The translations under genes were made by a program, and so were the position numbers. Shown here piece after piece: positions 1 through 64,000 of a DNA stretch of 64,000 nucleotides. The stretch's first letter is position 1, and the number at the start of each line of letters is the position of its first letter. Under the pieces are notes generated by a model that saw only the letters and a list, made by a program, of their open reading frames with translations, ran no database searches and was not told the origin of the DNA. This DNA is from Prochlorococcus sp. AG-355-J09 (GTDB taxonomy: Bacteria > Cyanobacteriota > Cyanobacteriia > PCC-6307 > Cyanobiaceae), in the NCBI GenBank assembly GCA_003278735.1, contig QCDO01000004.1, positions 1 through 64,000 of the forward strand, written 5' to 3'.

Positions 1-636
1 TGGAATACTTTGAATTTTTTGTATTGATAAAGAGTTGTTTGATACTTCCTGAATGAAAGAATTATTTTCAAGTAATCCACCAAATATTAATCCTATCGAA
101 AGAAAGGTAACACTCCAACCCAGAGAACTTATAAATCTTTTTCCCGATTTAATTTGAGTATAGGTAAGTACTAATGTTGAGATAGAGAGTAAAAGTCTAT
201 TATTAGAGTCTGGACTGATAAATAACAAAATTAAAAATAATAGCCCGACAGATATTTTTATTGAAAGATTATCAAATGAGGGGGTAGTTATTTTTGGCAG
301 ACTATACTGACTTGAATTGTTAGCATTATTATTTAAATTTTTTATCTTAGAAAGAAGTGGGAAATTATTATTGGGAAATTGATTAATTTGTTTTTCTTTT
401 TTTGAGGCACTCACAGCTTCATAGCTTACATTTCCTGATTGCCTGGCTTTCAAACTCCCCATGAGTAATTGATCAAAGGAAGATTCTATTTTTGCTTTTA
501 AAATTAAATCTTCACCAGCCTCTTTAACTTTAATATCTCTAGCCTTCTGAATATCCTCAAATGCAGCACCTTCTTTTACACCTAAAATTTCATAAGGTGA
601 TTTTTCATTATTATTTTTATTACTGTTTGAATCCAA
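1..636 (-). CDS. CPP1-like / J-domain-like membrane protein (partial, C-terminus off window)
   Basis: Not in the ORF track because it starts with TTG and runs off the left edge; I read 212 open codons from TTG at 636. The N-terminus carries a J-like segment (SPYEILGVKEGAAFEDIQKA), followed by a charged helix and a polar linker. Two or more hydrophobic segments come next (LSIKISVGLLFLILLF and a later one). This matches the cyanobacterial CPP1-like (DUF3353) family, related to a chaperone-like protein of protochlorophyllide reductase in plants. A role in pigment-enzyme folding is family inference only. It lies downstream of prfC on the same strand. The TTG choice is supported by the absence of ATG upstream of the conserved block. 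Confidence 0.7.
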   Translation of the reverse strand, partial: MDSNSNKNNNEKSPYEILGVKEGAAFEDIQKARDIKVKEAGEDLILKAKIESSFDQLLMGSLKARQSGNVSYEAVSASKKEKQINQFPNNNFPLLSKIKNLNNNANNSSQYSLPKITTPSFDNLSIKISVGLLFLILLFISPDSNNRLLLSISTLVLTYTQIKSGKRFISSLGWSVTFLSIGLIFGGLLENNSFIQEVSNNSLSIQKIQSIP

Positions 637-687
637 AATTTTTTACCAATACTAACAGATTAACTAATTTTATAATCCATTAAGACT

Positions 688-2325
688 TTATAAAACAATT
701 GGTTCGACTCCACTAACAACGGGTGCAACTTTATTTAAATTTAATTGATTATTGTCTTCAACAAATTGATTTAGATTCCATTCATTTTTGAAAAGAATAA
801 CTGGCCTATTCCAACAATCTTTAACTATTTTACAGTTGAATATTCTGCCTAGTTTTTCAATGGCTGGCCATCCATCAGAAATCCATCTAGCCAATTGATA
901 TGGCATTGTTTCAAGATTTGCATCTACGCCATATTCACTTTTTAATCTATGCGTTACTACCTCCAACTGCAATTGACCAACGGCTGCGAGTATAGGGTCT
1001 CTTTTGCTCTCATCAAAATCATAAAGAATCTGAACAGCACCTTCTTCTCGAAGTTCATTAACACCCTTTCTAAAGTTTTTAAATGCTGAGGGATTTGGAT
1101 TTCTTAGCCAGCTGAATATTTCAGGACTAAAGGATGGTATGCCCTCATATTCAAGATGAGCACCAGTATAAAGAGTATCTCCAATAGAAAACATCCCTGG
1201 ATTATTTAAACCAATAACATCTCCAGGATAGGCATCATCAACTACTTCTCTATCTTGCCCAAATATTTTTTGTGGTCTTGATAATCTAATTGTTTTCCCT
1301 GTTCTGGAATGTTTGACTGACATATCCTTTTCAAATTTGCCACTACAAACTCTTATAAAAGCAACCCTATCTCTGTGCTTTGGATCCATATTTGCCTGAA
1401 GCTTAAAAACAAACCCACTAAATTCATCGCTTGCAGGTTCAATGCCCCCTTTATTACTATTTCTTGAAGTTGGTTTTTGTGCCATTTTTAAAAAACTATC
1501 TAAAAATGGCCTTACGCCAAAATTAGTCATGGCAGATCCAAAGAAAACTGGGGTTAATGAGCCATTAAAAACTTTTTCTTTTTCAAATTTAGATCCTGCT
1601 TCATCAAGAACCTCCAATTCTTCAAGTGAGTTTTCCAGTAAATCTCTCTCTACATATTTTGATAGTTCTTTATCTTCAAGACTTAATCTTTTCTCATTCG
1701 ATTGTTTCCCTCTCACTGCTTTATCAAATAAAATCACCTCTCTCGAAAATCTATCAATAACCCCTCTAAATTCCTCGCCACTCCCAATTGGCCAGTTTAT
1801 GGGTAGAGTATTTAATCCAAGTTCTGATTCAATTTCATCAAGTAAAGAAAATGGCTCTCTTCCTGGTCTATCCATTTTATTTATGAAAGTAAATATTGGT
1901 ATTTTTCGCATCTTGCAAACTTCAAACAATTTTCTAGTTTGAGGTTCTAATCCTTTAGCAGCATCTTCCAACATAACTGCATTATCAGCAGCAGCTAATG
2001 TTCTATAAGTATCTTCGGAGAAATCTTGGTGTCCTGGTGTATCTAATAGATTAATTACTGATCTTTCATATTCAAATTGCAATACAGTTGATGTAATAGA
2101 AATACCTCTTTGTTTCTCTAGTTCCATCCAGTCTGAGGTGGCTTTTCTCTGATTACCCCTAGCTTTTACTGCTCCTGCCTGTTGAATGGCACCTCCATAC
2201 AAAAGAAGCTTCTCGGTAAGAGTCGTTTTCCCAGCGTCTGGATGTGAAATAATAGCAAAATTTCTTCTTTTATTTACCGCATCCAGTATTTCTTTATTAT
2301 TTAGAATTTTTGTACCTAAGTTCAT
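688..2325 (-). CDS. prfC: Peptide chain release factor 3
   Basis: A translational GTPase that recycles RF1/RF2 from the ribosome after termination. The GTPase motifs are intact: G1 SHPDAGKTT near residue 27, G3 DTPGHQDF near 96 and G4 NKMD near 150. Beta-barrel domain II and an RF3-type C-terminal domain follow. At 545 aa it is full length for the family. RF3 rather than EF-G is indicated by the length and by the [10 protein letters not shown] segment after G1. It is encoded on the minus strand between the methyltransferase gene and the CPP1-like gene. Confidence 0.95.
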
Positions 2326-2356
2326 TTATATAATATAAGGGCCTTTCACTTAGTTC

Positions 2357-3052
2357 TTAAACATTACCATAGACTATTAAATAATTATCACCTTCTTCAA
2401 ACACATCTAAAGAGGATAGATCATTCTCTAAGGTGAAATTTTTTAACTCTTTAAAAGTATAAGAAGCTCTTAAAGATGCATAATAATCGTTAGTTAAAAT
2501 CTCATTATATTTATTTGAACATTGTGCTTTGAGTTTTAAAGCAGACTTTTCATCTAATGGCCTTTTTAAGTCCTTGTGAAAATTTACAGTGCTATTGCTA
2601 GACAAACTTCTTATTGTGTTGAAGAAATCTTCAAGATTGGTAATGTGATGAATCAAACTGTTGCTAACAAGTAAACTAATTCTTTTTTTAAATAAAAAAT
2701 TATTTGATTTAATGTCTTTGATGTCAGAACAAATATAACGTAAATTTTTTAATTTTTTTTGATTATTAGAAATACTTTTATTATATTCTGCTCTCAAAAT
2801 CATCTCTTTAGAACCATCTATTCCTAAGACTGCAGTATTAGGCCATTTTATTGCTAACTTCTCAGAAATATTTCCTGGGCCGCATCCTAAATCAACAATT
2901 AAATCTTTTTCACCTAAAGAAATATTTTTTTTCAAAAGATATTGACTTATTTGATTAATTAGATTAACTTCCCCTTCTGAAAAATCAGCTTCGTCATAAG
3001 AAATGACCTGCTCTTTTTCTTCCATTAATTCAGGTTCGGGGACTCTTTCCAT
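2357..3052 (-). CDS. Class I SAM-dependent methyltransferase, substrate unknown
   Basis: 231 aa with the Rossmann methyltransferase motif I VDLGCGPGN (about residues 53-61), an acidic motif II (LGIDGSKEM) and a post-motif SNSLIHHI typical of the Methyltransf_11/25 type. No substrate domain is recognisable. It stands 31 bp upstream of prfC on the same strand and diverges from nrdJ. A link to release-factor or ribosome methylation would be speculation; PrmC-like NPPY is absent. Confidence 0.75.
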   Translation of the reverse strand: MERVPEPELMEEKEQVISYDEADFSEGEVNLINQISQYLLKKNISLGEKDLIVDLGCGPGNISEKLAIKWPNTAVLGIDGSKEMILRAEYNKSISNNQKKLKNLRYICSDIKDIKSNNFLFKKRISLLVSNSLIHHITNLEDFFNTIRSLSSNSTVNFHKDLKRPLDEKSALKLKAQCSNKYNEILTNDYYASLRASYTFKELKNFTLENDLSSLDVFEEGDNYLIVYGNV

Positions 3053-3186
3053 ATCCTTTTTTGAAACAAAGATTTCATATTAAACATAATTCTACACAAA
3101 CCGTTAAATAGTGGTAAGAATAGTTGCAGACGCCACAGGTAGAGTTATTCTTCCAGTACGGGTTATTTACATACGTTTTTTTTATC

Positions 3187-5520
3187 GTGACTGTTGCACC
3201 AAATAAAGCTTCTTCAGAGAGCAATTCCAATAATCTTAAAAAAGATGATTTTCCAAAGACTGCACCAGCTGCTTATCCAGTTTTTTTCAGATCTTATAGT
3301 AGAAAAACTTCATCTGGCAAAAGGGAGAACTGGAGCGAAGTGGGCGAAAGGAATTTATTGGGATTAAAAGAATTAGGAAAACTTTCTGAAGAAGAATTAA
3401 TCCTAATGAAAGAGATGCAAAGTAACCAAAAAGCTCAACCTTCAGGAAGATGGTTATGGATAGGCGGAACCCCTTGGATTAATAAGAACCAAAATTTCTC
3501 AGGAGCATACAACTGCACCTCAACAAACTTAATTGATTGGGAAGCCTTTGCATTAATGATGGACTTAGCAATGATGGGATGTGGAACAGGTGCAATAATT
3601 GAGCCTCATTTTATAAATAATCTACCTACGGTAATTAACAAAATAAATATTAAATCAGTCAGTGAAGTTGGAATAACTCCTAAAGATCAAAGAGAAGAAA
3701 AGTCATCAATAGAAATCAAAGGAAAAGATCTTCATATCAAAGTTGGAGATAGCAGAAGAGGCTGGGTAGATAGCTATAAATATCTTCTTGAGGCATCAAG
3801 TAATGAAAATCTTCAAAGAGAAATTGATGTTTATATAAATTTGGAAGATATTAGACCTGCTGGGGAATCATTAAAAGGTTTTGGTGGGATGGCAAATCCT
3901 ATTAAATTGAAAGATCTCTACTCCAGAGTCGCGTCACTTCTTGGAAAGGCAATAGGCAGGAAATTAAGTACAGTAGAGTGTTGTTTATTAATTGATGAAG
4001 CTGCAGTAACTATAGTTGCTGGAAATATAAGAAGAAGTGCTGGAATGAGACAATTTGCTTCAAATGATAGAGAAGCAGCATCGGCAAAAGAAAATTTATG
4101 GAGTCAAGATGAGAATGGTAATTGGAGAATAGATCCTGAAAAAGATGCTCTCAGGATGGCTAATCATACTAGGGTTTACCATACAAAACCCACTTACCAA
4201 ACTGTTTTGGATGCTGTAACAAAACAATTTCACTCGGGTGAGGGAGCTATTCAATTTGCTCCAGAAGCAATCGCAAGGTCAAATGCAGATATTCTCAAAG
4301 ATGACGAATTGAGAAAGGAATTTATTGAAATCTACTCAGAGCAAGGTAAGGATGAAGCGAGAAATTGGATAAATAGTAGTTATGGTCCATTCTCTAAAGA
4401 AGAGCTAGACCACAGGATGAGCCGATATGGACTTAATCCTTGTGGTGAGATCCTGGGAAATGATTTCCACTGCAATTTAGCTGAAGTTCATTTAAATCAG
4501 ATAGATCCTGAAAATTTTGAAGAGCAAAAAAAAGCTTTTAAGGCAGCTGCTCTTTCTGTAGCATGCTTACTTAATCATGAATTTGAAGTTGAGCGTTACA
4601 GAAAAAGTAGGGAATATGATCCTATTGTAGGAGTAAGTTTCACTGGATTATTTGATTTTTGTGTCCATGCCTTTGGGACGCCATGGTTGAAATGGTGGGA
4701 AGCAGGAAGGCCAAATAGCGAAGAAGGGAGGGCCTTCAAAGAAAAGGAAGCTAAATTCTTAGATTCTTGGAGAAAGATAGTAAAAGAAACTGTATGGGAA
4801 TATTGTGACAAGCACAATCTAAGGAGACCAAATAGATGCACAACAGTTCAGCCAGCTGGAACTAAAAGTCTTCTTACAGGAGCAGCGCCAGGATGGCATC
4901 CTCCAAAGGCTCAAAGATTCATAAGAAGAATAACTTTCAGAAAAAATGATCCAATCGCTTTAGCTTGCATGGATTATGGTTACTCAGTTGTTCCATCTCA
5001 ATCTGACAAAGATGAAAATGGTTGCTTGCTCGATAATCCATTTGATCCAAGATGTACAGAATGGCTAGTTGAAATCCCTACAGAAGTTAGTTGGGCAAAT
5101 ATAGATGGTGCAGACCAAATAGACATAAATAATTTCTCGGCACTAGCTCAATTTGATTTTTACATGCAAGTCCAGAAATTTTACACAGAGCATAATACCT
5201 CAGCAACAGTAGAATTTAGAGAAAATGAAATCGAGGATCTAGCTAAGGCTATTCATAATGCAATAGAAAATAATGAGGGATATATTTCAGCTGCACTGCT
5301 AGCTAGATTTAGTGCTAACGCTACTTTCCCTAGATTACCCTTTGAACCAATAAGTAAAGATAAATATATATCATTGCAAAATAAAGTAATAGAAAGGAAA
5401 GTTAATAACGATTTCTTTGATGCTCTTAATAAATATGATGTTGGAGAACTATCTGAAGCAGGACCAGCAGGTTGTGATTCAGATAAGTGTTTGCTTCCTC
5501 TTGCTAAACCAAAAGATTAA
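3187..5520 (+). CDS. nrdJ: Adenosylcobalamin-dependent (class II) ribonucleoside-triphosphate reductase
   Basis: Converts ribonucleotides to deoxyribonucleotides using coenzyme B12. The ORF track starts at 3124, but that N-terminal extension is hydrophobic and unlike the family. GTG at 3187 (MTVAPNKASSESN...) gives about 777 aa. Visible hallmarks are the N-terminal disulfide cysteine (YNCTSTNL), the active-site NPCGEI loop, the motif PAGTKSLLTGAAPG, and a C-terminal redox pair CDSDKC at the very end. The monomeric layout without an NrdB partner supports class II. The 134-bp gap to the divergent methyltransferase gene contains its leader. It depends on cobalamin, which connects it to the chelatase gene at 22-23 kb. 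Confidence 0.95.
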   Translation: MTVAPNKASSESNSNNLKKDDFPKTAPAAYPVFFRSYSRKTSSGKRENWSEVGERNLLGLKELGKLSEEELILMKEMQSNQKAQPSGRWLWIGGTPWINKNQNFSGAYNCTSTNLIDWEAFALMMDLAMMGCGTGAIIEPHFINNLPTVINKINIKSVSEVGITPKDQREEKSSIEIKGKDLHIKVGDSRRGWVDSYKYLLEASSNENLQREIDVYINLEDIRPAGESLKGFGGMANPIKLKDLYSRVASLLGKAIGRKLSTVECCLLIDEAAVTIVAGNIRRSAGMRQFASNDREAASAKENLWSQDENGNWRIDPEKDALRMANHTRVYHTKPTYQTVLDAVTKQFHSGEGAIQFAPEAIARSNADILKDDELRKEFIEIYSEQGKDEARNWINSSYGPFSKEELDHRMSRYGLNPCGEILGNDFHCNLAEVHLNQIDPENFEEQKKAFKAAALSVACLLNHEFEVERYRKSREYDPIVGVSFTGLFDFCVHAFGTPWLKWWEAGRPNSEEGRAFKEKEAKFLDSWRKIVKETVWEYCDKHNLRRPNRCTTVQPAGTKSLLTGAAPGWHPPKAQRFIRRITFRKNDPIALACMDYGYSVVPSQSDKDENGCLLDNPFDPRCTEWLVEIPTEVSWANIDGADQIDINNFSALAQFDFYMQVQKFYTEHNTSATVEFRENEIEDLAKAIHNAIENNEGYISAALLARFSANATFPRLPFEPISKDKYISLQNKVIERKVNNDFFDALNKYDVGELSEAGPAGCDSDKCLLPLAKPKD

Positions 5521-5608
5521 ATTTTGAACTATTTGTAAATAAAAAATATATATTAGTTTTTAAAAATTTAATTTATGGCTACCTCTTAAATAAGTACATA
5601 AATTATTT

Positions 5609-5875
5609 ATGACATTAAGCTTAAATATTGGGAACTTTTTTAATGATTCCTCTAGCAATGCATTAGTGGATGAGCTAAGAAAAAGAACATCAGAAGAGGA
5701 TATCTTAGATTTTGAGGAAAAATTTAACTCCAAAAACGAAAAAAATCTACACGTATACATATGTAGATTTCTAAAAAATAGATCGATATCCAGAGGGCTA
5801 GCCTCTAGATGGTTAATTACCATAATTGAAAACAAAGAATCAAAAATTGATGCTTTGCAAAAATTAAATAATTAG
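5609..5875 (+). CDS. Conserved small protein, unknown function
   Basis: 88 aa, soluble and charged, with no signal peptide (MTLSLNIGNFFNDSSS...). A predicted helical pair spans the middle and end. It is collinear with and just downstream of nrdJ, and its stop codon overlaps the end of the convergent 64-aa membrane protein gene by four bases. Codon use matches its neighbours. I do not recognise the family. The opposite-strand ORF at 5560-5835 is its shadow. Confidence 0.6.
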   Translation: MTLSLNIGNFFNDSSSNALVDELRKRTSEEDILDFEEKFNSKNEKNLHVYICRFLKNRSISRGLASRWLITIIENKESKIDALQKLNN

Positions 5876-6066
5876 GTCAGCCCTGATAGTTTCCATAGAG
5901 CAATTCCAAAAATTGAGAATCCCATAATAAAAGTAAAAGCCAAAGCATTTACCAATTGAACCTTATCATTCATTCTGTTTGCGAATGGTAATAATTGAGC
6001 AAATAATGGAGTCTCTTCAACTATTGCAGATTTTTTTACTGTAGGTTTTTTGCTTCTAGAAAACAT
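5872..6066 (-). CDS. Small single-helix membrane protein
   Basis: 64 aa: a basic, Lys-rich N-terminus (RSKKPTVKKS), a short amphipathic stretch and one transmembrane helix near residues 38-58 (LAFTFIMGFSIFGIALW). This shape is common among thylakoid one-helix proteins of marine cyanobacteria. The Hli motif ExxNGRxAM is not present, so I do not call it a high-light-inducible protein. It is convergent with the 88-aa gene, with a 4-bp overlap. Confidence 0.6.
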   Translation of the reverse strand: MFSRSKKPTVKKSAIVEETPLFAQLLPFANRMNDKVQLVNALAFTFIMGFSIFGIALWKLSGLT

Positions 6067-6127
6067 AAAACAAATTTTATAATCTTAAGAATTTTACATT
6101 TAAAAGTTCATTAAATAAAAAATACTT

Positions 6128-6220
6128 ATGAAAAACGAACAAAATGTAACCTGTAAGCAATTACTCTGGGATTCTGATAAAAATATTTATCAGAATCCTA
6201 ATCTATCATTAAAATATTAA
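6128..6220 (+). CDS. Possible 30-aa ORF containing a perfect hairpin
   Basis: ATG at 6128 opens a 30-codon frame (MKNEQNVTCKQLLWD...). The frame contains a perfect 13-bp inverted repeat at 6169-6198 (GGATTCTGATAAA, loop AATA). The hairpin may be the real feature, as a structured RNA or transcript end, and the ORF incidental. No T-run follows it directly. Confidence 0.25.
   Translation: MKNEQNVTCKQLLWDSDKNIYQNPNLSLKY
6169..6198. repeat. Perfect 13-bp inverted repeat (hairpin)
   Basis: GGATTCTGATAAA-AATA-TTTATCAGAATCC is a perfect stem of 13 bp with a 4-base loop in an intergenic stretch. It could end transcripts coming from either side, although the poly-T expected of an intrinsic terminator is weak. 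Confidence 0.6.
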
Positions 6221-6274
6221 GTTTATTTATTAAAAACCTAGACAAATAATTTTAATGAATGGTATTGTAAATTT

Positions 6275-6371
6275 GTAGCAACCGCTACCAAAACGTTCAA
6301 CTTGCGTATAGCAAGCCGCAAATCGACTTAAGCCATGGAACGGGGACTTAAGCGAAACCGGAGCTAAAAAA
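6275..6371 (+). promoter_or_regulatory. Structured leader of the DUF4278 gene, with an upstream mini-ORF
   Basis: This 97-bp stretch is clearly GC-richer than its surroundings. It contains hairpin GTAGC-AACC-GCTAC (6275-6288), hairpin CTTGC-GTATA-GCAAG (6301-6315) and two copies of GACTTAAGC. A 10-codon mini-ORF (MERGLKRNRS, ATG 6335, stop ending 6367) terminates four bases before the DUF4278 start, and its last codons contain the GGAG ribosome-binding site. The layout suggests translational coupling or an RNA regulatory element; this is inference. Confidence 0.45.
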
Positions 6372-6473
6372 ATGACTCTAATTTACAGAGGACAAAAGTA
6401 CGTCCAGAACAAAGAAGCAGCTAAAAAGCAGCACAATGAGCTAACTTATAGAGGAAAAACTTACACAAGCTAG
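6372..6473 (+). CDS. DUF4278 mini-protein
   Basis: 33 aa, too short for the ORF track. It holds two copies of the family signature: LIYRGQKY at the start and LTYRGKTY near the end, separated by a basic helix. DUF4278 proteins are tiny and abundant in Prochlorococcus and Synechococcus; their function is unknown. A GGAG Shine-Dalgarno lies 9 bases upstream, and an intrinsic terminator follows within 25 bp, so this is a self-contained transcription unit. Confidence 0.8.
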   Translation: MTLIYRGQKYVQNKEAAKKQHNELTYRGKTYTS

Positions 6474-6496
6474 TTTATTTAACTATTAAATAGAAC

Positions 6497-6519
6497 AAGC
6501 CACTTTTAGTGGCTTTTTT
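6497..6519 (+). terminator. Intrinsic terminator after the DUF4278 gene
   Basis: AAGCCACT-TTT-AGTGGCTT forms a perfect 8-bp stem followed by a run of T, 23 bp after the DUF4278 stop. Confidence 0.85.
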
Positions 6520-6608
6520 ATTGTTCATCCTTAGACTAAAAAATAACTTAATACTTTTCACAAGCATTAAAATAATATGATTCAATTGCATTCATATATT
6601 AGATAACC

Positions 6609-6758
6609 ATGGCTGACCAAAAACCTTTATTTAAAGCACCTTATGACATAAAAGATGTAAGTGCTCTTTTCGCTATAGTTGCCTTCGTTTTAATAATCGC
6701 TGCCATAGTTGGGAATAACTTATTTGGTTTATTTCAACAAAATGTCAACTTTGGGTGA
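6609..6758 (+). CDS. 49-aa single-helix membrane protein
   Basis: Below the ORF-track cutoff. The translation is MADQKPLFKAPYDIKDVSA, then one strong transmembrane helix (LFAIVAFVLIIAAIVGNNLF) and a short polar tail. ATG is followed by GCT as in highly expressed genes. The N-terminal soluble/one-helix layout resembles small photosystem-associated peptides, but no named family is recognised. It is the last host gene before the tRNA-Ser half-site that begins the island. Confidence 0.65.
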   Translation: MADQKPLFKAPYDIKDVSALFAIVAFVLIIAAIVGNNLFGLFQQNVNFG

Positions 6759-6967
6759 TTTTTTGAAAGCAGACTACATTTTTTGTGAACTCATTTTGTG
6801 GACTAAATTTGACTAATGATAGATTGTTATAACGATTCAACTCATCATTATTAATAAAAATTCCTATCTCAAACTAGTTTCTTGAAATAATTTTTAAATC
6901 TTTGAATTTATAGACTGTGACTAATTTCTTATGTTATAGTTTTAAGTTCAATAAAACTGAAGAAACC

Positions 6968-7012
6968 TTTGGAGGGGTGGTCGAGTGGTTTAAGGCTCTA
7001 GTCTTGAAAACT
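6968..7012 (+). repeat. Left attachment site: 5' half of tRNA-Ser(UGA)
   Basis: A 45-bp exact copy of the sequence at 16110-16154, starting in the leader (TTT) and running through the acceptor 5' strand, the D-arm and the anticodon loop, then diverging after GAAAACT. The stretch just upstream (6940-6970) also resembles the tRNA flank at 16082-16112. A -10-like TATAGT stands 30 bp before the GGAGGGG start, which matches the spacing at the intact tRNA. This half-tRNA is therefore the original chromosomal 5' end stranded by integration. Confidence 0.9.
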
Positions 7013-7306
7013 TAAACAGCCTATAGTATTTGCAAGTAAAGTGAGATAATTTTAAAAAAGGGGACTATATCAGGAGGACTATCATTACAATTATTTGGCT
7101 CTAGTTTACATAACTAGCTGATTACTAATATTTACCAGTTGATTTATATAAAAATGGAAGTAAGATTTTAAATAACTGATGAAGCACTACGGGAGACTCT
7201 GATCTTCAAATAGGTTTCTAATAATTACTTGTATAAACCCTTAAGCAAGGTGGATAGACGAGGTCAGGGTTGCTGTTATTCCTAACAACAATTCTCCAGA
7301 ATTAAT
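7013..7306. other. Gene-free left end of the island
   Basis: 294 bp between the left half-site and the first cargo gene. I see no convincing ORF, no tRNA and no repeats shared with the right end. GGACTAT occurs twice (near 7063 and 7077). A GC-richer patch (7249-7275) precedes the first gene. It may hold the promoter for the rightward cargo genes. Confidence 0.4.
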
Positions 7307-7495
7307 ATGGCTAAAAGTCGCTTTAATAGAAAATACAATGTTTCTGTAAGGAAGCGTTCCAATGATGATGCTAAATCAACTGCGGATTTTATTGAAGCTG
7401 CTGACCATGTTAATGAAGGCTCTGATTTATCTACGGCTACGCCAATGTTGAAGCATAGTTTTGAGAATCGTTTTAGGAAAGACAGCGACAGCTAA
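7307..7495 (+). CDS. Small basic protein of the island, unknown
   Basis: 62 aa with a strongly basic N-terminus (MAKSRFNRKYNVSVRKRS) and an acidic middle. There is no signal peptide or membrane helix. First of three rightward island genes. The basic start could bind nucleic acid, but nothing more is supported and I do not recognise a family. Confidence 0.5.
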   Translation: MAKSRFNRKYNVSVRKRSNDDAKSTADFIEAADHVNEGSDLSTATPMLKHSFENRFRKDSDS

Positions 7496-7516
7496 GCAAT
7501 ATATCTTTTTAAACAA

Positions 7517-7726
7517 ATGAATACTTTTAGTCGAGAGGAACTTGCGTCTAAAAAAGACGTCAAAGAACTTAGAGAAACAGTACAAGAGTTAATCCAAAGT
7601 TTTTCTTTTACAAGAGAAACTGTTGACCAATTAAGAATGGATTTTGATCTGGCAAGAGAAGAGAATCCATTTAATGTGAATGTCTGGTTAAAGCCATCTG
7701 AATTTGGTGGAATTTTAAAAATTTGA
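7517..7726 (+). CDS. Small coiled-coil-like island protein, unknown
   Basis: 69 aa. Heptad-like helices span roughly residues 7-48 (REELASKKDVKELRETVQELI). The stop codon overlaps the TTG start of the next gene (TTGA), so the two are translationally coupled. No family is recognised. Confidence 0.5.
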   Translation: MNTFSREELASKKDVKELRETVQELIQSFSFTRETVDQLRMDFDLAREENPFNVNVWLKPSEFGGILKI

Positions 7727-8604
7727 AAGAATTTACCAATTCAGGACAGTTTAAATATGGACAGAACGTCAAAGATTTGACAGGTAAAAAATATGGCAAG
7801 TTAACTGTTTTGAGAAGAGCCACTCAAAGTGAAATAAGTGCAAGAGGAGTAAAAAATACGAGACAAAATGTATATTGGTTGGTTCAATGTGCCTGCGGTA
7901 TTGAACCCTTTATAGTTCTTGGATTTGCATTAACAGGTAAAGATAAGAGAAGAAAAACTCAATCTGCCTTGGCTTGCAAAAAATGTGCAAGAAGAGATGC
8001 GGCAATAAGAGAAAAAAAAGAATTTATTGATTCAATTATTGGTCAACAATCTGGAAGATTAACAATACTTAGATATTGGGGAACTAAAAAAGACAGAAGG
8101 ACTAAAATTTTATGTTCATGTAGTTGTGATGATATAAAAACTCCCATTTATTTATATAGTTCTTTTAAAGCAGGCAAAGCTATTTCTTGCGGATGCGTAG
8201 TTGGAGGAGATGATTCATATAAATTCTTCAAGGAAAACGAAGATTGGGCAAATCGAAAATGCTATTACTATATAGCTGATAAAGATGATGAATTTTATAA
8301 ACTTGGGATTTCAGAAAAGAAATCAACTAGAGCAAGAGATGAAGGTTATAGAAAATATCTTTTTGAACCTGATCCACTTACAAGGTGTGAAGTATGGACA
8401 ATAGAACAATTAATCTTAAATGATTCTGTAAGAGCAAAACCAAGAGTAATTCCTGAAAGATTGGAGAAAATGGAGGGCAAATGGGAATTGAGATACAAAG
8501 ATACTTTAAATTTAAATTTTTATAGGGAAAAATATTATGAGTATCTTGAAAAACTGCAATCGCTGGGATGGGAGGAATTATATTTAACTAGATTTGATTA
8601 TTAA
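7723..8604 (+). CDS. Zinc-ribbon / GIY-YIG-like protein, candidate homing-type nuclease
   Basis: 293 aa from a TTG start overlapping the preceding gene. Two similar N-terminal modules are visible: GKKYGKLTVLRRA...WLVQCACG...ACKKC (about 22-88) and GQQSGRLTILRYW...ILCSCSCDD...ISCGC (about 107-157). This is the 'GxLTVLR + CxCG' pattern of zinc-ribbon modules in phage and homing-endonuclease-associated proteins. The C-terminal part opens with YYYIADKDDEFYKLGIS, resembling the GIY-YIG / T5orf172 nuclease core. Role inferred as a selfish or element-associated DNA nuclease. No catalytic assay-level residues can be assigned with certainty. It converges on the leftward secreted-protein array. Confidence 0.55.
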   Translation: MKEFTNSGQFKYGQNVKDLTGKKYGKLTVLRRATQSEISARGVKNTRQNVYWLVQCACGIEPFIVLGFALTGKDKRRKTQSALACKKCARRDAAIREKKEFIDSIIGQQSGRLTILRYWGTKKDRRTKILCSCSCDDIKTPIYLYSSFKAGKAISCGCVVGGDDSYKFFKENEDWANRKCYYYIADKDDEFYKLGISEKKSTRARDEGYRKYLFEPDPLTRCEVWTIEQLILNDSVRAKPRVIPERLEKMEGKWELRYKDTLNLNFYREKYYEYLEKLQSLGWEELYLTRFDY

Positions 8605-8622
8605 AGGTAGTAAGCGTTTCAT
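8584..8622 (-). repeat. R1 remnant: orphan signal-peptide start MKRLLP...
   Basis: ATGAAACGCTTACTAC (8607-8622, minus strand) starts a 12-codon dead-end ORF immediately after the PDZ gene (ATG eight bases past its stop). It overlaps the 3' end of the convergent nuclease gene. This is the last R1 copy of the array. Confidence 0.7.
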
Positions 8623-8630
8623 TCAAAAAT

Positions 8631-9194
8631 TTAAATTGAGGTTCCTCTTCTTTTATTTGGTGAAAGTTCATTTTCTGGGAAAATTTCCTTTAAATTTTCT
8701 GGAAAGAAAAACTCCAATTGTCTCCTTAAATTACCTTCATAAAATTTGTTTGGAACTTTAAAAGTATCTCTTACTAATTGAACATTTATTTTTTCCTTTT
8801 TACCTGCCTCATTTACTCTTAATAAGACTAACTTAATTGGCTTATCTTTTGGTCCTTTTATGAGAGAAACTGCTTCTGTTATACCCATTCCTCTCGTAGA
8901 TTTCCCATCTATTTTGATAATTACATCATTTGGTTGAATGTCAGCGGAGGCAGCAGGAGAATCATTTATTACAGATTGAATAGTTAATTCAGCAGTATCA
9001 CTATTAAGAAAGAGCCTTATTCCAATCCCTATTATCTCCTTATCTTTTTTGTGAGATAGATTTTTATTGGTTGTCACACAACCTGCATAATCTCGTGCTT
9101 CTAAACATTTTTTATGTAATTCATCAGATATTCCAGCATTAACAGCAGTAGGTAAAGAGAGGGCTGCTAGTAGTGGGAGTAGTAAGCGTTTCAT
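8631..9194 (-). CDS. Exported PDZ-domain protein
   Basis: 187 aa. Signal peptide MKRLLLPLLAALSLPTAVNA (residues 1-20, AxA-type cleavage) is encoded by a full R1 repeat. A short segment with a Cys pair (KKCLEARDYAGC) follows; I regard this segment as a recurring motif of small exported Prochlorococcus proteins. A PDZ domain then spans about residues 55-145 (LTIQSVINDSPAASADIQ...NDVIIKIDGKS...PIKLVLLR), similar to the PDZ of C-terminal processing proteases, but no protease domain follows. It is likely periplasmic or lumenal, binding C-terminal peptides. The start codon directly follows the stop of the 70-aa gene (TAAATG). Confidence 0.75.
   Translation of the reverse strand: MKRLLLPLLAALSLPTAVNAGISDELHKKCLEARDYAGCVTTNKNLSHKKDKEIIGIGIRLFLNSDTAELTIQSVINDSPAASADIQPNDVIIKIDGKSTRGMGITEAVSLIKGPKDKPIKLVLLRVNEAGKKEKINVQLVRDTFKVPNKFYEGNLRRQLEFFFPENLKEIFPENELSPNKRRGTSI
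9136..9194 (-). repeat. R1 full copy (signal-peptide cassette)
   Basis: 59 bp encoding MKRLLLPLLAALSLPTAVNA; near-identical at DNA level to 9349-9407 and 13908-13966. Confidence 0.9.
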
Positions 9195-9407
9195 TTATTT
9201 ACCAATTATGCAACTATAATCTCTGCCCATTTTATTAATTGCTCTCCACTTTTCCCCTTCGCTCTCGCAAGCTTTTATATTTGGCATTTCAATTTTTTCT
9301 AACGCCCCAACTTTTCCTTTTTTGACTATTATCAACCAATAAGATTCTGCATTAACAGCAGTAGGTAAAGCGAGGGCTGCTAATAGTGGAAGTAGTAAGC
9401 GGTTCAT
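9195..9407 (-). CDS. Small exported protein, paralogue of the 77-aa gene at 13.7 kb
   Basis: 70 aa: signal peptide MNRLLLPLLAALALPTAVNA plus a mature domain of about 50 aa (ESYWLIIVKKGKVGALEKIEM...CESEGEKW...YSCIIGK). Two cysteines, conserved in spacing with the 77-aa protein, suggest one disulfide outside the cytoplasm. Proteins of this shape are multicopy in Prochlorococcus; function unknown. Its TAA stop is fused to the ATG of the PDZ gene. Confidence 0.7.
   Translation of the reverse strand: MNRLLLPLLAALALPTAVNAESYWLIIVKKGKVGALEKIEMPNIKACESEGEKWRAINKMGRDYSCIIGK
9349..9407 (-). repeat. R1 full copy (signal-peptide cassette)
   Basis: 59 bp, few differences from 9136-9194 (AACCGC for AAACGC at the start). 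Encodes the signal peptide of the 70-aa gene. Confidence 0.9.
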
Positions 9408-9424
9408 TTATTATTTTATAGAAA

Positions 9425-9718
9425 TTAATACCTCATTCTTAAATCACAATTTCTTGTAATTCTTATTTGATCTCTATAACCATATGCCATTTGATTCATT
9501 TCTGCTTCTGTAAAAGTACTGTTTTCAATTCTCTCAACGAATCTAGAAATTAATCTCTCAACCTTATATTTTGGATAACCTTCCCAAAGTAAAGTACAAG
9601 CGAAAGCTGCGGTACCTTCTCCAAAACTAGTTCTGTCGTAATGTGATTTAGCGGGACTTATTAATGATCCACTAATGGCAATTAAGCTAAAAAAAGAAAT
9701 TAGATTCTTTGCAAACAT
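9425..9718 (-). CDS. Small exported protein (paralogue of 106-aa gene at 10.2 kb)
   Basis: 97 aa with its own, non-R1 signal peptide (MFAKNLISFFSLIAISGSLISPAKS). The mature part has GEGTAAFACTLL, a helix FVERIENS and a C-terminal YGYRDQIRITRNCDLR. The arrangement G-rich/one Cys...helix...G(Y/F)xDxI...NC recurs in the protein at 10189-10509, suggesting a diverged secreted family with a disulfide. It is preceded by a degenerate R2 linker. Confidence 0.6.
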   Translation of the reverse strand: MFAKNLISFFSLIAISGSLISPAKSHYDRTSFGEGTAAFACTLLWEGYPKYKVERLISRFVERIENSTFTEAEMNQMAYGYRDQIRITRNCDLRMRY

Positions 9719-9731
9719 AAATAAATGGGGA

Positions 9732-9762
9732 TTACCTCTCTAATTTAGATTATCTGTCAACA
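9732..9762 (-). repeat. R2 linker, degenerate copy
   Basis: Minus strand reads TTGACAGATAATCTAAAT then AGAGAGGTAATCC, a diverged R2. It lies between the truncated R1 at 9766 and the start of the 97-aa gene. Confidence 0.5.
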
Positions 9763-9765
9763 AGC

Positions 9766-9784
9766 GGAGTAGTAAGCGTTTCAT
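9766..9784 (-). repeat. R1 remnant, truncated signal-peptide start
   Basis: ATGAAACGCTTACTACTCC fused to the stop of the frameshifted gene (TAAATG) and broken off directly into the R2-like linker. Confidence 0.75.
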
Positions 9785-10071
9785 TTAACAACGAATATAT
9801 TGTCCCGATACACTTCCATATGAAGTCCCAGATATTTCTCCATAAACTTCTCCATATTCAACGTAAGCATTTTCTAATTTTCCTGATACAGATCCATAAA
9901 CAGAACCACCTCTAATATCACAACTTTCTATTATTTCCTCAACATCTTCTTCATCAAGAGAACCATATAAGCATATGCCTTTTCAGATAATGAAAATCCT
10001 AATTCTCTGCAAATATCATTAAACATATACCCACAGGAAAAGATTGATAAAATAATTAGAAATTTCTTCAT
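9785..10071 (-). pseudogene. Frameshifted small exported protein
   Basis: ATG at 10071 gives MKKFLIILSIFSCGYMFNDICRELGFSLSEKAYAY and then stops after 46 codons. One frame over, a clear protein continues (GSLDEEDVEEIIESC...) with Y/G/S repeats (GGSVYGSVSGKLENAYVEYG) to a stop at 9785. A single-base indel near the GCTTATATGG stretch joins the two. The C-terminal repeat of GxVxG units could form a small beta structure. Either the gene is dead in this genome or the base is a sequencing error. Confidence 0.65.
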
Positions 10072-10078
10072 TAAAAAA

Positions 10079-10115
10079 GGAGCTAATTGCCCCTTATTTT
10101 AGATCGACTGTCAAT
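10079..10115 (-). repeat. R2 linker copy
   Basis: Minus strand: ATTGACAGTCGATCTAAAAT followed by AAGGGGC-AATTA-GCTCCTT and a T-run, then ATG of the next gene within a few bases. Best copy of the hairpin (7-bp stem with one G-U). Confidence 0.85.
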
Positions 10116-10188
10116 ATTAGTCTTTAGGCCATTGATGAGAAACTAAACCACTTAGAGCAGATTTATTTCTTAGTTTATCTTTAAAAAA
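10116..10188 (-). pseudogene. C-terminal gene fragment
   Basis: On the minus strand a short open tail (DKLRNKSALSGLVSHQWPKD) ends just before the R2 linker and is closed off upstream by a stop. It reads like the end of a lost gene rather than random sequence, but it is short. Confidence 0.3.
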
Positions 10189-10509
10189 TCAATTAAATTT
10201 GATTTTACAATTTTCAAATTCTTCAGCAATATCATTAAACCCTTGAGCTAAAGCGTCTAAATCATAAGCATCTGCGGTTTCTGGATCCTCCATACTTTCT
10301 TCGAAATTAGAGGTAAAGATCTTTGCCTCAATGTTAGTTATCATCTCCGCATCTACTTGATCACAAAGCGTCCCACTTATTCCTGCTCCAAAACCATAGG
10401 AAAACCAGAAGGTAGAGTCCAATTTTTCTGCTTTAGAGTCAAGAGGAGCAAAAAATATTATAGGAACTACTAGTAATCTACAAAATTTATCTAAAAATTT
10501 AACGTTCAT
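10189..10509 (-). CDS. Small exported protein, unknown
   Basis: 106 aa. The signal peptide (MNVKFLDKFCRLLVVPIIFFAPLDSKA) is unlike R1. The mature part is acidic with GFGAGISGTLCDQV, a central acidic helix and GFNDIAEEFENCKIKFN, matching the cysteine layout of the 97-aa protein at 9425. The R2 linker ends 12 bp before its start codon. Confidence 0.6.
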   Translation of the reverse strand: MNVKFLDKFCRLLVVPIIFFAPLDSKAEKLDSTFWFSYGFGAGISGTLCDQVDAEMITNIEAKIFTSNFEESMEDPETADAYDLDALAQGFNDIAEEFENCKIKFN

Positions 10510-10521
10510 GGATTAAAACAA

Positions 10522-10558
10522 GGAGCTAATTGCCCCTTATTTTAGATCGACTGTCAAT
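10522..10558 (-). repeat. R2 linker copy
   Basis: ATTGACAGTCGATCTAAAAT...GGGGCAATTAGCTCCTTGTTTT on the minus strand, 12 bp before the ATG of the 106-aa exported protein gene. Confidence 0.85.
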
Positions 10559-10579
10559 CGTATTTAATATAGCGGTGCA

Positions 10580-10596
10580 AGTAGTAAGCGTTTCAT
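10580..10596 (-). repeat. R1 remnant
   Basis: ATGAAACGCTTACTACT directly after TAAATAA at the end of the membrane protein gene. The frame dies after MKRLLLAPLY. Confidence 0.75.
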
Positions 10597-10600
10597 TTAT

Positions 10601-10921
10601 TTATATATTTTCTAATCTTTTTTGGCCTTCTTTTCTAGCCTTTTCGATTCCTTTTTTTGCAAGTATTGGCGTAGTCACTAATCCAATTAATGTTCCAGAG
10701 CTTTCTAACTTTTTCTCATCATAATTTGGATTTATTATTGCAACAATAGCTCCATAGGTAAATCCAATCGCGATATTACCCAAAAAAGCGAACAATAATG
10801 GTGTAATAGTTCTGCGGGTAATGGCATAATATATCCCTACAAAAGGTACTATGTGAGCTATTGCATAACCCCATGCAACATCTTTTTGCCTATTTTGAAA
10901 TCCTTCTAATTTAGTTGTCAT
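10601..10921 (-). CDS. Two-helix membrane protein, unknown
   Basis: 106 aa. Hydrophobic segments are at about 17-36 (GYAIAHIVPFVGIYYAITR) and 43-63 (LFAFLGNIAIGFTYGAIVAII), followed by a charged cytoplasmic tail (ARKEGQKRLENI). It has no signal peptide. It is bracketed by an R2 copy upstream and an R1 remnant after its stop, the same cassette layout as its neighbours. Confidence 0.55.
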   Translation of the reverse strand: MTTKLEGFQNRQKDVAWGYAIAHIVPFVGIYYAITRRTITPLLFAFLGNIAIGFTYGAIVAIINPNYDEKKLESSGTLIGLVTTPILAKKGIEKARKEGQKRLENI

Positions 10922-10956
10922 AAGTATTTAATTGATTGTCAGAGTTTAACTAAATA

Positions 10957-10990
10957 GCTAATTGCCCCTTATTTTATATCGACTGTCAAT
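10957..10990 (-). repeat. R2 linker copy
   Basis: ATTGACAGTCGATATAAAATAAGGGGCAATTAGC on the minus strand; the 3' hairpin arm is weaker here. It lies 35 bp upstream of the two-helix protein gene. Confidence 0.8.
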
Positions 10991-11097
10991 CACTACTCAT
11001 TATTTATAGAGTAATTATTTTCTAATTAAATATTAATTATTCTAGAAGGTTCTCCCTCTGGTTCTTCGAGAGCTCTCCTGATTTATTTTATCTATCA

Positions 11098-11241
11098 AAA
11101 ATTCCAATCTGAATAATTGCAAATGCTGTTTGGATAGCTGATACAGAAGTATAACCTCTAGTTTTATCATCTAATGCTATTGTAATTAGTCTATTAGCTA
11201 ATGCAGCATAATCTAGTACTAATGATCCATTTAATAACTAA
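11098..11241 (-). pseudogene. Orphan C-terminal fragment downstream of the autotransporter
   Basis: Minus-strand open stretch LLNGSLVLDYAALANRLITIALDDKT... ending IGIFDR-stop, beginning right after the autotransporter stop and lacking a start codon. Its composition is protein-like, so it is probably the tail of a lost gene. Confidence 0.4.
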
Positions 11242-13017
11242 TTAGAAATGCCATCTTAAGCTACCACCGTAAGAATGCTGGCGCCCTTCATTGGTCACTC
11301 CAATTGTGGCATTAAGACTAAACATTAAATCTTTGGTACAAACAATATCTGCTCCTAATTTAGCAACTGCATTTACTACTCCAAAGTTTTTAGCATTCAC
11401 ATGAGTTGTGGTAGTGGTGCTGTTAGTTAATTTACCTTTAACGCCTTTTGTATTTTCTCCATCTGCTGCAGGGTCATAGGCTAGATCAATACCAAAAGAA
11501 GGAATTAAAATCCATTTACCTTTTTCCATTTGTATTTGCCTGTCAACAGTTATTCCTGTTTTTAGAAGTAATGATTCTGACTGGTTCTTATCTATAGAAA
11601 TGAGATCACCAGTACCTGTCTCAGATAATTCATCTTGATTATGTATTGCATAGGCAATTCCAGCAGTGGGTCTCAGACGGATTGGATTGTTTGAATTGTC
11701 TAGATATTTCTTGTAATTCCAGATGCCATTTATTTCTCCAGAAAAAGCATCTGCATCGTAATAGGAAGTTGCAACCGTAGAAGAATATGTTCCATAATTT
11801 CTATATCCGTAGTAGTCGAAATCAGAGCCACCAAAAGTAGCTTTTAAAGTAAATTTATCACTGGCTTTTTTAACACCGTATAAATAATAATGACTGTTAT
11901 ATGAATTAAAATTAGCCCTTGTATCAGAGAAATTAAAGTTATCTAGATTAGCGGAACCATAACCGTAAGATATACCAGCTTTCCATTTATCATTGATAGT
12001 TTTTTCAATATTTAGGGCGGTATTAAAAGCAGCAGTGTCATAACCACCTTTTGTAGAACTGCTGTTTACATAAGAGATGGTATTTTTTGCATTTGTATAG
12101 ACGCAGTAATCAGTATCACCAACTTGCCAACCGATGTTATTACATTCTCCAGCTTTTTCTAGAACTAAATCTCTATGATTTTTTATAGAAGCTAAGCCAA
12201 TATTCTGCATTGCTGCGTATGATTGTACCCACTCTGTGTGGAGCTGACTAATAGAAACTGAACTAGCAGTAACTGATTCTGAGGTGCTAGAACCATCTGT
12301 ATAAGCAACAGTAACTCTTATGGATTTTCCTTCTTCTGAGGGTGTAATCGTATAGGTTGAACTTGTAGCACCACTGATATCTGACCATGTGGAACCATCT
12401 GATGAAGATTGCCAAGTGTAAGAAGTAACTGTTCCATTACCATCAGGGTCATCTGTAGATATAACAGCAGTTAAGGAAGAACCTGCATATGTATCTCCAC
12501 TTATGGAGTAAGAAGCGTCTCCGGTATCGGTTACTGTAGGCGAACTTGACACTACAAAAGCAACATAACGATTATTCCAAATATTTATGGAGCTTGCATC
12601 ATTAGCCATAGTATTGTCGTAACCATTACTACTATGAGTAGAAGCATTACCATGATTTCTGACCCATCCCATAGTATTAAAACTTCCGTCCCCATTAGTA
12701 TCTGTCAAATGATATACAAAATGGGGGCCATATATTCCTGGTCCAGGACTTATGAAACCACTAATCGCACCTCCCGCTGCCATTGCGAATTCATAAGCTG
12801 ATGTGAATCCATTACTAACTCCTGAATACCAAGGATTACTCTGTACATCAGAAACGAAAGAATTGTAATCAGAATACTTTCGGCTTTTTATAACATAAGT
12901 GGTTTCGTTTATATCTACAGTCGCAGAACCAGTACTTAAGCTTGCATCTAAAGGTAAAAAATTAAAAAGAATAGTTACTGGAAGTAAAACTTTAGTAATT
13001 TTCATACTTATTTTCAT
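11242..13017 (-). CDS. Autotransporter-like outer-membrane/surface protein
   Basis: 591 aa. Signal peptide is near 1-26 (VLLPVTILFNFLPLDAS). The passenger has a Gly/Ser/Asn-rich stretch (30-155) and one Ig-like domain at about 160-252 (SISGDTYAGSSLTAVI...TYTITPSEEGKSIRVTV). The C-terminal 260 residues show alternating aromatic/polar beta strands and end in RWHF, with a terminal aromatic as in outer-membrane barrels. Autotransporter beta-domain (type V) is the best family call. It probably displays a surface domain. It is the largest cargo gene of the island and Ser/Thr-rich compared with its neighbours. An alternative start is the second Met at residue 5. Confidence 0.75.
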   Translation of the reverse strand: MKISMKITKVLLPVTILFNFLPLDASLSTGSATVDINETTYVIKSRKYSDYNSFVSDVQSNPWYSGVSNGFTSAYEFAMAAGGAISGFISPGPGIYGPHFVYHLTDTNGDGSFNTMGWVRNHGNASTHSSNGYDNTMANDASSINIWNNRYVAFVVSSSPTVTDTGDASYSISGDTYAGSSLTAVISTDDPDGNGTVTSYTWQSSSDGSTWSDISGATSSTYTITPSEEGKSIRVTVAYTDGSSTSESVTASSVSISQLHTEWVQSYAAMQNIGLASIKNHRDLVLEKAGECNNIGWQVGDTDYCVYTNAKNTISYVNSSSTKGGYDTAAFNTALNIEKTINDKWKAGISYGYGSANLDNFNFSDTRANFNSYNSHYYLYGVKKASDKFTLKATFGGSDFDYYGYRNYGTYSSTVATSYYDADAFSGEINGIWNYKKYLDNSNNPIRLRPTAGIAYAIHNQDELSETGTGDLISIDKNQSESLLLKTGITVDRQIQMEKGKWILIPSFGIDLAYDPAADGENTKGVKGKLTNSTTTTTHVNAKNFGVVNAVAKLGADIVCTKDLMFSLNATIGVTNEGRQHSYGGSLRWHF

Positions 13018-13021
13018 ATGA

Positions 13022-13186
13022 TTAAAAATAGCTAATTGATTTCAATAAATTGATTTTTGTGCGGTTTTCGGAATCCAGAAAGTCGACTGCCTGCATGCAC
13101 ATTTCAGCTACTATAGGATCAACATCTGCTTTAACAGCAGTAGGAAAATCGATAGCTGCTAGCAATGGAATTAGTAAGCTTCTCAT
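13022..13186 (-). CDS. Short exported peptide with diverged R1 signal sequence
   Basis: 54 aa, below the track cutoff. MRSLLIPLLAAIDFPTAVKA is a drifted version of the R1 signal peptide, followed by DVDPIVAEMCMQAVDFLD. That segment resembles KKCLEARDYAGC in the PDZ protein, so this may be a truncated relative. It sits 4 bp upstream of the autotransporter start. Could be a decaying gene. Confidence 0.45.
   Translation of the reverse strand: MRSLLIPLLAAIDFPTAVKADVDPIVAEMCMQAVDFLDSENRTKINLLKSISYF
13128..13186 (-). repeat. R1 full copy, diverged
   Basis: 59 bp, same length as the other complete copies but with more substitutions (ATGAGAAGCTTACTAATT). Confidence 0.8.
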
Positions 13187-13300
13187 TTATTTGGTATTTA
13201 TTTTTTTCGTAATTCTGAGATAAATATATAAACCAACACCAAGAAGAAATACATCTAAATAAATATGCCATGGGAAAATATCTGGTAAAACAGTTTCAAT
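13187..13300 (-). CDS. Possible 37-aa membrane peptide with ATT start
   Basis: Open frame of 38 codons after the R2 hairpin: IETVLPDIFPWHIYLDVFLL, continuing with GVGLYIYLRI and a basic tail. One transmembrane helix. The only start available is ATT, in the position where other R2-linked genes have ATG; its TAA is fused to the ATG of the next gene. Possibly a gene whose start codon has mutated. Confidence 0.35.
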   Translation of the reverse strand: METVLPDIFPWHIYLDVFLLGVGLYIYLRITKKINTK

Positions 13301-13305
13301 GAAAA

Positions 13306-13342
13306 GTGGCTAATGGCCCCTTATTGTAGATCGACTGTCAAT
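13306..13342 (-). repeat. R2 linker copy
   Basis: ATTGACAGTCGATCTACAAT then AAGGGGCCATTAGCCACTT; the hairpin stem is kept with one mismatch, and loop and stem bases differ from other copies. Confidence 0.85.
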
Positions 13343-13344
13343 TA

Positions 13345-13530
13345 TTAAAAACTTTCTACTCGACTTAATAAATATTCCCAATCAACAGTTCATCCATCTT
13401 TCTTGGCTTCCATATCATCTTCTCTTAATGCCTTACGAGCTTTTTGTAATTTTATATCATATTTAAAATCATTTGCCTCGTCTGGATCAGAGGTGTAATT
13501 AATAATATTTTGTTTGGTGTAAATTTCCAT
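13345..13530 (-). pseudogene. Small charged protein with in-frame TGA
   Basis: ATG at 13530 opens MEIYTKQNIINYTSDPDEAN and runs 46 codons to TGA at 13390. The same frame continues TVDWEYLLSRVESF to a TAA at 13345, three bases before the R2 linker. A single TGG-to-TGA change would explain it. Either a recent nonsense mutation or two stops in a row. Confidence 0.5.
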
Positions 13531-13669
13531 ACGTTAATTTTAACCAATTTCGCATTTTTTTTCGCAATAAAATTAGCTTCGCGTACATAAATCTTGTTAT
13601 ATCATTGGATCATAAGATTTGAGTTCCTTCGTAGCTAGAAGGTAATTATATAATTAAGGACTTTCAGGA

Positions 13670-13732
13670 CTAATAGGACTCTTCTATTTGAATCAGTAAT
13701 AAAGCTAGTAGTGGGAGTAGTAAGCGTTTCAT
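13670..13732 (-). repeat. R1 partial copy with 20-codon remnant ORF
   Basis: 29 bp of R1 (13704-13732) directly after the TAA of the 77-aa gene, giving MKRLLLPLLALLLIQIEESY-stop: a signal peptide start without a mature protein. Confidence 0.75.
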
Positions 13733-13966
13733 TTATTTAGCTCTTACACAGTTAAAAGTAATCTGATACTTAGCAACGTATTTAGGAGTCCAATTTTTAT
13801 TATTAACAAAATCTTGACCAGCTTCTTCGCATATTTCTAAGGTTTTCATTGGAACAACAAAAGTATGTCTATCTGCTGATCCCAAAAGATAATAATTAGC
13901 AACTTCTGCATTAACAGAAGTAGGTAAAGATAGTGCAGCTAGTAGTGGGAGTAGTAAGCGTTTCAT
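13733..13966 (-). CDS. Small exported protein, paralogue of the 70-aa gene at 9.2 kb
   Basis: 77 aa. R1-encoded signal peptide MKRLLLPLLAALSLPTSVNA plus a mature domain (VANYYLLGSADRHTFVVPMK...CEEAGQDF...FNCVRAK). The cysteine positions and the Y-x-L...M..(L/I)..CE..G pattern match the 70-aa protein. Probably a small disulfide-bonded periplasmic domain. The start follows TAAATAA of the 100-aa gene. Confidence 0.7.
   Translation of the reverse strand: MKRLLLPLLAALSLPTSVNAEVANYYLLGSADRHTFVVPMKTLEICEEAGQDFVNNKNWTPKYVAKYQITFNCVRAK
13908..13966 (-). repeat. R1 full copy (signal-peptide cassette)
   Basis: 59 bp, closest to the copies at 9136 and 9349. Confidence 0.9.
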
Positions 13967-13970
13967 TTAT

Positions 13971-14273
13971 TTAGTCTCCACAATCTCCACCATCTCCACC
14001 TCCACAACCTCCACCATCTCCACTACTTCCATTACCACCATCACCACTTTCCCCGAATTTACTTCTTGATGTATTTATTACTTCTTTAAATTTAAAATCG
14101 CCGCTAATTATATTAAGACTAAACTGAGCTATAGCTATGAAAAATATGAGTAGACCATTTAATAGACCCTTAAATGCAAGAACAAATAAAATAGCCCAAA
14201 GACTATAATTTATATATTTTTTGTATTTCCTAAGAAATTCCAAATTAAAAATTTCAAGTAGTAAGCGTTTCAT
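13971..14273 (-). CDS. Membrane protein with Gly/Asp/Cys-rich tail
   Basis: 100 aa. It begins with only the first six residues of R1 (MKRLLL) and then an unrelated sequence. One or two hydrophobic helices (SLWAILFVLAFKGLLNGLLI and FFIAIAQFSLNIIS) are followed by a low-complexity tail GDGGGCGGGDGGDCGD. The fusion of the R1 start to a foreign body is visible at base level. It overlaps the stop of the upstream gene by ATGA. Function unknown. Confidence 0.55.
   Translation of the reverse strand: MKRLLLEIFNLEFLRKYKKYINYSLWAILFVLAFKGLLNGLLIFFIAIAQFSLNIISGDFKFKEVINTSRSKFGESGDGGNGSSGDGGGCGGGDGGDCGD
14257..14273 (-). repeat. R1 short copy used as gene start
   Basis: ATGAAACGCTTACTACT provides the start codon and first residues of the 100-aa membrane protein. 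Confidence 0.8.
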
Positions 14274-14674
14274 CTAGGTAGTATTCTATTTAATTCTGGA
14301 TATTCAATTCTTAATTCTTCTATAAATGCATCAACAGCCTTTGATATCTCGTCAGTAGTATCCAAAATAGAATTTTTATATTTTAGATATTCGGAAACTT
14401 GAAATAATTTCATAGTTGATTTTGTTAAAAGTAATGTTGCGAGAGGAGATTTATCTGCCAATTTAGTTGAAGGAAAATATTTTATAGTTTCTGGATAAGT
14501 TACTTCCATATCCTCAATATAGTCTTCTATCTTTTCATTTAATTCATCATATTTTGTTGATAAAAACTTTTTGGTATTTAAATATTCAAACCCTGCGAAT
14601 AAAAAACCAATAGGAAAACTTAAAAATAATATTGAAAGAGAAATCCTAAGAAGATTCTGGGAAAATTTTTCCAT
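14270..14674 (-). CDS. Membrane-anchored helical protein, unknown
   Basis: 134 aa. One N-terminal transmembrane segment (ISLSILFLSFPIGFLFAG, about 11-30) is followed by a helical, charged extracytoplasmic or cytoplasmic domain with two similar halves: YIEDMEVTYPETIKYFPS and FIEELRIEYPELNRILPR. The internal repeat points to a duplicated helix-YPE-LP motif. It is preceded by R2 and is the first gene after the recombinase. Confidence 0.55.
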   Translation of the reverse strand: MEKFSQNLLRISLSILFLSFPIGFLFAGFEYLNTKKFLSTKYDELNEKIEDYIEDMEVTYPETIKYFPSTKLADKSPLATLLLTKSTMKLFQVSEYLKYKNSILDTTDEISKAVDAFIEELRIEYPELNRILPR

Positions 14675-14680
14675 AAAAAA

Positions 14681-14717
14681 GGAACTAATTGCCCCTTATT
14701 GTAGATCGACTGTCAAT
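14681..14717 (-). repeat. R2 linker copy at the recombinase stop
   Basis: ATTGACAGTCGATCTACAAT...AAGGGGCAATTAGTTCCTT plus T-run. Its TGA is the recombinase stop codon, and the next start codon follows 6 bp after the hairpin; the stem is kept by G-U pairs. Confidence 0.85.
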
Positions 14718-15684
14718 TATTAAGTTTCCTTGATGCTTTTATAGCATCAATTTGTTCGTAAGTAGAGTTATAAATCTCATAGTGAGTATTAATTGAGTGA
14801 CCAAGACTTTTACTCGCAACTCTCGCATCTAACCCTGCGTGAATACTTCTAACTCCCCAATTATGTCTAATATCCGTAAGTTGTAAGAATCCAATACCCA
14901 ACTCTTTAGCCCTGGGCGTTAGATACCTTAACCATTGATTGCCAAGATATTTAGTTCTCGTTGGGTCATAGTCGTTTAGATCGAAAGTATATTCTCGTTG
15001 AATGTTATCCAGTTCCCATTTGATAGCCAGTTCCTTAGTAAGTGCTATTGGATATTTCATATACATAGACTTCTTACCTTTAGGAATACAGACACTTGTG
15101 GCAGTACCACTATCTAAGTCGGGTATGAGTGAGAAAGTTTCACCGCTACGAGTGCCGTAACAGAAAGCACTAGCTGTAAGCCAGCCCCATTTCTCGTTAT
15201 CTCTAACCATTTCGACCAACTCTATTAACTTTGCTGGGTCAATGTTTACTCTTTGCTTGGCTTTGTATCTACCGACAAACTCATCAATAAGTTCTACATT
15301 ATTTAGTCCGTTAGCTTCCGCAAGTCGTTTGTAGTATTGGCAAAGTTTTCTTCTTTTATCAGACTCAGGTTCACTTTGTTTTATCTCATCAATTAAGACT
15401 CCCATATTTAGAGTTGCATTTTGTGGGAGTTTATTTAAGTGGCCTAGTATTCCTTTCCAGGTCTGTTGCTTTGGTAATTTATTTCTATCCTTATCTTTCC
15501 AGTAATCAAGTTCAAATATTTTTATAGCTTCATTAACAGTTATTCCTTTCGATACTCCTTTTAACTCAACCTTTGGCGTGTCCCACATTAGTTGGTCTGG
15601 TATGAATCCGTTTTTATTTACATATTCAACTAGGGTTAATATTCTGGCTTCTGCTGAGACTAGGTTGTTTTTATCAGCACTCAA
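14713..15684 (-). CDS. Tyrosine recombinase / integrase of the tRNA-Ser element
   Basis: The catalytic domain is clear: Arg I in GTRSGETFSL, Arg II in TDIRHNWGVR (first His replaced by Thr), LGHS and the nucleophile Tyr in HYEIYNS near the C-terminus. The track start is an internal TTG. The same frame stays open for another 80 codons to 15924, with protein-like content (RNIKAKLVVGRNHLFIRGTF, an arm-type N-terminal domain), so the native protein is about 400 aa. No ATG/GTG/TTG exists in that extension. An ATG at 15926 lies one base out of frame and would give MAGIFGIGNKKG if a base were restored. It carries out site-specific integration at tRNA-Ser. Its stop is shared with the R2 linker. Confidence 0.85.
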   Translation of the reverse strand: MSADKNNLVSAEARILTLVEYVNKNGFIPDQLMWDTPKVELKGVSKGITVNEAIKIFELDYWKDKDRNKLPKQQTWKGILGHLNKLPQNATLNMGVLIDEIKQSEPESDKRRKLCQYYKRLAEANGLNNVELIDEFVGRYKAKQRVNIDPAKLIELVEMVRDNEKWGWLTASAFCYGTRSGETFSLIPDLDSGTATSVCIPKGKKSMYMKYPIALTKELAIKWELDNIQREYTFDLNDYDPTRTKYLGNQWLRYLTPRAKELGIGFLQLTDIRHNWGVRSIHAGLDARVASKSLGHSINTHYEIYNSTYEQIDAIKASRKLNN

Positions 15685-15942
15685 TCTAGTTGGAATCTTA
15701 CGTTCCTTTTTTATTCCGTCCGAATCTGCAAAAGTTCCACGAATAAATAAATGATTACGTCCTACAACCAGCTTTGCTTTGATGTTTCTTGTCTTAAGTC
15801 TCTTATTTAAGTCCGATATTGCAGAAAGTGTTTCCGAATCTGTTTCCGAATTTGTTGCACCCAGCCCCCTACCTTGTACACTACCGCCAGACCCTTTTTT
15901 GTTACCAATTCCAAAAATCCCGCCATTTGGTTAGGTTAATCT

Positions 15943-16001
15943 GTTTCCGAATTGTTTCCGAATATATGTCCTAAAATGTCGCAAAATGTCAAGTATATGT
16001 C
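15943..16001. promoter_or_regulatory. Phased direct repeats at the recombinase end of the island
   Basis: Two GTTTCCGAAT units (15943, 15954; 11 bp apart) adjoin four ATGTC units (15966, 15976, 15986, 15997; 10, 10 and 11 bp apart), so each repeat falls on the same DNA face. A second pair of GTTTCCGAAT lies inside the recombinase 5' region (15830, 15842). The position between the recombinase and its core site suggests arm-type integrase sites or a directionality-factor/repressor array. Confidence 0.55.
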
Positions 16002-16051
16002 AAGATTTAGGAAATACTTTATAAGCAATATGAAACAGGCAAAAACTCATA

Positions 16052-16081
16052 TTGTAGGCTGTCACTTCCCTTTGCTATACT
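16052..16081 (+). promoter_or_regulatory. Promoter-like element driving the reconstituted tRNA-Ser
   Basis: TTGTAG, 18-bp spacer, TATACT (with TG one base upstream), 31 bp before the tRNA. It lies inside the island, so the tRNA's expression now depends on element-borne sequence; the counterpart TATAGT at 6935-6940 stands 30 bp before the stranded half-tRNA. Confidence 0.5.
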
Positions 16082-16109
16082 ACTTAGGTGGTTAAAACTG
16101 AATAACCCT

Positions 16110-16154
16110 TTTGGAGGGGTGGTCGAGTGGTTTAAGGCTCTAGTCTTGAAAACT
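16110..16154 (+). repeat. Right attachment site within tRNA-Ser
   Basis: 45 bp identical to 6968-7012, ending in the anticodon loop/stem. The recombinase core site is expected inside this repeat. Confidence 0.9.
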
Positions 16155-16199
16155 AGCGTGTCTGCAAGGGCACCGTGGGTTCGAATCCCACCCCCTCCG
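16113..16199 (+). tRNA. tRNA-Ser(UGA)
   Basis: 87 nt ending in discriminator G. Acceptor GGAGGGG/CCCCTCC, D-arm with GAGTGGTTTAAGGC, anticodon stem CTAGT/ACTAG with loop CTTGAAA (anticodon TGA), a long class II variable arm and T-arm GTGGGTTCGAATCCCAC. CCA is not encoded. The 5' 42 nt are the right attachment repeat of the island. Confidence 0.97.
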
Positions 16200-16271
16200 T
16201 TCAAATAAAAAAACCGAATAATAAAAACGCCTTTTTGAAACGTTCTTGTTAAGATAAATTTTATTTAGATT

Positions 16272-16472
16272 ATGAGTAAAGGATTCGCCACAGATAATTT
16301 AATATCCAAAAAATCGAAAAAAAAAGTTATTTCAAATGAAACGCAAGGAAGATTAATATCTTGGTCTCCTTGGCCACCTGCTAATTTTCAAACACAATAT
16401 CCTGCTTTCCCTTTTGTTCTTACAATATTGATTATAGTAATCGGACAATGGTACCTTTCTCTACTCCGGTGA
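16272..16472 (+). CDS. Small single-helix membrane protein
   Basis: 66 aa: basic N-terminus (ISKKSKKKVI), a Trp/Pro-rich segment (RLISWSPWPPANFQ) and a C-terminal helix (FPFVLTILIIVIGQWYLSLL). First host gene right of the island. No family recognised; the shape is typical of thylakoid small proteins. Confidence 0.6.
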   Translation: MSKGFATDNLISKKSKKKVISNETQGRLISWSPWPPANFQTQYPAFPFVLTILIIVIGQWYLSLLR

Positions 16473-16525
16473 ACCGAAACTGTTCTTTTATTTTAATTAG
16501 GATGAATTAAGTTTTAGAATTTATT

Positions 16526-17110
16526 TTGTTTTTTTCAATTTTATTATTGGCCCACTTTCAAGCGGCAATCATCCCAATATTATTAGGTATTAGATCGATC
16601 AAAAAATTCAAACATATAAGCAAGAACAAATTGATACCTTTCGGATTTATTTTTTTAGGGTTGGCATCGATTTCTGAAATGATAGATCATACAAAAACAT
16701 CTTGGATTTATGTAGATCACTCCTCTTTATATAATTGGTTATTTTATTCTTTCCTATCTTTAGGTCTAACATGTTTATCAATATCAGTTATAAAAAATAA
16801 ATTTATTCAAAAAACTAATTTCTGCATTTCTTTATGTTCAATAATCTCATATTTTTTATTTGATAAAACTATCGGTCTCCTTTTTCAAGTAATAACAAGT
16901 ATCCTTTTAATTATTTATTGGCAAAGAGTTTTTAAAGATTGGCTTTTGATTCTTTACCCAATATTTGGTATTATTTTTACGACTTTCTTTGGCACAAAGC
17001 TTTCAATTAGTGGTGATCAATTTTGGCATGTTTTCATAGGCCCGTCTGGAACAATTAGCGTTCTCACCTTTTATTTAGTATTAAAGAGATCAGACAAAAA
17101 ATTTATTTGA
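16526..17110 (+). CDS. Polytopic membrane protein, unknown
   Basis: 194 aa from TTG (in-frame stop just upstream excludes an earlier start). About six hydrophobic segments span nearly the whole length (FFSILLLAHFQAAIIPILLG at the start, LLILYPIFGIIFTTFFGTKL later). A loop holds DHTKTSWIYVDHSSLYNW and a second carries GDQFWHVFIGPSG; conserved-looking His/Asp in these loops could be functional. It is adjacent to the next gene by one base, so the two are likely cotranscribed. Family not recognised. Confidence 0.6.
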   Translation: MFFSILLLAHFQAAIIPILLGIRSIKKFKHISKNKLIPFGFIFLGLASISEMIDHTKTSWIYVDHSSLYNWLFYSFLSLGLTCLSISVIKNKFIQKTNFCISLCSIISYFLFDKTIGLLFQVITSILLIIYWQRVFKDWLLILYPIFGIIFTTFFGTKLSISGDQFWHVFIGPSGTISVLTFYLVLKRSDKKFI

Positions 17111-17111
17111 G

Positions 17112-17447
17112 ATGCTGATGAAAATATTTGTATTTACAAGTTTTATAGTGTGCTTTGTCATAATAATCTCTCCAGTAGAGATCTTTGCTGATACGGCACT
17201 TGATGTTTACATGAATGATTTTTATTCTAAATCGAATGAAGCTAGCCAGATTCTTAAAGAAATCGAAAATAGTCTAAAAGAGGGATCAAGAAAAAAAGTA
17301 TGCTCTAGACAAAGAGAGGCAGCAAGATTAGGTCTATTAGCCAATAAATCATTAATTAAAGCCTTTGAAATAGAGGGGGCTAATCCGCCAATGCAAGCCA
17401 TAAAATCAAGTCAGCAAAGATGGGAATCTATTCTGAATGAGTGCTGA
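17112..17447 (+). CDS. Exported helical protein, unknown
   Basis: 111 aa. Signal peptide 1-26 (IFVFTSFIVCFVIIISPVEIFA) and a helical mature domain with one Cys in the middle (KKVCSRQREAARLGL) and a terminal LNEC. The two cysteines could form a disulfide. It is located one base after the polytopic membrane protein, suggesting a functional pair. Confidence 0.6.
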   Translation: MLMKIFVFTSFIVCFVIIISPVEIFADTALDVYMNDFYSKSNEASQILKEIENSLKEGSRKKVCSRQREAARLGLLANKSLIKAFEIEGANPPMQAIKSSQQRWESILNEC

Positions 17448-17474
17448 AGAAAGTCAGTAAATCTATAAATCTAT

Positions 17475-17909
17475 TTAAATTTGCATTCTTACAGATTTAC
17501 TAATTAAAGGGATTTCAGGTTCAACACCACAAATACATTGAGAAATCGAATAAATAAAAATGCATAGTGTAAATATAAAAATTATTGATCCTAATTCAAC
17601 TATGGGAAATATTCTCAAGAGATATGAAATTATTATCAAGGCAATATCAATAAGTAATGCTTGGGATGCGTTATATCTAACGAAATAGGGAACATTTGGA
17701 TTTCTTGCTAATCCAGCAAACAAAATTATAAATAATAAAAAACTACCAAAAGGCAAAGATTTTTCAATTATTGCTATCGGGAAAGTTAGTAATAATAGTA
17801 ATTTTAAAAATGAATATTTATAGAACAAATAATATCCAAAAGGTATTGATGCCTTTAATGGAAAAGTATACAAAAATACTGATGTGAGTCTCTGAAATAT
17901 CTGATTCAA
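17475..17909 (-). CDS. Tic20 family protein (Ycf60-like)
   Basis: 144 aa from TTG, with four hydrophobic helices. The Tic20 signature NPNVPYFVRYNASQALLIDI (about 71-90) is clear; in plastids the homologue forms part of the inner-envelope import channel, while the cyanobacterial role is undefined. The gene converges on the exported-protein gene at 17112. The C-terminus SKSVRMQI is short and polar. Confidence 0.85.
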   Translation of the reverse strand: MNQIFQRLTSVFLYTFPLKASIPFGYYLFYKYSFLKLLLLLTFPIAIIEKSLPFGSFLLFIILFAGLARNPNVPYFVRYNASQALLIDIALIIISYLLRIFPIVELGSIIFIFTLCIFIYSISQCICGVEPEIPLISKSVRMQI

Positions 17910-18041
17910 TAGATTATTAAAATTTCGTATTCATATTTTAACCTGATTTTTTGAACTTAATAAAAAAACTTACTTTCAAAAAATCAACTTTGGCAGATGG
18001 TTATTAAATATTAGATAATTGATTCAGGTTCATAATTCAAA

Positions 18042-18431
18042 ATGCGTATCCTACATACAATGTTGAGGGTTGGGGATTTAGATAAATCCATTGACTTCTA
18101 CGTCAATAGATTAGGAATGAATTTATTGCGAAAAAAGGATTACCCTCATGGAAAATTCACTTTGGCATTTGTTGGTTATGGCTCAGAAAAAGAAAATACA
18201 GTAATTGAATTAACTTATAACTGGGACAAAAAGTCTGAAGACTATGAGCTAGGAGATAAATATGGTCATATAGCTATTGGAGTAAAAGATATTCATCTAA
18301 TTTGCCGAGGATTAGAAAATAATGGTTGTAAAATAACAACCAAACCTAAAACAATGAAAAACAGTACTACTGTTTTAGCTTTTGTTGAGGATCCTGATGG
18401 TTATAAAATTGAACTTATTGAAAGAGATTAA
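18042..18431 (+). CDS. gloA: Lactoylglutathione lyase (glyoxalase I)
   Basis: 129 aa, usual bacterial length. It isomerises the hemithioacetal of methylglyoxal and glutathione. Metal ligands are visible: His in [12 protein letters not shown], Glu in [10 protein letters not shown], His in YGHIAIGV and Glu in YKIELIER. Vicinal-oxygen-chelate fold, two beta-alpha-beta modules. Ni-type short variant without the loops of the Zn form. Stand-alone transcription unit. Confidence 0.92.
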
Positions 18432-18519
18432 AAGTTCAGAAGTTTTTAATTAAATAAACACATAACTAAATTTTTAGAAGATTGAATTATCAAATATATC
18501 ATTTTCAATTAGCGAAAAA

Positions 18520-18588
18520 ATGCCTCTAAGATCACATTGGACAGATTCTGCAGTTTTCAATTATTTTAAAAGATTATTTCTAAGATGA
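18520..18588 (+). CDS. Possible 22-aa peptide
   Basis: ATG CCT CTA AGA...: MPLRSHWTDSAVFNYFKRLFLR, amphipathic and basic, between gloA and the ribbon-helix-helix gene. Only the open frame supports it. Confidence 0.2.
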   Translation: MPLRSHWTDSAVFNYFKRLFLR

Positions 18589-18623
18589 GGAATTATTAAA
18601 AATAAAATTTAAAACTTTTAACA

Positions 18624-18668
18624 ATCTATATAAAGTCTATTTAGAATACATAGACATTCTATATAGAT
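18624..18668. promoter_or_regulatory. 45-bp palindrome upstream of the ribbon-helix-helix gene
   Basis: Outer arms ATCTATATA/TATATAGAT and inner arms GTCTAT/ATAGAC share almost the same centre (18645-18646). The 3' arm lies 32 bp before the start of a ribbon-helix-helix protein gene, so it could be its operator. It could also form a transcript hairpin. Confidence 0.5.
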
Positions 18669-18699
18669 TTATATATCATAGTATTATCGCCTAAAGCTT

Positions 18700-19197
18700 A
18701 TGTCTAGTAATTGGTCAAAAATAAGAGATGAATGGCTTGATAGAACCGCGGTTGCGAAAGATGATGCTAAATGGGCATTAGAAGCTTTAATTAATTCTGA
18801 AGAAGAGTTATTTGAAATAGAAAAAAAAATAAAGAATAAAGAGGACGCTATAAGCCAAGTAAAATTTTTGAAGAAAAAGGTTAAAGAAACTATTTCCTCT
18901 AAAGAAATTAGTCTCGATGATATTGCATTAAATACTTCAAATTCAAACAAAGTACAGATCTCAGTACCATCAAATCTTACTTATCTTTTGAAAGTTTGGG
19001 CCGCTGCAGAAGGAAGAGATCTATCAAGTGTTGCTTTTCAATGTTTAGAAACTGGGATAAGGGAAATGAAAAGCAAAGGTTCAATACCTTCAATAGCAGT
19101 AAATAGATATGACTCCGCCTGCCAAAAGAGGATTGCACTAGCAGAAGTAAACAATCTATTGGAGAAATACGAATTAGCTCAGGATGAAATCAAATAA
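18700..19197 (+). CDS. Coiled-coil plus ribbon-helix-helix DNA-binding protein
   Basis: 165 aa. The N-terminal half is charged and helical (EELFEIEKKIKNKEDAISQV). About residues 86-130 form a CopG/Arc-type ribbon-helix-helix: strand KVQISVPSNL, helix TYLLKVWAAAEGR, turn DLS and helix SVAFQCLETGIREM. The C-terminal helix may oligomerise. A DNA-binding regulator is inferred. The palindrome at 18624-18668 is a plausible autoregulatory site. The next gene starts 3 bp after its stop. Confidence 0.6.
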   Translation: MSSNWSKIRDEWLDRTAVAKDDAKWALEALINSEEELFEIEKKIKNKEDAISQVKFLKKKVKETISSKEISLDDIALNTSNSNKVQISVPSNLTYLLKVWAAAEGRDLSSVAFQCLETGIREMKSKGSIPSIAVNRYDSACQKRIALAEVNNLLEKYELAQDEIK

Positions 19198-19199
19198 TT

Positions 19200-19592
19200 A
19201 TGAACACCAGAAAAATCATTAAAGGATACAAAACATTAATATTATCAAGATTTAATGTAAATACTTCTGTGGATAAATTCAAAGATGGAATAATTTATAC
19301 TCTTTATTCTGATGAATTTAATTCACTTAAAGTGGGTTTTGCTGAAAATGATAAGGTTCTAGAAAAAAAATTATCAAGTGAAGCATTGATATTATTGGAT
19401 ATGAAAAAAGGCAAAGAGAAAGATCTATTTTTATTAATAATCACTCTAAAAGAAATTGGCATCAAATATTCAGACAATTTTTATTTCAAATACTCAGGTT
19501 CTTTAATGAAACATTTATCTACTTTAGGTTGGCCTGTTGGAAATTCACTTTATAAACAAAGAAAGATTAAAAAAGAACTTGTATGTGCATAA
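19200..19592 (+). CDS. GIY-YIG/T5orf172-like small protein
   Basis: 130 aa. The N-terminal segment GIIYTLYSDEFNSLKVGFA resembles the GIY-YIG-type fold seen in MUG113/T5orf172 proteins; helices follow and a basic C-terminus (KQRKIKKEL). It is probably translated with the ribbon-helix-helix gene (3-bp gap). Nuclease activity is not established because catalytic Arg/Glu positions cannot be aligned by eye. Confidence 0.45.
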   Translation: MNTRKIIKGYKTLILSRFNVNTSVDKFKDGIIYTLYSDEFNSLKVGFAENDKVLEKKLSSEALILLDMKKGKEKDLFLLIITLKEIGIKYSDNFYFKYSGSLMKHLSTLGWPVGNSLYKQRKIKKELVCA

Positions 19593-19594
19593 AT

Positions 19595-20068
19595 TTAAAT
19601 GTAATCGCACTCTAAAGTTTCTCTTGTATCTCTATTTGTGATTGGATTAGTTCCAGTGGCACTTTCACAAAATTTCCTAACAATATCTTTTGGCAAAAAA
19701 ACATTTGTGAAGTCTGCGCCTTGTATTTTTACATTTTCAAACTGGGTACTATAAGCAAAAGAATCTTCCAAGTTAGTATTTGATAAATCTGTTCCATCTA
19801 AAACAGCTGAGTCTAAAGTTACTTCTCTTAAGTTGGAGTTACTTAAATTAGTATCTTTCAATTTTGCTCCATAAAGAGTCGCATTTTGGAGCTCACAACC
19901 TGACAAATTTGCGTCTTGTAAATCAGTTAAATAGAAAGTAGCTCCTTTTAAATCAGATCCAGAAAAATCAGCCCCAACCAAAGATTGTTTACCATAATCC
20001 AACGCTGCGAAGCTTCTAGAGGGGAGGGTTAAAAAAACTATTAAAAAAGTTAAAATTATAAATCTCAT
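19595..20068 (-). CDS. Exported pentapeptide-repeat protein
   Basis: 157 aa. Signal peptide 1-21 (MRFIILTFLIVFLTLPSRSFA), then about 18 A(D/N)LxX-type pentapeptides in a row (VGADFSGSDLKGATFYLTDL...), forming a right-handed quadrilateral beta-helix, and a 40-aa tail with two Cys. Likely in the thylakoid lumen or periplasm; the function of such proteins in cyanobacteria is mostly unknown. It ends 3 bp from the convergent gene. Confidence 0.85.
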   Translation of the reverse strand: MRFIILTFLIVFLTLPSRSFAALDYGKQSLVGADFSGSDLKGATFYLTDLQDANLSGCELQNATLYGAKLKDTNLSNSNLREVTLDSAVLDGTDLSNTNLEDSFAYSTQFENVKIQGADFTNVFLPKDIVRKFCESATGTNPITNRDTRETLECDYI

Positions 20069-20175
20069 TTGTTTGATTAGTATTTCAATAAATTCTAACT
20101 TCTTAAGCTGAAATCTAAAAATTAATTATTTACTGAATGCTATATTTATTGAAATAGCAAATCACGAACTAGGTT

Positions 20176-21816
20176 TTGGATATAAGTCCTTATGATGCGA
20201 TTGTTGTTGGTTCTGGAGCTACAGGAGGAATAGCAGCACTTACATTGGCAGAACAAGGGATCAAAGTTTTAGTAATAGAAGCAGGGCCTCAAGTTAAAAG
20301 GGATGAAGCTAGTAATCACGAGCCAAAGAGTACATTAAAAAGATTATCGGGAGTTTTAACAAAAAAACATGCCAATCAATGCCAACATCCTGGTTATTGG
20401 AAAAATAATCCTGACTTATATTCAAATGAATTGAAGCATCCTTATGACTTCCCCAAAAAAAAGCCATTTCTTTGGACCCAAGGAAAACAATATGGGGGGA
20501 GATCATTAACTTGGGGAGGTATAACATTAAGACTTTCCTCAGGTGACTTTCATCCGGCTAAAAAAGACGGATTCGGACCAAACTGGCCTATTTCATACGA
20601 TGAACTATCCCCACACTATGATTTTATTGAAAATTTCTGCGGCATCTATGGACGAAAAGATGACATTAAAGAAGTCCCAAACGGTAATTATATTGGTGAA
20701 ATACCTCTTACAGAAAACGAAAATGTTTTTGGAAGCAAAGTAAAATCAAAATTAAATTATCCATTTATCCAATCAAGAGGATTTGACCGTAATTCATCAG
20801 TAAAAGAAAAAAAATGGCCCAAATCCTCTAGCTTAGGAAGCTCCTTAAAAAAAGCTTTAGATACTGGAAATGTACAAATAATCTCTAATTACCTAGTGGA
20901 GTCTTTTGAGATTAACAAGGCAACAGAGCTTGCCTCAAAACTAACTATCGTAAACCTAGAAAATGGACAAAAAGAAGTATTGAATTGTGATTTAATTCTT
21001 CTCTGCGCATCAACAATTTCAACGCTGAGAATACTCCTTAACTCAGAATACAAATCAAATTCCTCAGGGTTTAAAGATATTTCCGGGAAATTAGGCAAAT
21101 GCCTCATGGATCATGTATCTATCTGTAGATTTTTTTCAGTCCCAAAAACAAAAAACTCAGATAAACCATTAGATAATCCTCCCGATCTTTCTGGAGCAGG
21201 CAGCTTCTTTATTCCATTTGGTTCAAATTTACCTGAAATTGACGACATGAATTTCCATAGAGGTTATGGAATCTGGGGGGCAATTGATAGATTAGGAATA
21301 CCTAAATTTTTGCAAAAAGACAAAAACAAATCCATTGGTTTTCTTATCGCTCATGGCGAGGTCCTTCCTAGAGAAAAAAACTCAGTTTCTCTCTCAAAAA
21401 AAACAGATGAATGGGGTATCCCAATTCCCTACATTGAATTCGAATGGAGTGAGAATGAGTTAAATATGGCAAAACATATGGAAAACACAATCCGAAAATC
21501 AATAAAAGCTGCAAATGGAGAAATGAAAAATATTGATGAACTAATAAATATCCCATTAGGGAGTTTATTTACAAAAAATTTGATTGCACTCTCTAATGGT
21601 CCTCCTCCTCCTGGATATTACATTCATGAAGTAGGGGGAGCACCAATGGGGATAAATGAAGAAAATAGCGTAGTTGATAAATTAAATAGATTATGGAGAT
21701 GCAAGAATGTGCTTGTACTAGATGGAGCATGCTGGCCCACATCATCTTGGCAAAGCCCCACACTTACAATGATGGCTTTAAGTAGAAGAGCTTGTTTAAA
21801 TATTAAAAAGACTTAG
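20176..21816 (+). CDS. GMC-family FAD-dependent oxidoreductase
   Basis: 546 aa from TTG (MDISPYDAIVVGSGATGG). FAD-binding GxGxxG at 12-17 with the following acid in VLVIEAGP, the GMC-type GGRSLTWGGITLR, and a C-terminal domain with HEVGGAPMG and VLDGACWPTSSWQSPTLT, the flavin/catalytic region. The family oxidises alcohols or sugars; the substrate is unknown. The C-terminus overlaps the convergent DUF2811 gene by 14 bp. The track's other-frame ORFs here are shadows. Confidence 0.85.
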   Translation: MDISPYDAIVVGSGATGGIAALTLAEQGIKVLVIEAGPQVKRDEASNHEPKSTLKRLSGVLTKKHANQCQHPGYWKNNPDLYSNELKHPYDFPKKKPFLWTQGKQYGGRSLTWGGITLRLSSGDFHPAKKDGFGPNWPISYDELSPHYDFIENFCGIYGRKDDIKEVPNGNYIGEIPLTENENVFGSKVKSKLNYPFIQSRGFDRNSSVKEKKWPKSSSLGSSLKKALDTGNVQIISNYLVESFEINKATELASKLTIVNLENGQKEVLNCDLILLCASTISTLRILLNSEYKSNSSGFKDISGKLGKCLMDHVSICRFFSVPKTKNSDKPLDNPPDLSGAGSFFIPFGSNLPEIDDMNFHRGYGIWGAIDRLGIPKFLQKDKNKSIGFLIAHGEVLPREKNSVSLSKKTDEWGIPIPYIEFEWSENELNMAKHMENTIRKSIKAANGEMKNIDELINIPLGSLFTKNLIALSNGPPPPGYYIHEVGGAPMGINEENSVVDKLNRLWRCKNVLVLDGACWPTSSWQSPTLTMMALSRRACLNIKKT

Positions 21817-22060
21817 AAGGTGTAAATAATTGATTTAAATAAATTTCTGAGACAGAATTATCTGTACATCCGTTTTGAACTAGAAAAGTAGCTAATGCTG
21901 AATTTATAAGCTTATATTGATCCCAAGTTGGGTTACTTAATACGAAATCTTTCATAGTGTTATAAAGAGTTTCTGAAAGTTCAGTCTCTAAAGAGACTTT
22001 ATTTGATGAACATTTGACAAGTTTTTTATCAGTTAAATTTGATTGGCTGATTTGATCCAT
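21803..22060 (-). CDS. DUF2811 protein
   Basis: 85 aa from the ATG at 22060 (MDQISQSNLTD); the track's 17-residue extension is not conserved-looking. The core SLETELSETLYNTMKDFVLS...WDQYKLINSALATFLVQNG matches the DUF2811 pattern of cyanobacterial short helical proteins. Function unknown. It converges on the GMC gene with overlapping ends. Confidence 0.7.
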   Translation of the reverse strand: MDQISQSNLTDKKLVKCSSNKVSLETELSETLYNTMKDFVLSNPTWDQYKLINSALATFLVQNGCTDNSVSEIYLNQLFTPSKSF

Positions 22061-22410
22061 GAATGTGTATTTCTTACATAAATATAATGATACTTTTTCT
22101 AAAAATATCAAAAAAAATCTGTTTATAAACTTTTTAAATTATCAAATGAGACTCATGTTATAAAATGGTTTTTAAGAAATTTACATTTTGAATAAGGAAA
22201 TTGATTAGATCTTAAAGAAAAGTCAACAATAATGTTGAAGTCCTGTTTTTTTAAAAAACTGCTGGGATTTCTAATCCAATGTGGATTTGGACGTGGAAAA
22301 CAACCTGTAAATTGTGGAAAATCTAGCTCAAAATACTTTTAAATTTTTATATTAGGAATACTTATATACACTGAGTCTATTAAGACTTGGTCGAGAAAGA
22401 GACAGGTGAT
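22061..22410. other. Gene-free interval with DnaA-box-like cluster
   Basis: 350 bp without a plausible gene. On the minus strand there are TTTTCCACA (22313-22321), TTTTCCACG (22292-22300) and AAATCCACA (22280-22288). An AT-rich tract with ATGAG-A-CTCAT lies at about 22145. Near the chelatase 3' end a hairpin AGTCT-ATTA-AGACT occurs (about 22375-22388), possibly a transcript end. Confidence 0.45.
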
Positions 22411-23565
22411 TCAGTTATTTTCAACTGATTTTCTTAAGATTTGATCTTCATTAGGCAAGCGAAGCGTGACAGGTCCTAAAGGGTGTTTTGAATTTGGATA
22501 TATATTATGGTGATGATGATGGTGATTATGTTCATGATGATGAGGCTCAACATGTTCATGTTCTAGGTAATCTCCTTCTCTTAGGTTTGATTTTTCTTGA
22601 TTATGAGTTGGAATTTGATTTTGTATTTCACAAGCACCATTACATTCAGGATCACATAAATCACAGCTGATCCCCAAGCCCTCTACATGGTCATGTTGAC
22701 TTTCTTGTACCATTCCAACTTCTTTTTCAAAGCCAAATAAATTTGATCTATATTTACAAGTTGAGCAATTCATAGAATTCTTTCCTTCGTTATTAAGAAT
22801 CTCTTCAATCCTTTCTACAAAAGTATCGACCACATAAGACTGCGACGAAAGATATTTTGCATGTATAAATGAAATATTTGGATTATTAATCGCAACTAAA
22901 TCACTTTGCCTTTTTATTCTGGTGACAAGGACACCTGAGAAAAGAAAATAAGGGAAAATAATTATATTTTTATAACCAAGTCTCACAACATTTCTCAAGC
23001 CAGGTTCAACGAGAGGGAAAGTTACTCCAGAAAAAACTGTTTCACCCCACCCTAAACCAATACCCTCTACTATCATTCTCGTTATTTTTGAAACATTGGA
23101 ATTCGCATCTGGGTCAGAAGAGCCTCTACCAACAACTACTAATAATGATTCTTCAGGTTTGAGAGTATTATTTTGCTTAAATACATCTTTTACTCTTTCA
23201 CAAGCTGCACTAATCATTAAATTATTAATACCTAATTCTCTTCCATAAATTATTTCAATCCCTGTTTTACTTGAATAATTCATTAGCAAGCTAGGTATAT
23301 CGTTCTTTACATGGCCCGCAGCGAAAAGCATTGCGGGTATCGCAATTATTTTTTTTATTGAAAGATCTTTTAACTTGTCTAGAGCATCAACAATCGAAGG
23401 TTTAGCGAATTCCAAGAAACCATATTCAACTAAAAATTTTGGATATCTTTTTTGGATGAACTTAGTTAATTCTTGAAATTCAGTAATGGCTAATTTATTT
23501 CTACTCCCGTGTCCACAGATAAGTATTGCGACTTGATTATTTAACTTCGAATCTAAATTATCCAA
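22411..23565 (-). CDS. Sirohydrochlorin chelatase (CbiX/SirB type) with Cys- and His-rich C-terminus
   Basis: Inserts Co (B12) or Fe (siroheme) into sirohydrochlorin. Two CbiX-like halves are present: N-terminal VAILICGHGSRNKLA with the metal-binding His, and VVVGRGSSDPDAN. The last 100 residues carry CSTCKYR, CDLCDPECNGAC and a run of histidines (EPHHHEHNHHHHHH), probably a metal store or delivery tail. The track start at 23646 overlaps the divergent gene; TTG at 23565 (MDNLDSKLNNQVAIL) avoids this. Cobalt is the likelier metal given a B12-dependent nrdJ, but iron is not excluded. Confidence 0.8.
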   Translation of the reverse strand: MDNLDSKLNNQVAILICGHGSRNKLAITEFQELTKFIQKRYPKFLVEYGFLEFAKPSIVDALDKLKDLSIKKIIAIPAMLFAAGHVKNDIPSLLMNYSSKTGIEIIYGRELGINNLMISAACERVKDVFKQNNTLKPEESLLVVVGRGSSDPDANSNVSKITRMIVEGIGLGWGETVFSGVTFPLVEPGLRNVVRLGYKNIIIFPYFLFSGVLVTRIKRQSDLVAINNPNISFIHAKYLSSQSYVVDTFVERIEEILNNEGKNSMNCSTCKYRSNLFGFEKEVGMVQESQHDHVEGLGISCDLCDPECNGACEIQNQIPTHNQEKSNLREGDYLEHEHVEPHHHEHNHHHHHHNIYPNSKHPLGPVTLRLPNEDQILRKSVENN

Positions 23566-23612
23566 TTTCGAGTGATTACTTATACCATAATAGTAAAGAA
23601 CAATATCACGTA

Positions 23613-24899
23613 GTGAAAAATAATAATAACTTGCTTGAAGTTCCAAATATTAACTCAAAGGATGCAAAATTAAAAAAATTAATTTACGAAGTGAATGATT
23701 ACTTATTTTGTGAGAATTACTATTCTAAGGAAAAATTCGAACACCTATGCGTATGTAGTGGAGGTACAACCTCTAGTTGTGCAAAGAATGGTTTTACAAC
23801 TCTTGATCTAAGAAAAAATCACAGCAAAATTCACCTAGATAGAAAAACCAATTTAGTAACAATTGGAGGGGGAGTAATAATGGGGGATCTAATAAATTAT
23901 CTACAAAAACATAATCGAAGTTTTCCAATCGGACTTTCTAAACTTCCTGGAGCAGGCTATATACTTACTGGTGGAGTAAGCCCGCTCAGTAGAGCCTACG
24001 GATTAGCCATTGATAATATTGAATCAATTAAAGGTTTCTTGGGTAATGGCACATTTATCTCTTTAAAAAAAAATCAAATAACTCCAGAAGAACAATTGAT
24101 TTGGGAAGCAATTAAAGGCGCAGCACCCTTTTTCTCAATTATTACCGAAATAGAACTTAAAACTATCCAATCTAATCCAATTAAGGTTATTGAAGGATTT
24201 GTAAATCTAAATGAACTTTCAGAAATAATAAAACTATCAGAGGAATTTCCAGAAAATATTAGTCTTCAATGGATTTATGCCCAAAAAATTTACATATATA
24301 TTTTTGCTGAACTCAAAAATAATTTAGAGGATAAAAGAACAGTAGAATACCTAATGCTTCTAGACAAATTTCCTGCTCTAGAAAAACATTTTTATGAGAA
24401 CTTTAACAAGATAAATTTCTTCCCAAAGGAATTGAATTTGTATGAGCTGAATGCAAATAACCATTCTGAGGTAATTAGTCTTCTTGGAGAAGATTTAAAA
24501 AATGATATCCCAATTTTCATAAAATGTTTGGATGAAATAATGGATAATAAACCTAATAATTCCTGTTATATTGCTTCTCAACAATTAGGTTGCAAAACTA
24601 AAAAGTTAAATCATGGTCATGGCTCAAGCTTTTTTGTTCATAGAAAAAGTACTTGGAAACCATGGATATATGCATCGTGGAAAAAAAATGATCTTCAAGA
24701 AAAAGAAGTCGCTCTGGAATGGATTTATAAATCGTGGAGCAAGCTAAAAAAGTTCTATCCAAATATTCACTTAGCCCAATTGCATAATCATTTGGATTCA
24801 CATGAGGAAGAAGTTACATTAGCCTTTGGAAATAGAATAAATCAATTAAAAACTTTAAAGAATATTTTTGACCCACAAGGTATTTTGCCTCCTTTATAA
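23613..24899 (+). CDS. FAD-linked oxidase (FAD_binding_4 type)
   Basis: 428 aa from GTG at 23613; the track start at 23526 would overlap the divergent chelatase gene. The PP-loop region VCSGGTTSSCAKNG, GGGVIMGDLINYL and LPGAGYILTGGVSPLSRAYG are typical of the FAD domain of p-cresol methylhydroxylase/BBE-type oxidases. The C-terminal region ends NRINQLKTLKNIFDPQGIL, also typical of the family. Substrate unknown. A bicovalent-flavin Cys is not identified. Confidence 0.8.
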   Translation: MKNNNNLLEVPNINSKDAKLKKLIYEVNDYLFCENYYSKEKFEHLCVCSGGTTSSCAKNGFTTLDLRKNHSKIHLDRKTNLVTIGGGVIMGDLINYLQKHNRSFPIGLSKLPGAGYILTGGVSPLSRAYGLAIDNIESIKGFLGNGTFISLKKNQITPEEQLIWEAIKGAAPFFSIITEIELKTIQSNPIKVIEGFVNLNELSEIIKLSEEFPENISLQWIYAQKIYIYIFAELKNNLEDKRTVEYLMLLDKFPALEKHFYENFNKINFFPKELNLYELNANNHSEVISLLGEDLKNDIPIFIKCLDEIMDNKPNNSCYIASQQLGCKTKKLNHGHGSSFFVHRKSTWKPWIYASWKKNDLQEKEVALEWIYKSWSKLKKFYPNIHLAQLHNHLDSHEEEVTLAFGNRINQLKTLKNIFDPQGILPPL

Positions 24900-24929
24900 G
24901 GTAACTTCATAATTATAAAGAAAATTAAA

Positions 24930-26495
24930 ATGTCAAATTCCTCAAGATATTTATCTAAAAATTGGTTAGATGATCCAAAGTCAAATATTCTCTCTGGCTT
25001 AGTTGTTGCTTTCGCAATGATTCCAGAAGCAATTGCTTTTTCAGGTATAGCTGGTGTAGATCCTAAAGTTGGCCTTTTTGGTGCATTTTGCTTATCTATA
25101 ACAATTGCGATTGTTGGAGGAAGAAGGGGCATGATCACTTCTGCCACAGGTTCAACAGCTCTTTTGATGACTGGACTTGTTGCCTATGGAGAATCACAAG
25201 CCCCAGGATTAGGGGTCCCATATCTTATTGCAGCTGGAATATTAACTGGAATTTTCCAAATTCTTTGGGGATATTTAAGACTTGCCTACCAAATGCGCTT
25301 CGTGCCAACAGGAGTATTAAGTGGATTTGTAAATGCACTCGCACTTTTAATATTTCAAGCACAACTTCCTCAGTTAGGAATAGGTATTAAAGAATCAAAA
25401 GAATTAGTTGAACAAACTTTAAGTCAATATCCAGTTAACTCTCAGATTCCAGTAGTTTGGATCCTTGTAATCCTAGGATTAGTAATTATCTATGGGCTTC
25501 CAAAAATCACAAAAGTAATCCCATCTCAACTTATCGCAATAGTAGTAATAACTCTTATAAGCATATTCTTTAATCTAGATGTCCCAACAGTTAGCGATTT
25601 AGGTAAATTACCTGATGGATTACCAAGTATTTCTCTTCCTTTTGGATCAATAGAAAATGGAAAAGTACCTTTTAGTCTTGAAACATTAGGGATAATTTTG
25701 CCAACCTCACTTGCGATATCTCTCGTGGGTTTAATGGAAACCTTTTTAACTCAAGACATTTTAGACGATGTAACTGATACAAGTTCTAATAAAAATAAAG
25801 AGGCAAGAGGACAGGGGATCGCAAATATTGTGGCATCTTTATTTGGTGGAATGGCTGGATGTGCCTTAGTTGGGCAATCTGTAATGAATACTGAGAATGG
25901 AGGTAAATCAAGATTATCAACCCTCTCCTCAGGTATATCACTCTTAATTATGATCATCCTATTGAAGTCTTGGATTGGAGCAATACCTATGGCTGCTTTA
26001 GTGGCAATAATGATAACGATCGCAATAAGTACGGCAGATATAAATGGATTAAAAAATATCAGAAAGATACCTAAAAGCGATACCGCAGTCATGCTTATGA
26101 CTTTTGCAGTTACTATGCTTACGAAACCTCATAATCTTGCACTTGGAGTTATTGCCGGAGTTGCACTAGCTGCAATTCTTTTCAGCAGAAAAGTTGCAAA
26201 AGTCATAACTGTCTCAAGAGCAAAAGAAAATAATTTAACTACCTACAAAGTAAAAGGACAATTATTTTTTGTAAGTAAAATTTATTTTTTACAAGGATTT
26301 GATATTTATGAACATCCAGAAAATATAGTAATTGACATGTCTTTAGCTCATATTTGGGATCAAAGTGGCGTTGTTGCTCTTGAGCAAATTATTAGAAAAT
26401 TCCAGAATGGTGGTTCCAAAGTTGAAATTTTAGGATTAAATAAAGAAAGTCTTAACTTATTTGAAAGACTTGGTGGCGTAAATAGCTCTCATTAA
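24930..26495 (+). CDS. SulP-family anion permease (sulfate or bicarbonate), BicA-like
   Basis: 521 aa with 10-14 membrane segments. Early motif LSGLVVAFAMIPEAIAFSGI (about 20-40) is the SulP signature; later GGMAGCALVGQSVMN. The C-terminal 100 residues form a STAS domain (NIVIDMSLAHIWDQSGVVAL). In cyanobacteria this branch includes the Na+-dependent bicarbonate transporter BicA, but sulfate cannot be excluded by sequence alone. It stands 30 bp after the FAD oxidase gene. Confidence 0.85.
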   Translation: MSNSSRYLSKNWLDDPKSNILSGLVVAFAMIPEAIAFSGIAGVDPKVGLFGAFCLSITIAIVGGRRGMITSATGSTALLMTGLVAYGESQAPGLGVPYLIAAGILTGIFQILWGYLRLAYQMRFVPTGVLSGFVNALALLIFQAQLPQLGIGIKESKELVEQTLSQYPVNSQIPVVWILVILGLVIIYGLPKITKVIPSQLIAIVVITLISIFFNLDVPTVSDLGKLPDGLPSISLPFGSIENGKVPFSLETLGIILPTSLAISLVGLMETFLTQDILDDVTDTSSNKNKEARGQGIANIVASLFGGMAGCALVGQSVMNTENGGKSRLSTLSSGISLLIMIILLKSWIGAIPMAALVAIMITIAISTADINGLKNIRKIPKSDTAVMLMTFAVTMLTKPHNLALGVIAGVALAAILFSRKVAKVITVSRAKENNLTTYKVKGQLFFVSKIYFLQGFDIYEHPENIVIDMSLAHIWDQSGVVALEQIIRKFQNGGSKVEILGLNKESLNLFERLGGVNSSH

Positions 26496-26500
26496 AAAAG

Positions 26501-27391
26501 TTAATTAAGACTAACTTGTTGATAACAAAACCAAAGCCATTGCTGAAAAAGCAAATTCCTATGAGATCTCCAAGCGGTTTTTGAGCTATTAAGATCAAAA
26601 TTTTCAGGAGGAGGAACATCTCCCTTTTCTTTGTCTCTTTCAATTTCACTAATAATTCTATGCACCGTATATTCAGGATGACCTAAATGCATAAGTTGTT
26701 TTTGATCATTAGATTCAAATATTGTGTATCCAACGTTTTCTCCATAAGCCAACAAATTCAATTTCCCTTCTTTTTGGGCCTTCTCCATTTCCAAATCTGG
26801 TAATCCAGCAAATCTACTTTGAGGACAAATAAATTCATCATCTTGTGTACCCATCAAAGGGTGTCCAGGAACAAGACTTTTTAAAGGGAATACTCCAAAT
26901 AATTTCCTATCAAAAACTTTCTTATCAACCCCTGCCAAATAAGCCAGCGCAAAGCCAGCCCAACATAATCCAAGAGTACTCGCACAAGAACTTCTGGCTT
27001 CATTTACAATTTTCACAAATTCCTCCCAATACTTGACCTGCTCAAAGGCTAGGTGCTCAATAGGTGCTCCAGTAATAATGATTCCATCTAACGGTTCTGG
27101 ATTATTTGCTTCTTCCCAAGTAATGTATAGATTATTCAGATGATTAAGATCCCATGTTTTATAAGAGTGAGTTTTAAGCTTTATCCAAACTGGTTCAATT
27201 TGAAGAGGAGATAAACCAAGTGGGTGTAGTAAGTTAAATTCATACTGCTTGCCAAGAGGCATGATATTTAAAATACCAATCCTAAGAGGACGTATATCCT
27301 GTCTTTTTGCCAATTCTGGTTCGATCCAAGATATATGATTTTTCTCAACATCACTAATCTTGTGATAGTTACTAGGAATTATTAAAGCCAA
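26501..27391 (-). CDS. metA: Homoserine O-acyltransferase (MetA type)
   Basis: 296 aa. First step of methionine synthesis from homoserine. The glutamine-amidotransferase-like fold shows nucleophile Cys in TLGLCWAGFALAYL, and His/Glu in LMHLGHPEYTVHR. GIIITGAPIEHLAFEQVKYW matches MetA. Acyl donor (acetyl or succinyl) cannot be read with certainty; its neighbour uses O-acetylhomoserine, so acetyl is likely. It lies 13 bp downstream of metY on the same strand, in one operon. Confidence 0.92.
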   Translation of the reverse strand: MALIIPSNYHKISDVEKNHISWIEPELAKRQDIRPLRIGILNIMPLGKQYEFNLLHPLGLSPLQIEPVWIKLKTHSYKTWDLNHLNNLYITWEEANNPEPLDGIIITGAPIEHLAFEQVKYWEEFVKIVNEARSSCASTLGLCWAGFALAYLAGVDKKVFDRKLFGVFPLKSLVPGHPLMGTQDDEFICPQSRFAGLPDLEMEKAQKEGKLNLLAYGENVGYTIFESNDQKQLMHLGHPEYTVHRIISEIERDKEKGDVPPPENFDLNSSKTAWRSHRNLLFQQWLWFCYQQVSLN

Positions 27392-27404
27392 TAAATCTCC
27401 TTTC

Positions 27405-28748
<1,344 letters not shown>

Positions 28749-28804
28749 CTATTATCTATTTAACTTAAAAAAGTCCCAAAAAAAAACAAAAAAAAGATAA
28801 ATAT

Positions 28805-29464
28805 TTATAAATCCTTTTTTAATGAAGGGTAATTATCCATCATATATAAACTCAAATCCTCTTTTATCGCAGATCTGAGTTTCTCAATATTTGCAGAATC
28901 TATTATTGGAAAAGTTTTATTAGCTTCAGGATCTTTTTCAGTAATTGATTTCCAATTCTTACTAACATTTTTTTCAGAGTTGTTTAGAACATCATCAAAA
29001 TTGAAAACCTTATCGTTGTTTTTAGCTTCAAATTCACTAAAAGCTTTGTTAATGAGCTCCTTTCTATTTTCAAATAGATTTTTGGCTTTTATAGTATCTG
29101 TAAGACCCATATCTGGTTTTAATTCTTTTAGAAGTTTTATTTCCTCTTCAATTAAGATTTTCCAAACACCATGTTTATTTTTTGGAAGATTAGAATTACT
29201 AAAAATATTAATTTCATCGAGGTAAAAATTTAACCATAAATAATATGATTTTTCCTCAATAGTTTTTTTAATTGATATCTTTTTATTTTGTATCTTTGGG
29301 AGTAACTTTTCTGCCTTCTTTAAAAACTGTCTGTCTTCTCTTTCTAAATTTATTAAACCCCATCTTTGACTGTAGTCCCATAAATCTTCGTATCTTGTTA
29401 AGTCTTCTTGATTCCAACCAAGAGCTTTCAGTTCATGAGAACGATGTGATAATTCCTTTTTCAA
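28805..29464 (-). CDS. Conserved helical protein, unknown
   Basis: 219 aa, highly charged and helical. The N-terminus has LSHRSHELKALGWNQEDL and YEDLWDYSQRWGLINLE, a Trp-rich motif; the rest is low in hydrophobics. No signal peptide or membrane segment. No family recognised. It is 71 bp upstream of metY on the same strand, but any link to methionine is unsupported. Confidence 0.55.
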   Translation of the reverse strand: MKKELSHRSHELKALGWNQEDLTRYEDLWDYSQRWGLINLEREDRQFLKKAEKLLPKIQNKKISIKKTIEEKSYYLWLNFYLDEINIFSNSNLPKNKHGVWKILIEEEIKLLKELKPDMGLTDTIKAKNLFENRKELINKAFSEFEAKNNDKVFNFDDVLNNSEKNVSKNWKSITEKDPEANKTFPIIDSANIEKLRSAIKEDLSLYMMDNYPSLKKDL

Positions 29465-29555
29465 AAAAACCTTTTAAAACCATAATAATTCTAACCCCGC
29501 GATCAAGATTAGTAAATAAATGAAGAACTTAGCTTTTTAAAAATTAAATAAATTA

Positions 29556-31064
29556 TCAATTATTAAAATAACTATTGATAATTTTCAATACATTGATGTA
29601 GCTTGGATAATTTTTATAAATTTGATCACTACATTCATTTTTTATTAGATCGTTTTTATCTTTTTCAATGAACAATTTCTTATAAAGTTTTTCTATATCA
29701 TTAAAAAGATAATCTCCTTTTAATTTTTCATTAAGTTCTAAAGATAATTCAGATTTCACAGATTCTTGACAAAAATTAGTGATCTCTTCAGAACTAATTA
29801 AAACCTTATAAATTTCTTTTTTTTCTTCTGAATTAGCATTAAAGCATAAATAAATAAGATTAATCATTGAACAATTATTATTTTTGATTTTGAATTCTTT
29901 ATAAATATCTGGCCAAAATTTTAGAGATTTTAAACCTTCTAAACCTCCTTGACTGAGAGAGCATTTATTACACCAATTTACAAATTCTGAGACATCTTTT
30001 GGACATCTATTGAGTTGCAAAAGCATATCTGATAAAACTTGTCCTGCTTGAAAATTACGTGTTGGTTTTCCTTCAGTTGGTAGAGTCATACTCCCTAAGA
30101 CATCAGCCTTAACAGCATTTAATTGAGAAAAAGTATAATCTCCTTTTTCACAAAATTTATCATTAATTATTTCCTTTGCACTAATTATTTCTTCACCATA
30201 ACCAAGCTCTTTTAATGAAAGATGTTTATTTTCTAATTTATATTCTTTTCTAACTTGTAATGATACTGATGCGGCCTGATCTAAACATTGAGTTAACAAA
30301 ATTGTATTAATGCTAGGTAGCATTCCTGGCTTATCGGAATGAAAGTTATTTACAAAACCTGCAAATATGGATGAGATATTTTTTATTGATTTTATATATT
30401 GACATTCAATATTATGAACTCCAGGAGAAACTTGAATTTTCGGGGACAATTGATTCAAAATGCGAGCTCCTATTAAAGCAGTAAGGGCATTAGGATGGCA
30501 GAAATTTGCGGTAAAACTATCATGAGGATTTCGTAAAGCTCCGTGACGATGAAATCCTGTAAAAAAAGCTAAATTGGGATATTTATTACATAGAATAAAA
30601 GGGTTTTTACTTTTATTGTCAACGCAAAAAGAACCGACGAGACAGCCAAGAACCACATTTTCTCTTTTTAAAGTTTTTCTAAGTTCTAAAGCATTTTTAA
30701 CATCATTTTTTATGTGATTACTGTTTGAAGCAAGAATAACTATCTCGCATTCCACGAGAAGATCTTTTAAATCAAAAGGCTTTCTTTTCCCCTCTGAAAA
30801 ATAATGTCCCATTCTCTTAATCTTTTCAATAATCTCATTATCCATATCTGAAAGAACATCATTTGAGAAAGCACCTAACAAATCTCTATCTTCTCTAGGA
30901 GCTAAGAGAATATTATTTGATTTTCCATGCATAGCACAGTTGTATGCTAATGAAGCAGGATATAAACCAACACTGTAGAATCCAACTTTGCTGTTCTCTA
31001 TATTTTCAATCAATGAATAAAAATATTTTTCATCATTTATGTTTTCTATGAAATTATTCTTCAT
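29556..31064 (-). CDS. Glycerol-3-phosphate-dehydrogenase-like NAD(P) protein, substrate uncertain
   Basis: 502 aa, longer than GpsA. The N-terminus is a Rossmann-like unit with a degenerate glycine motif (VGFYSVGLYPASLAYNCA) and a dinucleotide-type LLVECEIVILASNSNHI. The middle has GFHRHGALRNPHDSFTANFC. It diverges from the stpA-like gene across a 164-bp shared promoter region. If it supplies glycerol-3-phosphate it would fit glucosylglycerol synthesis, but the motif is weak and this remains a guess. An octopine/opine-type dehydrogenase is an alternative. Confidence 0.45.
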   Translation of the reverse strand: MKNNFIENINDEKYFYSLIENIENSKVGFYSVGLYPASLAYNCAMHGKSNNILLAPREDRDLLGAFSNDVLSDMDNEIIEKIKRMGHYFSEGKRKPFDLKDLLVECEIVILASNSNHIKNDVKNALELRKTLKRENVVLGCLVGSFCVDNKSKNPFILCNKYPNLAFFTGFHRHGALRNPHDSFTANFCHPNALTALIGARILNQLSPKIQVSPGVHNIECQYIKSIKNISSIFAGFVNNFHSDKPGMLPSINTILLTQCLDQAASVSLQVRKEYKLENKHLSLKELGYGEEIISAKEIINDKFCEKGDYTFSQLNAVKADVLGSMTLPTEGKPTRNFQAGQVLSDMLLQLNRCPKDVSEFVNWCNKCSLSQGGLEGLKSLKFWPDIYKEFKIKNNNCSMINLIYLCFNANSEEKKEIYKVLISSEEITNFCQESVKSELSLELNEKLKGDYLFNDIEKLYKKLFIEKDKNDLIKNECSDQIYKNYPSYINVLKIINSYFNN

Positions 31065-31228
31065 TTTTGGAAATTCTTGATAATTTTTTTTAATTTCTTA
31101 CCCTTAACAACATTTTTCTACATTAAAGCAATTTTTGACCATAGCAAATTATTTATTGTAAATATTGAATTTTTTAATTTATAATTTCACATAAAAGAAG
31201 TTTAATAAAAAAAGAAATAATTACAAAT

Positions 31229-32449
31229 ATGAAATATATGGCAAATAATTTAAAGGTACAAAAACAATTAATTTATTCACAAAATATCTTATTTATTCAA
31301 GACATTGACGGAGTTTGTATCCCTCTTGTTAAAGATCCAATGACTAGAGAGTTAGAATCAAAATATATTTATGCAGTAAAAGAATTTGCCGAGGAATTCT
31401 TTGTATTAACTTGCGGTGAACATGAAGGCCCAAGAGGAGTTAACAGAATAATAGAAAGAAGTATAGGTAGCACTACTGAGCCTAAAAACAAAGAGCTATA
31501 TTTAAGAGGTTTAGCTGCCTGTGGAGTAGAGTATCAAGACAACAATGGTCAAATAAGTTTTGAAGGAGTCTCAGAAAAAGAACTAAATTTTCTATCAAAA
31601 GTACCTAGTTTAATAAGACCAAAATTTAATTTCATAGTTAAGAATATTTTTCCTGAACTTAGCCAAGAAGATATCAATTTTCACGCAGTAAAATCAATAT
31701 GTGAAACACGCTTCTCGCCAACGATTAATTTCAATAGTCTATTTGATTTAGTTCATACAGATTCAGATAAAAGAAAGCTTATTCAAGTTAGTTTTGAAAA
31801 AATGATGAATGAAATCATTTTAAAAGCTGAATCCGAAGGCTTCAAAAACTCATTTTTCCTTCATATTTCACCAAATTTAGGTAATAAAAATGGTAGAGAA
31901 ACAATTAAACTTTCTTCTCAAGATGATATTGGATCAACAGACATACAACTTCTTATTAAAGGAGCAGTAAAAGATTCTGGAGTTTTATTTCTTTTAAATA
32001 AATTTATTGCGGATAAAACTGGTAAAGCTCCTTTTGGAAGAAATTTTAATTTTAGAAACTCTCCAAACTCTATCACGGAAAAAATTGATTTATGCAAAAG
32101 AACTATTCAAAAAAAAGATATGCCCATGATTGTAGGAGTTGGTGACACAGTCACATCAAAAAAAAATAATGATCAAAAAAGTTATTTAAGAGGAGGAAGT
32201 GATAGATCTTTTCTAGAATTAATACAAATATTAGGTAATGAATTTGGGATTAAAAATAAAATAATTTTTGTAGATAGTAGTTCTGGTGAAGTTGAAAGAC
32301 CCTCTACAAAAAAAACTGGTTTAATAGGGATCAGTGATGTTTATGACAACTTAAAGTTTGACATAGTTTTTAAAAATGGTCCTAAAGAATACATAAGTTG
32401 GTTTATTGAACTTGCTAGCAAGAGATCAAACTTTAAAAAAAATAGTTGA
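31229..32449 (+). CDS. stpA: Glucosylglycerol-3-phosphate phosphatase-like protein
   Basis: 406 aa. HAD-like start ILFIQDIDGVCIPLVKDP (DxD nucleophile/acid), large cap, and late motifs MIVGVGDTVTS and GGSDRSFLEL that fit an acidic metal-binding motif. This arrangement matches cyanobacterial StpA, which removes phosphate in osmolyte glucosylglycerol synthesis. No ggpS synthase is in the window, so the substrate may differ. ATG at 31229 is followed by a second ATG three codons on. Confidence 0.65.
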   Translation: MKYMANNLKVQKQLIYSQNILFIQDIDGVCIPLVKDPMTRELESKYIYAVKEFAEEFFVLTCGEHEGPRGVNRIIERSIGSTTEPKNKELYLRGLAACGVEYQDNNGQISFEGVSEKELNFLSKVPSLIRPKFNFIVKNIFPELSQEDINFHAVKSICETRFSPTINFNSLFDLVHTDSDKRKLIQVSFEKMMNEIILKAESEGFKNSFFLHISPNLGNKNGRETIKLSSQDDIGSTDIQLLIKGAVKDSGVLFLLNKFIADKTGKAPFGRNFNFRNSPNSITEKIDLCKRTIQKKDMPMIVGVGDTVTSKKNNDQKSYLRGGSDRSFLELIQILGNEFGIKNKIIFVDSSSGEVERPSTKKTGLIGISDVYDNLKFDIVFKNGPKEYISWFIELASKRSNFKKNS

Positions 32450-32489
32450 CTTTTTAAGTTTCGAATGACAGTTTATAAATAATAGATTC

Positions 32490-33422
32490 ATGAAAGAAAA
32501 ATTCCCCTCAATATATAAAGAAACTATAGAAACATTGCAAATTAACATAGGTTATAAATGCAATCAGGCTTGTAAGCATTGTCATGTCAATTCGAGTCCC
32601 CTAAGGACTGAAAAGATGTCCAATGAAATGATATCTCTTATCCCAAAGATAATTGAAAAATACAAAATCAAGACTTTAGATATTACAGGTGGTGCACCAG
32701 AACTCCACCCAGAATTTAAAAACCTAATAACCAGTTTGAGCACAAAACAAATTGATATTATTGATAGGTGCAATTTGACAATTTTTTTTGAAAAAGGTTA
32801 TGAAGATCTTCCACAATTTCTAGCAAAAAATAAAGTGATAGTAACTGCTTCTCTACCGTGTTATGAAAAAAATAATGTTGATTATCAGAGGGGTTTTGGA
32901 GTTTTTGAAAAAAGTATTAATGCCATAAAAATTCTTAATGATTTAGGCTATGGAAAGAAAGAAAATGAATTACAATTAAATCTTGTTTATAATCCTGTAA
33001 GCCCAATTCTTCCACCTTCTCAGGAAATATTAGAGAAGGATTATAAAAAAATACTATTTGAAAAATACAATATCGTTTTTAATAATTTATACACAATAAC
33101 TAATATGCCAATAAATAGATATGAAGAATCTCTTAGAAGAGAAGGGAAACTAAATGCTTATTGCAAATTACTAAAAGAAAATTTTAATGAAAAAAATTTA
33201 GAAAATCTTATGTGTAAAAAGACAATTAGCGTAAATTGGCTTGGAGAAATTTATGATTGTGACTTTAACCAACAGATAAATTTCCGAGAGAATAAAGGAC
33301 CAAAGACACTTTTTGATCTATTGGATAAATCATTTAATTTTAACTACGAGGTAGCTGTAAAAGAACATTGTTTTGCCTGTACTGCGGGTGCAGGGTCAAG
33401 TTGTGGAGGGACTTTAAGTTAA
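32490..33422 (+). CDS. arsS: ArsS-type radical SAM protein (arsenosugar biosynthesis family)
   Basis: 310 aa. The radical SAM cluster is CNQACKHC (CxxxCxxC) near residue 18, followed by ITGGAPELHP (SAM-binding). The C-terminal region has CDFNQQ and CFACTAGAGSSCGG, a Cys-rich end typical of the ArsS/DUF3641 family. ArsS is placed after ArsM in arsenosugar formation. It stands 40 bp after the stpA-like gene, a possible operon, and converges on fur. No arsM is visible here, so arsenic involvement is family inference. Confidence 0.75.
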   Translation: MKEKFPSIYKETIETLQINIGYKCNQACKHCHVNSSPLRTEKMSNEMISLIPKIIEKYKIKTLDITGGAPELHPEFKNLITSLSTKQIDIIDRCNLTIFFEKGYEDLPQFLAKNKVIVTASLPCYEKNNVDYQRGFGVFEKSINAIKILNDLGYGKKENELQLNLVYNPVSPILPPSQEILEKDYKKILFEKYNIVFNNLYTITNMPINRYEESLRREGKLNAYCKLLKENFNEKNLENLMCKKTISVNWLGEIYDCDFNQQINFRENKGPKTLFDLLDKSFNFNYEVAVKEHCFACTAGAGSSCGGTLS

Positions 33423-33429
33423 AAACCTG

Positions 33430-33882
33430 CTAAATGCAATTAGGACAAATTGCTCTTACATTTAAAGAGGATTCAATTAATTTAAAACCATTAATTTTTG
33501 CAGCAACTTTGCCTGCTTCTAAAACTTCGTCATTTTCGAATTCTTCTGTTCTTCCACACCTAATACAAATCAAATGATGATGGTCTGGTGTGTCGTTACT
33601 AAGCAATTCATATCTGTGTCCACCTTCACTGAGTTCTAATTCATGAAGCAACCCCATTTGTACTAAAAGTCTTAAAGTTCTATAAATTGTTGCTAATGAA
33701 ACTTTGGAGCTTGTTTTAACTAACTCTTCATGAACCTCTTCAGCACTAAGATGGTTTCCCGAACCAATATTTTCAAATAAATTAAGAACCTTTAGCCTTT
33801 GCGGAGTAAGTCTCTTCCCATCTTTATGTAAACCATCACCAAGAGGAGATGTAATGACATTGTATTGCGAGGATAATGACAA
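33430..33882 (-). CDS. fur: Fur-family metalloregulator
   Basis: 150 aa. Winged helix (GKRLTPQRLKVLNLFE...SLATIYRTLRLLVQMG) and C-terminal dimer domain with HHHLICIRCGR and AICPNC, giving two CxxC zinc-binding pairs. Fur, Zur and PerR share these; position and length are consistent with Fur. The start site is followed by polar residues before the winged helix. A 110-bp gap separates it from the isochorismatase gene. Confidence 0.8.
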   Translation of the reverse strand: MSLSSQYNVITSPLGDGLHKDGKRLTPQRLKVLNLFENIGSGNHLSAEEVHEELVKTSSKVSLATIYRTLRLLVQMGLLHELELSEGGHRYELLSNDTPDHHHLICIRCGRTEEFENDEVLEAGKVAAKINGFKLIESSLNVRAICPNCI

Positions 33883-33992
33883 AATTAACCAATGGCTATT
33901 CTCAATAATAACTCTAGATGAGAGTAAAACAACTTTTTAATTTAAAAAGTTTACTAAAGTTCTTCAAAATATTATGTTAAATGTAACTTTAA

Positions 33993-34568
33993 ATGCAAAT
34001 GATGAATGATCAAGAAATCTATTCTGATAAATTATCATCGAAAGTAAACGCCTTGCTAATTATTGATATTCAGGAAAAAATAATAAGACCAATTTTTAAT
34101 AGAGATTCAATAATCAAAAACATCAAGAAGCTATTAAATGCTTACCAAATTTTAGAAGAAAACATATTTATATCTGAACAGAATCCACTAAAATTGGGGG
34201 TAACGATGCCTGAATTATTGCCCATAGCAGGATTTAGAAAATTTGAAAAAATGGATTTCAGCCTAGCTAAATTAGAAGAATTTTTAAAAGAACTTAAAAA
34301 TAAAAAAATTAATAATTTGATAGTTTGTGGGATCGAAACGCATATTTGTATTCAACAAACAGTCTTAGATTGTTTACAAAAAGGATTTAAAGTTATTCTC
34401 ATAACAGATGCCATGGGAAGTCGAAATAGGATAGATCATGAAATAGCTTTGCAAAGAATGACTCAGAATGGGGGTATCTTAACAACGACTGAATCAATGA
34501 TTTTTGAATTATGCAAAACTGCGGATAGAAAAGAATTTAAAGAAATTAGAAATATAATAAGTAGTTAA
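33993..34568 (+). CDS. Isochorismatase-family cysteine hydrolase
   Basis: 191 aa. Catalytic Asp in LLIIDIQEKI, Lys in KFEKMDFSL and Cys in GIETHICIQQTVLDCL. The family includes nicotinamidase and isochorismatase; the substrate cannot be decided. Alternative start: the second Met (MMNDQ). Downstream of the divergent fur gene. Confidence 0.8.
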   Translation: MQMMNDQEIYSDKLSSKVNALLIIDIQEKIIRPIFNRDSIIKNIKKLLNAYQILEENIFISEQNPLKLGVTMPELLPIAGFRKFEKMDFSLAKLEEFLKELKNKKINNLIVCGIETHICIQQTVLDCLQKGFKVILITDAMGSRNRIDHEIALQRMTQNGGILTTTESMIFELCKTADRKEFKEIRNIISS

Positions 34569-34645
34569 AGAAACTAAAGACTGGTTTGTTGTTTAGAGAT
34601 AATTTAAAATTTTATTAGAGATAAATTTTTAAGGTTTATTTGAAT

Positions 34646-35677
34646 ATGAAATTAGTTACTGAAAACTTCCTTCTGGCAATATCTATTTTTTTTATTGGAA
34701 CTTTATTCTCAATAATAATTTCTAAAGTTTCAAAAATATTTTTTAAAAAGATTTCCAAAAGAACAAAAACAAATTTCGATGATTTTATTTTTGAGGTAAT
34801 CTCTGGAATTATAAAACCTATAGGTTTACTCCTCTCATTTTATTTTTCAATTGACTATTTTTTTGCTGATGAAATAACTTTTATCTCTGTCTTATTGAAT
34901 ATTTTCAAATTATTTATATTAATAATCATCATAAAAGCTCTCAACAAAGTTTTAATAAGATCTTTAACAGAATCGACATCGAAAATTAATGATTCCTCAA
35001 TTATTTCGATGGTATCTTCACTAACTCCATTGATAAAAGCATTAACATGGACTATTGGCTCAATATTTTTCTTACAAAATATAGGTGTTCAAATGACTGC
35101 TATTTGGGCTTTATTAAGTGCAGGGGGAATTGGAGCAGGATTAGCTTTGAAAGATCCAGTTCAGGAGTTTTTTGAATATATAACAATTTTGCTTGATAAA
35201 CCTTTTCAAAAAGGTGAGTTTATAAAATCTGATGGAGTCCTCGGAATGGTTGAGAGAGTGGGAGTAAGATCCTCAAGGATAAGAAGTATTAATGGAGAAG
35301 TAATAGTAATGAGCAACAGCGCTCTAACAAATGGAATAATTTCAAATTACGCACAAATGGAAAAAAGGAGATTAGTGCATAAATTGGGAGTTGTTTATGA
35401 AACCTCTCCAAAACTTATGAAATTAATTCCAATAATAATTAAAAAAATAGTTGAAGAGACAAAAGATGCGTCTTTTGATAGATGTCATTTCACAGATTTC
35501 GGCGACTTCAGTCTTAATTTCGAACTTGTTTATTACATCCCAACAAATAATTATCTCGCTGCAATGGAAGCTCAACAATCTATAAATTTAAGAATTATTG
35601 AGGAATTTGCGGTTAATAATATAGAGTTTGCATTCCCAACACAAACCTTAAATATTGAAAGTAACAAAGCCAAATGA
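34646..35677 (+). CDS. Small-conductance mechanosensitive channel (MscS family)
   Basis: 343 aa from ATG at 34646 (the track's TTG at 34640 adds two residues). Four or five hydrophobic segments, then the pore helix and beta domain: IWALLSAGGIGAGLALKDPVQEF is the MscS TM3 glycine/alanine-rich pore motif, followed by GEFIKSDGVLGMVERVGVRSSRIR. Relieves turgor on hypo-osmotic shock. The last 30 bp overlap the convergent SDR gene. Confidence 0.9.
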   Translation: MKLVTENFLLAISIFFIGTLFSIIISKVSKIFFKKISKRTKTNFDDFIFEVISGIIKPIGLLLSFYFSIDYFFADEITFISVLLNIFKLFILIIIIKALNKVLIRSLTESTSKINDSSIISMVSSLTPLIKALTWTIGSIFFLQNIGVQMTAIWALLSAGGIGAGLALKDPVQEFFEYITILLDKPFQKGEFIKSDGVLGMVERVGVRSSRIRSINGEVIVMSNSALTNGIISNYAQMEKRRLVHKLGVVYETSPKLMKLIPIIIKKIVEETKDASFDRCHFTDFGDFSLNFELVYYIPTNNYLAAMEAQQSINLRIIEEFAVNNIEFAFPTQTLNIESNKAK

Positions 35678-36649
35678 TCTACAAATCTCTTCACTTAAAA
35701 TCCAGAGTTTTGAAGCCAACTCAGAATTATTTGCCTCATCACTAACCTTACTTTCAACTAATTTATGTTTTTTAAAAGATATAAGTTTATTACTTAAATG
35801 AACGTAGCCAATATTATTAAAATTTGAATCAAAAACAATTTCAGAAAGAATCTTACCAGCATTTTCTACACTTTCAGAAATTCCTAAAATATTTTTTGCA
35901 ACTTTAGAAAAAATAAAATATCCAGAGAGATTAAAACGTTTGCTATATCTAAAGAAACCAGAATCATCACTTGGTATTACGAGACCAGGAGCCCAAGTAA
36001 TTACAGAAATTTTACTAGAGGATATTTTTAATTTTTTTTCAAGTTCTTTAGCAAATAAAATATTGCATAACTTACTATTTTTATAAGATTCATCAGCATT
36101 AAAATTTAAAAATTTACCAGTTACTTTCTTTCTAAAGTCAATTAGATTATTAAGCCCTGCTTTCTTTCCTATATTTCCTCCTGAGCTTTTAGGGTCGTGA
36201 ACATCTGATGATGTAATAATGATTCTTGATTCTTGATTATCTCTAACAAAATCTTTTAAGACATTAACCAAGTAAAAATGTGCAAGATGATTGACCGCAA
36301 AAGTTAGCTCTAAACCTTGTTTTGATACTTTAGGATAAAAAGAACCTGTATATTGCAATCCTGCATTTAAAACAATTACATCTAAAAAAATCTTTTTAGT
36401 ATTCAAGTAATCTTTAATTTTTTTAATATTCTCTAAATCTGAAAGATCACAATTTTCAATAATATTTAAAAATTTACTAAGGTAATTTTTATCAAAATAT
36501 TTCTCAATTGTTTTACGAAATTGATTCTTTCTAAATTCGTTTTTTAGAACAATATATAAATTATTTTTCGTCTTTAGTAAATTAATTATTGCAAAAAAAC
36601 CTATACCCGAATTACCTCCAGTTATTAAAATATTTTTATTTTTAATCAT
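35648..36649 (-). CDS. Short-chain dehydrogenase related to light-dependent protochlorophyllide reductase
   Basis: 333 aa. NADPH motif ITGGNSGIGFFA at 8-19, NAG in VIVLNAGLQYTG, and the catalytic ESYKNSKLCNILFAKEL (YxxxK), whose surroundings resemble POR (Y-K-x-S-K-x-C-N). It is probably a POR paralogue rather than por itself, because POR-type cysteines outside this motif are not evident. C-terminus overlaps mscS by 30 bp. Function unassigned. Confidence 0.7.
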   Translation of the reverse strand: MIKNKNILITGGNSGIGFFAIINLLKTKNNLYIVLKNEFRKNQFRKTIEKYFDKNYLSKFLNIIENCDLSDLENIKKIKDYLNTKKIFLDVIVLNAGLQYTGSFYPKVSKQGLELTFAVNHLAHFYLVNVLKDFVRDNQESRIIITSSDVHDPKSSGGNIGKKAGLNNLIDFRKKVTGKFLNFNADESYKNSKLCNILFAKELEKKLKISSSKISVITWAPGLVIPSDDSGFFRYSKRFNLSGYFIFSKVAKNILGISESVENAGKILSEIVFDSNFNNIGYVHLSNKLISFKKHKLVESKVSDEANNSELASKLWILSEEICRSFGFVTFNI

Positions 36650-36875
36650 TTAAATTTCTATATATTTTTTTATAATAAAAAAAAATTCACAAGTTTTATT
36701 TGTTTTGTAATCTTATAAATTATTGTTAAAACACTGAAAACTTAGTCCCTAGTAATTGAGTAATTTGATTAGTATTAATCTACTCTTATTACAAGTATTG
36801 GATGAAATATATTAAACCAATCGCAGAAATATTATTTTATTCCCTAAATTTCTTTAATTATAAGATTTATATTTA

Positions 36876-38159
36876 ATGTCAAAAGAAAGCATGCCAGATG
36901 TTCTTGTTTTGGGTGCAGGGCCTGCAGGCATGGCAATTGCATCAGCTTTAGGAAAGGAAAAATTAGATGTTGAAGTTCTCTCTCCAAATGGACCAGATGA
37001 ACCTTGGCCAAACACATATGGTATTTGGGGGGAAGAAGTTGATCAACTTGGGCTTCAGCATTTACTTGAATATAGATGGAAGAATACTGTAAGTTTTTTT
37101 GGGCATGGTGCTTTAGAAGAACAGGACGACGAGAACAAAGCCACAGAGCATTCTCTAGATTATGGACTATTTGATAAGAAGAAACTCCACAATTTTTGGT
37201 TTAATGAATGCAATAAGTCTTTTATTAAATGGCATCAAGGCTTTGCAAACAAAATACATTATGAAAAATATAAAAGTACAGTAACTACAAAAGATGGCAA
37301 TACTTACTCTGCAAGATTAGTAGTAGATGCAACAGGATATGATCCTGTTTTTCTTAAATTAAAATCTTGTGGTCCTTTAGCAGTACAAACTTGTTATGGA
37401 ATAGTGGGTAATTTTAGTAAACCTCCGCTGAAAAAAGGACAGTTTGTATTAATGGATTATAGAAATGACCATCTTAATGAAGAGCAAAGAAAAGAACCTC
37501 CCACTTTTCTCTATGCAATGGATATGGGAAATGGAAAATATTTTCTTGAAGAAACATCTCTTGGTTTAGTAAATCCTCTAACAATGGAAAATTTAAAAGA
37601 GAGACTAGAGAAGAGGCTATCTTATCGAAATATCTCTATTACAAGCATGCAACACGAAGAGCTTGGTTTGTTTCTTCCAATGAATATGCCAATACCAGAT
37701 TTCAGGCAACAAATACTTGGATATGGTGGTGCTGCTTCAATGGTACATCCTGCATCCGGATACTTAATTGGTAATGTTTTAAGAAGAGCTCCACTTGTTG
37801 CAAAAGCGGTAGCAGAAGCAATTAAAAACAAAAATCTTAGTACTTATCATATTGCAAGAAAAGGTTGGGAAACTTTATGGTCAAAAGAATTAATTAGAAA
37901 GAAATCACTTTACCAATTTGGATTAGAAAAACTCATGAGGTTTGACGAAAAACTATTGAGAGAATTTTTTGGCAGTTTTTTCCAACTACCTAAAAATCAA
38001 TGGTATGGTTTTCTAACTGATACTCTCTCCTTAAGAGAGATTGTATATGCTATGTGCATAATGTTTATAAAGGCTCCATGGAGTGTAAAGAAAGGTCTAA
38101 TGATTATGCATGGTAGAGAGTTTAAAATGTTGCTTAGGATAATATTTCCAAATATATAG
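36876..38159 (+). CDS. crtL: Lycopene cyclase (CrtL type)
   Basis: 427 aa. Dinucleotide motif VLVLGAGPAGMAIASAL at the N-terminus, cyclase motif I region PNTYGIWGEEVDQLGL, FLYAMDMGNGKYFLEETSL and YGGAASMVHPASGYLIGNVL. Makes beta- and/or epsilon-ionone rings. Prochlorococcus has two CrtL paralogues; sequence inspection does not settle whether this is the beta or the epsilon/bifunctional one. It is followed by an SDR gene after 7 bp. Confidence 0.85.
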   Translation: MSKESMPDVLVLGAGPAGMAIASALGKEKLDVEVLSPNGPDEPWPNTYGIWGEEVDQLGLQHLLEYRWKNTVSFFGHGALEEQDDENKATEHSLDYGLFDKKKLHNFWFNECNKSFIKWHQGFANKIHYEKYKSTVTTKDGNTYSARLVVDATGYDPVFLKLKSCGPLAVQTCYGIVGNFSKPPLKKGQFVLMDYRNDHLNEEQRKEPPTFLYAMDMGNGKYFLEETSLGLVNPLTMENLKERLEKRLSYRNISITSMQHEELGLFLPMNMPIPDFRQQILGYGGAASMVHPASGYLIGNVLRRAPLVAKAVAEAIKNKNLSTYHIARKGWETLWSKELIRKKSLYQFGLEKLMRFDEKLLREFFGSFFQLPKNQWYGFLTDTLSLREIVYAMCIMFIKAPWSVKKGLMIMHGREFKMLLRIIFPNI

Positions 38160-38166
38160 TTTCAAA

Positions 38167-38874
38167 ATGAGGACAATACTTATAAGCGGAGCTAGTAGAG
38201 GTATTGGATTAAATATTGCTCATAAAGAATTAAAAGAAGGCAACAGAATTAGTGTTGGCATAAGAAATCTAGAATCATTAAAGGGGAGTATTATTGATCC
38301 AAATAAATGGCCAGAAGGGAGAATTATAATTAACGAATATGATGCATTAAACAAAATATCAGCCAAAAATTGGATAAAAAATACCGTAGATAAATTTGGA
38401 GGATTTGATTCATTAATAAATTGTTCTGGAGTATTATCGAAAGTTCCTTTTTTATTCAAAGATGGCGATGAAGAAGATATTTTAAATACACTAAATATCA
38501 ACTTTTTGGCAATTTGGAATTTATGTAGGCTTTCTTGGGATCACTTATGCGCCTCAGGCAGAGGAAGAATTATTGTTTTAGTTTCAATGAGTGGAAAAAG
38601 ATCTAAAGGGGATTTAGCCGCTTATTCTTCATCAAAGTTTGCTTTGATGGGATTATGCCAAACAATGAAAAATAAAGGTTGGGAGAAAAATATAAGGGTT
38701 TCAGCAATTTGCCCAAGTTGGGTAAATACAGAAATGGCTCAAAATATCTCTTCCCTAGAAAAATCAAAGATGACACAACCTGAAGATATTGCTGAAATAT
38801 GCTCAACGATTCTGAAATTACCTACCCAATCAGTTCCATTTGAAATTGCATTAAATTGTAATTATGAAATTTAA
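38167..38874 (+). CDS. Short-chain dehydrogenase/reductase
   Basis: 235 aa classical SDR: ILISGASRGIGLNIA (Rossmann, TGxxxGIG variant), LINCSGVLS (NAG variant), Ser in VSMSGKRSKG and AAYSSSKFALMGL (YxxxK). Cofactor and substrate unknown. It lies 7 bp downstream of crtL, likely cotranscribed. Its stop overlaps the end of the convergent 180-aa gene by 4 bp. Confidence 0.85.
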   Translation: MRTILISGASRGIGLNIAHKELKEGNRISVGIRNLESLKGSIIDPNKWPEGRIIINEYDALNKISAKNWIKNTVDKFGGFDSLINCSGVLSKVPFLFKDGDEEDILNTLNINFLAIWNLCRLSWDHLCASGRGRIIVLVSMSGKRSKGDLAAYSSSKFALMGLCQTMKNKGWEKNIRVSAICPSWVNTEMAQNISSLEKSKMTQPEDIAEICSTILKLPTQSVPFEIALNCNYEI

Positions 38875-39413
38875 CCTAAATTCAAAATTAAGTAAGCTAT
38901 TGAGAGCATTGCGATTGCAATAAATAAACCTTTTATTCGATTAGTTAACAATGAAAAAAGGGATAAATCTTCAGAAAAGTATCCGCCAAAACTACCTGTA
39001 ATGAATAATATTACCATCGGTATAGATGCCATTCCGAAGGAATAAGATATAGATTTTACAAATCCAAAATTTAAATAATTAAAAATAAAGGAACTTAATG
39101 AAAACAATAAAAAAGATGCAAATAGAGTTATGGAAACTTCAGCATCTAAAGTGTGAGGTAAGTTACCCTTTAATTCAAATTGCTTTTTACATTCTCTAAT
39201 TTGTCTTTTAGAAAGCTTTAAATAACCAGTTTCAGGAATTCTTTGAGATTTAAATTTTCTTAGTAATCTTGCTTCGAGAGTTTCTGGCTCCTTCGTCATA
39301 ATTGATGTTAATAATTCATCTGGCTTTAATTTCTTAATTTTCTTTTCAAGATTATCCGTTTTCCCAATCCTATAAAGGTCTCCTAATCTAATGAGGTAAA
39401 CATATCCCGACAT
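38871..39413 (-). CDS. GIY-YIG-like domain fused to a membrane domain
   Basis: 180 aa. Residues 1-85 carry a MUG113/GIY-YIG-like domain (YVYLIRLGDLYRIGKTDNLEKKI...LEARLLRKFKS). The last 70 residues contain three hydrophobic helices (ITLFASFLLFSLSSFIFNYL and later). A nuclease-like fold tethered to a membrane is unusual; the domain may be a binding module. Convergent with the SDR gene (4-bp overlap). Confidence 0.55.
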   Translation of the reverse strand: MSGYVYLIRLGDLYRIGKTDNLEKKIKKLKPDELLTSIMTKEPETLEARLLRKFKSQRIPETGYLKLSKRQIRECKKQFELKGNLPHTLDAEVSITLFASFLLFSLSSFIFNYLNFGFVKSISYSFGMASIPMVILFITGSFGGYFSEDLSLFSLLTNRIKGLFIAIAMLSIAYLILNLG

Positions 39414-39487
39414 TTGCGTTGTAAAATAAATTCTGTTCTTTCTTAAATAATACTAAAAGAATCAAGGAAATTTAAAGTTTTTACAAT

Positions 39488-40147
39488 ATGAAAAACGATA
39501 TTTTATATTCATTTCGAAGATGTCCATATGCAATTCGTGCAAGATGGGCCCTGTTAATTTGTGAAATAAAAGTAGAGATAAGAGAAATTGATTTAAAAAA
39601 TAAACCTCTAGATTTTTTAAATAATTCAAAGACGAAAACCGTTCCAATACTTATTAAAAAAAATAGTGAAGTTATTGAAGAAAGTCTTGAAATCATCCTG
39701 TGGGCTCTCTCAGAGTCAAAAAAGGAAAACATCAAATTAATTTATTTTCCTGAAAACAAAAAGGAAGATATTTTTAAATTAATTAATGAAAACGATAACG
39801 AATTCAAATATCATTTAGATCGATTTAAATATGCCACAAGATATAAGAATAGTGATGAAGAATTTCATTTCACAAATGCGATTAAATTTATAAAGAGATG
39901 GAACGAACTTCTTGCAGAAAATAAATACTTTTTTGGAGATAGCCCCACAATAGCTGATTGGTCTATTTGGCCTTTTGTAAGACAATTTAGAATCGCTTGT
40001 GAAAGTCAAAAAAGAACAAATTATTTTGAATCCTCAATAAAAAAATGGTTAGATTCATTTGAGAAAAATAGAGAATTTCAATCCTTAATGTATAAATACG
40101 AATTATGGACACCAAATTTTGGGGAAAATTATTTTCCTTCTTATTAA
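39488..40147 (+). CDS. Glutathione S-transferase-like protein
   Basis: 219 aa. N-terminal thioredoxin-like domain (DILYSFRRCPYAIRARWALL) with a single Cys in the SxRRCPY motif, cis-Pro in KTVPILI and the glutathione-binding pair EESLEIILWAL. C-terminal helical domain. Omega/Zeta-like or Ycf-type GST; substrate unknown. Its stop overlaps the convergent 85-aa gene by 4 bp. Confidence 0.8.
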   Translation: MKNDILYSFRRCPYAIRARWALLICEIKVEIREIDLKNKPLDFLNNSKTKTVPILIKKNSEVIEESLEIILWALSESKKENIKLIYFPENKKEDIFKLINENDNEFKYHLDRFKYATRYKNSDEEFHFTNAIKFIKRWNELLAENKYFFGDSPTIADWSIWPFVRQFRIACESQKRTNYFESSIKKWLDSFEKNREFQSLMYKYELWTPNFGENYFPSY

Positions 40148-40401
40148 CTTTCTAATAACTTCCTTTTCTCAATTATTCTTGCTAACTCCAAAAAATATCC
40201 TGCAGTCCTAAATTTACCTATATTTTTTTCCTTAAACTCAAGATCGCTTCTTATTTCTGCAGTCTCCGCCATAAGCAAATCTAAATCATTTGATCCAAGA
40301 CTATACAATTCACCAAGTTCGATTTCCCTGCCGAGTAAATGACTCCTAAACCACTTCCCTTTATTTTCTTGAGGTGGAATATCGTAGGGAGAAAATGACA
40401 T
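40144..40401 (-). CDS. Conserved small protein, unknown
   Basis: 85 aa, soluble: MSFSPYDIPPQENKGKWFRS at the start, then an acidic helical middle (LDLLMAETAEIRSDLEF) and a C-terminal helix FLELARIIEKRKL. No family recognised, but codon use and the start look genuine. It ends inside the 4-bp overlap with the GST gene. Confidence 0.55.
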   Translation of the reverse strand: MSFSPYDIPPQENKGKWFRSHLLGREIELGELYSLGSNDLDLLMAETAEIRSDLEFKEKNIGKFRTAGYFLELARIIEKRKLLES

Positions 40402-40436
40402 TAAATAAAATTAAAACTAGAAGTATTTTAGGGTTA

Positions 40437-41822
40437 TTATTGCAACTTTTTCATCTCTACTTTATTAAAAATCAATGCAATAGAAAGAATTGCGAATGTA
40501 ATTAAAGCACAAATTTCTGTCCAATAGTCCAACCCAATTTTAGAAATCATTAATGGTGCAAGAACTGTGAATAATCCCCCAGAAAGAATCAACTGAGCGA
40601 ATAGCTGTTTTGAGGTAAAAATAGGTAAGGTCTTAGAAATATTTTTAGGATCCGCAAGCCTTAAAAGAAGCAAGCCAGAAGCTACTACACCTGTAGAATT
40701 ACCAAACTCTATTAGACTTTTTTCAAACCAATAATCATCAAAAATAAAGTATGCAAAATAAGCAATGCAGATTAAATTCCAAAATAAACCAAAAATAGTA
40801 AACACTAATATAAGTACCCAATTATCAAAAACAACTGCAATATCTAAACTCGCCATAGCTGTAAAAATCAATAAGTCTGTGGATAAAATACCAATCTCCC
40901 GTTGAAGAATATTTGAAATAAATTCTGTATTTTTGGTTTTCTCTAAAATATATCTAATAAGGAGGGAACCTATAAGGATAAAAGGGAATACTGGAAGTGA
41001 AAAAATAATTTCCTTCGAAAAATCACCAAAAGAACTTGAAATAAACCTTAAATATTTAAGTAGTAAAACACCAAAAGAAATTGCCAAGCCGGTGAATCCA
41101 AGATTTATTATAAAAATTCGTAAATCCGCAAGAATTTCTATTTTTTTTTCCTCCATATTTTCTTTTTGTTCAAGAATTTCCTCTTTATCAGATATACCAA
41201 AAGTTCTCCCAAAAAAAATAAATATGCTGCCCAATATTGAAGATGATAAAAGACCCATTGTTGCCATAGCCAAACCAAGATCTAAACCATTTTGGAAACC
41301 AAGTTTATTAAAACTTTCCCCAATTATTGTCGCAGCTCCATGCCCACCCTCAAAACCTACCTCTATTAAACATCCCATTAAAGGATTTGCATCCATAGAT
41401 TGAGGCAAAAAATATTTAACAACTAGACCGCCAACGAAAAATTGTCCGAAACCTAGGGCAAGAGCCAGTAGAAATTGATTAAAAATTGGTTTAACTAAAC
41501 CATTTATATTTGGGATGGGTCTTCCCATCATTAAAGTTGCGAAGACTAACGATAAAAGAGGAGTAGGAAAATTACTCCAAACATTGATGGTTTCTTTTGG
41601 TAAAAAATGTATTACTCCAAATGGACCGATAGATATACCTATAATTCCAGATATAACTGCTATCGGTAATCCAAATCTCTCAAGTTGAACAGCTAGTTTA
41701 AATTTTCTCCCAAAAATCAACAAAAAAAATATAATTAATAATCCAAAAAAACTTATTAATAGAGAATTTGAAAAAATATATTTATTCTGTAGAGAAAAAA
41801 TATTCAATGAGTTCAAAAACAT
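40437..41822 (-). CDS. GltS-like sodium:glutamate symporter family protein
   Basis: 461 aa with about 12 hydrophobic segments. The N-terminal half has ATLMMGRPIPNINGL and the conserved re-entrant region CLIEVGFEGGHGAATIIGESF; the C-terminal half repeats the pattern (EFGNSTGVVASGLLLLRL), as in the inverted-repeat ESS/GltS fold. The substrate may be glutamate or another carboxylate. The central loop is Lys/Glu-rich. Downstream of the pcb terminator on the same strand. Confidence 0.8.
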   Translation of the reverse strand: MFLNSLNIFSLQNKYIFSNSLLISFFGLLIIFFLLIFGRKFKLAVQLERFGLPIAVISGIIGISIGPFGVIHFLPKETINVWSNFPTPLLSLVFATLMMGRPIPNINGLVKPIFNQFLLALALGFGQFFVGGLVVKYFLPQSMDANPLMGCLIEVGFEGGHGAATIIGESFNKLGFQNGLDLGLAMATMGLLSSSILGSIFIFFGRTFGISDKEEILEQKENMEEKKIEILADLRIFIINLGFTGLAISFGVLLLKYLRFISSSFGDFSKEIIFSLPVFPFILIGSLLIRYILEKTKNTEFISNILQREIGILSTDLLIFTAMASLDIAVVFDNWVLILVFTIFGLFWNLICIAYFAYFIFDDYWFEKSLIEFGNSTGVVASGLLLLRLADPKNISKTLPIFTSKQLFAQLILSGGLFTVLAPLMISKIGLDYWTEICALITFAILSIALIFNKVEMKKLQ

Positions 41823-41862
41823 ATTCTCCTAAATCTAAATTAATAAACAAAATTTTTCAAAT

Positions 41863-41888
41863 AAAAAAGGCCCTTTTAGAGGGCCTTT
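41863..41888 (-). terminator. Intrinsic terminator of pcb
   Basis: On the minus strand AAAGGCCC-TCTAAAA-GGGCCTTT is followed by a T-run, 25 bp after the pcb stop codon. Confidence 0.9.
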
Positions 41889-41912
41889 AATGTGAATGAT
41901 TAACTTGAGAAT

Positions 41913-42971
41913 TTAATCCTTAAGAGTAATTGTGGCACTATCAATATTACTAATAGCATTAGTAACCCTCTTGAAATCAAAACCTAATGCTCTCAGAGCA
42001 TGCCAAAGATGACCTTGAATAAAGAAGAAACCAAAGTAGTAGTGAACATTTGCTAACCATGCCCTTGATGTAAACTCACCGTCAGGAAGATCAACAGTAT
42101 CAATCCAATATGGAGAAATACTAAATTTCAACTCTAGTGGTTCACCAAAATATTCAACAGGATAAACAGTTGTATTTGCTGCACTCCAGAAAGCTGCAAT
42201 AATAGCCATCCAGCCTATACCGGCTAATGACCATGATAGAACAGCTTCGGCTGATAGAAGACCTTTACCTTTGAACTTAGTAAATTCTCCTACCTGCTTA
42301 GTAGCAATATGCCATGCACCACCTGTAATCTCTACAAAAGCTAAGAATGCATGACCACCCATAACCTCTTCCAGACTATCGATAGTCAAAAAGTCTGTTT
42401 GATGATTCCAAATTTTCGCTAAGTTTAATTCGTATTCAACTTGTCTTACAGCACCAATAGCTGGATCATAAATTCCATGGACTCTGGCCCATTCAACGAA
42501 AGCAATAACTGCAAATCCTAAAAAGAGGAGATGATGACCAAGAATAAATGTCAATTTGTCAGGATTATCCCATTCAATATTGAATTTTCTTGCTCTAGCA
42601 ATATCTGAATCTTCTAAATTTCCTGGAAGAAGTAGAGAGTGTAAAAGTCCACCAGCAGCTAAAACCATAGAAGAAACTAAGTGTACGATTGCAATTGCAA
42701 GTACAGGCTTAGTATCTCCCATCGCAACGCCATTAGCGTCAAACCCTATTCCTAGAGTTGCTAAGTGTGGAAGTACAATTAAAGGTTGATGACCCATAGG
42801 TACACTAGGATCAAATCGTGAAAGTTCAAAAAGGGTGAAAGCACCAGCCCAGAAAACAATTAATCCTGCATGAGCTACATGAGCAGCGATAAATTTTCCT
42901 GAGCGATTAGCTACACCTGAATTTCCAGCCCACCACCCGTAAGTGGTATCTGGATTACCGTAGGTTTGCAT
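41913..42971 (-). CDS. pcbA: Chlorophyll a/b-binding light-harvesting protein Pcb
   Basis: 352 aa, six-helix CP43/IsiA-like antenna. Starts [20 protein letters not shown]; chlorophyll-ligating histidines lie in [37 protein letters not shown] and [17 protein letters not shown]. It lacks the large lumenal loop of CP43, as usual for Pcb. The main antenna of Prochlorococcus, bound around photosystem II. A strong terminator follows, and a long leader with a stem-forming inverted repeat precedes it. Confidence 0.96.
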
Positions 42972-43299
42972 TTAGGAAATGATTAGCTTAAACGTTTTGA
43001 GAATACTTTAATTTTCATCAAACGGTTGAATTCACAACAAAATTGTAAAAATTAGTAATCCTAAGAAAAAAAATTTATTAATTTCTCAAAACGATTAAAT
43101 ATAAAATAAGTTAGATTTCAACAGTAAAGTTATCGTTAGAGAATAGATTACATATCAAATCAGAAGAGTTTTAATTTTAATTTTTTTTTTAATAAATTTC
43201 TTTTTGCTGACATTAAATGATGTTTTGTTTCATTAAACCATTCTATTTATTGCCTCATTATCAAACAATTATTAAATATTAGATAAGACATCTAAAATT
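42972..43299. promoter_or_regulatory. Long pcb leader / divergent promoter region
   Basis: 328 bp between the divergent pcb gene and a small ORF. An 11-bp inverted repeat CGTTTTGAGAA (42993-43003) / TTCTCAAAACG (43083-43093) lies 22 bp upstream of the pcb start in the probable 5' UTR, enclosing about 80 nt. No other gene seen. Confidence 0.5.
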
Positions 43300-43476
43300 A
43301 TGACTACTTCTCAAGAGTCTTCTAGAAAATTTTCACTAGAAATGAAATCTGAAGTTCATTACAAAAAGGCTGCAAAATCATACAGAAAATCAAAACAATA
43401 TATAAATATGATTAACTTATATCCAACTTTGCAAAATACTCTACTTGAGTGTAGAGATGAGAATCTAATAGAATAG
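43300..43476 (+). CDS. Small basic protein, unknown
   Basis: 58 aa, below the track cutoff: MTTSQESSRKFSLEMKSEVH followed by a Lys/Tyr-rich helix (YKKAAKSYRKSKQYINMINL) and CRDENLIE. It shares the intergenic region with pcb. No family recognised. A coding role is supported only by the start context and length. Confidence 0.45.
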   Translation: MTTSQESSRKFSLEMKSEVHYKKAAKSYRKSKQYINMINLYPTLQNTLLECRDENLIE

Positions 43477-43516
43477 CGATTCTATATATTCCAAATCAAC
43501 AAAAATCTTATTACTT

Positions 43517-43750
43517 TTAGGCTGCAATATTATAGTTTTCTTCAGAATAAAATTTATTAATTATTTTTCTGCACATTTTTACATTATAGAGCGCTTTGGG
43601 TTTCCAAGGTTTTTTCTGACCTAGTGGAGAGCTTTTCCAATGAATTCCAGGCTTAAGTATTCCATTTTCACGTAAAAATGATAGTTTAACTTCAGTTATT
43701 CCTAATTTTTCGGCGGTCAACTGAGATGAGCTCCATATTTCACCTAACAT
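43517..43750 (-). CDS. Small protein with excisionase/MerR-like DNA-binding pattern
   Basis: 77 aa. LTAEKLGITEVKLSFLRENG is a helix-turn-helix-like segment followed by ILKPGIHWKSSPLG and YNVKMCRKIINKF, resembling the winged helix of excisionase-like domains. Lies alone between small genes. Function unknown. Confidence 0.5.
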   Translation of the reverse strand: MLGEIWSSSQLTAEKLGITEVKLSFLRENGILKPGIHWKSSPLGQKKPWKPKALYNVKMCRKIINKFYSEENYNIAA

Positions 43751-43885
43751 TTAATTAAGTTAATATAATTAATCCTTGATAGCGTTAATTTTATTTTTTT
43801 GAAAGGGGTAAAACTTTTAAATAATTATTAAGTAACAAAAACCGTTTATTTTTAGAGAAAAGAGATTTGAAAGATTTATGTCAAA

Positions 43886-44185
43886 TTAAGAAATATTAAA
43901 AAAAGAATCTTCATTAATAAATATCTCTTCAATATCTTTTCCTTTATTCATGGATTTATATTTGACGTATTCCTCCGTAATCGATTGAATCTTTGGAAGA
44001 TTGATCCAACCCTCGTGCCAATTTCCACTATTTATTAAATCTTCATAAGTAGTTTTGAAGTTAATTTCAGAATCAAGGACAGAAACCATTAAAAAACTAA
44101 TATTTCCTTTTTCTTTAGTCTCATTTACTAAAACAAAATGTCTTAATCCATTTATAGGTTTATTAGAAGTCCAATAATTTTCCAT
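43886..44185 (-). CDS. Tryptophan-rich small protein (TIGR02450-like)
   Basis: 99 aa. MENYWTSNKPINGLRHFVLV...SFLMVSVLD...NWHEGWINLPK follows the W...GxRHF...NW..GW..LP pattern of a small Trp-rich family of marine bacteria and cyanobacteria. Function unknown. It starts 2 bp after the stop of the 97-aa membrane gene, so hisS, the 97-aa gene and this gene appear to form an operon. Confidence 0.55.
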   Translation of the reverse strand: MENYWTSNKPINGLRHFVLVNETKEKGNISFLMVSVLDSEINFKTTYEDLINSGNWHEGWINLPKIQSITEEYVKYKSMNKGKDIEEIFINEDSFFNIS

Positions 44186-44187
44186 AA

Positions 44188-44481
44188 TTATTTTTTATTA
44201 ATGTTCCCCTCAGAATTTTTTCTAGATATTTTCTTATATTCATTTCTAATTTCGTCTAATAAAAGTTTTCTTTTTTCCATGTAGTTAAGAGAATCTTGTT
44301 TTGTTAAGTTATATCTTTCTTTTTTAGTTAAATTCATCCAATTATTAAGATTCTTTTTATTGAAAGTTGTTATTTTTTTAGAATTAAAAACTTTTTGTTT
44401 TCTATTTAATTTAAGAAAATTCCTTAAATTAAAAAAAATAATTATAAAAAGAAAAATTATCACTATTTTCAAGTACATCAC
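44188..44481 (-). CDS. Small membrane-anchored basic protein
   Basis: 97 aa. One N-terminal helix (LKIVIIFLFIIIFFNL) and a Lys/Asn-rich soluble tail (KKNLNNWMNLTKKERYNLTK). Starts inside the end of hisS (ATGA overlap), indicating translational coupling. No family recognised. Confidence 0.5.
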   Translation of the reverse strand: MMYLKIVIIFLFIIIFFNLRNFLKLNRKQKVFNSKKITTFNKKNLNNWMNLTKKERYNLTKQDSLNYMEKRKLLLDEIRNEYKKISRKNSEGNINKK

Positions 44482-45758
44482 TTTACAAGTAAGTTATTGT
44501 TTATCCAATTTTCTAATTTAATATCATTCTCAAAAGATATAACCTCCTCTTGATTCCCATTACCTGATTGATCAAAGAGCCTTATAATAAATTCCCCATT
44601 AACTGCCTCATCATCACCAATAACAATAATACTTTTAGATTTAAGTTTATTTGCCTTTTTAAATTGCTTAGAGAATGAGGCTCCGCTTAAATCTAACTCA
44701 ACTAACAAATTGTAATTTCTTAATTTTCTAGATAAATCCATTGCTAATGATTCAGCAACTAAGCCTTGATTAATGATATAGATATCAGTATTTCTAGGAA
44801 TTTCAAGCTCTTTTCCTGCGAGTAAAATTAATCGTTCTAAACCAATAGCGAAACCAATTGCAGGAGTGTTTGGCCCTCCCATTTGTTTTATTAAATCGTC
44901 GTATCTCCCTCCTCCGCAAACTGTAGCTTGGGAGCCCAAAGCCCCACTAGTAATTTCAAAAGCTGTATGAGTGTAGTAATCTAAACCTCTTACAAGATTA
45001 AAATTTTCTACATAAGGTATTTTTAAAACCTCTAATTGTCTTTTTAAGTCTAAATATCTGTTATGACTTTTTTCAGATAAATAATTGAATAATCTAGGTG
45101 CATTTTCAAGAACTTTTTTAGTTTGAATATTCTTTGAGTCCAAAATCCTCAAAGGGTTTTTAGAAATTCTATTCTGAGAGTCTAAATCTAGAGAATCTTT
45201 ATTTGTTCCTAACCATTCTAAAAAAGATTTTTGAAAATTTGATCTGTCATTAGTATCACCTAACGTATTTATTTCAAGATTGAGTTCTTTTATTCCTAAT
45301 TTGCCTAATATATCCCAAGCTAAAGCAATAATTTCAACATCACTTCTAACTGAATCATGTCCTATAAACTCAACACCTAATTGATGAAACTGTCTTTGCC
45401 TGCCTGCTTGAGGTCTTTCGTATCGAAACATAGGACCCATATACCAAAGTTTTTGAAGAGGATTAGAAGATATTCCGTTTTGTATTAACGCTCGTGCGAC
45501 TGAGGCTGTTCCTTCAGGTCTTAGAGTGCAAGATCTCTCTCCCCTATCAAGAAATGTATACATTTCCTTACTGACAACATCTGTTCCTTCACCAATTCCT
45601 CTTATAAATAATTCGGTCATTTCCAATATTGGTGTTCTTATTTCTTTGATGGATGCTCTAGAAAGCTGCTCTAATAAAATTTTTTCAACGTTTTGCCACT
45701 TTATTAATTGATCAGGAAATAGGTCTACTGTTCCTCTTAGGTTTTTTAAGTTATTCAA
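44478..45758 (-). CDS. hisS: Histidyl-tRNA synthetase
   Basis: 426 aa class II synthetase. Motif 2 FRYERPQAGRQRQFHQLGVE; histidine-binding LVRGLDYYTHTAFEI and the YDDLIKQMGG loop; C-terminal anticodon-binding domain. Start MNNLKNLRGTVDLFPDQ carries the RGT(V/Q)D motif of HisRS. Head of a minus-strand operon with two small genes. Confidence 0.95.
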   Translation of the reverse strand: MNNLKNLRGTVDLFPDQLIKWQNVEKILLEQLSRASIKEIRTPILEMTELFIRGIGEGTDVVSKEMYTFLDRGERSCTLRPEGTASVARALIQNGISSNPLQKLWYMGPMFRYERPQAGRQRQFHQLGVEFIGHDSVRSDVEIIALAWDILGKLGIKELNLEINTLGDTNDRSNFQKSFLEWLGTNKDSLDLDSQNRISKNPLRILDSKNIQTKKVLENAPRLFNYLSEKSHNRYLDLKRQLEVLKIPYVENFNLVRGLDYYTHTAFEITSGALGSQATVCGGGRYDDLIKQMGGPNTPAIGFAIGLERLILLAGKELEIPRNTDIYIINQGLVAESLAMDLSRKLRNYNLLVELDLSGASFSKQFKKANKLKSKSIIVIGDDEAVNGEFIIRLFDQSGNGNQEEVISFENDIKLENWINNNLLVK

Positions 45759-45856
45759 AGTTCTAAAAAATAATTCAAAATTTTTAATTCATCTAGAAAT
45801 TAATCTTTGATTGGTTATTTTGTGAGACAATTTTAATTTAACATTTAGAAAAACTA

Positions 45857-46279
45857 TTGGGAATTAATAAAAGTAAAGAGAATCAACATTGCGGTACAAA
45901 ACCAAAAAAAATTGCTTTTGGAATAGCACCCCTTGGTATAGTTTCAATAGGAATAGTGCCAATGGGAGTAATAAGTATAGGGGTAGTCCCAATGGGTGTA
46001 TTTTCTTTTGGTGCAGTCGCAATGGGAATAGTCAATTTATCAGTAGTCGGGATGGGAATTATCTCTGCCGGTGTTACTACTATGGGAATATGGGAGTATT
46101 CACCTAATTCTCATAAAAATCATCATAATCATTCCAAACAAGTTTCAAATTCAAATAAGGAAAATATGATGTCAGATCTATTTAACACTAAACAAGAAGC
46201 TGAAAAGGCTGCTTCAAAATACGGATGTATTGGAGCACATAAAATGGGTAATAAATGGATGCCTTGTAAGATGCACTAA
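45857..46279 (+). CDS. DUF3721 protein with (P/A)MG(V/I)xSIG repeats
   Basis: 140 aa from TTG. Residues about 20-82 are eight or so near-perfect repeats such as GIVPMGVISIGVVPMGVFS, alternating Gly and hydrophobics, which could form a membrane-bound or beta-helical structure. A His-rich linker (SHKNHHNHS) follows, then the DUF3721 domain GCIGAHKMGNKWMPCKMH with two Cys and two His. A metal (copper-like) binding role is inferred. Divergent from hisS. Confidence 0.65.
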   Translation: MGINKSKENQHCGTKPKKIAFGIAPLGIVSIGIVPMGVISIGVVPMGVFSFGAVAMGIVNLSVVGMGIISAGVTTMGIWEYSPNSHKNHHNHSKQVSNSNKENMMSDLFNTKQEAEKAASKYGCIGAHKMGNKWMPCKMH

Positions 46280-46309
46280 ATATTTTCTTAGTCAAAAATT
46301 AAATAAATA

Positions 46310-47089
46310 TTAATTCAAAATCTCAACTCTAAAATCAAGATTTTTTGCCTCATCAATAGTTAATTTTCTTGACCAAGCTCCTTGCACAGGACTATTCCAT
46401 CTGAACCCAGCATTTTTAGCTAAAGACCTGTCTTCATAACTAACCAAAGCCTTGTATAAAAACCTCGGTTCAGTAGCTTTAAGTAAAAGTTCCTCTAAGT
46501 TGTCACATTTTTTGAAGACCTCAGATATATAAAAGCAATCAGATAAAGCTCTATGTAAATTCCAAACTGGTATTGAAAAAGATAAGGCTAGATCAGTTAC
46601 TGAAGGTCTTGTTTTTAGTGATTTTTGAAAAGACCAATTAATATCCTCTAAACTACATATCCATTTCTTATTAAGCTTAGGCAATCTTCCTTTTCCAAAC
46701 CATTTCTTATCAAACTCCACATTATGAGCAACGATGAAATCTGAAGAATCAACAAGTTTTAGAAAGAAATTCAATCCATCTTCCCATGGTTGAGAGATAT
46801 TAGTTACTTCTGCAGATATACCATTTACATGTTCGGCTTCATTATTATTAACTGGAAATAAAAAAGAAACTTGTGAAAGTACACATTTAAAAGATACATC
46901 AAATAAGATGCAACCTATTTCTATCACTTCATCTTTATTTTCGTCTAAACCTGTTGTTTCAGTATCAAGAATTAAAATTTTTTCAATTTTTTTATTTTTA
47001 TTCGTTACTCTCTCTTCAGAGGGATTGGTGTTAATTTGATCATGAAGAAAATCCAATTGATTTAATTCTTTTTTGTTAAATAGTTCCAA
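46310..47089 (-). CDS. DEDDh 3'-5' exonuclease (DnaQ-like)
   Basis: 259 aa. ExoI motif LILDTETTGLDENKDEVIEIG, ExoII VAHNVEFDKKWF and ExoIII HRALSDCFYISEVF (His-x4-Asp), so a DEDDh enzyme. The last 60 residues are a separate region (EDRSLAKNAGFRWNSPVQGAWSR) resembling a small domain seen in some cyanobacterial exonucleases. DNA polymerase III epsilon or a free RNA/DNA exonuclease cannot be separated. Confidence 0.85.
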   Translation of the reverse strand: MELFNKKELNQLDFLHDQINTNPSEERVTNKNKKIEKILILDTETTGLDENKDEVIEIGCILFDVSFKCVLSQVSFLFPVNNNEAEHVNGISAEVTNISQPWEDGLNFFLKLVDSSDFIVAHNVEFDKKWFGKGRLPKLNKKWICSLEDINWSFQKSLKTRPSVTDLALSFSIPVWNLHRALSDCFYISEVFKKCDNLEELLLKATEPRFLYKALVSYEDRSLAKNAGFRWNSPVQGAWSRKLTIDEAKNLDFRVEILN

Positions 47090-47205
47090 TTAACTCAAAA
47101 TACTTTAATTTATCTTGACGCATTTAATAAATATTTCTTTTAAATTAATATAAATTAAAAAACAGTCTAGAAAATATTTTTTGAAACATTATTAGCTTAT
47201 GAAAG

Positions 47206-47928
47206 ATGACTTTTACAAAATTTCAATATAACAATTTCTGTTATTGGCCTTCAAATCCAAAAAAAATTGTTGAATTTATTGGTGGAAGTTATTTAGCTTC
47301 TAAGCCAGATTTAACTTATAGAAGATTCATAGAGAGTTTAATTAATAAAAATTATGCAGTACATGCATATAAATACACACCACAATTTGATCACCAACAA
47401 CTTGCTATCAAAGCATGGAAAGATTTTAAGAATTGCCGAATATCTTTAGCCAAGAGAATAGGGGCATCAATTCCTTCAATAAGAATTGGTCATAGCCTAG
47501 GCTGTAAACTTCATTTAATTTCTCCTGATGGCGGAAGAAATTGCGAAAAATTCATATCAATTAGTTTTAATAATTTTAGTGCTAACAAATCAATTCCATT
47601 ATTGAAACAAATTTCTCAAAAATTAGAATTCAACAGTGAATTTAGCCCAAGTCCTGAAAGAACTTTGCGATTAATTGAAAAAACATATAATCAAAAAAAT
47701 AACTTCCTAATAAAATTCAACCAAGACGAATTAGATCAAACAGATAAATTATTTTCTTGTCTGAAAGCAAGAAAAGAAGATAATTCTAAGGGGGTAATGC
47801 TAAAAGGTACGCATACTATAATTGCAAGCGCAGGATTAAGAGAAAATTTTTTGGGAGACTGGGCAGATGATGAATTCAAAAGAAATACTATAAAAAAAAT
47901 TTCCAATTTAATTGATGAATCTGATTAA
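47206..47928 (+). CDS. DUF1350 alpha/beta-hydrolase-like protein
   Basis: 240 aa. [13 protein letters not shown] is a GxSxG nucleophile elbow; the region around [20 protein letters not shown] is typical of the cyanobacterial/plant DUF1350 family. The late HTI segment ([11 protein letters not shown]) could hold the catalytic His. Substrate unknown. Convergent with acs (4-bp overlap). Confidence 0.75.
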
Positions 47929-49907
47929 GATAATTCTTTCAGCTTTTCTAAAACAGAACTATCTTCAAGAGTGCTTATATCACCGCTAATTTTTTCTCCA
48001 GCAGCCAAAGATCTTAAAATTCGCCTCATAATTTTTCCACTGCGTGTTTTCGGAAGAGAGTCGGATATTATAATTTTTTCAGGCTTTGCGATAATTCCAA
48101 TTTCATTAACAACATGTTTCTTTAGTTTCTCTACTAATTCTGAAGAAACGTGCACGTCTTTCTCTAAAGATACAAAAGCAACTATAACTTCGCCTTTTAA
48201 ATCATCTTTTTTACCAACTACTGCAGACTCTGCAACTGATTTATGACTTACCAAAGCAGATTCTATTTCCATTGTTCCTAACCGATGTCCTGAAACACTT
48301 ATGACATCATCAACTCTTCCCATAATCCATATATATCCATCTTCATCAATGCGTGCTCCATCTCCAGCAAAATAAACATTTTTTTCTCCCTTAAAGGAAA
48401 TATATTCCCAATAACTCTCCAAATATCTCTCTGAATTTCCATGAATTGTTCTCATCATTCCTGGCCAAGGTTTCTTAATAATTAAATAGCCACCTTCGTT
48501 CTCCTTAACCTTATCTCCATTCTTATCGACAACTTCAACTTCTATTCCGGGCAGAGGGAAAGTAGCTGAACCTGGCTTTGTAGCAACAACTCCAGGTAAG
48601 GGACTTATCATCACACCACCAGTCTCAGTTTGCCACCAAGTATCAACAATAGGGCATTTATCTTTACCAATAACATTCTTGTACCACATCCAGGCTTCAG
48701 GATTAATTGGTTCTCCAACTGTGCCCAAAAGTCTAAGACTCTCCAAATTATATTCATCAGGTATTTCACGCCCAGACTTCATAAATGCTCTTATTGCAGT
48801 TGGTGCAGTATAAAAAATAGAAACCTTATATTTTTGAACAATTTCCCAAAAAGCCCCTAAATTTGAGGGTCTTGGCACTCCCTCATACATTAAGGTTGTA
48901 GCACCATTAGATAAAGGCCCGTAAACTATGTAACTATGACCTGTAATCCAACCAACATCAGCAGTACACCAGTAAATATCGTCATCTTTTAAGTCAAAAA
49001 TCCATTTAAATGTCAAATGGCTCCAAAGATTGTAACCACCTGTAGTGTGAACTACACCTTTGGGCTTTCCAGTAGAGCCTGAAGTATAAAGAATAAAAAG
49101 TCTATCTTCGCTATTCATTATTTCTGGTTCACAATGATCTTTTTGATCTTTTAATAATTCGTGCCACCAAAAATCTCTATCATCAACCATCGAAATATTT
49201 TTTTGGGTTCGTTGAACAACTACTACTTTTTCAACAACTTTATCTGCCCCACTTTCAATGGCCGCATCAACTGCATTCTTAAGTTCAATCACCTTATCTT
49301 TTCTAAATCCACCATCAGCAGTAATAACAAATCTGGCGTTCCCATCAATTAACCTATCTTTTAAAGCTTCTGAAGAAAATCCTCCGAAGACGACTGAATG
49401 AGGCGCGCCAATTCTTGCACAAGCTAACATCGCAAACATCGCCTCAGGAATCATCGGCATATAAATACATACCAAATCTCCTTTTTTTACACCAATTGCT
49501 TTTAATGCATTAGCCGCTTTACATACCTCTTTAAGAAGTTCTTCGTAAGTATATTTTTTACTATCTCCGGGTTCGCCTTCCCAAATAAGTGCAGTTTTTC
49601 CTCCAAGCCCTCTCTTGATGTGTCTATCTAAGCAGTTATATGTAATATTAAGTTTTCCTTCTTTGAACCATTTAAAAAAGGGCGCATTCTCGTTATCTAA
49701 TACAGTTTGAAAAGGCTCAAACCAATCTAATTCAGATTTTGCAAAAGATTTCCAAAATTGAATAGGATTATCTGATGCTTGTTTTTTTAGACTTAGTAAT
49801 TCTTCTTGAGTACTAATATTTGAGTTTTCTGCAAATTTTTTTGATGGAGGGAAAATTCTCTTTTCTTCAAGTATGTTATTGATTGAATTTTTTTTATCTA
49901 ATGACAT
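47925..49907 (-). CDS. acs: Acetyl-CoA synthetase
   Basis: 660 aa. Activates acetate to acetyl-CoA. Adenylate motifs [28 protein letters not shown] and [19 protein letters not shown]-terminal catalytic lysine in [16 protein letters not shown], the site acetylated in Acs. Full length. Alone in its transcription unit; its end overlaps the DUF1350 gene. Confidence 0.96.
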
Positions 49908-50000
49908 TCAATAAATCTATGTTTTATAAATTTAGTCGAAAAAATTAAGGTTTTCAAAAATTTTAATATTAATTTAGCTCATATATTTATTTCTAAAAGA

Positions 50001-50972
50001 CTAATAAATACGGCTTAGAACAAATTCTGGAAGAGCCATTAAAGCTCTTTTATATTCTGAATCAGGAAGCCAGACTATAGCTTCTTTAGAAAGCATTGCA
50101 AAATCCTCAGCTAGTTTCCTTGAATTTTCAATAGCTTTAGAGTTCATGATAATATTAAGAGCATCATCTAAATCATCTTTTTCAGCAAGTTCTCTATTTA
50201 TAAGAACTGACAATTGTTTATTTTCTTCTAAGGCATATAAAACTGGGGCGGTAAGATAACCACTAGCAAGATCGCTTACAGCAGGTTTTCCAAGTTGTTT
50301 ATCATTTCCAGTAAAGTCAAGAATGTCATCTACAACTTGGAATGCTAAACCAATATTTTTACCAAAATCGTACAATGAGGTTAGGTTATCTGCATTAATT
50401 CCACTCAAAACTCCAGCTGCTTTACAACTATTGGCTATTAATGATGCTGTTTTACAATAGCTTTTGTTGATGTATTTGGAAAAAGATTGAGCCGAATCAA
50501 ATCTATTTAAATTTTGTTTAATTTCACCCTCTGCTAAATCCATTATTACTCTACTAAGTAATTTAACTACATTTACATTGTCAAGATTTGCTAGGTGCCA
50601 ACTTGCTTGAGCGAATAAAAAGTCACCCGCCAAAACAGCTACTCTGGTATTAAATCTACTATGAACTGTATCTACTCCTCTTCTTGTAGACGCCTCATCA
50701 ACAACATCATCGTGAACTAATGATGCTGTATGAATCATCTCAGTTATTTCAGCAAGCCTTTTATGTTTGCTTGTCAAGCAAAATTCAGGAGATATAGCTT
50801 TTGAAATCAATAAAACTATACCAGGTCTTAACCTTTTCCCCCCAGCACTAAAAAGATGTTCTGCTGCGGCTTGAAGAATTGGGTGACCAGCTCCTATTAG
50901 ATTTTTCAGTTCTAAAATAAGATCATCAAGATCATTTTCAACTGGTTGTAGTAGCTCTGTTACTGTGTTCAT
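50001..50972 (-). CDS. sds: All-trans polyprenyl (solanesyl) diphosphate synthase
   Basis: 323 aa. First Asp-rich motif LVHDDVVDEASTRRG and second FQVVDDILDFTGND; AGGKRLRPGIVLL. Long-chain product is inferred from the family branch; it makes the side chain of plastoquinone. Downstream of murI on the same strand, 27 bp apart. Confidence 0.88.
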   Translation of the reverse strand: MNTVTELLQPVENDLDDLILELKNLIGAGHPILQAAAEHLFSAGGKRLRPGIVLLISKAISPEFCLTSKHKRLAEITEMIHTASLVHDDVVDEASTRRGVDTVHSRFNTRVAVLAGDFLFAQASWHLANLDNVNVVKLLSRVIMDLAEGEIKQNLNRFDSAQSFSKYINKSYCKTASLIANSCKAAGVLSGINADNLTSLYDFGKNIGLAFQVVDDILDFTGNDKQLGKPAVSDLASGYLTAPVLYALEENKQLSVLINRELAEKDDLDDALNIIMNSKAIENSRKLAEDFAMLSKEAIVWLPDSEYKRALMALPEFVLSRIY

Positions 50973-50999
50973 GATTGACCTCTTTTATATCTTAAGGAA

Positions 51000-51794
51000 T
51001 CAAACATTACTTCGGAGGTTAACCAACCTAATTTCTTTATTAATTCCAAGCCAAAATTTTACTTTATTGGAAAACTCATCTCTTTCTGAAGTAACAAAAA
51101 ATTTTACATTTTCGAAAGAAATACTCTCATAGCGGTCAGTTTTTGGAATAGCAAAAGATGCATTAAATTTTTTTATTAATGCTACCGATGGATCAATAAT
51201 TTTTATATTAGGATCTAATTTTTTTCTTAAAAAGTCATAAATTAAAGGATAGTGACTACATCCAAGTATTAATTCTTCAATATTTTTGTTAATCAGTGGT
51301 CTTAAGTATAATTCTGAAAGACTATTTAACTTTTCAAGATTTAATTTTTCTTTTTCAATTTCTGAGACAAAATCTGGACATTCTTGCTGAAATATTATCT
51401 TATTCTCTTTTTTAGAATTTATAGCTTTTTTATAATACGATGATCGAACAGTTGTTTGTGTTGCTAGGACACCAATTATTTGTTTATCAACTATTTCCGA
51501 TACTGAGTTTATAAGGTCAAAACAAGGAGCCTTTAAATTATCTTCCAGAATATCAAGCGCACACGCATTTGTAGTGTTACAAGCAACTAAAAGTGCATCT
51601 AAATTCTTATCAACAAAAAAAGTAGCAATCTCCTTTGCAATTAATCTTATCTCTTTAGAATTTTTACTCCCAAAAGGTATTCTTTTTGTATCAGCCAAAT
51701 AAAAAACTTCTACATCTTTACGTGTTTTTAGTAAAGAGTTAAGGATAGAAAAACCACCTATTCCGCTATCAAATATACCTATTTTAAGTTTCAC
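51000..51794 (-). CDS. murI: Glutamate racemase
   Basis: 264 aa. Supplies D-glutamate for peptidoglycan. Catalytic Cys pair in ALLVACNTTNACALDIL and ELILGCSHYPLIYDFL; N-terminal IGIFDSGIGGFSILNSL. Overlaps amiC by 4 bp (ATGA). Confidence 0.95.
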   Translation of the reverse strand: MKLKIGIFDSGIGGFSILNSLLKTRKDVEVFYLADTKRIPFGSKNSKEIRLIAKEIATFFVDKNLDALLVACNTTNACALDILEDNLKAPCFDLINSVSEIVDKQIIGVLATQTTVRSSYYKKAINSKKENKIIFQQECPDFVSEIEKEKLNLEKLNSLSELYLRPLINKNIEELILGCSHYPLIYDFLRKKLDPNIKIIDPSVALIKKFNASFAIPKTDRYESISFENVKFFVTSERDEFSNKVKFWLGINKEIRLVNLRSNV

Positions 51795-52876
51795 CCTACT
51801 TTATCTAGATATTCGAGGATGCCTTTTGCGATTGCATAGGCTAATCTTTTTCGATGGGTTATTTTTTCTAATCTTCTCGCATCTAATCTTCCCGTTAAAA
51901 ATCCAATTTCTACAAGAACTGCAGGCATCCTAGTATTTTTAATTACATAAAATCTACCTTGTTTAACTCCTCGATCAGGACTCCCAGGAGAAACTCTTAA
52001 AATTTGTTTTTGAATTCTTTTCGCGAGTAATCTTCCTCTCCACCCTCTGTAATAAAAGGTTTCCAATCCATTTATGTCCCTTCTTTTACCTCTTGAGGCA
52101 TTGGCATGAATACTTACAAAGATATCTGCATCAGTATTATTAGCAATGGAAACTCTTGGAGGTAAATCCAAATCAACGTCATTTGTTCTAGTCAACCTTA
52201 CTTGGACACCTTTCTCAGAAAGTAATTTTTTAACTATTTTTGAAACCTCTAGAACAACATCTGTTTCTCTAATGCCACCAATACCTATTGCTCCTGGATC
52301 AGGTCCTCCATGCCCCGGATCGATTACAACCTCAAACTTGTTTCGTTTTACAACTGGTAGTTTCAAGTAACCATAATTATTTTTCTTCTTTTGAATAAAA
52401 TTTTGATTCGCTTTGATATTCCCTTTTTTCTTTTCAACTAAACCTTCACCAATCTTTTTAAATGAATATTTTGGGTTAAATAGTTTAATTCTCCATCTAT
52501 TTTGATCTAAGCCAACCATTTGCCAAGTCAAAGGTTGCAAATAAGTCTCTTCCTTAAATTCAATTACTAGTCTTGTTTTGCCCTTATCTGGTTTTCCTAA
52601 TCTAATTTCTTTTATTGGGCCATTACCTTTTATTGTTCTGGTTTTTTTTAATTCTCCTGGAAAATCTATCCAGAATCTATCTCCCGATATTTGGTTAGCC
52701 TTTTGAAAGTATGCTTTTAAATTTGTATTTGATTTAGTTCTTAATTCTAAAACCCCATTAGTGTTTATAGCCCATGCCGCAAGAGCACTTGAAGATTTAA
52801 CTGGGAGGATTAAAGAATTTAAAAATAAAAAAACAGATAAATAACGAAAAAGTTTTTTATCTAAAAACTCTATCAT
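51791..52876 (-). CDS. amiC: N-acetylmuramoyl-L-alanine amidase (AmiC type)
   Basis: 361 aa. Signal/anchor segment at the N-terminus (YLSVFLFLNSLILPVKSSSA), AMIN domain about 40-140, and Amidase_3 about 180-355 with zinc ligands in VVIDPGHGGPDPGAIG, a Glu in GIRETDVVL and His in DIFVSIHANAS, and Glu in VLVEIGFLTG. Cleaves cell-wall stem peptides at division. Start overlaps the nitrilase stop by one base (TAATG) and its end overlaps murI. Confidence 0.92.
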   Translation of the reverse strand: MIEFLDKKLFRYLSVFLFLNSLILPVKSSSALAAWAINTNGVLELRTKSNTNLKAYFQKANQISGDRFWIDFPGELKKTRTIKGNGPIKEIRLGKPDKGKTRLVIEFKEETYLQPLTWQMVGLDQNRWRIKLFNPKYSFKKIGEGLVEKKKGNIKANQNFIQKKKNNYGYLKLPVVKRNKFEVVIDPGHGGPDPGAIGIGGIRETDVVLEVSKIVKKLLSEKGVQVRLTRTNDVDLDLPPRVSIANNTDADIFVSIHANASRGKRRDINGLETFYYRGWRGRLLAKRIQKQILRVSPGSPDRGVKQGRFYVIKNTRMPAVLVEIGFLTGRLDARRLEKITHRKRLAYAIAKGILEYLDKVG

Positions 52877-53724
52877 TAATTTGAAAACAATTTGTTTTTT
52901 CTATGTTTAAGGCTTGGCATCTGCTCCCTAATTTTCTTTACTCTTTCTTTATCAGCTGGGGCTATTGCAGCCCCCTGAGTCTTTCCGGCATCAGATAAAA
53001 CTGTACCCCAAGGGTCAATTACCATTGCATGTCCATGACTTTGCCTTCTTCCATAATGAATTCCAGTTTGAGCTGGAGCGACTACATATGCTGTATTTTC
53101 AATTGCTCTTGCTTGTAATAGGATTTGCCAATGATCCTTTCCGGTAAATGCTGTAAAAGCTGCGGGAATCATAATTAGCTCTGCACCATTGGAAGACAAA
53201 TATCTATAGAGCTCAGGGAATCTAACATCGTAACAAATCGATAATCCTATTCTGCATAAACCTGGGACTTCTACAACAGGTGGATATTCTGCTCCAGATA
53301 AAATAGTGGATGATTCCTTGTATAAATTTCCATCTGGCAAATCAACATCAAACAAATGAATCTTGTCGTATTTTGCCAAAATCTGTCCATCTTTCCCAAA
53401 TAAGGCTGATCTATTATAAGTATGACTGTCATCACCAGCAGGGACAGGATATCCTCCTCCCAAAAGAAATACTTGATATCTTTGTGACATAGTTTTTAGA
53501 AAATTTGTACACTTCTCAGACAATTCAGAAGCTAATCTAAGTTTTTCATCATCTCCTCCTAAAAAAGCAAAATTTTCAGGCAAACCTATTAACTCAGCAC
53601 CTCTTCTAGCAGCTAATTCAATCTGTTCTTCTGCTTCAATAAAATTTGCTTCAACATTTGAAGTACTCGTAATTTGCAATGCAGCTACCAAAAAATCAGT
53701 CAAGACTTTACTCCTAGTGAACAA
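52876..53724 (-). CDS. Carbon-nitrogen hydrolase (nitrilase superfamily)
   Basis: 282 aa. Glu in LIGLPENFAFLG, Lys in YDKIHLFDV and Cys in RIGLSICYDVRFPELYR, the E-K-C triad. This branch (with Tyr after Cys) is often the deaminated-glutathione amidase Nit1 or a related omega-amidase. Substrate not established. It is immediately upstream of amiC, probably cotranscribed. Confidence 0.85.
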   Translation of the reverse strand: MFTRSKVLTDFLVAALQITSTSNVEANFIEAEEQIELAARRGAELIGLPENFAFLGGDDEKLRLASELSEKCTNFLKTMSQRYQVFLLGGGYPVPAGDDSHTYNRSALFGKDGQILAKYDKIHLFDVDLPDGNLYKESSTILSGAEYPPVVEVPGLCRIGLSICYDVRFPELYRYLSSNGAELIMIPAAFTAFTGKDHWQILLQARAIENTAYVVAPAQTGIHYGRRQSHGHAMVIDPWGTVLSDAGKTQGAAIAPADKERVKKIREQMPSLKHRKNKLFSN

Positions 53725-53733
53725 ATTCGTAAA

Positions 53734-54468
53734 TCATGAGGCACGAATCACACCTCTTTCAACTTGAGCTGGAACAATATCTAAGCAATCAAGTTCAGAG
53801 CAACATTTAAAATCATCCTCATAATCTCCAAGACTTGTCAATCTTTTGCCATGGGTTGCTGTTTTTAAACATTTCAAAATATCATTTTTCCAAAAACCCC
53901 AAAGTGCCAAAGCAGCTTGTAATTCGTCATTCAGAATATTAATTTCGAAATCACAGTTCTGTTTTAGATATGAAGCCAAAGCACCCGCAGCTAAGGAATC
54001 CTCAAGTGAATAAGAGCCTTCCCAACCACTACCAAGTATTAAAAGATTTTCTGTCTTTAATGAAATGATTTTTTCTGCAACTGCTTTCCTATTTGGGAGA
54101 CCCATAGCAAATAAATGCTTAGCATTTTGAACTTTTTGCAATGATTTAGTCCCATTAGTCGTACTCATAAATAGTCTTTTACCATTAACAACTTTTTTTG
54201 TAACTGATAAAGGTGAATTTCCTAAATCAAAGCCCTCAATCTTCTTTCCGCCTCTCTCTCCAAGCAATAGTCTCTTTTCAGGTTGCCATTTAATTGCTGA
54301 TTCTTTCAATAAATCCAAATCTGCAAAAACTTGTATTGAATCAGCTCCATTTTTTAAAGCCCAAGAAATTGTGGTTGTAGCTCTTAAAACATCAATGACT
54401 ACTGCAATGTCTAGACTTGTTTCCGGAACGTCCTTTGCAACGTGATAATAAGTAAGATTAATAATCAA
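53734..54468 (-). CDS. comB: 2-phosphosulfolactate phosphatase-like protein (ComB)
   Basis: 244 aa. VIDVLRATTTISWALKNGAD, LLLGERGGKKIEGFDLGNSP and FMSTTNGTKSLQKV, the acidic/Asn motif of ComB phosphatases. In archaea ComB acts in coenzyme M synthesis; cyanobacteria have the family without CoM, so a related phosphosulfonate or phospho-lactate substrate is likely. First gene of the comB-nitrilase-amiC-murI-sds run. Confidence 0.85.
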   Translation of the reverse strand: MIINLTYYHVAKDVPETSLDIAVVIDVLRATTTISWALKNGADSIQVFADLDLLKESAIKWQPEKRLLLGERGGKKIEGFDLGNSPLSVTKKVVNGKRLFMSTTNGTKSLQKVQNAKHLFAMGLPNRKAVAEKIISLKTENLLILGSGWEGSYSLEDSLAAGALASYLKQNCDFEINILNDELQAALALWGFWKNDILKCLKTATHGKRLTSLGDYEDDFKCCSELDCLDIVPAQVERGVIRAS

Positions 54469-54595
54469 ATCCTTTTTCTAAAATTATTATAGAAAACAGT
54501 TACTTAATTTGATAAATTTTTTTTTAAAACAAACTTATTGATAATATATAACTAATTTGTTTTTACAGAAAAATTATCAAGTATCTAATTTGAAA

Positions 54596-55906
54596 ATGAA
54601 TAATATCCGCACAATAAAAGGTGGAGTTAATTTAAAAGGAAATGTAAAAGTACCTGGAGATAAATCTATTTCTCATAGAGCTCTAATAATTGGAAGTATT
54701 GCTAAGGGTGAGACGACTATTGAGGGTTTTTTACATTCTGAAGATCCACTTTCAACTGCTGATTGTCTTAGGAAATTAGGTGTAAAGATACCAGAAATAA
54801 AAAAAAATGAGCCTTTTACGATTTCAGGATTGGGTCTTGATGGATTAAAAGAACCCAAAGAAATTCTTGATTGTGGGAATTCGGGAACCACCATGAGATT
54901 ATTAATGGGGTTACTTGCCGGTCAAGAAGGCAAAAATTTTATTTTAACAGGTGATATTTCTCTCAATGAAAGGCCAATGGGGCGAGTGGGTAAACCATTA
55001 TCGTTAATGGGTGGCAAAATTTTTGGCAGAGAGAAAGGAAACAAAGCTCCAATCTCAATTAATGGAAACAAACTAAAAGGATGTGTTATTGGAACCCCTG
55101 TAGCGAGCGCTCAAGTAAAATCCGCAATTTTATTGGCAGGCCTCAAAGCTTCTGGAACCACTTCTGTTATTGAACCAGCATCTTCAAGAGATCATACTGA
55201 GAGAATGTTAAAAGCATTTGGAGCAGACATCAATGTCAGAGGAGAATTAGGAAGAAATGTAGTTATCAAGTCAGGGGGGAACTTAATTGGCCAGAGAATA
55301 TTGATTCCTGGGGACATAAGCTCTGCTTCTTTTTGGATGATAGCTGCATCTATTGTTCCAAATTCAGAGGTTTTAATTCAGAATGTCGGATTAAATCCCA
55401 CTAGAACAGGGATTTTAAATGTAATGGATTCAATGGGATGCAATTATGAGATATTAGATAAATCGACTATTGCAGGTGAACCTATTGGATCAATTAAAGT
55501 AAAGACTTCAAATAATTTAAGATCATTCACTATTGAAGGAGATATTCTCCCAAAACTTATAGATGAAATTCCTATACTTACTGTGGCTGCCTGTTTTTGT
55601 AATGGAGTCTCTAAAATTAAAGATGCACAAGAATTAAGAGTAAAGGAGACAGATCGATTAAAAGTTATGGCAAGACAGTTACAAAAATTCGGTGCTGAAA
55701 TAATAGAAAAAGAGGATGGGTTAATTATTAATGGTCAATCAAAATTTCATTCTGCGGAGGTAGATAGTGAGACAGATCATCGAGTAGCGATGAGTCTTGC
55801 TATTGCTTCACTTCTTGCCAAAGGTACTTCAAAAATCATGAGGGCAGATGCAGCTAGCGTCTCGTATCCGACTTTTTGGGAAGAGCTGGCCAAACTAACT
55901 AATTAA
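54596..55906 (+). CDS. aroA: EPSP synthase (3-phosphoshikimate 1-carboxyvinyltransferase)
   Basis: 436 aa from ATG at 54596 ([16 protein letters not shown]); the track's 13-residue extension is not needed. [34 protein letters not shown], and the [15 protein letters not shown] motif place it in the class with the Lys/Arg/Asp active site. Sixth step of chorismate synthesis, feeding aromatic amino acids and phylloquinone. Confidence 0.96.
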
Positions 55907-55922
55907 CTAAATTAAAAAGTTT

Positions 55923-56828
55923 TTGTCTGAATTAATAGAAGTTTTAACTAAAGATGGCAGTTACTCTTTAAGAAGTGCGTTTTTTCAAGAGAACTTCCAT
56001 AGTTTAATGGGCGCATTGGAGGAAACAAAGTTAAAGTTTACAGCTACTTCTAATTTGCAAAGATTTAAGGGTAAATCTCTAAATGTTTTGGATATATGTT
56101 TTGGTTTAGGATACAATTCGGCTTCCCTATTAGATGAATTAATTAAACAAAAATCGTATTTAAATTTGTATGCTTTAGAGATTGATAAAAAGCCTCTTCA
56201 ATATTCGCTTAAAAATGAATCTTTCTTTAAATTATGGGCTCCAAAAGTCAGAACAATATTTGAATCACTGTATCGCAAAGATTACTTTGAGGATCAATTT
56301 TTTAAATGCAGTGTTTTATGGGGTGATGCTAGAGAAAAAATCAAAATTATTCCTTCATCAATTAAGTTCGATCTAATTTATTTAGATGGTTTTTCACCTC
56401 AAAAATGCCCACAACTATGGACAATTGAATTTTTATCTAAAGTCAAAGAGAAACTTAATTCTCAAGGTTATTTAATAACTTATTCTTCTTCAGCGGCAGT
56501 AAGAAAAGCTTTAAGAAATCTTGGATTAGAAATTTTTACTATTAAGCCAATTTTTAAAAACAGAACTTTTTGGAGTCAGGGAACTGTCGCAATATCCAAA
56601 TTTGATAAGAATAAATTGAAACCTAATTTCAATTTTGAAAAGTTATCTTTAATGGAGGAGGAACATCTCTTGACTAAAGCTAGTATTCCATATAGAGATC
56701 AAGATTTAAACTCAAGTAAAGACGATATAATAAAAAGAAGATTAGATGAGCAATTGTTATCGAATCTATTATCTACAAAAAAATGGAGAGAGAAGTGGGG
56801 AATGACGAAGTTATCCGTTAAGAGTTAG
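55923..56828 (+). CDS. MnmC-like tRNA methyltransferase domain protein
   Basis: 301 aa from TTG (MSELIEVLTKDGSYSLRSAF). Rossmann methyltransferase LNVLDICFGLGYNSASLL and FDLIYLDGFSPQKCPQLW, characteristic of the MnmC N-terminal (DUF752) domain, which methylates the 5-aminomethyl group of wobble U34. The FAD-oxidase half of E. coli MnmC is absent. It is 17 bp after aroA, likely cotranscribed. Confidence 0.8.
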   Translation: MSELIEVLTKDGSYSLRSAFFQENFHSLMGALEETKLKFTATSNLQRFKGKSLNVLDICFGLGYNSASLLDELIKQKSYLNLYALEIDKKPLQYSLKNESFFKLWAPKVRTIFESLYRKDYFEDQFFKCSVLWGDAREKIKIIPSSIKFDLIYLDGFSPQKCPQLWTIEFLSKVKEKLNSQGYLITYSSSAAVRKALRNLGLEIFTIKPIFKNRTFWSQGTVAISKFDKNKLKPNFNFEKLSLMEEEHLLTKASIPYRDQDLNSSKDDIIKRRLDEQLLSNLLSTKKWREKWGMTKLSVKS

Positions 56829-56853
56829 ATTTAAATAAGGATTTCAAATAAAC

Positions 56854-58203
56854 ATGTTAAGTGTTGCGATATTAGCGGCAGGCAAGGGTACTAGGATGGA
56901 AAGCTCATTGCCTAAAGTTTTACATAAAATTTCTGGCAAAAGTCTTTTACAAAGAGTAATTGATTCATGTGTAGAATTAAAACCTGATCAAATTTTCGTA
57001 ATTACTGGACACAAATCAAAAGAAGTACAAAATTCGATCCCAAAAGATAAAAAAATCCATTTTGTTATTCAAGAACCTCAATCAGGAACGGGTCATGCTA
57101 TCCAGGTCCTTTGTAGAGAAGTAAAAAAACATGAAGGGAACCTCTTGGTACTTAACGGCGATGTGCCACTCATTAGGCCTATTACTCTAAAAAGACTTTT
57201 ATATTTACACGATTCAAAAAAAGCTGATGTTTCTTTAATTACTACAAAGAAAACAAATCCTCATGGATATGGCAGAGTTTTTTTGAAGGGGGAATTTATA
57301 GAGAGAATTGTTGAAGAAAAAGATTGCGATGATCTAGAAAGAGGAAATGCATTAATAAATGCAGGTGTTTACTGTTTTAACTGGGGTAACTTGTCAGAAA
57401 TAATTTATACCTTGCAAAGCAATAATAATCAAAAAGAGATTTACTTAACAGATACAGTATCTTTACTAAAAAATTCCTTAAGCCTCGAGATAGAGGATAA
57501 TGGAGAGCTTCAAGGAATTAATAACAGAATTCAACTATCAGAATGCGAGGATAGTATTCAGAATTCAATTAAAGAAAAGCATATGCTTAATGGTGTAACT
57601 TTTATTAACAAAGCAAGTTGTTCAATTAGTGAAGAAGCTGAAATTGGTAAGGATGTAATTATTGAGGCTAATACACATATAAGAGGAGATACCAAAATAA
57701 ATAGTCATTGCATTATCGGACCCAATACTTTTATTGAAAATTCTAATGTGGGATTAAATTGCGAAATTTCAAACTCTACTGTTTATGCTTCTCAGATAAT
57801 GGATTATATAAAAATTGGCCCTTATAGTCATATAAGACCTAATTCCAAAATATCTTCTTTTAGTAAAATAGGTAATTTTGTAGAAATCAAAAATAGTCAA
57901 TTAGAGGAAGAATCTAAAGTAAACCATTTAAGTTATATTGGCGATTCTATTATTGGGAGATCTACAAATATTGGAGCTGGTACTATTACTGCAAATTTTG
58001 ATGGTAAGAAGAAACACCAAACAAAAATTGGTAAAAATTCCAGTATTGGTGCAAATACAGTTTTTGTAGCGCCAATAAATCTCGGGGAATCAGTTACAAC
58101 AGGAGCTGGTTCAGTGATCACAAAAGACTCAAAAGATAATTCATTAGCAATCTCAAGAACTAAGCAAGTAAACATAGAAAATTGGGAAAGAAAGAAATCC
58201 TGA
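56854..58203 (+). CDS. glmU: Bifunctional UDP-GlcNAc pyrophosphorylase / glucosamine-1-P acetyltransferase
   Basis: 449 aa. N-terminal uridylyltransferase [19 protein letters not shown] and C-terminal left-handed beta-helix of hexapeptide repeats, with [21 protein letters not shown] at the acetyltransferase active site. Makes UDP-GlcNAc for wall and outer membrane. Follows the MnmC-like gene by 26 bp; converges with murF (end-to-end, 1 bp). Confidence 0.96.
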
Positions 58204-58204
58204 T

Positions 58205-59578
58205 CTAATTTATTAATTCAATAATTTTTTCAAGTTGCCAACATCTGCTTCCTTTTATAAGAATAGAATCACCTTTTTTTGTAGATTTGTTTATCTCATT
58301 AGGTACATCTTTAATGTTATTTAAAACTAAAAATTTTTTCTTATCTTTTAAGTAATTGCTGTAAATTTTTTCATTTTTTTTATCGCAAATAAATAAACAC
58401 TTTTCTATGTCTGAATTATTTATTAAGTTGAATATTTCTTTATGATATTTTTCAGATTCTTCTCCCAATTCTTGCATGCTTCCAAATATGAAAAATTTAT
58501 TTCTCGGTTTTTCAAGCAAGTTTTTAATACATGCTTTTACTGACTCTGGCGAAGCATTATATGATTCATCATATATTGTTGTTTTTACTGATTTCAGAAC
58601 TTTATTCCTTCCACCTAATATTGCAAATTCAAATTTATTAAAACTTGCAAAATCAATGCCTAGCTCTTTGGCAACTGCATAAGCAAATAAGAAATTCGAA
58701 GCATTGTGAAATCCTTCAAGTGAAATTTCGAAGATATTTTCTTCAATTACAATTGTTTTATTCGAAGGATTATAAAATCCTTGCAAATTATTATCTTTCT
58801 TGAAATACTCCTTTTTATTTCCTATATTTAATAGTCTTACTTTTATAACTCTACCTTTCCAAACTTCTTTCAAAGTTTTTTCTAGGAATGGATCATTTGC
58901 TGGAATTATTACAACTCCTTCAGGATTTAAGTACTTACTAATTTCACACTTTGCATAAGTAATATTTTTTTTTGAACCTAACAATCCAATATGAGCTGTA
59001 CCAATGTTAGTAATAACTGCAATATCGGGTTCACTATATTTAGATAAATTCTCGATCTGTCCAAGACCTCTCATCCCCATCTCAAGAACTAAAGCTTTAT
59101 CCTCTATATCCGTAGCAAGAATAGTAAGACCAACTCCAATCTCATTATTGAAATTTGCATAAGATAATTTAATTCTTCCTAGTTTATTTAAAACTCCACC
59201 AATCATTTCTTTTGTTGTTGTTTTACCCACAGAACCAGTTATTGCGACAATAGGGATATTTAATTTTTTTCTTTTTAGCAATGCTAGTTTTTGAAATGCC
59301 TCTAATGTGTCATTTACAACCCAATAAGGAAAATTACTAGGAAGTAATCTCTGCATACCTTGTTTTATTACTACTGATTTAACTCCTTTATCTAAAACAT
59401 TTGGAAGAAAACTATGTCCATCAAAATTTTTGCCCTTGATAGCTATAAAAAGATCATTTTTTAATAAAGTTCTACTATCAATACTTATATTTTTAAAATT
59501 TAAAAAATCTCTTTTCCCCTCGCTCAGATTTTTAATATCCCCCAAAACGTTGTTTAATTCTGATAAAGAGAATTCCAT
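58205..59578 (-). CDS. murF: UDP-MurNAc-tripeptide-D-alanyl-D-alanine ligase
   Basis: 457 aa Mur ligase. P-loop ITGSVGKTTTKEMIGGVL, central LEMGMRGLGQIENLSK and YDESYNASPESVKACIKNLL (DxYNANP-like). Adds D-Ala-D-Ala to the wall precursor. Minus-strand run with glgA, menB and menD upstream. Confidence 0.95.
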   Translation of the reverse strand: MEFSLSELNNVLGDIKNLSEGKRDFLNFKNISIDSRTLLKNDLFIAIKGKNFDGHSFLPNVLDKGVKSVVIKQGMQRLLPSNFPYWVVNDTLEAFQKLALLKRKKLNIPIVAITGSVGKTTTKEMIGGVLNKLGRIKLSYANFNNEIGVGLTILATDIEDKALVLEMGMRGLGQIENLSKYSEPDIAVITNIGTAHIGLLGSKKNITYAKCEISKYLNPEGVVIIPANDPFLEKTLKEVWKGRVIKVRLLNIGNKKEYFKKDNNLQGFYNPSNKTIVIEENIFEISLEGFHNASNFLFAYAVAKELGIDFASFNKFEFAILGGRNKVLKSVKTTIYDESYNASPESVKACIKNLLEKPRNKFFIFGSMQELGEESEKYHKEIFNLINNSDIEKCLFICDKKNEKIYSNYLKDKKKFLVLNNIKDVPNEINKSTKKGDSILIKGSRCWQLEKIIELIN

Positions 59579-59590
59579 TAAAAAATTAAG

Positions 59591-61042
59591 TCATACTTTT
59601 TTTAAAGATGGATCAGCCGATTGTCCATAAGAGAATTTTTCAACTTCAGCAAAATCTGGAGATGGTTCTTTTATTCCACAAACATCTTTATACATAATTT
59701 CGTATTCGAGAGCGGATCTTTGCCAACTAAACTCTTGGCTCATTGCTCTTTTTTGCAATAATTCCCAACTATCTTTATGCCTAAAGGCCTCCCAAGACCT
59801 TACTAAAGATGTATAGAAATCTATAGGTTCAAAGCGATCAAAGCAAAAACCAGTGCCACTATTATTTTCTGGATCATGAGGTAAAACTGTGTCAACTAAA
59901 CCTCCTACCCGCCTTACTATTGGAATAGAGCCATATCTCATAGCAAGTAGTTGACTAATGCCACAAGGTTCGAACCTACTTGGCATTAAAAATGCATCAG
60001 AACCACCATATATAAGTCTTGATAAAGAATCATCATAGGTAAGAAATACAGAAAATCTTCCTGGGTAATCTAATGCAAGTTGCCATAATCCTGACTCTAA
60101 ATATCTATCCCCAGTCCCTAAAACAACTATTTGCGAATCTGTATATGCCAAAAGTCTTCTTGAAACTTGTAGAAGTAAGTCAACCCCTTTTTGATCAACT
60201 AACCTACTGACCATACCTAAAAGATATTTTTTAGGATTAACTTCGAGACCCATTTCTCTCTGCAGAATTTTTTTATTTTCTAGCCTATTCTCTAAATTCT
60301 TAATACTAAATTTTGCGGGTAAAACTGGGTCCTTGGCTGGATTCCATTCATCAAGATCTATGCCATTAAGAATTCCCCTTAATTTACCTGAAATGTAATT
60401 AAGTAATCCTTCAAGGCTTTCCCCATATTCATGGGTTTTAATTTCATCTGCATAAGTCGGAGAAACAGCATTGACCCTATCTGCATACAACATTGCCGCA
60501 GCCATTGTGTGGTCTCCATGCATATACCAAGGACACCACGTCATTTTTTCAAGTTTCCATCTCCAAGGGCCTTGATATTTTAAATTATGAATTGTGAAGA
60601 CAGTACTAATTTCGGGGTCTTGATGCATCCATACAGGAATCATTCCAGTGTGCCAATCATGGCAATGGAGAACTTGAGGTTTCCAACAATTCCAGGCAAA
60701 TTCTGCAGTGGCACTAGCAAAAAATGTAAAACGCCAATCCTCATTTTCGCCTCCGTATATTTGGTCAGAGTCAAATGTTGGATGACCCACTAGGTAAATC
60801 ACATAATTATGAATGGGATGTTTTGCTTCATATACGGCAAAATCAGTGCCCATTGTATTTGCTCTAAAGACTGGTTCATTCGATACCTCTAAAAGACTCC
60901 ACAATTTTCCATATCCTGGAATTATTACCCTTACATCGTGACCAAGTTTTATCAAAGATGGAGGCAACGAACCAACCACATCTCCCATACCTCCAACTTT
61001 GATCATTGGAGCACATTCGGCAGCGGCAAGAAGAATTCTCAT
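59591..61042 (-). CDS. glgA: Glycogen synthase (ADP-glucose type)
   Basis: 483 aa GT5. N-terminal ADP-Glc-binding [19 protein letters not shown], central [20 protein letters not shown] and acceptor/donor [18 protein letters not shown] (E-x7-E type). Elongates alpha-1,4-glucan, the night-time carbon store. It is 12 bp before murF. Confidence 0.96.
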
Positions 61043-61078
61043 TGATAATTATTTAAAAAAGTTCTTTTGAAAAATAAA

Positions 61079-61936
61079 CTAGGGTGTCCACTTATATTCA
61101 GAGAAGTCTGGTGGACGCTTTTCAAGAAAGGCATCTCTACCTTCTTGTGCTTCTTCAGTCGAATAAAATAATTGAGTTGCATATCCAGATAATTCCTGAA
61201 TACCCGCAATCCCATCATTCTCCGCATTGAATGAAGCTTTAAGAATACGAATAGCAGTTGGACTATTTCGTAAAATCTCTCTTGCCCAGATTACACCCTC
61301 AGCTTCTAATTCTTCAATCTTTGTAATTGCATTTATCAAGCCCATCTCAAGAGCTTCCTTGGAATTATATTTTCTACATAAAAACCAAATTTCTTTTGCT
61401 TTTCTTTGACCAACAAGCCTCGCTAAATAACTAGATCCAAAACCAGCATCAAAACTACCAACTCTTGGGCCTGTTTGACCAAATATTGCATTTTCAGAGG
61501 CGATACTGAGATCACAAATTAAATGAAGTACCTGTCCTCCTCCAATTGCAAAACCGGGGACTAAGGCAATAACCACTTTAGGCAAACTTCTTATTAATCT
61601 TTGAAGTTCAAGTACATTTAATCTCTGCTTCCCTTCATCATTTTTATACCCATTTTTACCCCTTACACTCTGATCACCTCCAGAGCAAAAAGAATAAATG
61701 CCTTTCTTATCAGGTCCCGCACCTGTAAAGAGAACTACGCCAATAGTTTCATCATTTCTTACGATATCAAATGCGTCAATGAGTTCATCTACAGTTTGTG
61801 GCCTAAATGCATTCCTTTTTTCAGGCCGATTAATTGCAATTCTCGCAATTCCCTCATCTGATTTGTGAAACAATATATCTTCATAAGATTTGTACTCTGA
61901 CCAATTTAAAGTTGTTTTACCAGGTAATACTTTCAT
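61079..61936 (-). CDS. menB: 1,4-dihydroxy-2-naphthoyl-CoA synthase
   Basis: 285 aa crotonase fold. [31 protein letters not shown] and the C-terminal [12 protein letters not shown] tail typical of MenB. Ring closure in phylloquinone (vitamin K1) synthesis, the photosystem I cofactor. Directly downstream of menD, 35 bp apart. Confidence 0.95.
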
Positions 61937-61971
61937 GAAATCTAATTATTCAAAAATAGAAAATGATAAAT

Positions 61972-63735
61972 TTAACTGCCAAATATTTTTTCTAGCAGGG
62001 TATTTTTTTCACAAATTTCATTTTCTGGGTCAACATCAACTTTAATTATTACAGATTTCTCGATAGAAATGCTCCAATCGAATGCCTCTCGTAATTTTTT
62101 AAAATTTGCCACGCTTTTAAAGTCTACCTGATAGCCCTCTGCGAGTTTTGGCCAGTTTATTTCTTTTGGCATAAGAAACAGTTTTTTTAAATCATCTTCT
62201 TTTAAATTTTTTTTATAAATACGATTAAATATATTTCCACCATTATTATTAATTAGAAGAATTGTTAAATTCATGTCGATTGAATTTTCAATCAGCCAAC
62301 CGTTTATATCATGAATAAAAGCCAAATCTCCAGTCACAAGAAGTAGAGGATTTTTAATTCTAGAAATACCTAATGCAAGAGATAAAGTACCGTCTATGCC
62401 AGAAGCGCCCCTAAAGCTGAAACAGTTTCTTGTTAAAGTACTATTCTCAGAAAATGTGAGCCAATCTCTAATTGGGCTACTTGCGGAGAGCATTATAGGA
62501 TTTTCAGCTGGCCAAAGTTTTGGGACAAGGTTTGCAAGCATATACTCAGTAATTTGATTTTCTTGAGTAATTTTCTCTTTTAAAATTTCTTTAATTTGCT
62601 CACCTTCCTCTATAAGATCTTGGGCTAACGGCGTAAGAGACTTTTTGTTTTTTTCGTTAATTGATAATTCTTCTATCAATAGAGTAGTAAAATTTGAAAG
62701 CCCAAAATCATATTCAAATGATTTTTTTATTGGGTCCAATTTTCTATAGTTTTTTTCTTTTATAAGAATTTGTATACCTTCGAAAGTTGTTAAAAATTTC
62801 TCCAAATCAATTGAAGATGACATGGGGCCAAGCCTCAAAAGTTGATGACAATTTATTGAATTTTTATTTTTTCTTAAGACTAATTCCCAATTCACAACTA
62901 ATCCTCTCAAATCAGAATTAACTCCTGAAACAGGATCAGCAAATACTGGCCAACCTGTAATTTCCTGCAATCTTTCTAAAGATTTATTGAATGAAATTAA
63001 ATCATTTATGGAACCTTGATAGGGACCTACTAAAATAATGCCGGATTCATCTAAATTTAAACTTTTTGTAATTTCTAAGAATTTGTTTTTATCAGATCTG
63101 ATTTCAACTTCCTGAAATATATATTTTTTCTTTAAATAAATTCTTTTAAAAACCTCTAGAACATTTTTTTTATTTAAAAGTGAAATACCTAAAGGCTTAT
63201 CAATAGAAATATTTAAATGAATAGGCCCAGGGAAAGTTGATATTTGTTTTTCAGTAATTCGAACTAAATTCAGGATTTCGTTTTCTTGTGTTTCATGAAG
63301 TCCATTTAGATTTGTACTTAAAACCCTTCTGCAGACTGAAGTCAAAAAATCTTCTTGATTTACTGTTTGATTAGCGCCACAATCTTTTAATCTTAAGGGT
63401 CTATCAGCAGTAAGAAATATAATACCTTTACAAGATCGATCTGCCTCAACTGCTGCTGGCAATAAGTTACTTACGGCAGTCCCAGAAGTCGTAATAACTA
63501 AAGAAAGATTACCTGATGCAGCAGAAATCCCAAGAGAGTGGAATCCTGCAGATCTCTCATCTATTGAATTAAAAATATTTACCAGCCCTAATTTATTTAA
63601 TTCTCCAGCAGCTATAGCTAGGGGTGCTGATCTACTACCTGGACATAGTATTAAATTTTGAACTCCTATTTTTATTAAGAGATTCAAAAGTTGTAAACTT
63701 CTAAGAAAATTTTTGCATTCAATAGATGATGTCAT
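61972..63735 (-). CDS. menD: SEPHCHC synthase (2-succinyl-5-enolpyruvyl-6-hydroxy-3-cyclohexene-1-carboxylate)
   Basis: 587 aa ThDP enzyme. Glu-containing [17 protein letters not shown] near the N-terminus and the ThDP motif [16 protein letters not shown] plus NNNGGNIFN. First committed step after isochorismate in phylloquinone synthesis. Its start is divergent from lepB across 50 bp. Confidence 0.95.
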
Positions 63736-63785
63736 AATTTATATAAATGCTTTGGGATTTTACCTATAACTGAATTAAATAAAAC

Positions 63786-64000
63786 ATGTCTACAACTCAA
63801 GAAAAAAGAAATTCAATATTAAAGGATTTAAAAAATCTTTTAATCTGGATATCTATAGCTTTAATTATACGATGGCAGGTTATAGAGCCAAGATGGATAC
63901 CATCCGGTTCAATGCTTCCAACTCTTCAAATACAAGATAAAATTCTTGTTGAGAAGGTAACCCCCAAAATCACTTCCAAATCAAATCTTTCAAAATTAAA
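63786..64000 (+). CDS. lepB: Signal peptidase I (partial, runs off the window)
   Basis: First 71 codons. One N-terminal transmembrane helix (LLIWISIALIIRWQVIEPRW) and the catalytic-Ser motif IPSGSMLPTLQIQDKILVEK. Cleaves signal peptides of exported proteins; the Lys of the Ser-Lys dyad is beyond the window end. Confidence 0.88.
   Translation, partial: MSTTQEKRNSILKDLKNLLIWISIALIIRWQVIEPRWIPSGSMLPTLQIQDKILVEKVTPKITSKSNLSKL

Follow-up and report, generated by a model that had tools for sequence, protein, structure and literature searches.

The window, the whole stretch of DNA analysed here, is 64,000 nt of Prochlorococcus sp. AG-355-J09 (contig QCDO01000004.1 of assembly GCA_003278735.1, positions 1–64,000). 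It contains a gene for a 591-residue autotransporter-like protein, whose parts are listed in Table 1. The N-terminus of the protein is hydrophobic and, on inspection, could plausibly be cut by signal peptidase near residue 25. The N-terminal passenger domain has no match in a Pfam scan. BLASTP identifies as its kin the passengers of genomes G157, G216 and G010 and, more weakly and by way of these, those of G066, G024 and G155. The Ig-like domain that follows is modelled by AF2 with a pLDDT of 76–89. Its matches to the Ig domain of the plant protein SCAB1 are weak (Pfam E 0.002, below the cut-off; PDB 4dix E 2.6e-4; Foldseek E 2.5e-4). Elsewhere in the genus, the domain occurs in many tandem copies within open frames of 1,000–5,000 aa (for example G038:C7, G109:C1 and G199:C24).

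The rest of the protein is a beta-domain that matches PF03797 at residues 317–570, covering model positions 12–254 of 255. Earlier claims of a 591-aa open reading frame with one Ig-like domain and a C-terminal Phe are borne out by the ORF call, the AF2 model and the translation, and the nearly full-length PF03797 match (E 1.3e-21) supports the autotransporter class that had been proposed.

Table 1. Features of the autotransporter-like gene and of the island around it (positions in the window)
Feature	Position	Strand	Basis
Autotransporter-like gene, 591 aa	11242..13017	-	ORF, ATG start; PF03797 E 1.3e-21
Probable signal peptide, residues 1-25	12943..13017	-	Translation inspected
N-terminal passenger domain, residues ~28-155	12553..12936	-	BLASTP between passengers
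Ig-like domain, residues ~167-257	12247..12519	-	AF2 model; SCAB1-Ig resemblance
Constant beta-domain, residues 259-591, first residues LHTEWVQ	11245..12243	-	PF03797; junction common to all copies
Left attachment repeat, 45 nt, piece of tRNA-Ser 5' half	6968..7012	+	Exact repeat
Right attachment repeat, 45 nt, 5' half of intact tRNA-Ser	16110..16154	+	Exact repeat
tRNA-Ser(TGA), integration target	16112..16200	+	ARAGORN; Rfam RF00005
Tyrosine-recombinase-like ORF, adjoins tRNA	14713..15684	-	PF00589 E 0.0043, below cut-off; motifs inspected
Signal-peptide module	9136-9194, 9349-9407, 13127-13184, 13908-13966; remnants ~13704, ~10578		

An element of 9.14 kb, inserted in tRNA-Ser, carries the gene. 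Next to the tRNA lies a recombinase-like ORF, in whose translation we noted by inspection the motifs ..TRSGE.., ..DIRH.. and LGH..Y. As a query for empty sites, we joined the two flanks of the element (left flank onto position 16155). Seven genomes (G047, G085, G034, G109, G003, G014 and G099) have the site uninterrupted over 299 nt at 87–94% identity, and in the window's own genome the same query is split around 9.1 kb. Only tRNA scored above threshold in the Rfam scan. The preliminary description had placed the gene in a mobile island as cargo, and the exact 45-nt repeats and the seven uninterrupted sites support this. By the definition in PMC10872708, the element appears to belong with the tycheposons.

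Several other sequences recur in the island. Unrelated small exported ORFs have in common a DNA module (MKRLLLPLLAALALPTAVNA-like) that codes for a signal peptide. Among 13 distinct ORFs its median DNA identity is 82% over 60 nt, compared with about 30% on either side, and part of it is present with at most 3 mismatches in 63 of 121 genomes. A 32-nt motif, TTGACAGTCGATCTAAAATAAGGGGCAATTAG, stands ahead of island genes at window positions 10070, 10513, 10945, 13297 and 14672, and occurs in 225 of 265 Prochlorococcus genomes (0 for the reversed control); we take it to be, probably, the PRE1 repeat of Prochlorococcus islands. Near the recombinase-like ORF is a small ORF (13971–14273) with two cysteines and a Gly/Asp-rich tail at its end. 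A 293-aa ORF on the element's other strand (7723–8604) has a weak Pfam match to the CapR domain, below the cut-off.

We modelled two members of the family with AF2, using alignments of 19–21 sequences. In the window protein (21 sequences) the beta-domain had a pLDDT below 50 over most of its length, and the 12-strand barrel that had been expected was not visible. The beta-domain of a ubiquitin-bearing relative from strain MIT 9314 was also of low confidence, with five strands of 14–18 residues after one helix. Foldseek with the AF2 model of the window protein matched mainly Ig/Fn3-like domains, and a profile search of PDB with the beta-domain gave no autotransporter and nothing credible. We count these low-confidence beta-domains and the PDB result against the autotransporter explanation. 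A barrel in the window protein is suggested by the Pfam match.

The beta-domain was found in 21 of 266 Prochlorococcus genomes, including one (G081) with a distant and much larger protein; of the 87 most complete genomes, 11 carry it. Scanning named genomes gave 19 loci, all in Prochlorococcus and including the cultured strain MIT 9314. Weaker relatives are present in other genera of the same family. None of the viral contigs searched contained a relative of the gene; the phage records searched yielded one partial match, which at 27% identity is weak and was set aside. PF03797 is present in all 14 family members scanned. Beta-domains of relatives align to the window copy at 51–63% identity, and the C-terminal residue is F in the window and in most copies, Y in G024 and L in MIT 9314. 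Such a protein had been called unusual for a streamlined cyanobacterium. It is accessory, being present in about 20 of 266 genomes, but it is recurrent in the genus.

Between the window and 23 relatives, dN/dS of the beta-domain is 0.11–0.28. The median of 0.17 indicates purifying selection. The window's genome has a second copy (G000 contig C23, 13951–15435, L038) with a beta-domain 83% identical, a different N-terminus and at least one internal stop. This broken copy, the presence of the gene in a minority of genomes and the copy in G196, which looks split into two ORFs, are what might be seen if the family were transient genomic debris, island genes gained and lost unused. We find this highly improbable: in the other copies analysed the reading frame is long and open, and the median dN/dS points the other way.

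For a comparison of domains, we used 24 copies from 20 genomes (276 pairs). Median pairwise identity is 76% in the beta-domain versus 22% in the passenger, which is about background. BLASTP between passengers, with the shared Ig domain disregarded, separates them into nine families on one anchor, an approximate count that depends on the E-value limit. These are the window type (window, G157, G216, G010, G066, G024 and G155); ubiquitin (six copies); beta-propeller repeats matching PF06739 (G021 copy 3 and G196); G028/G103; G106/G021 copy 2; G138/G259; and three singletons (G015, G021 copy 1 and G236). Presence or absence of the gene and passenger variation across strains had been proposed as a check, and with some 20 of 266 genomes and nine passenger families the outcome is strongly positive.

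Single pairs of copies show the exchange. Copies 2 and 3 of G021 have 975 nt of identical beta-domain DNA, a match that extends from the domain boundary to just beyond the stop codon, and unrelated passengers. The beta-domains of G157 and G028 are 99.7% identical in DNA, with 144 of 144 fourfold sites identical; their passengers are unrelated except for the Ig domain, and the N-domains differ. The converse is seen in the ubiquitin copies of G066 and G127, where fourfold sites are identical at 34/35 in the passenger versus 67/112 in the beta-domain. These junctions are unlikely to be assembly chimeras, because several lie deep within long contigs and one is in a cultured strain.

The ubiquitin passengers were found with PF00240, which matches in 6 of 266 genomes (E-values 3.4e-24 to 1.9e-31). 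Every match is fused to the beta-domain of this family, and one carrier is the cultured MIT 9314. Over residues 1–71, between 54 and 68 of 71 positions are identical to human ubiquitin (95.8% in the best case). The LRLRGG conjugation tail is absent in all six; a short linker leads into the beta-domain instead. Ile44 is replaced by Thr in four of the six and Arg42 is altered in five, and these changes would speak against the domain being selected to bind the standard ubiquitin receptors. The GC content of the ubiquitin passengers is host-like. Signal peptides vary, with three kinds among the six copies; the copy in G162 uses the signal-peptide module described above.

A ubiquitin match in a genome of another genus of the same family (G311, L148) was rejected as eukaryotic contamination, since ubiquitin is followed by deubiquitinase-like sequence in the same ORF. 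This contaminant shares E16D and A28Q with the ubiquitin copies of G066 and G127. We also rejected a match of the ubiquitin protein to a Rad23 model, far below the cut-off.

The secreted, eukaryote-like ubiquitin BfUbb inhibits other strains of Bacteroides fragilis (PMC5705921). By analogy, the passenger might be an inhibitory domain presented to rival cells, and here too the ubiquitin is apparently exported and the passengers are strain-variable. However, BfUbb is a free protein of 76 residues, whereas the Prochlorococcus ubiquitin is fused to an anchor and has no tail, and most passengers are something other than ubiquitin. We regard antagonism of this type as very unlikely.

Many loci of the family have a 48-nt repeat that corresponds to the 3' part of tRNA-Pro(TGG). 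Of the 24 copies, 15, from 13 genomes, lie beside or between these repeats, and for 13 of the 15 the repeat is 132–155 bp downstream of the stop codon. At these loci, 36 units have a repeat on both sides and measure 0.9–5.5 kb. Units that are homologous between G106, G216 and G015 match to within 1–13 nt of the repeats, and their neighbours differ. The six ubiquitin copies, the copies in G155 and G024 and the window gene lie outside tRNA-Pro units. Genus-wide, the repeat is present in 104 of 121 genomes, including 42 of the 42 most complete, with a maximum of 13 per genome. Arrays of the tRNA-Pro 3' fragment (e.g. G039:C1 980106–1014762 and G113:C15) are mostly in one orientation, with a spacing of at most a few kb.

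Homologous recombination between the repeats, as opposed to site-specific insertion of the units, would be possible with direct repeats of 45–48 nt spaced 0.7–4 kb apart, and most units have no recombinase. But each repeat derives from a tRNA gene (its 3' part), and tRNA genes are where tyrosine recombinases usually insert; many arrays end with an intact tRNA-Pro; and in G216 a recombinase-like gene comes directly after a repeat. On balance we doubt that homologous recombination moves the units.

As cargo of integrated elements, the displayed protein might keep phages or other elements out of the carrier cell, which would favour fast exchange of its exposed part and fit the diverse passengers on a constant anchor. 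The ubiquitin loci and two others are outside tRNA-Pro units, which speaks against such an exclusion factor, and we consider it unlikely.

We think it probable that the window gene encodes a type Va-like autotransporter, with a constant anchor onto which passengers are recombined, and that it moves as island cargo. The broken second copy on contig C23 counts against this explanation. The protein would be exported in a Sec-dependent manner as a monomeric type Va-like autotransporter. Its C-terminal beta-domain, of about 330 residues, would insert in the outer membrane and leave the N-domain and the Ig-like domain exposed outside the cell. Unrelated passengers, including a tail-less eukaryote-like ubiquitin, are recombined onto this anchor. 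The window copy would be transferred between genomes on the 9.14-kb tRNA-Ser element, which has a recombinase-like ORF of its own; copies elsewhere would travel in short units delimited by 3' fragments of tRNA-Pro, probably mobilised in trans by a recombinase. This would probably swap one exposed domain, used in binding or recognition, for another, and a variable displayed domain of this type is the most likely function of the protein; such a swap might, as had been suggested, alter recognition by phages or grazers. What the data show is the domain architecture, the swapping of passengers, the element with its empty sites, the limits of the units and the presence of ubiquitin passengers; exposure at the surface, the barrel, a trans-acting recombinase and the role in binding or recognition are inferences.

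More tentatively, the units with a tRNA-Pro fragment boundary and a recombinase in trans may amount to an integron-like system that shuffles display genes, with ubiquitin exposed for contact with eukaryotes or rival cells. Few photosynthetic organisms are as abundant as Prochlorococcus. If our reading is correct, exchangeable exposed domains on a mobile anchor gene offer a direct route to surface diversity, and ubiquitin on the surface of a free-living cyanobacterium would be of interest beyond the genus, as would cassette arrays based on a tRNA fragment.

The protein class itself is not new; what is new is that passengers are exchanged, that one of them is ubiquitin and that units are delimited by tRNA fragments. 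In the open literature searched, we found no report of a Prochlorococcus autotransporter of this kind or of a ubiquitin fusion. Type Va autotransporters such as Ag43 and EstA are similarly single chains with an N-terminal export signal, a passenger and a C-terminal PF03797, and PMC10058404 discusses domain shuffling for Ag43. The Prochlorococcus family differs in its Ig-like, ubiquitin and beta-propeller passengers, in two invariant cysteines (C292 and C305) near the start of the beta-domain and in the link between exchange and tRNA-bounded elements.

Tycheposons (PMC10872708) likewise have tRNA integration, a tyrosine recombinase (recombinase-like in the window ORF), cargo genes and empty sites in relatives. 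Unlike them, the tRNA-Pro units are mostly without a recombinase. We recognised no other tycheposon hallmark genes in the window element. Integron cassettes, too, are short units, often of one gene, arrayed with a recurring sequence at their boundaries and with neighbours that differ by genome. Their boundary is attC, whereas that of the Prochlorococcus units is a tRNA-Pro 3' fragment, and, short of a profile search, we recognised no integron integrase. BfUbb is, like the Prochlorococcus passengers, an exported bacterial ubiquitin of eukaryotic type (PMC3352274, PMC5705921). It is a free protein, in contrast to the anchor-fused form without the Gly-Gly tail described here, and its reported identity to human ubiquitin is 63%, compared with up to 95.8% over residues 1–71 in Prochlorococcus.
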